From Flavobacteriaceae bacterium (GTDB lineage: Bacteria; Bacteroidota; Bacteroidia; Flavobacteriales; Flavobacteriaceae), in NCBI GenBank assembly GCA_016780065.1, contig JADHML010000010.1:1-37614 (forward strand): DNA of 37,614 nucleotides, in the 5' to 3' direction. How positions within the stretch are numbered: the stretch's first letter is position 1; every line of letters starts with the position of its first letter. Made by a program: the position numbers and the translations under genes. The notes beneath the pieces are model-generated. The model had not been told where the DNA came from, searched no databases, and saw only the letters and a list, made by a program, of their open reading frames with translations. This document shows, in pieces, positions 1 through 37,614 of this stretch.

Positions 1-409
1 AGGCCGCTTTGAGCAGTTCATCACTGCTTACCGTCACAATGTTTTGGGTCTCGAAATAGGATTTTTGAATCGACTTGCGACGTTTGGATACCACAACCTC
101 GTCCAGATCATCTTCGTTTTTGGGACGCATCAGGTGTTGAATCACTTCATCGGATCGAATGATCAGAGTGTCGGTTACAAAACCGATATAAGAAAACACC
201 AATTGGTTGGTGTCTTCTGAAAAAGGAATGCTAAAATGACCCTCCTCGTTGGTCGTGGTGCCGATCGTCGTACCAAACCAGTAGATATTGACGCCCTCTA
301 ACGGACGTAACTCACGACCTTCTTGGAAACGAACGATCCCAGAGAAACTCTGCTGAGCCGAAACCATCCAAGAGGCCATACATAGAAATACAAAACTTTT
401 TAAATACAT
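1..409 (-). CDS. TonB-dependent outer-membrane receptor, N-terminal part (runs off the window)
   Basis: The reading frame from the ATG at 409 stays open for 136 codons to the window edge, so only the N-terminus is seen. Residues 1-19 are a signal peptide ending in VSAQ. Residues of about 21-100 form a CarboxypepD_reg-like beta-sandwich with the typical pattern of a variable insert, then GTTTNEEGHFSIPF, then LVFSYIGF. The segment LDEVVVSKRR (about 103-112) is the usual lead-in to the TonB plug. The frame ends at SSDELLKAA. From memory of related flavobacterial receptors that sit beside HYC_CC_PP proteins, the next residues are expected to be a Cys-Cys-Asn-Leu plug motif. Such proteins import a substrate across the outer membrane using TonB energy. 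The substrate is not visible, and a metal or metal complex is only an inference. The gene lies 52 bp downstream of the Cys-rich gene on the same strand. Confidence 0.85.
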   Translation of the reverse strand, partial: MYLKSFVFLCMASWMVSAQQSFSGIVRFQEGRELRPLEGVNIYWFGTTIGTTTNEEGHFSIPFSEDTNQLVFSYIGFVTDTLIIRSDEVIQHLMRPKNEDDLDEVVVSKRRKSIQKSYFETQNIVTVSSDELLKAA

Positions 410-461
410 AATTTTTTGGGGTGTTAAATGAAACTTGATTGAACGAAAACAGCTTCGTTTA

Positions 462-854
462 TCAAATCAAATACACCTCAAACAACGTATACAAGGAAAC
501 TTTGGAAGTACAGGGCGGATCTTTGCCTGCAAAAAAAGTTTTTTCAACAGAAGCGACAGGAACTTGGTAGGGAAATTCAAAATCCGTCAACACAAAATCT
601 AGCGTGGCAAAATCGGTAACATAAGGTTGCGTGCAATCTTCGTACCCATCAAAAATCAACTCTAGATCAGAGCAGCATATTTTATTAAGAACAGGCTGTT
701 CGTTGGTGGGATTTTGGTTGGAGCAACAGGTTTTGGCTTCTTTAAACAAACTTGCCTCTACCAGTCGGTCACAGCAAAAATGTGCATGCAAAGGAACATG
801 GGATGAAAGAAGTAACACCCACGTAGCCAATAGTATAGAAACTGGTTTTTGCAT
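462..854 (-). CDS. Small secreted Cys-rich protein of the HYC_CC_PP type
   Basis: A 130-residue protein with a signal peptide at about 1-24 (hydrophobic LLATWVLLLSS, then HAHF). The mature part has a striking Cys pattern: HFCC at 25-28, CC at 43-44, CC at 60-61, C74 and PPC at 113-115. This fits the NCBI family name HYC_CC_PP, which I assign from memory of its signature. No enzymatic motif is visible. The gene lies directly upstream of a TonB-dependent receptor on the same strand, so the two are probably co-transcribed. The Cys and His residues suggest metal, perhaps copper, binding or periplasmic delivery to the receptor; this is inference. An overlapping plus-strand frame at 631-882 is a shadow. 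Confidence 0.7.
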   Translation of the reverse strand: MQKPVSILLATWVLLLSSHVPLHAHFCCDRLVEASLFKEAKTCCSNQNPTNEQPVLNKICCSDLELIFDGYEDCTQPYVTDFATLDFVLTDFEFPYQVPVASVEKTFFAGKDPPCTSKVSLYTLFEVYLI

Positions 855-1038
855 AGGTCAAATGTATAAAAAGATTTTTTGAGTAGTTGTAAATGTTGTG
901 TTAAAAAAAGAAAATAGATCCTCTCCAAAATGACTTGTAAACCAAATAAAACCGATTAAAAAATATTAGCAGAGTCTATAAAAATTTGCAATACAAAGAA
1001 TTTTTATTCAATTTAATTGTCCCCTAATACCTCAAATC

Positions 1039-1140
1039 ATGAAAACCTACACCTCAATTCATTCACACTACCCAACCATTGCAAATCACACCCAATCTGT
1101 GGTTTTGGCACATGGTGTTCCTAAATCTAAATCATCATGA
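1039..1140 (+). CDS. Possible 33-residue small ORF leading the 1137-3014 cluster
   Basis: The ATG at 1039 opens a 33-codon frame (starts MKTYTSIHSHYP) whose TGA at 1138-1140 overlaps the ATG of the next gene as ATGA, the usual sign of translational coupling. The start is preceded by CAAATC, the same AAATC(ATC)ATGA context that precedes the next three genes. There is no signal peptide, membrane segment or recognisable motif, and the peptide is rich in His, Ser and Thr. It could be a leader peptide, a decayed gene fragment or chance. The start context and the stop/start overlap are the only support. Confidence 0.35.
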   Translation: MKTYTSIHSHYPTIANHTQSVVLAHGVPKSKSS

Positions 1141-1145
1141 AAAAA
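1121..1145 (+). repeat. 25-bp direct repeat at a gene start, copy 1
   Basis: The sequence CTAAATCTAAATCATC followed by ATG and six A recurs exactly at 1769-1793. Both copies cover the translation start of a secreted-protein gene (ATG at 1137 and at 1785). The following bases are also similar (ACCATGCTTA versus ACCACACTTA), so homology extends a few codons into each gene. It may be a duplicated leader or the footprint of a gene-cassette duplication. Confidence 0.8.
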
Positions 1146-1772
1146 CCATGCTTAAACAAAACTTTGGCTTTTATCATTTTGTTTGGCACAAATCAGTTTA
1201 CAAAAGCTAATGACTCCATACCCAGCATTTATCCTAGTGGCGTTTATGCTACAATTGACGATCTTGTAAAACGCACTCCAGTTAAGGACTATAGTTTTAC
1301 TGCCGAACAATCATTCAACTCCAATTATTATAAATTAAAAGACATTAACAATGTAAGAATAAAAAAACCTTTCGCTTTATCAGACGGGAATTCGCTTTTT
1401 GTTCACGTTAAAAAAATAAACCACCATGTTGATGAAGAAACCAATAGGGGGAGACAGGATCGCTTCGGCAATGTATACCTCAAAGCAATCATTATTGGAG
1501 ATGGTTATGTATATTTTGAGAATTACTTCTACAGACCAGGATCAGATTTTTTGACAGCTTTATCAGGAGTCAGCACAAAACACTTACAAGGTGTGATTTA
1601 TAGTGAAAAAACTCGAAAATTTACTGTGTTTAGACTTACAAAAGACTTGAAACATTTTATTAATATCCACGCTCCACATTTAGATTTCGAAAGCACCAAG
1701 AGAAGGCTTGAACTCGGAGAAACTCGTTCTATTATGATGGAGTTTTTTAAAATTAATCGTTGGCACTACTAA
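1137..1772 (+). CDS. Secreted protein of unknown function
   Basis: A 211-residue protein with a signal peptide at about 1-24 (KTLAFIILFGTNQFTKAND). I do not recognise a family with certainty. The early mature segment IYPSGVYATIDDLVKRTP resembles a 'GvYlTfedf..ktP' opening that I associate, from memory only, with small Bacteroidota DUF families. The rest is mixed polar sequence with beta-like strands (VYLKAIIIGDGYVYFENYFY at about 115-134) and no catalytic motif. It lies 12 bp upstream of the DUF2846-like gene and shares a 25-bp start-region repeat with it. By eye the gene is more AT-rich than the metabolic genes after 3161, suggesting an accessory origin. Confidence 0.7.
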   Translation: MKKPCLNKTLAFIILFGTNQFTKANDSIPSIYPSGVYATIDDLVKRTPVKDYSFTAEQSFNSNYYKLKDINNVRIKKPFALSDGNSLFVHVKKINHHVDEETNRGRQDRFGNVYLKAIIIGDGYVYFENYFYRPGSDFLTALSGVSTKHLQGVIYSEKTRKFTVFRLTKDLKHFINIHAPHLDFESTKRRLELGETRSIMMEFFKINRWHY

Positions 1773-1793
1773 ATCTAAATCATCATGAAAAAA
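1769..1793 (+). repeat. 25-bp direct repeat at a gene start, copy 2
   Basis: This is the second exact copy of the repeat at 1121-1145. It spans the last two bases of the preceding stop codon region, the 12-bp gap and the ATG at 1785. The conservation stops soon after the start codon. Confidence 0.8.
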
Positions 1794-2303
1794 ACCACAC
1801 TTACCGTTGCCTGTGTCTTAATTGGGATGCTGGCATTCACACAAGAATTCAAAAAACCCTCTGAGGGAAAATCACTTGTGTATTTTGTGCGTACAAAAGG
1901 AACAGGTTCGTTAATTAATTTTAAGTTTTTTGACGGGGATAAGTTCCTTGGCAAAATGAATGGAGCGAATTATTTTATATACGAGTGTGAGCCTGGCAAT
2001 CACGTATTTTGGGCAACATCTGAAAACAAAGATTTTATACAAGGTGAGTTGATGGAAGGAAGCACTTATATAATTCAATCCAAACCTCAGGCAGGAGGAT
2101 TCACAGTACGTGTAGCACTCGAACAAGTTTTTCCGAATAATGACAAATTACTCAAAAAAGTTCATAAAGTTTTATCAAAAAAATCGGAATATAATCTTAA
2201 AGGGAAAAATGAAGATTTTTCTCTGTTAATAAGAGATGGAATGAAACGATTAGAAAAGATTAAACACAAAGTCAAAAAAATAGACCCAAAACAACATTTT
2301 TAA
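1785..2303 (+). CDS. DUF2846-like secreted protein
   Basis: A 172-residue protein with a signal peptide at about 1-20 (TLTVACVLIGMLAFTQ). Residues of about 30-110 follow the DUF2846 pattern: SLVYFVRTKG, then a short strand pair with FFDGDKFLGKMNGANYFIYE, then PGNHVFWATSEN. In that fold an imitation PEGA-like beta-sandwich ends in a P-G-x-H turn. The C-terminal 55 residues are Lys-rich and probably helical (KKVHKVLSKKSEY, MKRLEKIKHKVKK). The role is unknown; family members are periplasmic or lipoprotein-like, but no lipobox Cys is present here. It sits between two other exported proteins in the same orientation with 12-bp and 21-bp gaps. Confidence 0.7.
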   Translation: MKKTTLTVACVLIGMLAFTQEFKKPSEGKSLVYFVRTKGTGSLINFKFFDGDKFLGKMNGANYFIYECEPGNHVFWATSENKDFIQGELMEGSTYIIQSKPQAGGFTVRVALEQVFPNNDKLLKKVHKVLSKKSEYNLKGKNEDFSLLIRDGMKRLEKIKHKVKKIDPKQHF

Positions 2304-2324
2304 AACATAACTAAAACCCAAATC

Positions 2325-3014
2325 ATGATACGAATCCATTTTTTTACATTGATTTTCATTTTTACTTGTGCATCTATCTATGCCCAATTCGAATTACCAG
2401 ACTCTCCAGAGCCCAAATTTTCCATATCTGCTGGCTTTGGATCCGGTTTACGAACTGCGCCAGTCAGCGATGCCCTTTCTGCTAAAGAGCGAGACCATAC
2501 ACGTGGATTACTCAGCGGATTGACACTTTTTGTGATGCCGCGACTGAAACTCAACGAGTCCTATTCCATAGGGGTTAATTACAGATACTTCAGGGCTTCA
2601 AAAACCACAGATAACCTTGGAATTAATACAGAGGGTGTTGTAATAAATCACCTTAATGAAGTTTCCAAAATTCACTTTGTGGGTCCTTCACTCCACTATC
2701 ACTCCATTACGCAATCAGGAGAGCTAAATGCTTTTGTTAGTTTAGGGTATATTGGTTTGGTATCTGATCAAGAAATAAACAGGGCTTTTGAGTGGACTGT
2801 AACAGGAGGCAGTTTTGGAATGGATTTAGGGGTTGAGTACCTGTGGAGCCTTAATAAAAAACTGTATTTCGGTGGGTCGTTTTCATATACTGTAGGGTCG
2901 TTAGGTAAAATTAAAATTGATGCTCCAAATATTGGTGAGGCAGAGACCGACTTAGAAGAGCGCGAGGGACTTCAATACTTAAGTATTGGCCCAATAATCA
3001 GATGGTATTTGTAG
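2325..3014 (+). CDS. Outer-membrane beta-barrel protein
   Basis: A 229-residue protein with a clear signal peptide (FFTLIFIFTCASIYAQ, cleavage about residue 21). The mature sequence consists of alternating amphipathic strands such as FSISAGFGSG, YSIGVNYRYFRA, LNAFVSLGYIGLV, GMDLGVEYLWSL and LYFGGSFSYTVG. It ends with YLSIGPIIRWYL, a terminal strand with an aromatic residue near the C-terminus as expected for outer-membrane barrels. This points to an 8-strand opacity-type barrel whose ligand is unknown. It is the last gene of the 1137-3014 cluster, and no obvious terminator follows. Confidence 0.75.
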   Translation: MIRIHFFTLIFIFTCASIYAQFELPDSPEPKFSISAGFGSGLRTAPVSDALSAKERDHTRGLLSGLTLFVMPRLKLNESYSIGVNYRYFRASKTTDNLGINTEGVVINHLNEVSKIHFVGPSLHYHSITQSGELNAFVSLGYIGLVSDQEINRAFEWTVTGGSFGMDLGVEYLWSLNKKLYFGGSFSYTVGSLGKIKIDAPNIGEAETDLEEREGLQYLSIGPIIRWYL

Positions 3015-3132
3015 TTAACCCCTCTAGCGCACGTCTTTCTGGACATTAGATAGAGCCCTTTCTCATGCTATTAAAACAAATTATTGTTGATATGTTTTAA
3101 CCAAGCACACCTGTTTCATTTTGTTTTTTATA

Positions 3133-3140
3133 TAACTTTA
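3133..3140 (+). promoter_or_regulatory. Weak -7-like element before the lysine-catabolism pair
   Basis: TAACTTTA differs in one base from the Bacteroidota -7 consensus TAnnTTTG and lies 20 bp before the ATG at 3161. No TTG is found at the usual 17-23 bp distance upstream. The 146-bp gap 3015-3160 holds nothing else I can name. Confidence 0.25.
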
Positions 3141-3160
3141 CATAAACAGATTGTTATATT

Positions 3161-4225
3161 ATGAACAAAATAATTGTCCTAGGATTGGGAAAAGTAGGTA
3201 CTTTGGTGGGCGTTCTGTTGAGCAAGTCCTTTCAAGTAACGGGCTATGACATCCAACAACCGCATTATGATTTTAAGTTACCCTTCGAGGTAAAACAAGC
3301 AGACATCAGCGATGTAGACACCATTCAAACCATCTTGGACACCGCCGATGCGGTGGTCTCTGCCCTGCCCTATTACCTCAACCGTCATGTGGCAGAAATT
3401 GCACACCGTAAAGGGGTTCATTATTTTGACCTTACAGAAGATGTGTCTACAACCCAACACATACAATCTTTAGGCGAGACAGCCGTAGGGGTTCTAGCGC
3501 CTCAGTGTGGTCTGGCTCCCGGATTTATCGGAATCATTGGAGGTGACTTGGCCCAACAATTCGATGAAATCAGAGACATTGAGTTGCGTGTGGGTGCCCT
3601 ACCTCGCTATCCAAACGGACAGATGGCTTATTCGTTTACTTGGTCTCCAACAGGGGTGCTCAACGAATACCTCAATGATGCGGAAGCCATTCATAACGGA
3701 CAACGAAAGATGGTGCCCTCCCTACAAGGGTTTGAACACATGAACATCGAAGGGCAAGAGTACGAGGCTTTTACTACCTCTGGGGGGCTCGGCACCATGT
3801 GTGCTACCTATGAAGGCAAAGTAGATACCCTGAACTACAAAACCATCCGCTATCCAGGGCACGGAAAACTGATGCGTTTTTTGCTCTATGAACTTGTGAT
3901 GAAAAACGATCTTGAGGAACTCGAGAAGATTCTCACACGAGCCAAACCTCCTGTCAGTGATGATCTGGTGCATGTCTATGCGGTTGTGGAAGGTAAAATC
4001 GACGGTCAAATGCGGCGCAAAGAGTTTTTTAAAACCTACTTCCCAAAAGAAATTGCAGGTCATACTTGGCGGGCCATTTCATGGACCACTGCGGCTTCGT
4101 TGGCAGCCGTTGTTGAAATGGTAGCAAAAGGAACCTTGCCTCAAAAAGGGTTTATCAAGCAAGAAGAAATTGACCTGAATACTTTTTTGGCTACTCAAAA
4201 CGGAAGTTTTTTTAACAATCCTTAG
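3161..4225 (+). CDS. Saccharopine dehydrogenase family protein
   Basis: A 354-residue protein that opens with a Rossmann NAD(P)-binding motif, VLGLGKVGTLVG (about 6-17), and an acidic residue after the second strand (GYDIQ). The substrate-domain signature APQCGLAPGFIGIIGGDLA follows at about 112-130, and then the saccharopine dehydrogenase C-terminal domain. Length and architecture match the fungal LYS9 / mammalian AASS C-terminal type, which interconverts saccharopine with 2-aminoadipate 6-semialdehyde and glutamate. In catabolic direction it would continue lysine breakdown in the cytoplasm. The next gene, 4 bp downstream, is of the 2-oxoadipate dioxygenase family, which strongly supports a lysine-degradation role. 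The lysine-ketoglutarate reductase, semialdehyde dehydrogenase and aminotransferase that the route needs are not in this window. A generic oxidoreductase of the same fold is the alternative. Confidence 0.85.
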   Translation: MNKIIVLGLGKVGTLVGVLLSKSFQVTGYDIQQPHYDFKLPFEVKQADISDVDTIQTILDTADAVVSALPYYLNRHVAEIAHRKGVHYFDLTEDVSTTQHIQSLGETAVGVLAPQCGLAPGFIGIIGGDLAQQFDEIRDIELRVGALPRYPNGQMAYSFTWSPTGVLNEYLNDAEAIHNGQRKMVPSLQGFEHMNIEGQEYEAFTTSGGLGTMCATYEGKVDTLNYKTIRYPGHGKLMRFLLYELVMKNDLEELEKILTRAKPPVSDDLVHVYAVVEGKIDGQMRRKEFFKTYFPKEIAGHTWRAISWTTAASLAAVVEMVAKGTLPQKGFIKQEEIDLNTFLATQNGSFFNNP

Positions 4226-4229
4226 CTCC

Positions 4230-5141
4230 ATGAATTTTACCAATCAAAAACCCATTGATCATATACTGAATGGTTTGTTTGAGACCTATGCGCAACGTGT
4301 TTCTTCCGTGCGTCAAATCACCAATCTGTTGATAGACAAAGGGTGTATTGAGTCTCAAGAAGAGATTATCAATGATCACATTGCATTTCGCACCTTAGGG
4401 ATTCCCCATTTGGGCATTGCTTCTTTTGAAAAGATATTTCTTTATCATGGTTATCAAAAGATGGAGCCCTATCATTTTGAGCTTAAAAAACTAGATGCTT
4501 ATTGGTACAAACCCCCAAATGACCGCTACCCAAGGGTTTTTATCAGCGAACTTCGGGTGGGTGATTTGTCCGAGAAGGCTCAACAAATCATTCACCATTA
4601 TACGCAAAGCATTCACAGCGACCCTGTCGACACACTCAATCTGGACGATGCGGAAACGGTTGTCAAATTTCTACATCAACCCCTTTGGCAAACCCCTACT
4701 TATGGAGATTATCAGCAGTTGTTGTCAGAGACTGAATACGGTGCATGGGTCTTGTACAATCGATATTATCTAAATCACTATACCATCAGCATTCATGCTT
4801 TAAAAGCACCTTTCAATCGTTTGGAGCGATTCAATGATTTACTCAAAGAAGCTGGCATCGCGCTCAACAACGCTGGTGGTGAAATCAAGGTCAGTAAAGA
4901 TGGTTTACTGCGCCAAAGCAGTACAGTTGCTCATACTGTTGAAAGCAGTTTTGCAGAGGGTGACACCCATGCCATTGCAGGGAGCTATGTCGAATTTGCT
5001 GAGCGAGGGGTCTTGCCTCAATTCGCAGATTTGTTAGAGGAAAATTTGACCAACACACACCGACGAGAGGGTTTTGAGGCGGGAAATGCAGATAAAATTT
5101 TCGAAAGTACTTTTAGCCATCAAACCCGAAGAAAGTTCTAG
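4230..5141 (+). CDS. DUF1338 protein, HglS-type 2-oxoadipate dioxygenase/decarboxylase
   Basis: A 303-residue protein of the DUF1338 family. The family includes Pseudomonas putida HglS, which converts 2-oxoadipate to D-2-hydroxyglutarate with loss of CO2 in lysine catabolism. The expected active-site pieces are visible: DHIAFRTLG with H50 and R54 near the N-terminus, NHYTISIH with H183, and SYVEFAER with E255. These fit the two His, one Glu metal site and the substrate Arg. The length is shorter than P. putida HglS and closer to the short form of the family. It follows the saccharopine dehydrogenase by 4 bp. Its TAG stop overlaps the TAG stop of bshA on the other strand (shared CTAG at 5138-5141), so the two transcripts converge with no intergenic terminator. 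Confidence 0.85.
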   Translation: MNFTNQKPIDHILNGLFETYAQRVSSVRQITNLLIDKGCIESQEEIINDHIAFRTLGIPHLGIASFEKIFLYHGYQKMEPYHFELKKLDAYWYKPPNDRYPRVFISELRVGDLSEKAQQIIHHYTQSIHSDPVDTLNLDDAETVVKFLHQPLWQTPTYGDYQQLLSETEYGAWVLYNRYYLNHYTISIHALKAPFNRLERFNDLLKEAGIALNNAGGEIKVSKDGLLRQSSTVAHTVESSFAEGDTHAIAGSYVEFAERGVLPQFADLLEENLTNTHRREGFEAGNADKIFESTFSHQTRRKF

Positions 5142-6271
5142 CGAGCCACACAAGCCAAGGCTCTTTCGTAAATATCCAGATACATCGGCACTACATGATT
5201 GATGTCAAACGTTTTGGCTCGGTGATAGGCAGCCTCTTTGAATGTTCTAAGCTGATCCAGATCGGTTAATAAGGACAAGGCCTTACTCGCCATCGCATCT
5301 GTATCGCCTACTGGGGTTAGATAGCCCGATACGCCATCTTGCACTACCTCAGGAAGTCCACCCTCATTAGAGCAAATCACGGGCGTTCGTGCCGCCATGG
5401 CTTCGAGTGCGGCTAAGCCAAAACTTTCGGTTTGGGAAGGCAACAAAAACAAATCAGAAAAACATAAGATACGGTACACATCGTTGGAGTTACCTAAGAA
5501 AACAACGTGGTCTTCAATTTTAAGTTCTGCACAGAGATCCTCGGCCATCTTACGGTCTGGTCCATCCCCAACCATCATCAATTTGGCGGGTTGTTTCTCA
5601 ACAATACGCTTGAATATTCGCACCACATCTTGAACGCGCTTTACAGGTCTAAAATTGCTCACATGCGTAACAATGCGTTCGTGTGGCTCAGCCATCATAC
5701 TGCGTTTACAATCCTCTCTTAACTTGTCGTACTTCAAAATATCTATAAAGTTGGGCACCACGTTGATTTCCCGTTTTACCCCCAACAAGCGGTGGGTGTC
5801 TTCACAAAGGCTTTGAGATACACTGGTGACCACATCAGATTGGTTGATGCTAAAAGTAACGGCCGGTTTATAGAATGGGTGGCTGCCCACCAGGGTAATG
5901 TCAGAACCGTGAAGTGTGGTTACAATAGGGATATAGATACCGGTCTCGGCCAACATCTGTTTGGCTATATAGGCCGCATAGGCGTGTGGAATGGCGTAAT
6001 GCACGTGGAGCAAATCCAACTTATGCAACTTGACCATATCGACCAAAGTACTGGAAAGCGCCAATTCATAGGGCTGGTAATGAAACAAGGGGTATTCAGG
6101 CACATACACTTCGTGGAACTGAATATTAGGTTGTAATGCATTGAGACGTACAGGTTGTTTATAGGTCATAAAATGAACTTGGTGACCTGCTTGAGCTAAG
6201 GCAATGCCCAGTTCGGTAGCCACGACGCCACTACCTCCAAAAGTAGGATAACAAACAATTCCGATACGCAT
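5138..6271 (-). CDS. bshA: N-acetyl-alpha-D-glucosaminyl L-malate synthase BshA
   Basis: A 377-residue GT4 glycosyltransferase that joins UDP-GlcNAc to L-malate, the first step of bacillithiol synthesis in the cytoplasm. The N-terminus MRIGIVCYPTFGGSGVVATE with the G-G-S-G turn is diagnostic for BshA, as are YVPEYPLFHYQPYELAL and LDLLHVHYAIPHA (about 73-120). The C-terminal nucleotide-sugar domain carries SNFRPVKRVQDV, MVGDGPDR and the GT4 E-x7-E segment ESFGLAALEAMA. Length is normal for the family. It is the last gene of the minus-strand run and starts 2 bp after the GH3 fusion gene. BshB and BshC are not in the window. Bacillithiol would serve as the main low-molecular-weight thiol for redox and metal buffering. 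Confidence 0.95.
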   Translation of the reverse strand: MRIGIVCYPTFGGSGVVATELGIALAQAGHQVHFMTYKQPVRLNALQPNIQFHEVYVPEYPLFHYQPYELALSSTLVDMVKLHKLDLLHVHYAIPHAYAAYIAKQMLAETGIYIPIVTTLHGSDITLVGSHPFYKPAVTFSINQSDVVTSVSQSLCEDTHRLLGVKREINVVPNFIDILKYDKLREDCKRSMMAEPHERIVTHVSNFRPVKRVQDVVRIFKRIVEKQPAKLMMVGDGPDRKMAEDLCAELKIEDHVVFLGNSNDVYRILCFSDLFLLPSQTESFGLAALEAMAARTPVICSNEGGLPEVVQDGVSGYLTPVGDTDAMASKALSLLTDLDQLRTFKEAAYHRAKTFDINHVVPMYLDIYERALACVAR

Positions 6272-6273
6272 CT

Positions 6274-9141
6274 CTATTCTATTAAAGCGTTATAAATCAC
6301 CCTTTGAACCTCCGACCTAAAGTTGGTGTCCACCAGTTTGGTATTTTCCATGGTTGGGTAGGTTCGATTGGACAAAAATACATAAACCAAGTCGTAATCG
6401 GGGTCTGCCCAAGCAAAGGTTCCTGTAAAGCCAGAGTGTCCAAAACTATGATCAGATGCACACAAACAAGTAGGTCCAGGGTCTTCAAACTGTTGTTTGT
6501 CAAAACCAATACCCCTACGATTGTTCTGATTGGCAAAATATCGTTGGTTAAAAAGATTGATTGTTTGGGGCTGTAGGTATTGTTGTCCCCCATAGCTGCC
6601 TCCCAGAAGATACATTTGCATGATTTTGGCTACGTCATTCGCGTTGGAAAAAAGACCCGCATGTCCTCCCACTCCATTTTGCATAGCTGCACCCATATCA
6701 TGCACATAGCCTTGCAGTTCTTGATTTCTATAATAAGTATCAATCTCAGAGGGCACAATCAGCTCTTTTGGTACTTTAGAAAGGGGGTTATAAGAGGTAT
6801 GGTAAAGACCCATAGGGTTTATTAAAAAGGACGACACTTGTCTGTCAATGCTCTCTTTGTATCGGTTTTCTATATAGGATTTAAACATATAATAAGGTAA
6901 ATCGCTGTACTTGTAGTAAAGAGAATCTAACAAAGGGCTCTGAATGATTTGGGATTCTATGGAGTCTAAATAAGAGGATTGCAAATGCAATTTATCTGCA
7001 ATCTGAATACGATGTTTTCTGCGTTGTTTTGAACGATACAAATCTTTTCGAGGAGATTGGGTCGTGCTGTCTAAAGTTTCTTTATAAAAAGGAATCCAAG
7101 GTTGTATGCCTGAATGATGTGAAAACAACTGTTTAAAGTTTACGTTGGCTTTGTTAGAACCGTCATAAGAACGAATCAAAGAAGCGATGGGGCGACTCAA
7201 AAAAAGACTGTCTTTTTCTTGTTCACGCATCGCCAATGGCAATGAGGCTATGATCTTAGTGAGTGATGCCAAATCGTACCGATGGTTCCATACAATGGGG
7301 TTGCGTTTATCATAACGCATAAATCCAAATGATTTATGATAGACCACCTTGCCCTTTCGTGCGACTAAGATTTGCATGCCTGGAGTCAAAGAGTCCAGGA
7401 TGGCTTTATGAGCCATACTGTCAATTTGTTGCAAGCGCTGGGCATCAAGACCCACTTGATTGGGATGACCGTAAGACAACCGATTGATCGGTAACAGCTG
7501 TAGTCCATCTCCCACCTGAAAGGGTCCCAGATCGACTGGGAGTTTTCCATGGGCGCCCAAAGCACCAAAGATCACTTGAGCTGCCTTGGACTGAGCTATG
7601 GGGTTGTTTTGATAGCCCAACATTACTGTTGAGAAAGCATCTAGTGGGATGTCTTGTAAGGCGTAAGGGTTGGAAAAACTGACCAAGATGGTGTTTCTTC
7701 TACGACTGAGCAGATTCAACAAATCCTTTTCTTTATTTGACAACCGATGAGATTTCCAAGGGGTTTTGTCAGAATGATGTATACCAACAATAATATGAGT
7801 ATATGGAGCCAGAATGGTTTTTTCTTCGAAAAGGTTGAGCGGTACAATGTCTGCGTAGTGCTTTAATCTGTTAAGAAAAAAAGATCCTTTATCGTCACCC
7901 AAGGGGATGTATGCAATTTTAGATGCAGACAAGTCTTGTATGGGCAAAAGTTGCCTGTCATTCTTTAATACAGTCATGGAAGCCGCTGCCAACTGGTGGA
8001 GCAATGCGGTTGTTTCCGAATTGTTTATGATGTGTTCAAGGCTTGCAACATCTATCTTTTTATGAAGGTGCAATCCTGCTTTGTGTTTGGCATCTAATAT
8101 TTTTTTAACAGAATGTGCCAATCGCTCCTCTGAAATTTCATTTGATAAATAGGCTTGCTTCAGGTCTTTGACCGCCAATCCCAAGTCTTGAGGTATCAGC
8201 AAGACATCGGCTCCCGCCAAAAAAGCATTTAACGAGGCTGTATGCTGACTGTCGTAGTCTGCCACTCCCAACATATTGAGTGCATCGGTAACTACAATGC
8301 CCGAAAAGCCCAATTCTTGTTGTAATAAATCCGTTACAATTTTTTTGGAAAGTGAGGAAGGTAAATTTGGTGAGGCATCTAAAGCAGGGATTTCTAGATG
8401 ACCAACCATAACAGATGAAACACCCGATGAAACCAAATCTTTAAAAGGAGCCAATTCGATGGCTTGCAAGCGAGCCAAATCGTGTGAGATTTTCGGTAGG
8501 GTTTTGTGAGAGTCTTTGTCGGTATCTCCATGTCCTGGAAAATGCTTTACACAAGACATCAGTCCACCATCTTCCATACCTTGGATCAACATGGATGCTT
8601 TATGGGTTACCAACTCCGTATCAGCACCCAAAGCCCGTAACCCAATAATGGGATTCTTAGGGTTGGTATTGACATCTATAACAGGAGCAAAATTCCAATG
8701 TACGCCCATCGCTCGCTGACGTTTGGCCATATTTTTTCCCATTTCATAAAGCAAACGGTCGTTCTGAATGGCGCCTAAGGTCATTTGAAAGGGAAAGGGG
8801 CTTACATCTTTTAATCGCATGGCCATTCCCCACTCAGCATCCATAGCTATGAGCAAAGGGGTTTTTGCTGTTTCTTGAAAGGTTTGGGTCAGGCGTGCTT
8901 GCTCGCGATAGGTCCCTTTTGAAAAAATAACACCCCCAATATGATGTTGTTTGATATCGCGTATGATCGCATCATAATGCAAAGTATCTTTCTCGGAAAA
9001 AGCCATGACCATAAAGAGCTGTCCGATTTTTTGCTCTAAAGTCATGTTGTTGTACAGACTGTCTACCCATCGAGACTGGGTTTGCCCCAATAGGGATGTC
9101 AAGCAAAACAAAAAGAGCAAGCTTAGGGCTTTGATTTTCAT
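6274..9141 (-). CDS. GH3 (NagZ-like) glycosidase fused to a beta-lactamase-family serine hydrolase
   Basis: A 955-residue exported fusion; the signal peptide is about 1-20 (LSLLFLFCLTSLLGQ). Residues of about 25-365 are a GH3 catalytic domain with the NagZ-type loop KHFPGHGDTDKDSH at 199-212, including the acid/base-loop H212, and the nucleophile D286 in VVTDALNM. Residues of about 385-555 are a GH3 C-terminal-type domain. Residues of about 562-955 are a class C beta-lactamase/penicillin-binding-like domain with S626-L-T-K629 as the SxxK motif, a YSD segment and FGHSGFTG as the HxG motif. The likely substrates are GlcNAc-containing muropeptides or other beta-hexosaminides in the periplasm, with the second domain acting as a peptidase or esterase; neither activity is proven. 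The gene is in an operon with an N-acetylmuramoyl-alanine amidase, consistent with peptidoglycan turnover. Confidence 0.9.
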   Translation of the reverse strand: MKIKALSLLFLFCLTSLLGQTQSRWVDSLYNNMTLEQKIGQLFMVMAFSEKDTLHYDAIIRDIKQHHIGGVIFSKGTYREQARLTQTFQETAKTPLLIAMDAEWGMAMRLKDVSPFPFQMTLGAIQNDRLLYEMGKNMAKRQRAMGVHWNFAPVIDVNTNPKNPIIGLRALGADTELVTHKASMLIQGMEDGGLMSCVKHFPGHGDTDKDSHKTLPKISHDLARLQAIELAPFKDLVSSGVSSVMVGHLEIPALDASPNLPSSLSKKIVTDLLQQELGFSGIVVTDALNMLGVADYDSQHTASLNAFLAGADVLLIPQDLGLAVKDLKQAYLSNEISEERLAHSVKKILDAKHKAGLHLHKKIDVASLEHIINNSETTALLHQLAAASMTVLKNDRQLLPIQDLSASKIAYIPLGDDKGSFFLNRLKHYADIVPLNLFEEKTILAPYTHIIVGIHHSDKTPWKSHRLSNKEKDLLNLLSRRRNTILVSFSNPYALQDIPLDAFSTVMLGYQNNPIAQSKAAQVIFGALGAHGKLPVDLGPFQVGDGLQLLPINRLSYGHPNQVGLDAQRLQQIDSMAHKAILDSLTPGMQILVARKGKVVYHKSFGFMRYDKRNPIVWNHRYDLASLTKIIASLPLAMREQEKDSLFLSRPIASLIRSYDGSNKANVNFKQLFSHHSGIQPWIPFYKETLDSTTQSPRKDLYRSKQRRKHRIQIADKLHLQSSYLDSIESQIIQSPLLDSLYYKYSDLPYYMFKSYIENRYKESIDRQVSSFLINPMGLYHTSYNPLSKVPKELIVPSEIDTYYRNQELQGYVHDMGAAMQNGVGGHAGLFSNANDVAKIMQMYLLGGSYGGQQYLQPQTINLFNQRYFANQNNRRGIGFDKQQFEDPGPTCLCASDHSFGHSGFTGTFAWADPDYDLVYVFLSNRTYPTMENTKLVDTNFRSEVQRVIYNALIE

Positions 9142-9161
9142 ATGATATAAAAATACGAAAG

Positions 9162-9644
9162 CTAAAAGAAACGACTATGCCAACTTGCGTGCGCAGGACC
9201 TTCCCAGTGGTTTTCAAATTCTGATTTGGTAGTTACAAGATGGTTAAAGACGACTGTTTCGGAAGATAACTCTTTGGATTTTGCGAGTTTTTTAAACGCC
9301 TTTAGGTCGACTGTAAAAATTTGATCGTCTTTTTTGTGATTGACATTCATTTTATCCAAAAGCACCAAATCATATTCTTTTTCCAACGATTGTATAAAAT
9401 GAACAGATTTGTCAATAGAACACCCAGTGGCAGATTGAGAGTCTTCGTTTAGGGCGATGACAATGAATTGATCATAGGGAATACAAAATCCAGCTTGAAG
9501 ATCGGCACCGTGTGCGGTCCAGTCTTCTAAAAAGGCAGTGGTTTTTTCTTTGATGGAAACCAATTCATCAGGTGTCAAAGGACGCTGAGAGGGATAGATC
9601 CAAATTCGAGAACGATCGGGCAATTGATTGAAGGGACAAAGCAT
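9162..9644 (-). CDS. Conserved small cytoplasmic protein (often labelled 'ABC transporter ATPase' without support)
   Basis: A 160-residue protein beginning MLCPFNQLPDRSRIWIYPSQ. There is no signal peptide, membrane segment, Walker A loop or ABC signature, so the ABC ATPase label that I recall for relatives in this position is not supported by the sequence. Visible conserved-looking segments are WIYPSQRPLT (15-24), FLEDWTAHGADLQAGF (about 38-53) and a C-terminal FENHWEGPAHASWHSRFF rich in aromatic and His residues. The function is unknown. It lies 2 bp downstream of the CCG-domain Fe-S protein and 20 bp upstream of the GH3 fusion, so it is co-transcribed with both. Confidence 0.8.
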   Translation of the reverse strand: MLCPFNQLPDRSRIWIYPSQRPLTPDELVSIKEKTTAFLEDWTAHGADLQAGFCIPYDQFIVIALNEDSQSATGCSIDKSVHFIQSLEKEYDLVLLDKMNVNHKKDDQIFTVDLKAFKKLAKSKELSSETVVFNHLVTTKSEFENHWEGPAHASWHSRFF

Positions 9645-9646
9645 AA

Positions 9647-10447
9647 TTATAGGTCTTCTGTTTGGGCAAGGAGTTGAGCAATATCCATAACGGCTACTTT
9701 CCCCTCTTTTTCTTTGGTTTTTACACCGTCGTGTAGCATGGTGTTACAAAACGGGCAGCCTGCTGCGATCACATCGGCTTGAGTGTCGAGCGCTTCTTCA
9801 GTACGAGCAATATTGATTTCTTTATCGCCAGCTTCCGCTTCTTTAAACATCTGAGCACCTCCTGCACCACAGCACAAACCCTTCTGTTTGCAACTTTTCA
9901 TTTCTACAAGTTCAGCCTCTAATTTTTCAAGCAAGGCTCTTGGGGCTTGGTATTCGTTATTGGCACGTCCGAGATAACAAGGATCGTGGAAGGTTATTTT
10001 TTTGCCTTTGTAGTGCCCCCCTTCGATATGCAGCCTACCCTCTGCGATAAGGTTTTTCAAAAACTGAGTATGATGCATGACCACGTATTGACCTCCCAAA
10101 CTTGGATATTCGTTTTTTAGGGTATTGAAGCAGTGCGGACAGGTGGTGACAATTTTCTTTACCCCATAGGTGTTAAGGGTTTCAATATTGGTCATGGCCT
10201 GCATCTGAAATAAAAACTCGTTTCCAGCGCGTTTGGCAGGGTCACCAGTACAACTTTCTTCAGGGCCCAACACAGCAAAACCCACCTCGGCTTTTTGCAA
10301 CAGCTGCACGAAAGCTTTGGTGATTTTTTTGGCACGATCATCAAAACTACCCGCACAACCGACCCAAAAGAGCACTTCAGGAGAATTGCCCTCTTGGGCC
10401 CATTGGGCCATGGTACGTATTGAATCAGTCGTGTTGGCCATCATCAA
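9647..10447 (-). CDS. (Fe-S)-binding protein with two CCG (cysteine-rich) domains
   Basis: A 266-residue soluble protein with the two CCG domains of the HdrB/GlpC/LutA-type electron-transfer family. The first domain contributes C66, then CPHC at 103-106. The second contributes HDPCYLGR (C157), LCCGAGGAQM (C192, C193) and GCPFCN (C231, C234). Such domains bind an unusual Fe-S cluster or a substrate. The start is one of three consecutive ATGs (10447, 10444, 10441); the longest version overlaps the end of the HAD gene by 23 bp. Its partner is very probably the membrane Fe-S protein at 10874-12196. Together they resemble HdrDE- or DsrMK-like modules that pass electrons between quinone and a soluble substrate. 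The physiological substrate is not known. Confidence 0.9.
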   Translation of the reverse strand: MMMANTTDSIRTMAQWAQEGNSPEVLFWVGCAGSFDDRAKKITKAFVQLLQKAEVGFAVLGPEESCTGDPAKRAGNEFLFQMQAMTNIETLNTYGVKKIVTTCPHCFNTLKNEYPSLGGQYVVMHHTQFLKNLIAEGRLHIEGGHYKGKKITFHDPCYLGRANNEYQAPRALLEKLEAELVEMKSCKQKGLCCGAGGAQMFKEAEAGDKEINIARTEEALDTQADVIAAGCPFCNTMLHDGVKTKEKEGKVAVMDIAQLLAQTEDL

Positions 10448-10871
10448 AAACTTGAATGGTCACCTCTTTTTCAACCAAATCGGTGAATTTTCCATTATAG
10501 CGAGTGGCTTTGACCAAGTGATTGTCAATCCAATGGTAGTTTCCACCTCGTGGTTTGCCCATCAGTAAGCTGTGATATTTAAACCCATTGGTGTTTAACC
10601 ATTCTTCCGTCACACCGCGGTGATCTTCGGTTCGAGAGGTAAAGAAACAAATAACATGTCCTTCGTCATACCAGCGGTTGAGAGTGTCGAGGGCATCAGG
10701 ATACAGCTCGGCTGTGGCCATGCGCTCTGGCTCTTCATTGGGGATGTCATCACAGATAGTGCCATCGATATCAATGAGGTAATTCTTAATTCCCTCGGGC
10801 AATACCGGACTTACGTGTTCTCCGTCTTCTAGTTTTTCGTTTAATAATCTCTCTACGTCTTTTTGTTCCAT
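10425..10871 (-). CDS. HAD-superfamily phosphatase-like protein
   Basis: A 148-residue HAD hydrolase. Motif I is YLIDIDGTIC with D34 and D36, motif II is CFFTSRT with T78/S79, a likely motif III Lys is K106 in MGKPRGG, and motif IV may be D116 in HWIDN. There is no large cap domain, which fits the small C0-type HAD proteins and the 'phosphatase/kinase 3' domain group. Relatives are sometimes labelled phosphoheptose isomerase, which the motifs here do not support. The substrate is unknown. The gene is wedged between the two Fe-S protein genes: it starts 2 bp after the membrane subunit and its 3' end overlaps the CCG gene by 23 bp. It is therefore translationally coupled to that complex, although a functional link is not obvious. 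Confidence 0.85.
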   Translation of the reverse strand: MEQKDVERLLNEKLEDGEHVSPVLPEGIKNYLIDIDGTICDDIPNEEPERMATAELYPDALDTLNRWYDEGHVICFFTSRTEDHRGVTEEWLNTNGFKYHSLLMGKPRGGNYHWIDNHLVKATRYNGKFTDLVEKEVTIQVFDDGQHD

Positions 10872-10873
10872 GT

Positions 10874-12196
10874 TTATGTATTGATTTCATCACGCCAAAG
10901 CAGTCTATCCTGTTGGTTAAACGGCCAAGGCGCTCCATTATTCTCTATGTTATTCATCATGGCATTGAGTTCTGTTGGAGCGGCAGATTGTTCCATGACG
11001 AGGTATTGTCTCATGTCCATGATGATCGAAAGGGGGTCGATTCCGATAGGACAAGCCTCTACACAAGCATTACACGATGTACAGGCCCACAATTCTTCTC
11101 TAGTTATATAATTGTCTAACAGTTGGTTTTCATTGATGGTTTGATTCTTATCAAGTAGGCTCCCCACTTCTTCTAAACGATCACGAGTGTCCATCATTAC
11201 CTTTCGAGGAGATAGTTTTTTTCCGGTTTGGTTGGCGGGACAAACATCGGTACAACGACCACACTCTGTACAGCTGTAGGCATTCAACAACTGGACACGG
11301 TTGAGGTCAATCACATCAGAAACCCCAAATTTTGCGGGTTGTTGATCTGTTTGAGGAGCCGCATATGGATCCGCACTGGGGTCAAGCATCAGTTTTACCT
11401 CTTCAGTAACAGAAGCTGTGTTTTCTAACTTGCCTTTTGGGTCTAAGTTGGCGTAATAGGTGTTCGGAAAGGCCAAAAGAATGTGTAAATGCTTTGAATA
11501 GTATAGGTAATTTAAAAAGAACAAAATACCTAAAATGTGTAGCCACCAAGCTGTACGTTCAATTGCAACAACTGTTGAGGTTGACATTCCATCAAACAAG
11601 GGTGCCATCAACTCACTGATTGGAAAAATACCTGCCTGCACATAGTATGAGATGCCCTGTTGTTGTAACCAATAGTCAGAGGCATTCATGGTTAAAAAGA
11701 GCAGCATCAACACAACTTCGATATACAAGATGTAGTCAGCGTCTCGTTTGGGCCAGCCTTTCATTTCAGGCTTCCAAAAACGCTTTATGCGAACCCAGTT
11801 TCTTCGAGTCCAAAAAAGCACCACAGCAACAATGACCAAAGCAGCAAATACTTCAAAAGTAGCGATGAGCACATCATATAACCCGCCAAGGAAGGGGGCA
11901 AACACTCTGTGAGTGCCCAAAAACCCATCAACGATGATTTCTAAAAGCTCGATATTGATGACGACAAATCCTATATAAACAACGATGTGTAACAAGCCTG
12001 CTATTGGACGAACCACCATTTTGGATTGACCAAGAGCTATACGGAGCATTTGAGCCCATCTTTTTGAGGGTTGGTCTGAACGATTGGTAGGTTTCCCTAG
12101 TCGGATATTACGAATAAGGCGGCGTACGTTTCGAGTAAAAAAAGCAATTGCTCCAAAAAAAACAATCCCGAAAATGATGTTAGCCAAATAATCCAA
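10874..12196 (-). CDS. Membrane (Fe-S)-binding electron-transfer protein (HdrE/D- or DsrM-like fusion)
   Basis: A 440-residue protein with about five transmembrane helices in the first 245 residues: about 5-22, 66-90, 107-129, 155-171 and 217-241. A cytoplasmic domain with two 4Fe-4S clusters follows, ligated by C309-x2-C312-x2-C315-x3-C319 and C372-x2-C375-x2-C378-x3-C382. H70, H220, H236 and H238 lie in or next to membrane helices and are candidates for heme b ligands, as in NarI/DsrM-type subunits; heme binding is inferred. With the CCG-domain protein encoded two genes downstream it should form a quinone-linked oxidoreductase of unknown substrate. It is 13 bp downstream of mlaD in the operon. 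Confidence 0.9.
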   Translation of the reverse strand: MDYLANIIFGIVFFGAIAFFTRNVRRLIRNIRLGKPTNRSDQPSKRWAQMLRIALGQSKMVVRPIAGLLHIVVYIGFVVINIELLEIIVDGFLGTHRVFAPFLGGLYDVLIATFEVFAALVIVAVVLFWTRRNWVRIKRFWKPEMKGWPKRDADYILYIEVVLMLLFLTMNASDYWLQQQGISYYVQAGIFPISELMAPLFDGMSTSTVVAIERTAWWLHILGILFFLNYLYYSKHLHILLAFPNTYYANLDPKGKLENTASVTEEVKLMLDPSADPYAAPQTDQQPAKFGVSDVIDLNRVQLLNAYSCTECGRCTDVCPANQTGKKLSPRKVMMDTRDRLEEVGSLLDKNQTINENQLLDNYITREELWACTSCNACVEACPIGIDPLSIIMDMRQYLVMEQSAAPTELNAMMNNIENNGAPWPFNQQDRLLWRDEINT

Positions 12197-12209
12197 AGCT
12201 TATTAAATT

Positions 12210-13157
12210 TTATTCACCCTCGTCAGTGGATTCGTATGGAACTTGTTTTTTACCAAAAAGAGAGAATTGAACATATCTTTTTGGATTCAATCTCAAATCA
12301 TCTAACAGCAATTGTAAGGAGGTGTTGGTTTGGTGCAATGCATTGTAAAGACTGTCATTAGCAACTAGTTGGCCCAACGTACCTTCACCACTTTGAATCT
12401 GAGTGGTGATCAGTGAAAGATTGGAAGTGGATTGATGGAGGTTGTCTATCAAACCACTAATATCGGCTTCAGAGAGTGTCGCAGTCGTTTGTTTTAGATC
12501 GTTTGTAATGTCGTTCAGATTGTTGATGGTTTGTCCCAACCCTCCGCTTTCCGATTGAAGGGATTGGTCGATCTGTTGACTGATGTTATCTATCGCACTC
12601 AAGGCAGAAGCAAGGTGTGTGATAGATTGATTAAGCTGGGCTTGTGCAGAGGTATCAAAAACATTTTTGAAAGCAATTAGGACGGAATCTGCATGATTGA
12701 CCATGCTTTCAATTTTTTCTTGCAAAGGAGAAAGTTTGTCGTTTACTAGTTGAGTTAGCCCAGGAGCTATGCTAGATTGTAAAGTGTCACCCGACTGGGC
12801 AAACGCTGCGCCATCTAGCGCAGGTACTACAGCAAGAGATTTACCTCCAATCAAACCCGATTCATAGATTTTAGCAGTGCTGTTTTTAGAAAAATTGTAC
12901 TGTCGATCAATACGAAACCTCACCAACAAATGGGTGTTTGAAGGAGACAAACTGATATTTTCAACCGAACCGACTTGAAATCCATTGATGGTTACGGGCG
13001 TACCCACAACCAAACCTTCTGTGTTGTCATAATTGGCATAATAAATGCCATCACGCACTAACAAATCGTTCGATTTGAGGTAGTTGAACCCAAACACAAA
13101 CAATACGATTCCAGTCAACACCAGTATGGCGGTTCTTATTTCAAGTGAGATTTTCAA
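12210..13157 (-). CDS. MlaD/MCE-domain lipid-transport protein
   Basis: A 315-residue protein with one N-terminal membrane anchor (AILVLTGIVLFVFGFNYL, about 10-27). An MCE domain follows at about 38-115, with the conserved opening YDNTEGLVVGTPVTINGFQVGSV. The remainder, about 130-300, is a helical Gln/Ser/Asn-rich region (LNQSITHLASALSAIDNISQ, DLKQTTATLSEADISG) likely to form a coiled coil or needle. MCE proteins bind phospholipids and shuttle them between the inner and outer membranes with an MlaE/MlaF ABC transporter, which is not in this window. It is 56 bp downstream of the amidase gene, an association I recall as common in Flavobacteriia. Confidence 0.9.
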   Translation of the reverse strand: MKISLEIRTAILVLTGIVLFVFGFNYLKSNDLLVRDGIYYANYDNTEGLVVGTPVTINGFQVGSVENISLSPSNTHLLVRFRIDRQYNFSKNSTAKIYESGLIGGKSLAVVPALDGAAFAQSGDTLQSSIAPGLTQLVNDKLSPLQEKIESMVNHADSVLIAFKNVFDTSAQAQLNQSITHLASALSAIDNISQQIDQSLQSESGGLGQTINNLNDITNDLKQTTATLSEADISGLIDNLHQSTSNLSLITTQIQSGEGTLGQLVANDSLYNALHQTNTSLQLLLDDLRLNPKRYVQFSLFGKKQVPYESTDEGE

Positions 13158-13213
13158 ACTTTTTATTTATTTGGTAAAAATAGGCATATAATTTGGCAAG
13201 GGAAAGAAGGGTT

Positions 13214-14302
13214 TTATTTTCTTTTCATATCATTTGTTAACGGAATTTGAATGCCGTTTTCAAAGACCACAACAAAACAATCTCTATAACCCACTTTTCG
13301 AGCTTTGTCAAGAAGCAGCATAGCTTCTTGATAGGTTGGGGCCGCCCCATAGTAGTAACGATAAATGGTTCCTTTTTGTCTTCGGGTTATTGAGCTGAGA
13401 CCCTTAAAGTTACTCGTGCTTGTTGACAGCTTGTTTGTGCTTGCTGCAATTTGAACACTAAACTCCAGCGAGGGCTTGACCGATTGCTGGGCAGGTGGTT
13501 CTGGGTTTGATTCCTGAAAAACTTCACTGTTCTGAAGGGTAGAATTGATCTTGTTTTTGTGTCCAATAATGGCTTTGGCAATGGCGTTACTCATCTCATT
13601 TTTGCCTTTTTTGGAGTTCAAATAAGCCCCCTCTGCTTTATTGGTCAAAAAGCCCAACTCAACCAACACACTAGGCATGTAGGTATTACGTAACACCAAA
13701 AAACCAGCCTGTTTGACGGTTCGGTTATTGCGTTTAAGGTTTTTTACAAAACTCTGCTGAATAAAATTGGCAGCTTCGATGCTTTGATCCAAATAGGTTT
13801 CTTGCATCAATACCAAACTGATCACGGACTCAGGGTTGTTTGGGTCAAAGCCATCATATTTTTTTTCATAATCTTCCTCAAGGTAGATTACAGAGTTTTC
13901 TTTTTGAGCAATTCGAAAGTTTCGATCGTTTTCATGAAGACCCAACACAAAGGTTTCGGCGCCATAGGCGTTTGATTTGTGTGCATTACAGTGAATAGAA
14001 ATAAACAAATCTGCCTTGGCTTTATTGGCTATGTTAGCACGCTCATTAAGCCCTAAAAACACATCTGTTCTTCGAGTATAAATAACCTTGACATCCTCAT
14101 ATTGTTTTAAAATACTGCCAATTTGCAGCACAACATCTAAGGCAATTTTTTTTTCATAGTATCCGTTGGCAATTGCACCGGGATCTTTCCCTCCATGACC
14201 TGCATCGAGGACAACTTTAAAAGGTTTGTTTTTTTGGGCGTTTATAGTTATAAGGGGTAAGAGAAGAAAAATAATAAGGAGGACTGTTGTAAATCGCTCC
14301 AT
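13214..14302 (-). CDS. N-acetylmuramoyl-L-alanine amidase (Amidase_3) with C-terminal SPOR-like domain
   Basis: The ATG at 14302 is chosen because it gives a clean signal peptide (MERFTTVLLIIFLLLPLITI, then NAQ); an upstream in-frame ATG at 14377 would overlap lptD and add 25 unlikely residues. The protein is 362 residues. The Amidase_3 zinc and catalytic residues are present: VLDAGHGGKDPG (H36), E50, SIHCNAH (H104) and the late VLVELGFLTN glutamate. Residues of about 280-355 look like a SPOR domain (FSVQIAAS, YRYYYGAAPTYQEA, GYRDCFVVVF), which binds denuded septal glycan. It cleaves the amide bond between MurNAc and the stem peptide in the periplasm, acting in cell separation. It heads the minus-strand operon and is divergent from lptD. 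Confidence 0.95.
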   Translation of the reverse strand: MERFTTVLLIIFLLLPLITINAQKNKPFKVVLDAGHGGKDPGAIANGYYEKKIALDVVLQIGSILKQYEDVKVIYTRRTDVFLGLNERANIANKAKADLFISIHCNAHKSNAYGAETFVLGLHENDRNFRIAQKENSVIYLEEDYEKKYDGFDPNNPESVISLVLMQETYLDQSIEAANFIQQSFVKNLKRNNRTVKQAGFLVLRNTYMPSVLVELGFLTNKAEGAYLNSKKGKNEMSNAIAKAIIGHKNKINSTLQNSEVFQESNPEPPAQQSVKPSLEFSVQIAASTNKLSTSTSNFKGLSSITRRQKGTIYRYYYGAAPTYQEAMLLLDKARKVGYRDCFVVVFENGIQIPLTNDMKRK

Positions 14303-14310
14303 ATAACCTG

Positions 14311-14340
14311 AAAAAATAGTCGTATTTTTGATTCCCACAA
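14311..14340 (-). promoter_or_regulatory. Probable promoter of the amidase-bshA operon
   Basis: On the minus strand TTG (14340-14338) is followed after 19 bp by TATTTTTT (14318-14311), one mismatch from the Bacteroidota TTG-N19-TAnnTTTG pattern. The ATG follows at 14302, so the leader would be very short. It overlaps the lptD -7 element on the opposite strand. Confidence 0.45.
14323..14330 (+). promoter_or_regulatory. -7 element before lptD
   Basis: TATTTTTG matches TAnnTTTG exactly and lies 19 bp before the TTG start at 14350. No TTG is seen at the usual -33 distance. It lies within the spacer of the opposing amidase promoter, so the two directions may compete. Confidence 0.45.
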
Positions 14341-14349
14341 ATAAGGCTT

Positions 14350-16977
14350 TTGACAAATTTAAAACATATTCTTTCAATACAGTATGTGCTGGTGTTTTTG
14401 TTGGCTTTAGGGAGTAGTTTTTGTGTCTACGCTCAAGACCAACCCATCGAAAAAGATGTTGTTGTCGATAGCCTGCCAGTGAATGACACCATACCCATCA
14501 AACAACCCTTACTTCTGGACCTGATTAAAAGGAATGCCAAAGGCTATATTACTATAGACAAAGCAAACGAAACCATGACCCTGTATGATGAAGCTGAGCT
14601 ATATTATCAAGATGTTGAGCTCAAATCGGGGATTATTGAATTGGATTACAGCAAAAATATTGTAACCGCCGGAAGGATCAAAGATTCTACCGGACAGTTG
14701 GTGCAATACCCTTCTTTTAAACAAGGTGGTGATGAAGTGTTTCCAGATTCACTAAGGTTTAATTTTGATACCAAAAAAGCAATTATCTGGAATTCACGAA
14801 GCGAACAAGGTGGAATGAATGTAAAAGCCATGGCGACAAAAAAAGAAAATGATTCGGTCTACTATATTCGAAATGCTCATGTTACCACTTCTGAAAACGT
14901 AGACGATCCTGAATACTACATCAGGGTACGCACAGGTAAGTTTGTTCCTAAAAAGAAAATCATTGCAGGTCTAAGCAATCTTTATATAGCCGACGTACCA
15001 ACGCCTTTGTTTTTGCCATTTGCTTATTTTCCCATGACTCAAACTCGCGAAAGTGGATTTATATTCCCCACCATTGGAGAGAACTACAATCGTGGTTATT
15101 TTGTGCAAAATGGAGGTTACTATTTTGCGGTTAGTGATTATTTTGATCTTTCGGTTTTAGGAGACTATTACACAAATGGAAGTTTTGGTTTTCGTTTGGA
15201 CTCAAATTACAATAAAAGATATAAATACCGAGGTTCTTTGGGATTTCGCTTTGAGAACCTAATCAATGGTGAGCGTGGTTTGCCTGGATATTCAAAAAAT
15301 ACCATTTTTAACCTAAGGTGGTCACACAGCAAGGATGCAAAATCGAATCCCAACAGCCGCTTTTCTGCTTCTGTAAACATCGGAAGTAGCACCTATTTTC
15401 AACAATCCTTAAACCAAATCAACACAGGTAATTTTTTAAACAACACCCTTTCGTCCTCTGTGTCTTACTCAAAAACATTTCCTAAATACCCCTCTGTCAA
15501 TCTGTCAATTTCGGCCTCACACAGTCAAAATACACGCACCGAGATTATCAACATGACATTGCCTACATTTCAGGCAAGCATGGAACGAATCTATCCTTTT
15601 GCCAAAAGAGATGGCATTAAGAAGGGGATTCTACAAAACATTAATTTTCAGTACAGCGTAAGGGGTGAAAATCGGTTACAAACCAATGATGATGATTTTC
15701 TAACGGGACGTATGTTTGATGATGCAAGGAATGGGTTTAGGCATCAAATACCGATAAATACTTCTTTTAAGGTTGCCAAACATTTTAACTTTTCTGTTGG
15801 GGGGTCATACAATGAAGTATGGGCTTTTGAAACCATTAAAAAAAATGATTTTGATCCTGTTCTCAACCAAGAAGTGGCTCAGGATACCATCAGTGGTTTT
15901 GATCGATATGGCCAATACAACTTAAGCGCAAGTATGGGCACCACACTGTATGGTGTTTTTAATTTTAAAGAAGATGCTAAAGTTCAATCCATCCGACATG
16001 TGATCAATGCTAATGTCGGTTACAGCAGATCTCCTAGCTTTGAACAATACTACGACGAATATATCATTGATGCAGAGGGCAATACTAGGTCTTATTCCCG
16101 TTTTGATGGTGGACTGTATGGCTCACCCAGTCGCAACAAATCAAGCTCGTTAAGTTTTACTTTGCGTAACTCTGTAGAAGCCAAAGTAAAAGACCGAGAC
16201 AGTACAGCCGTAGAACCAAAAAAAATCAAGTTGCTGAACAATCTAAATTTTTCAACGAGCTACAACATTGAAGCCGATTCTCTTCGTTGGAGTCCCGTGA
16301 GAATGTCAGCAGTCATTCCCTTTCTTGACAACAAACTAAACATTAACATAGGAGCGACTTTTGACCCCTATGCTATCGATGAAAACTTTCAACGCATCAA
16401 TACCTATAACATAGATGCCGGAGGACCTCTTTTCAGAATGACCAGTGCCAATTTCAATTGGGGGTATAAGTTCTCTAACAAAAAGAAAAAGAAAAATTCT
16501 GATGATCAAGAAGATGATGTAACCCAAGGGTCGGACAATGATTTGTTTGGGGGCAGTCAAGATTTTAGTGATCGACGTTTTACAGCTAATGAGAGTAGAA
16601 CACAAGATCAAGATGAGAGTGATGAATCAGAGTTTTACAAAACCAATATCCCTTGGAATCTAAATCTGAGACACAGCCTGACCTATGCTAATAGTCGTCG
16701 AAATAGAGATATTTCTAATAACTCCTTGATGGTTTCTGCAGACGTAGGACTAACTCCAAAGTGGGATGTGGGAGTGTCTACAGGCTATGACTTCAAAAAC
16801 AAAGGAATCACATATACAAATTTTCGTATTGAACGTGATTTAGATAGTTGGGTGATGAATTTAGCATGGACTCCTTTTGGTGACCGGCAATCATGGTTCT
16901 TTTTTATTGGTGTACGAAGCGGTATGCTAAGCGACTTAAAATATGACAAAAGAAGAGAACGCGATCGAAGACTTTAA
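14350..16977 (+). CDS. lptD: LPS-assembly outer-membrane protein LptD (Bacteroidota type)
   Basis: An 875-residue protein with a signal peptide (IQYVLVFLLALGSSFCVYAQ). The start is TTG at 14350: an in-frame stop lies at 14329-14331 and there is no ATG before residue 77. An OstA-like periplasmic part (about 45-190: ITIDKANETMTLYDEAELYY, ADVPTPLFLPFAYFPM) precedes a large LptD beta-barrel with many aromatic strands, ending in SWFFFIGVRSGMLSDLKYDK. LptD with LptE inserts lipopolysaccharide into the outer leaflet. A low-complexity charged loop at about 711-757 (KKKKKNSDDQEDD, then Asp/Glu/Ser-rich) probably lies outside a barrel strand. ridA follows after 11 bp. Confidence 0.9.
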   Translation: MTNLKHILSIQYVLVFLLALGSSFCVYAQDQPIEKDVVVDSLPVNDTIPIKQPLLLDLIKRNAKGYITIDKANETMTLYDEAELYYQDVELKSGIIELDYSKNIVTAGRIKDSTGQLVQYPSFKQGGDEVFPDSLRFNFDTKKAIIWNSRSEQGGMNVKAMATKKENDSVYYIRNAHVTTSENVDDPEYYIRVRTGKFVPKKKIIAGLSNLYIADVPTPLFLPFAYFPMTQTRESGFIFPTIGENYNRGYFVQNGGYYFAVSDYFDLSVLGDYYTNGSFGFRLDSNYNKRYKYRGSLGFRFENLINGERGLPGYSKNTIFNLRWSHSKDAKSNPNSRFSASVNIGSSTYFQQSLNQINTGNFLNNTLSSSVSYSKTFPKYPSVNLSISASHSQNTRTEIINMTLPTFQASMERIYPFAKRDGIKKGILQNINFQYSVRGENRLQTNDDDFLTGRMFDDARNGFRHQIPINTSFKVAKHFNFSVGGSYNEVWAFETIKKNDFDPVLNQEVAQDTISGFDRYGQYNLSASMGTTLYGVFNFKEDAKVQSIRHVINANVGYSRSPSFEQYYDEYIIDAEGNTRSYSRFDGGLYGSPSRNKSSSLSFTLRNSVEAKVKDRDSTAVEPKKIKLLNNLNFSTSYNIEADSLRWSPVRMSAVIPFLDNKLNINIGATFDPYAIDENFQRINTYNIDAGGPLFRMTSANFNWGYKFSNKKKKKNSDDQEDDVTQGSDNDLFGGSQDFSDRRFTANESRTQDQDESDESEFYKTNIPWNLNLRHSLTYANSRRNRDISNNSLMVSADVGLTPKWDVGVSTGYDFKNKGITYTNFRIERDLDSWVMNLAWTPFGDRQSWFFFIGVRSGMLSDLKYDKRRERDRRL

Positions 16978-16988
16978 TTCAAAAATTT

Positions 16989-17369
16989 ATGAAAACCATT
17001 ATTAATACCCCGAATGCTCCTGCCCCTATCGGGCCTTATAACCAAGCGGTATTGGTTAACAACACTTTATATACAAGTGGTCAGATTGCACTTGATCCAA
17101 ACACTATGGAACTGGTGATGGACAATATCGAAGTAGAAACCCATCAAGTAATGGAAAACCTAAAGGCGGTTCTTCAAGCAGCTAACATGGATTTTAGTAA
17201 TGTTATCAAAGCAAGTATATTCATCAGCAACATGAATGACTTCGCAAAAATCAATAAGGTTTACGGAAGTTATTTTGTTGAAAGTACCGCGCCCGCACGT
17301 GAAACCGTTCAAGTGGCTGTATTGCCCAAAAATGTCAATGTTGAGATTTCGGTAATCGCAGTAGTCTAA
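16989..17369 (+). CDS. ridA: RidA family enamine/imine deaminase
   Basis: A 126-residue RidA/YjgF protein of normal length. Conserved features are GPYNQAV with Y17, TSGQIALDP (29-37), R104 in PARETVQVAVLP, and E119 in NVEISVIAV. These residues form the inter-subunit site that hydrolyses reactive 2-aminoacrylate and related imines to 2-oxoacids and ammonia. It is 11 bp downstream of lptD, a co-transcription without an obvious functional reason. Its TAA stop overlaps the stop of the convergent kinase gene in CTAA at 17366-17369. Confidence 0.95.
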   Translation: MKTIINTPNAPAPIGPYNQAVLVNNTLYTSGQIALDPNTMELVMDNIEVETHQVMENLKAVLQAANMDFSNVIKASIFISNMNDFAKINKVYGSYFVESTAPARETVQVAVLPKNVNVEISVIAVV

Positions 17370-18217
17370 AGATGCGCTAGGTGATAACTCACTAAGCCTT
17401 CAATAGGTTTTTTGAGTACTTTACCCAGCTTTAGATCAAAAGACTCAAGTTCCTCTTCAAGTTCTTTTTTAAGAAAATGAGCTATAGAACCAATGAAGTG
17501 TATGGGCAATTGTTTAGCATTTTCAAATTGAAGAATTTGATTTTCAATAAACAAGCGAAGTCCTTTTCGAATCAACGACTGCACATACTCTTCGTCTTTG
17601 TGGACAATCACAAACTTAGCAAAAGTAGCAAGGTAGGTATTGGGGTTGGTCTTTTTGTATAAATTGTTTTTGATTTCTTCAGCTCCAAGGTTAAATTCTT
17701 CAGCAAATAGGCTGGCCAAAGAGCTTGGAATTTTATTGAAATAGTAGTCTCTAAGAAGTTGTCGTCCAAAATAATTACCACTCGCATCGTCCATTAAAAC
17801 ATAACCTAGAGATGTTACTTTTTGGTGAACAGAATCTCCATCAAAAAAACTACAATTAGAACCTGTTCCTAAAATACAGACAATACTTTCCGCTCCTGGG
17901 TCTGTAATGGCGTATACAGCAGCATACGTGTCTTCTTTTACAGTAGTGTCAGCATTTTGAAAAATGGAAGTCAATACTTTGTCCATCAATTTCCTAGGGG
18001 GTTCCGTACCACATCCGGCGCCATAGAAATAAACAGAATCGACTTCATTTCTTACCCTGTACAATTCATAGTTATTGATGATACGTTCTTCAACGATATC
18101 CTCTGACAACACCTGTGGGTTTAATCCCAAGGTTTGTGTTTCAAAGAGAACATGTCCGGCATCATCAATGGCTATCCAATCCGTTTTGGTGGAGCCACTA
18201 TCTACGATCAATCGCAT
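17366..18217 (-). CDS. BadF/BadG-type sugar kinase, probable N-acetylglucosamine kinase
   Basis: A 283-residue ASKHA-fold kinase. PHOSPHATE-1 is LIVDSGSTKTDWIAI (D6, T10), followed by a DTYAA segment (D96, candidate catalytic base), PHOSPHATE-2 CILGTGSNCSFF (114-125) and SLGYVLMDDASGNYFGRQLL (137-156). This pattern matches the BadF/BadG/BcrA/BcrD family, whose short Bacteroidota members are usually taken as ATP-dependent GlcNAc kinases. It is 9 bp downstream of gapA in a run with pfkA, which suits feeding of salvaged amino sugar into glycolysis. A glucose or other hexose kinase role is the main alternative. Confidence 0.8.
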   Translation of the reverse strand: MRLIVDSGSTKTDWIAIDDAGHVLFETQTLGLNPQVLSEDIVEERIINNYELYRVRNEVDSVYFYGAGCGTEPPRKLMDKVLTSIFQNADTTVKEDTYAAVYAITDPGAESIVCILGTGSNCSFFDGDSVHQKVTSLGYVLMDDASGNYFGRQLLRDYYFNKIPSSLASLFAEEFNLGAEEIKNNLYKKTNPNTYLATFAKFVIVHKDEEYVQSLIRKGLRLFIENQILQFENAKQLPIHFIGSIAHFLKKELEEELESFDLKLGKVLKKPIEGLVSYHLAHL

Positions 18218-18226
18218 AAGATGTAT

Positions 18227-19231
<1,005 letters not shown>

Positions 19232-19239
19232 TTATTTTT

Positions 19240-20226
19240 TTATAAAGTCATGATATCAGATACGCGAATGAGTTCGCGGTTAATTTTTGATTTTCCTTTG
19301 ATGGCTTTGTCTAGAGGCGTGAGTATCATTTCTCCATTTTGAATACCAATCATATGACCGGAGACGCCATCCATCAATGATTCGACAGCCTTAAGCCCCA
19401 TGCGACTTGCCAAAACACGGTCAAAACACGAAGGTGTTCCACCACGCTGAATATGACCTAAAACCGATACGCGCACTTCGTACGAAGGAAGGTTTTCTTC
19501 AATGTACTCAGCAAGCTCAAAGACATTTTTACCAATCTTGTCGCCTTCAGCCACAATAACAATACTTGAAGATTTGCCAGATTTTTTGCTGCGTTTAAGT
19601 GACTCGAGCAAACGATCCAAACCTAAATTTTCTTCAGGTATTAGGATTTCCTCAGCACCAGCGCCAATTCCAACATTTAAGGCAATATGTCCAGCATCTC
19701 TACCCATAACCTCTACAAAAAACAGACGGTTATGAGAAATGGCAGTATCGCGGATCTTGTCGATCGCATCAACTACTGTGTTGAGTGCTGTGTCATAACC
19801 AATAGTGTGTGATGTTCCAAAAATATCGTTATCGATTGTGCCAGGGATTCCAACAACGGGAACTCCAAACTCCTTCTCAAAAATCATACCTCCAGTAAAA
19901 CTACCATCACCACCAATGACAACTAGAGCGTCAATTGAATGTTTTTTTAAATTCTCATACGCTTTTACTCTTCCTTCTTTTGTGCGAAATTCTTGAGAGC
20001 GTGCAGATTTTAATTTGGTACCTCCTTTATTGATGATGTTGTTTACACTTCGGGCAGATAAAGGTTTGATGTCCCCTTCAATAAGACCTTGATAACCACG
20101 GTATACTCCAAAACAATTTATTTTGTAGTGAGCACAGGTACGAACGACAGATCTGAGAGCGGCATTCATTCCGGGAGCATCACCCCCTGATGTTAATACT
20201 GCGATGTTTTGAATGGTTTTATCCAT
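19240..20226 (-). CDS. pfkA: ATP-dependent 6-phosphofructokinase
   Basis: A 328-residue PfkA of normal bacterial length. Motifs are SGGDAPGMNAALR (13-25), VVIGGDGSFTGG (102-113) and PGTIDNDIFGTSHTIGYDTA (128-147) with catalytic D132. The Gly residues in GGDG and before TIDND (G108, G129) mark it as ATP-dependent rather than pyrophosphate-dependent. RVSVLGHIQRGG (about 250) belongs to the fructose-6-phosphate site. It commits fructose-6-phosphate to glycolysis. It heads a pfkA-gapA-kinase run with gaps of 11 and 9 bp, and a -7 element lies just upstream. Confidence 0.97.
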   Translation of the reverse strand: MDKTIQNIAVLTSGGDAPGMNAALRSVVRTCAHYKINCFGVYRGYQGLIEGDIKPLSARSVNNIINKGGTKLKSARSQEFRTKEGRVKAYENLKKHSIDALVVIGGDGSFTGGMIFEKEFGVPVVGIPGTIDNDIFGTSHTIGYDTALNTVVDAIDKIRDTAISHNRLFFVEVMGRDAGHIALNVGIGAGAEEILIPEENLGLDRLLESLKRSKKSGKSSSIVIVAEGDKIGKNVFELAEYIEENLPSYEVRVSVLGHIQRGGTPSCFDRVLASRMGLKAVESLMDGVSGHMIGIQNGEMILTPLDKAIKGKSKINRELIRVSDIMTL

Positions 20227-20243
20227 AAAGCGATGCGAAATTA

Positions 20244-20251
20244 CAAACTTA
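20244..20251 (-). promoter_or_regulatory. -7 element before pfkA
   Basis: On the minus strand TAAGTTTG matches TAnnTTTG exactly and lies 17 bp before the pfkA ATG. The only nearby TTG upstream is 13 bp away, shorter than usual, so the -33 element is uncertain. The 107-bp gap to tamB has room for an independent glycolytic promoter. Confidence 0.45.
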
Positions 20252-20333
20252 TTTCTGATTGATGCAACCTGAGTCTATTTTTAAAAAAAAAGTTCTTAGG
20301 ATTCAGATATCATAGGTTAAAAATGAAAATATG

Positions 20334-23300
20334 CTATAAAACGGCATTCTTTTTTATGATTTTCTTAATGAGGCTCTTGAAGTCGTTGAATTCAACTTTG
20401 TATGAAAGACCAATACCTTGTGTGTAGCCCAAATCATCTCCAAAATACTGAAACTCGTTCTCCCTATTAAATATACGAGCACGTAAACTACCGTCATTAT
20501 TGAGTAAGAACTCTATGGTGACATCTCCCACAATAATGGTTTCCTCCACTCCACCTACAGGAACACCGACTTTTCCGTTAATCAACATTCGCTCTGATAT
20601 TTGTGTTTCGAGGGTTAAGCCAAGTCGGTCGCGTGTCTGAACAGTAGCAGCTGCATTGCGGTCACCCTGCAAATAATCCAAACCTATGTTCATTTTATCT
20701 TCATCACCCGAAAAAATTGATTCAAAAACACCAGAGGCTTTTTGAAAAAGATTGTTTGTTAAGGTTTGGGTAGATAGAGCAGATAATGAAAATTGACTGA
20801 TAAATATCCCTTGAGACAATAGAGAAATTGCCTGTAGTTGACGACGCTCGTCGTCAATAAGTCGATATTCTAACTCATTCCTCAAGCTAGCAGAAGCATT
20901 TGGAAAATCAATGCTAAAGGTGGGTGTTTCAAAATTGAGTAGGCTCCCATTGAGATTTACGGTTACTTCTGTTGGTATTTTTCGGTTTATTCCTGTGGTT
21001 TCAACCAAAACCGTAGGATTGGCACCTCCTGGCACTTCGTAAACTGCTTGCATGTTGATCTGTGCAGCATATGGATCTCCATTCCACAGAATGGTACCGC
21101 CAGGCTGGACCGAAAACTTTTTTTCGATGATCCCAAGATTTTTAAAATCATAGGTTCCATCCAAGGCTATGTAGTCACCCCAAATGTTAAAAATACCATC
21201 AGAATTTATTTCCATCAAAATATTACCCACTCCAGTCCCGCTGAGGGTACTCCCTGTTTGGGTATCTACTACGATTTCCAATTGAGCATCGGGGGTTACG
21301 TCTAAGTCAAAATTGAGAGACACTCCTTTGACTTCTTTTGCTGGAAGAATATTTATTTCATCATCTCCAGACTTATTTACAAATCGTATGTACGTGGCAT
21401 CTTCTAATGCTGTCGCTTCTAAAATAGGAATCGAAACATTGGTGCCTTTAGCTGTTTGAGCCATAATGTTAAAATTAATGTTTTGAGCATCCCCATAAAT
21501 GCGTACTGATCCATTCATAAATGCAGTTCCAAAATAATTGGACTGCGGGTTGAAATCGGTATCCAGTATCAACATTCGATCTGAGGAAATTGTAAAATCA
21601 GGAGTAAAGTTTTTAAAATTGTCGTGAATGAGTTTTCCTTTGACCAATCCCTGAGATTTATAAACATTATCTGTAACCGGAGCGGACATAAATTCAAAAA
21701 CATCTGGAGTGACAACAAGTTGAATGTCTTGAGGGAAATCATAAGAAACCCCTAGGTAAGGCACATCAAATGAAAATTTATTCAAAAACAAATCACCATA
21801 AACGAGGGGTTGGTTAAGATACCCTCCAATATGTAACTTTCCATCGAGTTGACCTTCAACATGATCAAAAGATTTTCCCATTAAGTTTTGTAGAGATTTT
21901 GCTGGAAAACTTTTAAAATCTGCCATCATATCTAATGTTGCTTCTTCAAGTGAAGGATATAATAAATCGCCTTTTATTTCACTGGTGTAATGACCGCCAG
22001 ATTGTGTAATGAAAGACATTGTATATCTCTCACTAGAATTTGATTGTAATTCAAGTGTGGCGGTGCCAAGATCAGCGCCATTTAAGGTGAAGTCATCAAT
22101 TGAAATTTTAGAATCACTGTCAAGAGAGTTCTTGTCATTTCTCAAAATAAAACTCCCATCGGCCAAGCCATCAATTTGAAACTTAGGGCTTTGGGGTATT
22201 AGATCCGAAAGTTTCACTTTTTTGAAATCTGCATTGATGAACTGATTATCTTTCTTTTCGATGCCCACAACCAGCTCTGATGAGGCATTAGATAAGATGG
22301 TAGATTCTAAATTGTAGCCTTGTTCATCAAAAAACAATCGGCTACTTGACTTTGAATTAATGTCCCATAATTTGTCTCTATATTCAACGACAGAAGACTG
22401 AATCCCAACAACCGGATGTTGATTATTATCAAATGTGAAATAGAAATTTATGTTGCTTTTTGCCTGCTGAGTGTCAGGGTTGTTATATTGAGCTTTAAAA
22501 AACAAAGTGTCATTGACCGCACTGTTTATCAGGTCAAATGCTGAAGCTTCTAACCATTCGGATTTAAGCTCATCAAATTCTAGATGTCCTTGAATCAAGG
22601 GATTTTTATTATCAATATTTAGCGCCAACATATTGATCTCTGTTTGATCTAATTTTAAACTGGGCGCATTGATATTCAATTGCATAGAATTATTATCATT
22701 CTCGATAAAACCTTTGACAAATGTGTTGTCATTAAGCTCAAGACCAGGGATGAGGGCACTTGCAATTTTACCTCGAACATTGAAATTAAATTTTAGATAA
22801 TGTCCACTGTCCAGTTCAATTTTTTTGAAATTTGAAAAATAACTACCAAGAGCATTTTTGGTCATAGCAGGTATTTGGGAAAAGGTAAATTTTCCGTACA
22901 ACAAACCATTGAGCACATCTTGTGATCTTATATTAACAAACCTAACGCCATTGTTGATTCTAGACTGGGCAGTGAACTGAGAAAAAGAAAAACTCCCTTT
23001 CTTGTTAGTCAATTTTCCTGAGTCAATATATAAGTCACCAATAAAATCGTCTGCATTATTTCCTTGACTAACCAACTCAATATCTCCAGAAAAAACACTT
23101 CCTGACCCTAAAAATTGTAAACCTATATTATTGAAATCAACACGCTCTACCTGAGCAAGACATGAGATGTTATTTGTGTTGTTGAACGTATCAAAAGAAC
23201 CTTTAAAATCCATTTTTAGATTTGGATCATCTATCGACAAATCCCCTTTAAATTCTCCTCCTTTAAAAACCCCATTTACATCAATGTTTTGATAATTGTA

Positions 23301-24665
23301 TCCATTAAAACCAAAAGAATCAAAAACACCCTCAACGCTGGTGTTTAACTGATCAAACTTGAGTCCTTGACCAACAACATCGATTGAAAAACTTGTTGTG
23401 CTAAGGTTTTCCTGATTGAGTAACCTCCCCAAATCCAAGTCATTAACAGAAACGGAGCCTAAATAATACCAATCTTCATCTTTAGGTTCTACTTCTAAAT
23501 CTAAATCTATTTCACTAGAAAAACCCTTAATATTTACATCTATAAGGCTTAAAGATGGAGTGTACTTTAGAGTTCCAAAAACAGTTTGGCCTCCCATTCG
23601 TTCTAAATTTCCAAAAACATCACTTTTTATGTTCGAGAAAATTTTATTCAATTGAGAAAAGTTGGTTGTTAAGCTATTGATGTTCAGTCCTAGATCTAGA
23701 TCGATATTCGAAAATTTTTTAAACATCAAATCACCCATAAAATAAGTTTCATCGAATCCCAGTTGGATGTCTTGAACACGAAAATCCTCCAAAGTTCCGT
23801 TGAGTGATGCCCTTTCTAGTAAAAAATTTGCATCTCCGATATTAGTTGTAAAAGCTTTTAAATCGTTGGATCCAAGAGATGAGGAACTGAAATCTAACTT
23901 GATTTCTACCAATTCTTTAAAGTCGCGCATCCCTTTTATGGGGTATTGAAGTCTTAAATCTGCTGCGATCTTACTATGTGGGGTTGTAATTTCTAAATCT
24001 GATAGCCCCATTTCTGTGGGTCCATAAGTAAAGTTTGATTGTAGCTTAGAAACCTGAAACTGGTGAGTAAGTTCATTAAAAGAAATCTTATCAATCTTTA
24101 ATTTCACATCGTTTCCAGACAATGTAAAATCTTTTAGCGACATATCGAGATTGTCGAAAAAAAGTGGGGAACGAAGTTCGTTGTTGTGATTTGCAACTCC
24201 AACAAAAGCATCATCAACACGAATAGATCTTGCTCTAATTAGAGATTTTTTGGGGTTTTCGTTCTTGAATTTAGCACCAAAAATGGCCATGTTGGACAAT
24301 GAGTCCCCACGATGTTTTTGAATATTCAACAGTAGTCCATCTAAAAACAAGGATCCTAAGTCTGGTGAGCCCTCTACAAAACTTCTTAATCGCAAAGCGT
24401 TAAAACGTGCTTCTTCGATAAAAATAAGTGTGTCTTGTTGATGATCACGAACCAACAGGTTCTGAAAAGTTGCCTTACCAATAGGGTTGATATATACGTG
24501 ATCAACAGACAAGTCTGCACCACGCTCTTTAAAGAATTTTTGGGTGAGTGTTTGACCAATGAAAGATTGAACCGCGGGAGTGAGGAAAAGAAGAACAACC
24601 AATAAAATTACACCCAGAAAAAAGGCTAGGTACTTTTTCAACGATCGCTTTTGGTTTTGGCTCAA
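20334..24665 (-). CDS. tamB: TamB-like translocation and assembly module protein
   Basis: A 1443-residue AsmA-like/TamB protein. It has an N-terminal membrane anchor (YLAFFLGVILLVVLLFLTPA, about 13-32). A very long run of repeating beta strands with AsmA/DUF490 character follows, and a C-terminal TamB domain covers about 1000-1435 (VSLNFDLDVTPDAQLEIVVD, IWGDYIALDGTYDFKNLG, ISFPNASASLRNE-like region). Such proteins bridge the periplasm and help move phospholipid or assemble outer-membrane proteins. The start must be a non-ATG codon: TTG at 24665, with an in-frame TAA 10 codons or fewer upstream and no ATG near the anchor. It is divergent from tsaD, and the tsaD promoter overlaps its start region. 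Confidence 0.9.
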   Translation of the reverse strand: MSQNQKRSLKKYLAFFLGVILLVVLLFLTPAVQSFIGQTLTQKFFKERGADLSVDHVYINPIGKATFQNLLVRDHQQDTLIFIEEARFNALRLRSFVEGSPDLGSLFLDGLLLNIQKHRGDSLSNMAIFGAKFKNENPKKSLIRARSIRVDDAFVGVANHNNELRSPLFFDNLDMSLKDFTLSGNDVKLKIDKISFNELTHQFQVSKLQSNFTYGPTEMGLSDLEITTPHSKIAADLRLQYPIKGMRDFKELVEIKLDFSSSSLGSNDLKAFTTNIGDANFLLERASLNGTLEDFRVQDIQLGFDETYFMGDLMFKKFSNIDLDLGLNINSLTTNFSQLNKIFSNIKSDVFGNLERMGGQTVFGTLKYTPSLSLIDVNIKGFSSEIDLDLEVEPKDEDWYYLGSVSVNDLDLGRLLNQENLSTTSFSIDVVGQGLKFDQLNTSVEGVFDSFGFNGYNYQNIDVNGVFKGGEFKGDLSIDDPNLKMDFKGSFDTFNNTNNISCLAQVERVDFNNIGLQFLGSGSVFSGDIELVSQGNNADDFIGDLYIDSGKLTNKKGSFSFSQFTAQSRINNGVRFVNIRSQDVLNGLLYGKFTFSQIPAMTKNALGSYFSNFKKIELDSGHYLKFNFNVRGKIASALIPGLELNDNTFVKGFIENDNNSMQLNINAPSLKLDQTEINMLALNIDNKNPLIQGHLEFDELKSEWLEASAFDLINSAVNDTLFFKAQYNNPDTQQAKSNINFYFTFDNNQHPVVGIQSSVVEYRDKLWDINSKSSSRLFFDEQGYNLESTILSNASSELVVGIEKKDNQFINADFKKVKLSDLIPQSPKFQIDGLADGSFILRNDKNSLDSDSKISIDDFTLNGADLGTATLELQSNSSERYTMSFITQSGGHYTSEIKGDLLYPSLEEATLDMMADFKSFPAKSLQNLMGKSFDHVEGQLDGKLHIGGYLNQPLVYGDLFLNKFSFDVPYLGVSYDFPQDIQLVVTPDVFEFMSAPVTDNVYKSQGLVKGKLIHDNFKNFTPDFTISSDRMLILDTDFNPQSNYFGTAFMNGSVRIYGDAQNINFNIMAQTAKGTNVSIPILEATALEDATYIRFVNKSGDDEINILPAKEVKGVSLNFDLDVTPDAQLEIVVDTQTGSTLSGTGVGNILMEINSDGIFNIWGDYIALDGTYDFKNLGIIEKKFSVQPGGTILWNGDPYAAQINMQAVYEVPGGANPTVLVETTGINRKIPTEVTVNLNGSLLNFETPTFSIDFPNASASLRNELEYRLIDDERRQLQAISLLSQGIFISQFSLSALSTQTLTNNLFQKASGVFESIFSGDEDKMNIGLDYLQGDRNAAATVQTRDRLGLTLETQISERMLINGKVGVPVGGVEETIIVGDVTIEFLLNNDGSLRARIFNRENEFQYFGDDLGYTQGIGLSYKVEFNDFKSLIKKIIKKNAVL

Positions 24666-24683
24666 TTCAAAATATTAACTTTG
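24651..24683 (+). promoter_or_regulatory. Probable promoter of the tsaD operon
   Basis: TTG (24651-24653) lies 22 bp before TAACTTTG (24676-24683), an exact TAnnTTTG; a second TTG at 24657-24659 gives a 16-bp spacer. The tsaD ATG follows at 24702. The element covers the first codons of tamB on the other strand. Confidence 0.55.
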
Positions 24684-24701
24684 TCCTACGAAACAATAAC
24701 C

Positions 24702-25694
24702 ATGCCCATAATTTTAGGAATAGAATCTTCATGTGATGACACGGCAGCTGCCGTTCTAAAAGATGGGTCTATTCTTTCAAATGTCATTGCAAACCAACAA
24801 ATTCATGAACAATATGGAGGTGTGGTACCTGAGCTAGCAGCAAGAGCACACCTTCAAAATATTGTTCCTGTAGTCGATCAGGCATTGGCTCAGGCAAATA
24901 TCGATAAAAAAGACTTACATGCAGTGGCTTACACTCTTGGGCCCGGTTTGGTGGGTTCTTTGTTGGTAGGAAACTCTTTTGCAAAGTCTTTAGCAATCTC
25001 ATTAAATATTCCTTTAATAGAGGTCAATCACATGCAGGCACACTTGTTGGTTCATTTTGAAAAGGATTTACCCCAACCAAAATTTCCTTTTTTAGGACTC
25101 ACCGTTTCTGGTGGACACACTCAGTTGGTGCTCGTAGAAGACATTGATCATATGAAAGTTATCGGTGAGACCCTTGACGATGCCGTTGGCGAAGCATTTG
25201 ACAAAGCCGGGAAAATGCTAGGGCTTCCCTACCCTAGCGGTCCAAGCATAGATCGATTGGCCAAAAAGGGGGTTGCTCGAATTGATTTTGCCAAACCAAA
25301 AGTTTCTGATTTAGACTTTAGCTTTAGTGGACTAAAAACAAGCATTCTTTATCACTTAAGAGCCAAACAAAAAGAAGACAGTCAATATATCGCAAACAAC
25401 CTCAATGATCTATGTGCCTCTGTTCAAACCACGATTGTTTCGATCGTCATAGAAAAACTCACATCAGCTGTCAAACAAACGGGCATAACCGAAATTGCTT
25501 TAGGAGGTGGGGTTTCAGCCAATTCAGAGCTTCGAAACGCCCTTATGGCTAACAAAGAATGGAATGTGTATCTACCACCCTTATCCTTGACAACCGATAA
25601 TGCAGCCATGATTGCATTGGCAGGAGCGTTTAAATTTGAAAAAGGAAACTTTGGTCAGCTTCACAGCCATGCTCAATCTAGAATGTCTTTCTAA
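24702..25694 (+). CDS. tsaD: tRNA N6-adenosine threonylcarbamoyltransferase TsaD
   Basis: The ATG at 24702 is preferred over the frame opening at 24651 because MPIILGIESSCDDTAAAV is the conserved N-terminus and the promoter lies between the two. The protein is 330 residues, normal for TsaD. Metal-binding H110 and H114 are in EVNHMQAHLL, the nucleotide loop is TLGPGLVGSLLVG (78-90), and FSFSGLKTS and GGGVSANSELR follow. TsaD transfers threonylcarbamoyl to A37 of ANN-decoding tRNAs, forming t6A, with TsaB, TsaC and TsaE, none of which is here. Its stop overlaps the rsmE start (TAATG at 25692-25696). Confidence 0.98.
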   Translation: MPIILGIESSCDDTAAAVLKDGSILSNVIANQQIHEQYGGVVPELAARAHLQNIVPVVDQALAQANIDKKDLHAVAYTLGPGLVGSLLVGNSFAKSLAISLNIPLIEVNHMQAHLLVHFEKDLPQPKFPFLGLTVSGGHTQLVLVEDIDHMKVIGETLDDAVGEAFDKAGKMLGLPYPSGPSIDRLAKKGVARIDFAKPKVSDLDFSFSGLKTSILYHLRAKQKEDSQYIANNLNDLCASVQTTIVSIVIEKLTSAVKQTGITEIALGGGVSANSELRNALMANKEWNVYLPPLSLTTDNAAMIALAGAFKFEKGNFGQLHSHAQSRMSF

Positions 25695-26395
25695 TGCAAC
25701 AGTTTTTTCTTCCTGAGCTTCAGCCAGACTGTGACTTTGCTTCTTTTTCAAAAGAAGAGAGCAGGCATATTACAAAAGTGCTTCGTAAACAACCTCAAGA
25801 TGTACTTGTTTTGACAGATGGAAAGGGAAATCAATATCATGGTTTGTTAGAGATCCTCAATTCTAAATCATGCGGGGTTCGTATTACAAAAGTAATTCCT
25901 GTAACTGCAGATCCCTACAAACTCCATATTGCCATTGCACCCACCAAAAACATGGATAGATTGGAATGGTTTGTTGAAAAAGCTACCGAAATTGGGATAC
26001 ATCAAATCACACCTATATTGTGTCATCGGAGTGAAAGAAAAACAATCAAATATGAGCGACTTCATAAAATTGCGGTTTCAGCTATGAAGCAATCAATGGG
26101 AGCATACTTACCGCAGATCAACCCATTAACCACTTTTGATGATGCAGTTCAAAAAGCTCAAGGTATGTGTGCAATAGCACATTGTCATGATTCGCAAAAA
26201 GATCTTTTAAAATCCATTGAGAATACTCATAAGAAGATTCATATTTTTATTGGGCCTGAAGGAGATTTTACAGATGAAGAAATTGCTTTTGCACTTTCAA
26301 ATTCTTTTATTGCAGTAAGTCTTGGACACAAGCGCTTACGAACTGAAACCGCCGCACTAACAGCTTGTCAAACTGTGTCAATTTTGCATTCTTAA
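25694..26395 (+). CDS. rsmE: 16S rRNA m3U1498 methyltransferase RsmE
   Basis: A 233-residue SPOUT methyltransferase. The N-terminal PUA-like part has ESRHITKVLRKQPQD (20-34) and LTDGKGNQYHG. The central AIAPTKNMDRLEWFVEKATE is typical of RsmE, and the C-terminal knot has IFIGPEGDFTDEEI and SLGHKRLRTETAALTACQ. It methylates U1498 of 16S rRNA using SAM. The start overlaps the tsaD stop by one base, so translation is likely coupled. An AI-2E-type gene follows after 18 bp. Confidence 0.95.
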   Translation: MQQFFLPELQPDCDFASFSKEESRHITKVLRKQPQDVLVLTDGKGNQYHGLLEILNSKSCGVRITKVIPVTADPYKLHIAIAPTKNMDRLEWFVEKATEIGIHQITPILCHRSERKTIKYERLHKIAVSAMKQSMGAYLPQINPLTTFDDAVQKAQGMCAIAHCHDSQKDLLKSIENTHKKIHIFIGPEGDFTDEEIAFALSNSFIAVSLGHKRLRTETAALTACQTVSILHS

Positions 26396-26413
26396 AAAAA
26401 CTATCTTTAAAAG

Positions 26414-27493
26414 ATGAATTCACAAACCATAACAAGAGGAATCGTTCAAGCCTTTCTAATCATTGTTTTGATGGTGGCTGCATATAAAACACTTGTGGCT
26501 ATTGAGTCTGTTTTAATATACATAATCGTAGCTGCCATTGTTTCTTTGATCGGCAGGCCCATTACTATTTTTTTAAATCGCATCAAATTTGGAAACTTAC
26601 TGGCAACCATCACCACCATAGTCATTCTTTTGTTGGTTTTTTTAGGAGTGGTTTCACTCTTGATTCCGGTACTTATAGAACAAGCCAAAAATCTATCCCT
26701 ACTCAATGTTCAAGCACTTGAATCTACAGCGAGCTCACTCATAAGAGAATTAGAATTGTACTTAAGTCAGTACGATGTCAGCATGATTGAATGGATCAAC
26801 AAAGCGATAGAGGCGTTTGATTTTAGTGTGCTCCCAGAAACATTTAATGGTGTTATTCGGACGCTTGGGAGCTGGACAATTGGGCTTTTTTCTGTTTTAT
26901 TTATTACATTTTTCTTTCTTAAAGACAGCAAACTATTAGAGCAGATGATATTGGTTTTTGTCAAGGATAAACAGACACAACGTGTTGTAAAATCTATGGA
27001 ACGCATCAAAGGTTTACTTTCTAGGTATTTTATTGGATTGCTGTTGCAAATAAGTATTTTGTTTGTGTTTTACACATTGATACTAATAATTTTCGGAATT
27101 CCAAACGCTGTTACAATTGCCTTTATTTGTGCTTTGTTAAATCTAATACCCTATCTAGGTCCATTTATAGGAGGTCTACTAATGATATTTCTAACCATGA
27201 CTAGTAACTTGGGAGCCGATTTTGCTCAAGAAATTTTACCTAAAACCATTTATGTGTTTATTGGTTTTTTTCTTGGTCAAATAATAGATAATTTTTTCAG
27301 CCAACCATTGATATTTTCAAACAGTGTACAATCACATCCATTAGAGATTTTTATTGTTATTATCGTTGGAGGTCTTTTGGGCGGTCCGATTGGAATGATC
27401 ATTGCGGTTCCATTTTACACGGCCTTAAAAGTTATTTTTAAAGAGTTTTATGCCCACAATAAAATCGTTCAAGCACTTACAAAAAACATATAA
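26414..27493 (+). CDS. AI-2E family transporter (PF01594-type permease)
   Basis: A 359-residue integral membrane protein with about eight helices and the usual layout. Three helices come first (about 10-90, e.g. IIVAAIVSLIGRPITIFLN), followed by a soluble segment of about 90-150. A second membrane half contains IPNAVTIAFICALLNLIPYLGPFIGG (about 225-250), the family's most conserved stretch. The family includes exporters of autoinducer 2 and Na+/H+ antiporter-like proteins; the substrate here cannot be told from sequence. It lies 3 bp upstream of the YbjQ-like gene in the tsaD operon. Confidence 0.9.
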   Translation: MNSQTITRGIVQAFLIIVLMVAAYKTLVAIESVLIYIIVAAIVSLIGRPITIFLNRIKFGNLLATITTIVILLLVFLGVVSLLIPVLIEQAKNLSLLNVQALESTASSLIRELELYLSQYDVSMIEWINKAIEAFDFSVLPETFNGVIRTLGSWTIGLFSVLFITFFFLKDSKLLEQMILVFVKDKQTQRVVKSMERIKGLLSRYFIGLLLQISILFVFYTLILIIFGIPNAVTIAFICALLNLIPYLGPFIGGLLMIFLTMTSNLGADFAQEILPKTIYVFIGFFLGQIIDNFFSQPLIFSNSVQSHPLEIFIVIIVGGLLGGPIGMIIAVPFYTALKVIFKEFYAHNKIVQALTKNI

Positions 27494-27496
27494 ATT

Positions 27497-27811
27497 ATGA
27501 TCCTTACAAACACAGAATTTGTAGCTAACAAAACCATTTCAGAAACTTTAGGTGTTGCAAGAGGCAGTACAGTTCGCAGCCGCAATATTGGAAGAGATAT
27601 TTTCGCTAGTCTCAAAAACATTGTAGGAGGTGAAATAGAAGAATACACCAAACTGCAGGCAGATGCAAGAGAGCAAGCGTTGCAGCGCATGGTTGCCGAT
27701 GCGACCCAAATGGGTGCTGACGCAGTGATAAATATTCGATTCACAACTTCTGTAGTAGCACAGGGTGCATCAGAAATGCTAGCCTATGGAACCGCTGTAA
27801 AATTGAGCTAA
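27497..27811 (+). CDS. YbjQ/UPF0145 family protein
   Basis: A 104-residue protein matching the YbjQ family along its whole length: GVARGSTVRSRNIGRDIFASL (24-44), GGEIEEYTKLQADAREQALQRM (48-69), ADATQMGADAVINIRF (71-86) and a final YGTAVKL. Members form pentamers, and the domain is listed as a putative heavy-metal-binding domain; the actual role is unknown. Its TAA stop overlaps the ATG of the micro-ORF that follows (TAATG at 27809-27813). Confidence 0.92.
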   Translation: MILTNTEFVANKTISETLGVARGSTVRSRNIGRDIFASLKNIVGGEIEEYTKLQADAREQALQRMVADATQMGADAVINIRFTTSVVAQGASEMLAYGTAVKLS

Positions 27812-27906
27812 TGATTTGGATCATAATTGGTATTGCATTGGTAGTGTTGGCGATTATAAAATACAAAGAGCGTCAAAAGGATGATTTTGAGCAAAGAGAA
27901 AACTAA
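27811..27906 (+). CDS. 31-residue single-pass membrane micro-protein
   Basis: The ATG at 27811 overlaps the YbjQ stop as TAATG, the same arrangement as tsaD-rsmE in this operon. The frame encodes 31 residues: a hydrophobic segment (IWIIIGIALVVLAII, residues 2-16) followed by a charged tail (KYKERQKDDFEQREN). This is a typical small membrane protein layout with positive residues just after the helix. No family is recognised. The tRNA-Ser promoter begins 21 bp after its stop, so it closes the tsaD operon. Support comes from the coupling and composition only. Confidence 0.6.
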   Translation: MIWIIIGIALVVLAIIKYKERQKDDFEQREN

Positions 27907-27926
27907 TTTCTTGTTGCATATTTATG

Positions 27927-27957
27927 TTGTCGTTTCGGATTCGAAAATGTATTTTTG
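27927..27957 (+). promoter_or_regulatory. Promoter of the tRNA-Ser locus
   Basis: TTG (27927-27929), a 20-bp spacer and TATTTTTG (27950-27957) match the Bacteroidota housekeeping promoter exactly. Transcription should begin near 27964, about 20 bases before the tRNA-Ser 5' end. Confidence 0.75.
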
Positions 27958-27985
27958 CGCACGCACAAGAAAACGTTCTTACAAA

Positions 27986-28069
27986 GGAGAGGTGCCAGAG
28001 TGGTAATGGAGCAGATTGCTAATCTGTCAACGCGAAAGTGTTGCCAGGGTTCGAATCCCTGTCTCTCCG
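27986..28069 (+). tRNA. tRNA-Ser(GCT)
   Basis: An 84-nt class II tRNA. The acceptor stem GGAGAGG pairs with TCTCTCC (the last pair is a G-U wobble), discriminator G is at 28069, and no CCA is encoded. The anticodon stem GCAGA/TCTGT encloses TTGCTAA with anticodon GCT at 28018-28020, reading AGC/AGU. A long variable arm (CAACGC-GAAA-GTGTTG) and a canonical T arm CAGGG-TTCGAAT-CCCTG confirm tRNA-Ser. Confidence 0.97.
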
Positions 28070-28075
28070 CACCCG

Positions 28076-28109
28076 CCCTTGTAAGTCATTTGATTTACAA
28101 GGGTTTTTT
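28076..28109 (+). terminator. Intrinsic terminator after tRNA-Ser
   Basis: A perfect 9-bp stem CCCTTGTAA/TTACAAGGG (28076-28084 with 28095-28103) with a 10-base loop is followed by six T. It stands 6 bases after the tRNA-Ser end but only 4 bases before the tRNA-Arg 5' end. Confidence 0.8.
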
Positions 28110-28113
28110 ATTA

Positions 28114-28187
28114 GGTCGCGTAGCTCAGCTGGATAGAGCATCTGCCTTCTAAGCAGACGGTCCTAGGTTCGAATCCTAGCGCGATCA
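28114..28187 (+). tRNA. tRNA-Arg(TCT)
   Basis: A 74-nt tRNA. The acceptor stem GGTCGCG/CGCGATC has a single G-U pair, discriminator A is at 28187, and no CCA is encoded. D stem GCTC/GAGC, anticodon stem TCTGC/GCAGA, loop CTTCTAA with anticodon TCT at 28148-28150 (reads AGA), and T arm CTAGG-TTCGAAT-CCTAG are all canonical. No promoter of its own can fit between the terminator and the 5' end, so it may depend on read-through from tRNA-Ser. Its last 57 bases plus one flanking base are repeated at 28441-28498. Confidence 0.97.
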
Positions 28188-28188
28188 C
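28131..28188 (+). repeat. 58-nt tRNA-Arg segment, left copy flanking the GIY-YIG gene
   Basis: This D-loop-to-3'-end part of tRNA-Arg aligns without gaps to 28441-28498, 310 bp away: 46 of 58 positions are identical by hand count. Identity is complete at the left (GGATAG) and almost complete from the variable loop to one base past the discriminator. Ten of the 12 differences are in the anticodon arm, one is in the D stem and one in the T loop. Confidence 0.9.
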
Positions 28189-28203
28189 AAAAGCCCCAAA
28201 TCC

Positions 28204-28446
28204 ATGTATGTGGTTTACATACTTTATTCCTCATCTATAGACCAATATTACATTGGGCACACATCCAACTTGAAGGACAGACTCAGAAGGCACAACGCAG
28301 GGAGAAGCAAAGCAACAAAACATGGTATTCCTTGGGAAGTGAAATACACACAGACATTTACTACAAAATTATTGGCTTACAGAAGGGAGCTGCAATTAAA
28401 AGCCATGAAATCAAAAGTGTTTATTAAAAACCTTATTGATGGATAG
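28204..28446 (+). CDS. Small GIY-YIG nuclease embedded between tRNA-Arg copies
   Basis: An 80-residue, single-domain GIY-YIG protein. The GIY strand is VYILYS (4-9), the YIG strand is YYIGHT (15-20), the catalytic Arg is R26 in LKDRLRRHN, and the metal-ligand Glu is E62 in YRRELQLK. This is the short COG2827-like type with no separate DNA-binding domain; its target is unknown. The ATG lies 16 bases after the tRNA-Arg 3' end with no room for a promoter, so the mRNA 5' end is probably made by tRNA 3' processing. The last codon GGA and the stop TAG (28441-28446) are the D-loop bases GGATAG of the truncated tRNA copy downstream. This suggests nuclease and tRNA fragment form one unit. Confidence 0.9.
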   Translation: MYVVYILYSSSIDQYYIGHTSNLKDRLRRHNAGRSKATKHGIPWEVKYTQTFTTKLLAYRRELQLKAMKSKVFIKNLIDG

Positions 28447-28498
28447 CGCATTCCGATTCTATCGGAACGGTCCTAGGTTCAAATCCTAGCGCGATCAC
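28441..28498 (+). pseudogene. 5'-truncated tRNA-Arg(TCT) copy, right repeat
   Basis: A 58-nt fragment from the D-loop GG to one base beyond the discriminator; the acceptor 5' strand and D stem 5' strand are absent (upstream lies coding sequence). The anticodon arm TTCCG-ATTCTAT-CGGAA is perfectly paired and again carries TCT, but differs from the intact tRNA in four of five stem pairs. The 3' D-stem strand is GCGC rather than GAGC. It therefore derives from a different tRNA-Arg, not from simple decay of the neighbour. The T loop has TTCAAAT instead of TTCGAAT. It cannot form a complete tRNA on its own. Confidence 0.88.
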
Positions 28499-28699
28499 GA
28501 ATAAATCAACAAAAAGTTGAAATAAAACAAGCTCAAAATGAAAAGTTGCTTTGCTTTAAGTAGCACGGTCTTAAAAGATCAATTACTATTAAATCATGTA
28601 AACTCAACCATGCTTGCTGGTTAGATTTATAAAGCTAAAGTATTGAAAAGCTAATACATTAATATGTAAAATCATTTACATGGCCTTATAAAACTAGTC
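28499..28699 (+). other. AT-rich intergenic stretch after the tRNA cassette
   Basis: No open frame, RNA gene or promoter consensus is evident in these 201 bases. A 7-bp inverted repeat ATGTAAA/TTTACAT (28664-28670 with 28675-28681) lies 19 bases beyond the 3' end of the minus-strand lipoprotein gene. It has no T-run, so it is only a weak terminator candidate. Confidence 0.5.
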
Positions 28700-29995
28700 C
28701 TATTCTGAAGAGTGAATGGGCGTTTGACTCAACAATGTCAGTTCAGGCAAATCCGAAAGGTCATACTGGAACAACATCTCCTCACCCACGACCATGGCAT
28801 TCGGATAATCAATAATCACATCATAAGCAAAACCAATTGGATAACTGGTCATGATTTCGGGTTGGGATCTGTCTGTTACATCCAAAACTTTGATTCCTGC
28901 ACTTCCATCACAAATAATTAAATGGTCTTCATAGATTCCCAAACCATGTGGGTTGAAAAGCGATTTGTGTGAAACCACTTGTAAATCCTCAGGTGTTTGA
29001 ATGTCAATGATTTGAAGTTCGTTTAAATCCGTAAAACAATTGGTGCCTCCACGTAGTGTAACATACGCATATTCTAAGTCCGCGACAACCGGATCACAGC
29101 TTCTCATGTGTTCAATTTTATTGATAAAAAGTGGATCGGAAGCATCTGCCACATCATACATCAGCATCCCATTTACAGAACCGACAAAAAGAAGGTCATT
29201 GAGATGGAAGAGCGTTTCTGCTTGGGTTTGTGTATCGATACGTATCCACGGGTTTGGTTTATAGTTTTGAGCCAACTGAAACAACACCAGGTCGCTGAAA
29301 TTGATGGTATACAAATAACCATCAATTGGTAAAAAACGAGCCATCGAACCTGCGGTACTTGTGTTGGATCCAAAGTCAACATCACTACCAGGAACTGCTA
29401 CACCAACATCGTCAAAAGCCAGTTCAGGACCGTATGTGTTGTCTACACGTTCTCTACGTACTTCTGTTTCCCATCCAACAACAATACCCATAGAAGCATC
29501 TACATACTCAGCGAATCGAACATGGCCTTCTTCCCAAATTTCATTTGGAAAGTTCCAATAACTATCATAATAAAAAACATCTTCAACTGTAAAATCTTCC
29601 AAAAACTTAGGGGACTCTAAATTCGATAGATCAAAAACCACAAGAGCCGAAAACATATCTGCGTATAGATGGTTGTCAACGATGGCCATATCCACATTCC
29701 CAGGGATGCTGATAAACGAATGGTTCATGGGATTTGCAGGATTGCTGTTGTCAACGATGTGTATACCTTCCATAGGTTGATTAATGAAGATCATATCTCC
29801 ATAAGTTACAATCTTACCCAATCCTGTTTGAACCTTAGGTTCATCGATAAAAATTTCATCAGCCAAATCAGAGGTTGATTTATACATTGGTGTCACATAA
29901 CTTACATCTACCCATTCTTGGTTATTTGAGTCTTCATCACAACCAAACCAGATAAAAAGAAAGAGAATAAAGAAGGGGAGTTTGGCTTTCATCAT
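28700..29995 (-). CDS. LVIVD-repeat lipoprotein, likely surface-exposed
   Basis: A 431-residue protein starting at 29995 (or at the next ATG, 29992). The N-terminus is a lipoprotein-type signal: hydrophobic FFILFLFIWFGC with C19, then DEDSNN. The acidic stretch after the Cys resembles the Bacteroidota lipoprotein export signal that sends lipoproteins to the cell surface. The lipobox itself (W-F-G-C) is unusual. The remainder is made of LVIVD-type beta-propeller repeats with the recurring pattern 'hhVVDxSNPxxP' (GIHIVDNSNPANP, ALVVFDLSNLESPKF, GMLMYDVADASDPLF, LQIIDIQTPEDLQV, GIKVLDVTDRSQPEI). The ligand and function are unknown. It lies 26 bp downstream of the pgpH-like gene on the same strand. 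Confidence 0.85.
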   Translation of the reverse strand: MMKAKLPFFILFLFIWFGCDEDSNNQEWVDVSYVTPMYKSTSDLADEIFIDEPKVQTGLGKIVTYGDMIFINQPMEGIHIVDNSNPANPMNHSFISIPGNVDMAIVDNHLYADMFSALVVFDLSNLESPKFLEDFTVEDVFYYDSYWNFPNEIWEEGHVRFAEYVDASMGIVVGWETEVRRERVDNTYGPELAFDDVGVAVPGSDVDFGSNTSTAGSMARFLPIDGYLYTINFSDLVLFQLAQNYKPNPWIRIDTQTQAETLFHLNDLLFVGSVNGMLMYDVADASDPLFINKIEHMRSCDPVVADLEYAYVTLRGGTNCFTDLNELQIIDIQTPEDLQVVSHKSLFNPHGLGIYEDHLIICDGSAGIKVLDVTDRSQPEIMTSYPIGFAYDVIIDYPNAMVVGEEMLFQYDLSDLPELTLLSQTPIHSSE

Positions 29996-30021
29996 TTCGA
30001 ATTTCTCTAAAAATACAAATT

Positions 30022-32037
30022 TTATGTAGGATAAACTTCTCGAACATGATACACATTGATAAGCTTTTCGACAAGTACTTTTTTGACTTGCTCGATTTCT
30101 CTTAAATTGATATTCGCTTCAACAAATTGACGGTCATCTATTTGACCTTGAATGATCTTCTCGACAAATTCATTGATAAGTATTGACGTAGGTTCTTGTA
30201 AGCTTTTAGAGGCAGCTTCTACACTATCAGACATCATTAAAATGGCAGTCTCTTTAGAAAAAGGCTTGGGACCTTTGTAGGAAAACATCTGTTCGTCAAC
30301 TTCATCATCGATTTGCTTGGCTTGGTGATAAAAATATCGAACCAAAGATGTACCATGATGGGTTCGAATAAAATCAATGACTCTGTCAGGGAGTTTATTT
30401 TTTTTAGCAATTTCAATACCATCAATAATATGGTTTAAAATGATTGAGGCACTTTCTTCGCTAGCGAGTTCATGATGGGGGTTATAATTCGCAGCTTGAT
30501 TTTCACTAAAATATATAGGGTTTTTCATTTTTCCTATATCATGATACAAGGCTCCGACACGAACCAACAACGCATTTGCTCCAATTTCGTTAGCAGCTGC
30601 TTCGGCAAGGTTTGCAACCTGAAGAGAGTGATGGAAAGTACCAGGTGCGTGATCGGAAAGATCACGAAGGAGTTTGGTGTTCGTGTCAGATAACTCAAGT
30701 AGAGATAAATCTGAAACCAACCCAAAGACTTTTTCAAAAATATAAACCAATGGATGCACAAATAATATGCCTAGACCATTAATAAATATCAATCCAATTC
30801 TCGTGGAATTCAATGAAGAAAAACTACCTTCAGTGACCAAGTGAAATGATAAATTAGAGACTTGATATATCAAAACAATAAACCCTGCAGAAATAAAAAG
30901 ATTGGCCCGTTTGTAGATATTTGATACAGTCAACGTTGCCAACACACCTGCAACTAACTGCATAAAGACAAAAGAAAAACTATTCGGCACCATAAAACCG
31001 ACAAGTAACAAACCCATCACATAGGCGAATAAAGCCAAACGAGCATCAAAAAAGGTTTTTAACAATAAGGGTATAATACATAAGGGAACTGCGTATATAT
31101 ACTCTAAGTCAAACGATAGGGCTAACTTGATCATGAATATGATCAATAGGATATTCACAAACACAAAAGTTACTTTCGTGTTGTTTTCGTAAAGCATGGG
31201 TCTGAAGCGCCACAAAAACAAATAAAGCAATAAAAGTACGATGGCGCTGAGAAACACATATCCAGTAATAATCCAATTTACATTGGAGTCAGACCATAGC
31301 TCTGTTTGATATTCCTGTTGGAGAGAGGTTAAAACACGGAAACTTCTGTCATTAACCACCTCGCCTTGCGCAATGATACGTTCGCCGCTTGCCACCATAC
31401 CTCGAGTAGGTAGAATCATAGAAAAAGATTCTTCTAATTTTTGTCTTGTAAGCACAGAATCATACACCACATTTGGCTTTAACATATCTGTTAATACAAG
31501 TTGATTGGCACTTCTTGACAAAAGAGAATCTAGTATCATCGAAGAACCACTCAAAGGCAAAGAATCATTTGTGTTTAAATCAGCAAAGAGAAAACTTTCC
31601 GCCTGATTGTTTTGAATCAACAAAACGGGCTTTGATTTACGAGCCGCAAAATCAATATCTACCATGGCAGGGAGATAAAGATTTTTCAAATAGCTATCCC
31701 ATAATTGGAGGGTCGATATACTGTCTTTTGAGGACAGTTGTTGTCCAATCCATGAGGATGTTGATTGTTGAGAAAGTGATTGTGCAGAGCTGTCGAATCG
31801 AAATATCAAAGGGCTTTCCTCTTGAACGGTCTTTTTTTCCACTTCGATTTCTTGTTGAGATTTAGCGACTGGAAAGTCAAAAGGTGCCAAGAGTGTTTCA
31901 TACTGCCATGGTTTTCCTTTTTGAAAAGCATATTTAAACCCTCCTCCACGAGGAAAAAAATAAACAACACATAAAATCATTGCCAAAAAAAGAATGATTT
32001 TATACAGAAGGGATTGATATTTATAAAATAACTGCAT
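30022..32037 (-). CDS. 7TM-HD phosphohydrolase, PgpH-like (c-di-AMP phosphodiesterase type)
   Basis: The ATG at 32037 is preferred to an in-frame TTG 12 bases upstream; the promoter then sits 16 bases before the start. The protein has an N-terminal membrane helix (about 14-29) and an extracytoplasmic 7TMR-HDED-like domain (about 40-250). Six to seven helices follow (about 254-276, 289-310, 316-330, 336-352, 360-375, 384-400, 415-435), and then a cytoplasmic HD domain. HD motifs are GTFHHSLQVANLAE (about 467-480) and LYHDIGKMKNP (about 497-507), with later HH and THHGT segments. PgpH of Listeria hydrolyses c-di-AMP to pApA. The architecture matches, but the substrate in this lineage is inferred. 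Confidence 0.92.
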   Translation of the reverse strand: MQLFYKYQSLLYKIILFLAMILCVVYFFPRGGGFKYAFQKGKPWQYETLLAPFDFPVAKSQQEIEVEKKTVQEESPLIFRFDSSAQSLSQQSTSSWIGQQLSSKDSISTLQLWDSYLKNLYLPAMVDIDFAARKSKPVLLIQNNQAESFLFADLNTNDSLPLSGSSMILDSLLSRSANQLVLTDMLKPNVVYDSVLTRQKLEESFSMILPTRGMVASGERIIAQGEVVNDRSFRVLTSLQQEYQTELWSDSNVNWIITGYVFLSAIVLLLLYLFLWRFRPMLYENNTKVTFVFVNILLIIFMIKLALSFDLEYIYAVPLCIIPLLLKTFFDARLALFAYVMGLLLVGFMVPNSFSFVFMQLVAGVLATLTVSNIYKRANLFISAGFIVLIYQVSNLSFHLVTEGSFSSLNSTRIGLIFINGLGILFVHPLVYIFEKVFGLVSDLSLLELSDTNTKLLRDLSDHAPGTFHHSLQVANLAEAAANEIGANALLVRVGALYHDIGKMKNPIYFSENQAANYNPHHELASEESASIILNHIIDGIEIAKKNKLPDRVIDFIRTHHGTSLVRYFYHQAKQIDDEVDEQMFSYKGPKPFSKETAILMMSDSVEAASKSLQEPTSILINEFVEKIIQGQIDDRQFVEANINLREIEQVKKVLVEKLINVYHVREVYPT

Positions 32038-32053
32038 GGGTTTGCTCAACGAC

Positions 32054-32085
32054 CAAAAATACGTTTTCTATGGTTGATGTGCCAA
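32054..32085 (-). promoter_or_regulatory. Promoter of the pgpH-like gene
   Basis: On the minus strand TTG (32085-32083), a 21-bp spacer and TATTTTTG (32061-32054) match the Bacteroidota consensus exactly. The ATG follows 16 bases later at 32037. It overlaps the longest possible frame of the NlpC gene, favouring the later NlpC start. Confidence 0.65.
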
Positions 32086-32104
32086 AACCTTTACAATTAG
32101 TTTG

Positions 32105-32112
32105 TATTTTTG
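32105..32112 (+). promoter_or_regulatory. -7-like element just before the NlpC/P60 gene
   Basis: TATTTTTG matches TAnnTTTG exactly but ends only 5 bases before the ATG at 32118, and no TTG lies 17-23 bp upstream. If real, the transcript would be almost leaderless. Confidence 0.3.
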
Positions 32113-32117
32113 AATCC

Positions 32118-32867
32118 ATGCAGTACGGATTGTGCCACTTGAGTATCGTACCCCTTAGAGCAGAGCCTAACGACTCGAGCGAACAAACTTCACAACTGTT
32201 ATATGGAGAGTTTTTTAAAATCCTAAAGAGAAATAAACAATGGTCCTTAATACGCGTTGGGCTTGATGGGTATGAGGGATGGCTGAATAATAAGCAGTAC
32301 CAGCTTATCGAAAAAGATTGTTATGAGCGTTTAAAAAATTCTCAGAAAGTGTTTTCTGCTGATTTGGTTGATTTTATATTTGAGGGCAACAAAATCTTAT
32401 TTCCAGTTCCATTAGGGAGTTTGGTCAGCTCGGCTCCAACACTACAACAGCGCTATGAAGGAAAAACCATAGAGGGCTCTAAAAACAAAAGTGACATCAT
32501 CAAACATGCGTTGTTGTTTCTAAACACCCCATATCAGTGGGGCGGAAAATCTCCATTTGGAATTGATTGTTCAGGGTTTGTTCAGTCTGTATACAGATTG
32601 TATGGTGTGTTTCTTCCTAGAGATGCTCATCAACAAGCAGAGAAAGGGGAAGCTTTGGGTTTTATTGAAGAAAGCGAACCTGGAGATTTGGTGTTTTTTG
32701 ACAATCAGGAGGGGCGTATTACCCATGTAGGCATCCTAATGGAAAACTATCACATCATTCATGCTTTTGGACAGGTACGCATAGACAGATTAGATCAGAC
32801 AGGCATCTATAATGCCGAACAAAATACACATACCCACAAATTAAGGATGATAAAAAAATTGGTATAA
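32118..32867 (+). CDS. NlpC/P60 (C40) cysteine peptidase with SH3-like N-terminus
   Basis: The ATG at 32118 (249 residues) is chosen over an in-frame ATG at 32070 because MQYGLCHLSIVPLRAEPNDSS is the family's usual start. An SH3-like region (about 1-65: VPLRAEPNDSSEQTSQLLYG, WLNNKQYQ) is followed by a linker and the NlpC/P60 domain (about 125-235). The catalytic Cys is C151 in GIDCSGFVQSVYRLYG, and the histidines are H203 in ITHVGIL and H215 in IIHAFGQVRID. Such enzymes cut the D-Glu-meso-DAP bond in peptidoglycan stem peptides. No signal peptide is visible, so it may be cytoplasmic and act in recycling, as related dipeptidyl-peptidase VI enzymes do. A strong terminator follows immediately. 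Confidence 0.92.
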   Translation: MQYGLCHLSIVPLRAEPNDSSEQTSQLLYGEFFKILKRNKQWSLIRVGLDGYEGWLNNKQYQLIEKDCYERLKNSQKVFSADLVDFIFEGNKILFPVPLGSLVSSAPTLQQRYEGKTIEGSKNKSDIIKHALLFLNTPYQWGGKSPFGIDCSGFVQSVYRLYGVFLPRDAHQQAEKGEALGFIEESEPGDLVFFDNQEGRITHVGILMENYHIIHAFGQVRIDRLDQTGIYNAEQNTHTHKLRMIKKLV

Positions 32868-32895
32868 AAAAACCCGCTCAAGGCGGGTTCTTTTT
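32866..32895 (+). terminator. Bidirectional intrinsic terminator
   Basis: A 7-bp GC-rich stem AACCCGC/GCGGGTT (32871-32877 with 32883-32889) has a 5-base loop. It is flanked by an A-run on the left and a T-run on the right, so it can stop both the NlpC transcript and the opposing gyrA-TPR transcript. It begins within the NlpC stop codon. Confidence 0.85.
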
Positions 32896-32907
32896 AGTTG
32901 TTTTGGG

Positions 32908-34158
32908 TTATTCTAAGCTTTCCAGCTTTTCCTTCATTTTCATAAAATTAGCTGTATCCCCAATGGTACCATAAATATTTTTTAAGGTACTTAATGCTTC
33001 TGTATGTGTAGGATTGATGGCGATTAATTTCTCCAAGACTGGTACGGCTTCCAAAAACAAGGCCTCACGTTCATCTTTAAGCTTATCGTATTTAATATTA
33101 TCTGCTCTAGAGGTTCCCAATGCATTCATTTGATCAACAATTGCAGATTCACCATCAAGGATGAGTGCTGCCAAATTTAAATAAGTGGCTTCGTAGTTAG
33201 GGTCCAATTCAATGGTACGTTCGTAATATGAACGAGCTTCATCACGATTGCCTTGATCAGCATTGATAACACCTAAATTAAAATACAACAAAGAATTGTT
33301 TGGGTCTTGGGCAATTGCCTCTTTCATTAGTTCAGCAAAACGAGTTCTGTCTCCGAGTTTTATATACAAATCTGCTTCAGTAAGTATCAAGCCAACATCG
33401 GTTGGGTTGACTTCCCTAGCTTCTTTAATGGCATCAAAAGCCATATCGGTTTTGCCTTGTTGCACATAAATTAGCGCAATGTTTTTAATGATCTCAGGCA
33501 ATCTAGATTCTGTGTCTTGAGTTCTAAAGTTTGAATATTTTTTTAATTTTTTGAAAAGCTCAAAATTCTCTTTAGTTAATTCAACTTCTTCTCCACTGTC
33601 ATTATCCGTAGCGAAGTACTGTGTGATAACACCCGTGTAACCCAAAGATTTTAACTCGATATACAAGTCTAAAGCTCGATCAAAATCACTTCCATTAACA
33701 GCACTCGAAGCAGCAAAATAGAGATAGTCCACATTAGCTTCTTTGTCTATACTATAAGCCAACTCCAGTAAATTGGAGGCTTTTTCAAAGTTTCCGCTTT
33801 TATTATCTTCAACCGCTTGGTTAACAATATCAACGCTTAGGTTGATTAGAAGTCCATCGATTTGAGCAGAATATTTAGACAATCCCTCCACAGACTCAAT
33901 TTCTTGGGTCTTCACGTAAGCAGATACAGCCTCTGGGTATGCTTTAAGGGCTGCTTGTGTTTTAGCAAGAAGGAAGTGATACTGTGTTTGGTATTTAGGC
34001 TCAGCACCTGCAACCAAAGTCTCTATGGCGTCTAATTGTTGTTTAGCATCTTCGTAGGCTGCCGAAGAAACCAATTTATCTATAGAACGAAGCTCTTTCT
34101 TTTGAGCAAACGCAGTGAGAACACTAAAACAAAGAATAAATGTAAAAGTCTTTTTCAT
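32908..34158 (-). CDS. Exported tetratricopeptide-repeat protein
   Basis: The ATG at 34158 is chosen because it gives a signal peptide (MKKTFTFILCFSVLTAFAQ) and does not overlap gyrA; a frame extension to 34200 would. The protein has 416 residues. It consists of helical TPR units, the clearest being NSLLYFNLGVINADQGNRDE, ARSYYERTIELDPNYEATYL and PTDVGLILTEADLYIKLGDR, with further copies towards both ends. TPRs mediate protein-protein contacts, and its partner is unknown. It sits 25 bp downstream of gyrA, a pairing I recall as common in Flavobacteriia, and its 3' end faces the bidirectional terminator. Confidence 0.88.
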   Translation of the reverse strand: MKKTFTFILCFSVLTAFAQKKELRSIDKLVSSAAYEDAKQQLDAIETLVAGAEPKYQTQYHFLLAKTQAALKAYPEAVSAYVKTQEIESVEGLSKYSAQIDGLLINLSVDIVNQAVEDNKSGNFEKASNLLELAYSIDKEANVDYLYFAASSAVNGSDFDRALDLYIELKSLGYTGVITQYFATDNDSGEEVELTKENFELFKKLKKYSNFRTQDTESRLPEIIKNIALIYVQQGKTDMAFDAIKEAREVNPTDVGLILTEADLYIKLGDRTRFAELMKEAIAQDPNNSLLYFNLGVINADQGNRDEARSYYERTIELDPNYEATYLNLAALILDGESAIVDQMNALGTSRADNIKYDKLKDEREALFLEAVPVLEKLIAINPTHTEALSTLKNIYGTIGDTANFMKMKEKLESLE

Positions 34159-34183
34159 GATGATTTGTTTTAAGATCGCAAAT

Positions 34184-36679
34184 TTAGTCATCTGATTCAT
34201 TTAAATTGACTTCAATCTCATCAATATCTTCCAATTCGTCATCTTCATGCATCACCTTGGCTACTGCAGCAATGGTATCCCCTTCTCTCAAGTTAATAAG
34301 TCTTACTCCTTGAGTAGCTCTACCCATAACGCGGAGAGATTCTACTTCCAGTCGAATGGCTATACCAGATCGGTTAATGATCATTAGGTCATCTGTGTCA
34401 GACACATTTTTGATTGAAACCAAGTTGCCGGTTTTTTCAGTGACGGAGATGGTTTTGACACCTTTACCACCTCTGTTGGTGATACGATAATCATCTAACT
34501 GAGAACGTTTTCCATAACCGTTTTCAGAAACCACTAAGATGTCAGAATCCATATCATTGACAGCCACCATTCCGATAACTTCGTCTTTATCATTTGCAAG
34601 AGTTATGCCACGGACTCCAGAAGCATTTCTACCCATGGGTCGTGTTTTACTTTCTTCAAAACGGATGGCTTTACCAGATTTAACCGCTAACATCACTTGA
34701 GATTTACCTGTGGTTAACTTGGCTTCTAGAAGTTCGTCATCTTCACGAATCGTAATGGCATTGATTCCGTTTGATCTTGGGCGAGAGTATTGTTCCAAGG
34801 AGGTTTTTTTAACTTGCCCTTTCTTGGTCGCCATGATAACAAAATGGTTGTTGATGTATTCTTCGTCTTTAAGATCTTGAGTACATATAAATGCTTTAAC
34901 CATGTCATCCTGCTCAATGTTAATCAGGTTTTGAATGGCACGTCCTTTTGATGCTCTTGAACCTTCAGGAATTTCAAAAACACGCAACCAGAAGCACCTT
35001 CCTTTTTGAGTGAAAAACAACATATATTGATGGTTGGTACCCACAAACAGATGTTCTAAGAAGTCCTCGTTTCGTGTAGTCGAGGCTTTCTGTCCTACAC
35101 CCCCTCGGTTTTGAGTTTTGTACTCAGCCAAGGGGGTTCGTTTGATATATCCAGCGTGAGAAATGGTAATCACAACCTTTTCATCAGGAATCATATCTTC
35201 TATTCGGAACGAACCTCCAGCATAATTGATCACAGAACGTCGTTCATCACCATATTTCTCAGCAACTTCTGAAGTCTCTGTTTTGATGATGTTCATACGA
35301 CGTTCTTTATTGTCTAGAATGTCCTTCAGATCCACTATTGTTTTTAGCAAATCATCATACTCTGATCGTAATTTGTCTTGCTCCAAACCAGTAAGCTGAC
35401 GCAAACGCATCTCAACAATCGCTTTGGCTTGGATTTCAGTAAGCTCAAAACGCTTTATAAGCTTATTTCTAGCTTCATCAGCATTTGAAGAAGCTTTGAT
35501 CAGTGCAATAACTTCGTCTATGTTGTCAGAAGCTATGATAAGACCTTCCAATATGTGGGCGCGTTCTTCAGCTTTTTTAAGCTCGTATTGGGTACGTCGC
35601 ACAACCACGTCGTGTCTGTGATCGATAAAATGACCTATCAGTTGTTTCAGATTCAACAGCTCGGGTCTTCCGTTGACCAAGGCAATATTATTTACACTAA
35701 AAGAGGATTGAAGCGCTGTATATTTATACAGCATGTTCAATACAATGTTAGGAACGGCATCTCTTTTAAGGATGTAAACAATTCGCATTCCTTTACGATC
35801 TGATTCGTCACGTATGTTGGAAATGCCTTCAATTTTTTTATCGTTTACCAACTCGGCCGTTTTTCGAATCATCTCGGCCTTATTGACTTGGTAAGGAATC
35901 TCCGTTACGATGATGCATTCACGACCAGCTACTTCTTGTATGTCGGCTTTTGCTCGCAACACCACACGTCCTCTTCCTGTATGAAAAGCTTCTTGTACCC
36001 CTTCATAACCATAAATGGTTCCTCCAGTTGGAAAATCTGGCGCTTTAACATGCTGCATCAATTCTTCAATCGTGATGTCAGGATTGTCAATTTGGGCTAT
36101 GATACCAGACGAGACTTCACGTAAGTTGTGGGGAGGCATGTTAGTGGCCATACCTACTGCAATACCAGAAGCACCATTGATAAGCAAATTAGGCACTCGT
36201 GTTGGCAGTACTTTGGGTTCTTTGAGTGTATCATCAAAATTTAGCTGGTGATCAACGGTGTCTTTGTCAATATCAGCCAACATATCCTCGGATATTTTAC
36301 GCATACGCGCCTCTGTATAACGCATCGCGGCAGGGCTGTCACCATCCACTGAGCCAAAGTTACCCTGACCATCAACCATCATGTATCGAAGACTCCATGA
36401 TTGAGCCATACGCACCATCGTATCATATACTGAGCTGTCTCCGTGTGGGTGATATTTTCCTAAAACCTCACCTACAATACGAGCAGATTTTTTGTAGGAA
36501 CTATTCGAACGAACACCCAGTTCATGCATACCGTACAAAACTCTCCTATGAACTGGTTTCATTCCATCACGAACGTCAGGCAAAGCGCGTGACACAATGA
36601 CAGACATTGAGTAGTCGATATATGCCGACTTCATCTCATCCTCTATGTTGATAGGGATCAACTTATCTTCCGTAGCCAT
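34184..36679 (-). CDS. gyrA: DNA gyrase subunit A
   Basis: An 831-residue GyrA. The catalytic Tyr is Y121 in [10 protein letters not shown]. The quinolone-determining region [17 protein letters not shown] has Ser (S82) and Asp (D86) at the positions equal to E. coli S83 and D87, the drug-sensitive state. [21 protein letters not shown] is the usual breakage-reunion domain signature. The C-terminal pinwheel repeats are present (about 490-810), with a GyrA-box-like TNRGGKG in place of QRRGGKG. The protein ends in an acidic tail. GyrA with GyrB introduces negative supercoils. It is divergent from clpC. Confidence 0.97.
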
Positions 36680-36718
36680 CTAATGAATTCTATTTGTTTT
36701 TAAGTGTTGCTAATGTAC

Positions 36719-36746
36719 AGAAAATAAGAAGTAAATCACACATCAA
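36719..36746 (-). promoter_or_regulatory. Candidate gyrA promoter
   Basis: On the minus strand TTG (36746-36744), a 17-bp spacer and TATTTTCT (36726-36719) resemble TTG-TAnnTTTG with two mismatches in the -7 box. It lies 39 bases before the gyrA ATG. The 207-bp gyrA-clpC gap also holds two TGTACA hexamers (36714-36719 and 36760-36765) of unknown meaning. No consensus promoter for clpC was found. Confidence 0.3.
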
Positions 36747-36895
36747 AGAAGCATCTTTTTGTACATACTTATCAACATAATTCGTAAAAAAACCCCATGA
36801 TTTTTAACAACTTAAAACTTGTATTTTCTGTTATTTTTTTGTCTATTAGCCATAAATGGTTCGGTTTTTGAACAATCACTTCTAAAATGTTTCAT

Positions 36896-37614
36896 ATGGA
36901 TGATAATTTTTCACCTCGCGTCAAAGATGTTATAAGCTACAGTAAAGAAGAAGCTTTAAGACTGGGACATGACTTTATTGGAACTGAGCACCTAATGCTC
37001 GGAATACTTCGCGATGGAAGTGGTAAAGCTATTACCATACTCTCAACCTTGGAAATAGACTTAGATTATTTGCGAAGGAAAGTAGAGATTTTAAGTCCTG
37101 CCAATCCATCCAACGAACAAGTTCCTAACCATAAAAAAAATCTCCACCTCACGCGACAGGCTGAACGAGCACTTAAAACTACTTTTTTAGAAGCTAAGCT
37201 ATTTCAAAATCCCTCAATCAATACAGCTCATTTGTTACTGTGTATTTTGAGAAATGAAAACGACCCGACTACCAAACTTTTACACAAACTACAAGTAGAT
37301 TACGAAACCGTGAAGGATCAGTTCAAGTTATTGACTTCTGAAAATGATGAAGATGATTATTTGGAAATGCCATCTTCAGAAGCTTATCCAGAGGATCAAG
37401 AAGAGGAAAACAACCCTAAGAAAAACAACCCCTTTACCTCTGCTTCGGAAAGTAAGTCTTCTAAAAAATCATCAACACCCGTACTAGACAATTTTGGATG
37501 TGATCTTACATCTTTGGCAAACGCAGGAAAATTAGATCCTGTCATTGGTCGAACGAAAGAAATCGAGCGCGTATCTCAAATTCTTAGCAGACGAAAGAAG
37601 AACAATCCACTCCT
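36896..37614 (+). CDS. clpC: ATP-dependent Clp protease ATP-binding subunit ClpC, N-terminal part
   Basis: Open to the window end, 239 codons seen. The ATG at 36896 ([20 protein letters not shown]) is the usual start of flavobacterial ClpC; an in-frame ATG at 36887 adds three residues. The double Clp-N domain covers about 1-145 ([22 protein letters not shown]-type second repeat with [13 protein letters not shown]). An acidic low-complexity linker follows (about 146-195: [20 protein letters not shown], then Lys/Ser-rich). The D1 lead-in [20 protein letters not shown] and [20 protein letters not shown] follow. The window ends just before the expected Walker A loop. ClpC unfolds proteins for ClpP. 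Confidence 0.95.

What the first reader, a model, noticed from the sequence alone, without database searches (positions are those of the whole stretch)
28114..28498. GIY-YIG nuclease gene bracketed by an intact tRNA-Arg and a truncated second tRNA-Arg: a minimal tRNA-targeting cassette
The sequence shows tRNA-Arg(TCT), 16 bases, an 80-codon GIY-YIG gene, and then a 58-nt tRNA-Arg 3' portion aligned gap-free to the first. Flanking repeats made of a tRNA 3' portion are the classic mark of elements that insert into tRNA genes and restore them. Here no integrase or recombinase is present, only a tiny nuclease with intact catalytic R26 and E62. From memory, many short Bacteroidota GIY-YIG proteins carry C-terminal tails readable as tRNA T-arm sequence (GSNP-type), which hints at a widespread class. 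I infer a homing-like selfish element that uses the GIY-YIG enzyme to cut tRNA genes and copies itself together with a tRNA segment.
Basis: partly seen in the sequence, partly recalled or inferred. Interest (0 to 1): 0.85.

Follow-up and report, generated by a model that had tools for sequence, protein, structure and literature searches.

The report
Tiny tRNA-gene-invading nuclease element
A 310-base insert in a bacterial chromosome carries one tiny nuclease gene and a displaced, hairpin-bearing piece of the tRNA gene it sits in, and it belongs to a widespread family of very small elements at tRNA genes that our literature searches did not find described.

Summary
In detail: intact tRNA-Arg(TCT), an 80-codon GIY-YIG gene, and a displaced tRNA-Arg 3' piece.

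The association is not chance. Of 89 loci of the protein's nearest relatives in Bacteroidia, 83 have a same-strand tRNA within 300 nt or a tRNA fragment within 150 nt; of 30 GIY-YIG genes chosen by Pfam score, 2 do. The 83 span 36 host families and 17 isoacceptors. Nuclease relationships follow the tRNA's amino acid (32 changes, shuffled mean 62.8) and hardly the host family (67, shuffled 70.5).

Eight congeners have the same tRNA site without the element, and their downstream flank matches the one behind the displaced piece. The insert is 310 bp.

Best explanation: a free-standing homing-type element that targets tRNA genes and acts like phage SegB, but is chromosomal, usually 307-390 bp, single-domain and Slx1/UPF0213-like. 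Cleavage is not shown. Intact tRNAs are identical in occupied and empty sites, so the element does not protect itself by recoding the tRNA. The role of the hairpin is open.

The parts
28114..28188 (+). intact tRNA-Arg(TCT); identical to 7 of 8 congeners up to position 48, T-stem pair changed (C-G instead of A-T)
   Evidence: ARAGORN; Rfam 71 bits; compared with 8 congeners
28204..28446 (+). 80-codon GIY-YIG nuclease gene; stop codon lies inside the displaced tRNA D-arm
   Evidence: ORF; Pfam PF01541 56.3 bits; R26 and E62 conserved; AlphaFold mean pLDDT 93.3; nearest folds UPF0213 and Slx1
28440..28498 (+). displaced tRNA-Arg 3' portion, tRNA positions 17-75
   Evidence: Rfam tRNA 22.1 bits, below the gathering score
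28451..28467 (+). hairpin TTCCGAT-TCT-ATCGGAA in place of the anticodon arm; stems of the kind YCCCG or YCCG recur in relatives
28499..28508 (+). native downstream flank of the tRNA-Arg gene, now behind the displaced copy
   Evidence: homology to congeners ends at 28508 in L262 and L264; mean 8.0 of 10 matches over 8 congeners (two of them only 5 of 10) against null mean 2.8, 0 of 20000 random 10-mers of the window as high
28189..28498 (+). 310-bp insert relative to the empty site (boundaries movable within the repeated tRNA part)
   Evidence: distance between the same tRNA positions in the two copies; no GIY-YIG gene at the site in 8 of 8 congeners

Best explanation
It is a minimal free-standing homing element of bacterial chromosomes that specialises on tRNA genes. 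The single-domain GIY-YIG enzyme most likely breaks the tRNA gene of its type in one of the arms (inferred). Repair by the host's homologous recombination, guided by the element's own tRNA pieces, then copies in a block made of a tRNA 3' part, often a terminator, and the nuclease gene (inferred). The host keeps an intact tRNA gene (shown). The old 3' half is pushed downstream (supported for this window by its native flank). The displaced copy carries a hairpin where the arm was (shown). I read the hairpin as either the mark that makes that copy uncuttable or the enzyme's own cis-site; the data do not decide. Tandem [nuclease + displaced tRNA] arrays and 5'-half arrays (shown) fit repeated rounds of break and recombination, as others showed by experiment for phage SegB.
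For: (1) Association: 83 of 89 top-ranked relatives; intact tRNA within 300 nt in 69, fragment within 150 nt in 70, all same strand; opposite-strand tRNA in 2; controls 2 of 30. (2) Empty site in 8 of 8 congeners that show the site, native flank behind the displaced copy. Flavobacterium sites: GIY-YIG in 2 of 30, nothing detected in 26 of 30. (3) Nuclease core tree (residues up to 70 only, 87 rows): tRNA amino acid 32 changes against 62.8 shuffled; host family 67 against 70.5; nearest neighbour has the same tRNA amino acid in 58 of 87 and the same family in 16 of 87. (4) Offset between the copies 307-390 bp in 43 of 54 loci, median 361, largest 2046. (5) Purifying selection on the enzyme: dN/dS 0.03-0.15 in 21 pairs of seven Flavobacterium-type loci, some dS near saturation. 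(6) Tandem arrays, e.g. three 5' fragments, intact tRNA-Asn, then four 3' fragments alternating with GIY-YIG ORFs in L228. (7) Precedent: SegB, a free-standing GIY-YIG enzyme, cuts inside tRNA genes and drives tandem amplification of tRNA plus segB by recombination (PMC13096335, passages). Its motif RAWTSGAAC is, on the other strand, GTTCSAWTY, the T-loop by my reading.
Against: No cleavage is shown. Intact tRNAs are identical at occupied and empty sites, so an enzyme that cuts the tRNA gene itself should also cut its own host unless donor cutting is weak or regulated. The 80-residue protein has no separate DNA-binding domain. Both copies in the window share a T-stem pair that the 8 congeners lack, so which copy is 'incoming' rests on a 10-bp flank. 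In L279 the terminator after the intact tRNA, not the flank after the displaced copy, resembles that of the nearest empty relative. The recurrent stem of the hairpin is not needed by simple site destruction. Right of 28508 the window is not syntenic with congeners.
Confidence: 0.57

Rival explanations
1. Hairpin-delimited modules. The Slx1-like enzyme recognises the YCCCG..CGGGR hairpin as a DNA structure and cuts the element itself. Released modules reinsert through tRNA homology, so the tRNA type is kept by homology and not by enzyme specificity. Sister GIY-YIG genes would do the same with other dispersed palindromes, like RAYT enzymes with REPs.
For: In the 89 loci, 110 of 129 tRNA-like intervals hold a non-terminator hairpin of 6 bp or more, 58 with a YCCCG stem and 81 with a YCCCG or YCCG stem; 1000 random segments away from tRNA pieces give 113, 1 and 6. 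YCCCG stems in 0 of 125 intact tRNAs. Nearest folds are UPF0213 and Slx1. Gene-less 5' arrays also carry the hairpin. Sister GIY-YIG genes have dispersed palindromes on both sides in 14 of 28 and, held out, 5 of 20, with 1 of 78 far segments. Explains why intact tRNAs need no recoding.
Against: The TCCCGA..TCGGGA palindromes also occur dispersed in genomes without being shown to move. The hairpin position changes with tRNA type, which suits a cut-site mark. 48 of 129 intervals lack a YCCCG or YCCG stem. No enzyme-hairpin contact is shown. The window's own hairpin is a weaker variant.
Confidence: 0.25
2. Passive tandem duplication. tRNA genes duplicate with a neighbouring GIY-YIG gene by ordinary recombination; the enzyme has an unrelated role such as DNA repair.
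For: Identical or nearly identical terminators after the intact and displaced copies within a locus (L007, L008, L013, L076) look like local duplication. GIY-YIG remnants follow the displaced copy in L066 and L018 by my reading.
Against: 83 of 89 loci at 17 isoacceptors, with nuclease relationships tracking the tRNA over 36 families; empty orthologous sites; hairpin in 110 of 129 tRNA-like intervals.
Confidence: 0.11
3. The enzyme cleaves tRNA as RNA (toxin or defence) and the displaced, hairpin-bearing tRNA pieces are uncleavable decoys or antitoxin RNAs.
For: Hairpins sit in tRNA arms and loops, where many tRNA-cutting toxins act (recalled). Enzyme relationships match tRNA types. Weak PADLOC hits to candidate defence proteins (best E 0.0009).
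Against: In the passages of the superfamily survey that I saw, GIY-YIG enzymes are discussed as DNA enzymes, with one fusion that hints at RNA (PMC1564403). Many copies are only 3' or 5' pieces. Empty sites and tandem arrays indicate DNA-level gain.
Confidence: 0.06

Closest known systems
Phage T4/T6 SegB, free-standing GIY-YIG homing endonuclease (PMC13096335, passages seen; Brok-Volchanskaya 2008 seen only as a reference there, not held)
   Same: GIY-YIG enzyme gene beside tRNA genes; breaks inside tRNA genes; tandem amplification of a tRNA plus nuclease unit, with microhomology between tRNA and the 3' end of the nuclease gene
   Different: SegB is phage-encoded (the paper reports homologues also in phages of Bacteroidota). 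The window protein matches no phage record at E<=1e-5, is chromosomal, has 80 residues and one domain, belongs to lineages that keep to tRNA types, and comes with a displaced hairpin-bearing tRNA copy
Fungal mitochondrial mobile ORFs with duplicated gene 3' ends (Allomyces atp6, Glomus atp6/atp9/cox2/nad3; PMC3630166, passages seen)
   Same: An endonuclease gene inserted with a replacement 3' part of the host gene; the native 3' part is displaced downstream
   Different: Protein genes in mitochondria there, and the inserted part is divergent. Here the targets are tRNA genes in bacteria, both copies are nearly identical outside the arm, and the displaced copy carries a hairpin
REP sequences with RAYT/TnpA-REP enzymes (search listing only)
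   Same: Small enzyme gene associated with palindromes; hairpin with a recurrent stem
   Different: RAYTs are HUH-type enzymes (recalled); here GIY-YIG, and the palindrome sits inside tRNA copies
Integrative elements at tRNA genes with tyrosine recombinases (recalled)
   Same: tRNA 3' end restored by the element; displaced 3' fragment at the far end
   Different: No recombinase; unit usually 307-390 bp; displaced copy interrupted by a hairpin
UPF0213 / prokaryotic Slx1-like stand-alone GIY-YIG proteins (1zg2, Slx1)
   Same: Same minimal domain, nearest by sequence and fold
   Different: I know of no tRNA-gene association described for them (recalled; searches showed none)

Membership tests
GIY-YIG superfamily (PF01541) | GIY-YIG domain with catalytic Arg and Glu | tested here: met
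   56.3 bits against cut-off 22.6; E62 invariant and R26 at least 90% conserved in 20 sequences; fold
Free-standing homing endonuclease | Present and absent at orthologous sites, not inside an intron or intein | tested here: met
   Absent in 8 of 8 congeners that show the site; nothing detected in 26 of 30 Flavobacterium sites; Rfam search of 27600-29000 lists no group I intron
Free-standing homing endonuclease | Site-specific DNA cleavage of the element-less allele | not testable with these tools
   Needs purified enzyme
Free-standing homing endonuclease | Occupied allele differs at the cut site | tested here: inconclusive
   Displaced copies carry a hairpin, but intact tRNAs are identical to those of empty sites
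SegB family | Phage-encoded homologue | tested here: not met
   No match to the window protein in 50,697 phage records at E<=1e-5; only weak PHROG homing-endonuclease hits, E 0.0097 and 0.00066, in 2 of 3 proteins
SegB family | Gene beside tRNA genes; tandem tRNA-nuclease units | tested here: met
   83 of 89 loci; arrays in L228, L192, L176. The window itself has one unit
Group I intron homing endonucleases | Self-splicing intron around the gene; NCBIfam TIGR01453 above cut-off | tested here: not met
   17.4 bits against 56.05; tRNA uninterrupted
tRNA-integrating genomic island | Integrase or recombinase in the element | tested here: not met
   One ORF of 60 codons or more in the 310 bp
REP/RAYT system | HUH tyrosine transposase | tested here: not met
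   Only PF01541 found
REP/RAYT-like partnership | Enzyme gene flanked by dispersed palindromes | tested here: inconclusive
   Sister GIY-YIG genes 14 of 28, held-out 5 of 20; tRNA-linked genes 2 of 89 by the same patterns, but with their own hairpins

The most novel reading that the evidence does not exclude
A distinct class of bacterial mobile element, among the smallest autonomous ones: hairpin-delimited modules permuted around a tRNA arm and moved by a structure-specific single-domain GIY-YIG nuclease, with nuclease lineages dedicated to tRNA types. Its sister nucleases would drive the dispersed palindromic repeats of Bacteroidota in the same way, making GIY-YIG the counterpart of RAYT in this phylum.
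Probability: 0.22. Interest if true: 0.92.

Novelty: new variant of a known kind. Interest (0 to 1): 0.8.

Why it matters
If right, a class-wide family of selfish elements of about 310-390 bp, smaller than the insertion sequences I know of (recalled), has gone unrecognised, because the genes look like isolated small nucleases and tRNA pieces like the one here fall below tRNA-finder thresholds. It would give a natural set of candidate site-specific nucleases sorted by tRNA type, a reason for tRNA pseudogene arrays in Bacteroidota, and a bacterial relative of a gene drive that leaves the target gene intact. It also makes a question testable: what spreads the palindromic repeats of Bacteroidota, which have no enzyme assigned to them that I know of (recalled).

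Tried and rejected
Recoded-rescue homing drive: rejected as stated. The intact tRNA-Arg is identical in occupied L007, L008, L009, L249 and in L230, L241-L245 where nothing was detected, and in occupied L279 and empty L280, L283, L284, L291. Hairpin as a general repeat only: TCCCGA..TCGGGA palindromes are also dispersed in 11 of 12 genomes tried, but the exact pattern is absent from the window's own genome while the window's displaced tRNA still has the variant. Tree artefact from tRNA-coded tails: the tree was rebuilt on residues up to 70, with the same result. Prophage or plasmid origin: no match. Viral contigs with the hairpin pattern: 59 stretches, a GIY-YIG gene by my HMM only in L105 and L107; the others were not explained. 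Flank test in a second genus: inconclusive.

Limits. The 89 loci are best-ranked places: 29 laid by the tool, 60 fetched by me. Of these 60, 59 follow the rank order with neighbouring places merged, and L228 was picked from further down because its places stood in tandem; 3 places (G430, G345:C12, G409:C12) were left out because other loci already covered them. Lower-ranked relatives were not sampled. Of the 6 of 89 without a near tRNA, L141 and L149 have fragments about 200-350 nt away, L203 lies near a contig start, L216 has a tRNA-Asn about 700 nt away, and L184 and L223 lie near a tRNA on the other strand. tRNA labels are automatic; two of the four 'Glu' labels (L156, L198) are probably misnamed hairpin copies of tRNA-Val. 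Two of the 15 loci (L006, L012) are the same places as L151 and L169. The first hairpin count (161 of 187 intervals, random 199 of 935 with 59 YCCCG) counted some places twice and let random segments fall on tRNA pieces; one search mends both. Among the 26 Flavobacterium sites with nothing detected, L229 and L247 show remnants by eye. The palindrome patterns were written after reading those loci, so one search is the fair test. Of 12 congeners, 8 show the tRNA-Arg site; the other 4 are drafts without it. Novelty rests on searches in an open-licence library only.

Full report
What is in the window. The tRNA-Arg(TCT) gene (28114-28188) is followed by an ORF of 80 codons (28204-28446) whose product is a GIY-YIG domain and nothing else (AlphaFold mean pLDDT 93.3). 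The ORF's stop codon lies in a second, partial tRNA-Arg (28440-28498) that begins at tRNA position 17. In this displaced piece positions 44-75 are 97% unchanged. In the anticodon arm four of five pairs are replaced by other pairs, making the hairpin TTCCGAT-TCT-ATCGGAA (my reading; hairpin). Nearest solved relatives are UPF0213 (1zg2) and Slx1, a structure-specific nuclease.

It is a family. A protein search in 395 Bacteroidia genomes matched 220 at E<=1e-3. I examined 89 of the best-ranked places, taken without regard to tRNAs except that one (L228) was picked for its tandem repeats. 69 have an intact same-strand tRNA within 300 nt, 70 a tRNA fragment within 150 nt, 83 one or both, 56 both; 2 have a tRNA on the opposite strand. 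Without L228 it is 82 of 88. Of 30 GIY-YIG genes of the window's host family chosen by Pfam score, 2 do, and 2 of 20 further ones have a tRNA within 300 nt. The 83 positive loci lie in 36 host families and 57 genera and at 17 isoacceptors of 14 amino acids. In another collection 14 of 15 relatives show the same, though two of the 15 are places also among the 89. One of the 15, L019, is a Peribacteraceae MAG with tRNA-Gly, a GIY-YIG gene and then a tRNA-Gly 3' end (my reading), so the family may reach beyond Bacteroidota.

Anatomy. In 54 loci (the window and the 89) with an intact tRNA before the gene and a fragment of the same tRNA after it, the offset between the two copies is 307-390 bp in 43, with median 361 and maximum 2046. 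In 32 of 54 the tRNA fragment begins at or before the ORF stop. Displaced copies are interrupted by a hairpin whose place goes with the tRNA type in the alignments: the anticodon arm in Val, Arg(tct) and Pro, around position 39 in several Asp and Met loci, the T-loop in some Ser, Leu, His, Ala, Asn and Glu loci, the D-loop in Arg(acg). Of 129 tRNA-like intervals in the 89 loci, 110 hold a non-terminator hairpin of 6 bp or more, 58 with a YCCCG stem and 81 with a YCCCG or YCCG stem; 1000 random segments away from tRNA pieces give 113, 1 and 6. Of 125 intact tRNAs, 38 have some hairpin of 6 bp but none a YCCCG stem. Upstream of some intact tRNAs stand gene-less 5'-half copies with the hairpin, in tandem (L017, L062). 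L228 reads: three 5' fragments, intact tRNA-Asn, then four 3' fragments alternating with GIY-YIG ORFs. A pattern for hairpin plus T-arm finds 51 places in 27 of 395 genomes, with 3 for the reversed control. Of the 30 loci taken from there, three of which are second views of one place, 12 hold a GIY-YIG gene and 16 an ARAGORN tRNA (one of these, L064, is the matched sequence itself).

Evidence of gain. Of 12 congeners searched, eight show the same tRNA-Ser/tRNA-Arg block and none of the eight has the gene. The ten bases after the displaced copy match the congeners' tRNA-Arg flank in 8.0 of 10 positions on average, from 5 to 10 (null mean 2.8; 0 of 20000 random 10-mers as high), whereas the bases after the intact copy match in 3.1. 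Homology to congeners then ends at 28508 in L262 and L264. So the displaced copy sits on what looks like the native flank, and the inserted length is 310 bp. In Flavobacterium, of the 30 best-matching tRNA-Pro/tRNA-Arg sites from 81 genomes, 2 carry the gene and 26 show neither gene, fragment nor hairpin, though two of those 26 have remnants by eye.

Evidence of target fidelity. On a tree of the enzyme's residues up to 70, so without tRNA-coded tails, the tRNA's amino acid needs 32 changes (shuffled mean 62.8, lowest 57), while host family needs 67 (shuffled 70.5, lowest 67). The nearest neighbour shares the tRNA amino acid in 58 of 87 rows and the host family in 16 of 87. It is a strong tendency, not a rule of one lineage per tRNA. 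A starred branch of 14 rows holds 11 Met-linked enzymes from several families, and another of 28 rows holds 15 Val- and 9 Arg-linked ones, while Asp- and Pro-linked enzymes lie on several branches. The gene is under purifying selection: dN/dS 0.03-0.15 in 21 pairs from seven Flavobacterium-type loci (one named [Flexibacter]), with dS up to 1.9.

How it most likely works. Shown: presence and absence at orthologous tRNA sites, an intact tRNA gene kept, a displaced 3' part, a hairpin in most displaced copies, tandem arrays, and a conserved enzyme whose lineages keep to tRNA types. Inferred: that the enzyme breaks the tRNA gene and that recombination copies the block. SegB of T-even phages gives the precedent: it cuts inside tRNA genes, its motif read on the other strand is the T-loop consensus (my reading), and it drives tandem amplification of a unit of tRNA-Tyr plus a C-terminally truncated segB by recombination (PMC13096335, passages). 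Mitochondrial mobile ORFs give the precedent for bringing a gene 3' end and displacing the native one (PMC3630166, passages).

The main difficulty is that intact tRNAs are identical with and without the element, so it does not shield the intact copy by changing it. The SegB paper raises the same question and notes that donor cutting by free-standing GIY-YIG enzymes is typically inefficient. A rival that avoids the difficulty is that the enzyme acts on the hairpin and that tRNA homology alone steers reinsertion. The recurrent stem across tRNA types, the Slx1-like fold, and the palindromes around sister GIY-YIG genes (14 of 28; held out 5 of 20 on both sides, 7 of 20 on each side, 1 of 78 far segments) favour it. 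I give homing 0.57 and the hairpin module 0.25; the latter rose by 0.01 because the cleaner hairpin count is stronger than that.

Novelty. Nine searches of an open-licence library listed nothing, by title and start of abstract, that links GIY-YIG genes with tRNA fragments or tRNA hairpins in bacterial chromosomes. A term search in the 2006 survey of the superfamily finds no 'Bacteroid' or 'UPF0213', and 'tRNA' only in other contexts (PMC1564403, passages). Subscription papers and preprints were not searchable. I file it as a new variant of a known kind: free-standing GIY-YIG homing elements.

Noticed in passing
L020-L049 and L309-L328, flanks of GIY-YIG genes: GIY-YIG genes of the same host family that are not at tRNAs are often flanked on both sides by dispersed palindromes (e.g. 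TTCGACTCCGCTCAG, GCTGAAACGAGTTCAGC, TTCCTGCG..GCAGGAA): 14 of 28, held out 5 of 20; far segments 1 of 106 and 1 of 78.
   Followed up: partly
window 28508-28716: Left of the cassette the window is syntenic with congeners; sequence from 28716 on matches other contigs in congeners, where the tRNA-Arg is followed by different sequence. A rearrangement or assembly join may lie just right of the cassette.
   Followed up: no
L248, L253, L254, L255, L257: Some Flavobacterium tRNA-Arg(tct) genes have a wholly different anticodon stem (ACGCA/TGCGT) and a different acceptor stem; L257 has both kinds in tandem. Possibly a replaced or resistant tRNA.
   Followed up: no
whole genomes G177, G316, G115, G454, G328: TCCCGA..TCGGGA palindromes occur in 22-49 places in each of these five genomes against 0-5 for the reversed control (11 of 12 genomes tried have at least one). 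Among the listed sites TCCCGATAGCTATCGGGA is the commonest in G454, while sites in G345 and G328 stand in tandem at 85-90 bp spacing, like 5' tRNA-half arrays.
   Followed up: partly
L019 1219-1700: Peribacteraceae (Patescibacteria) MAG: tRNA-Gly, GIY-YIG gene, then GGGTTACCCGCTCCA, the tRNA-Gly 3' end by my reading.
   Followed up: no
L107 50-800: A viral-collection contig carries three hairpin-bearing tRNA-Pro copies (two full length by my reading) around an intact tRNA-Pro and a GIY-YIG gene.
   Followed up: no
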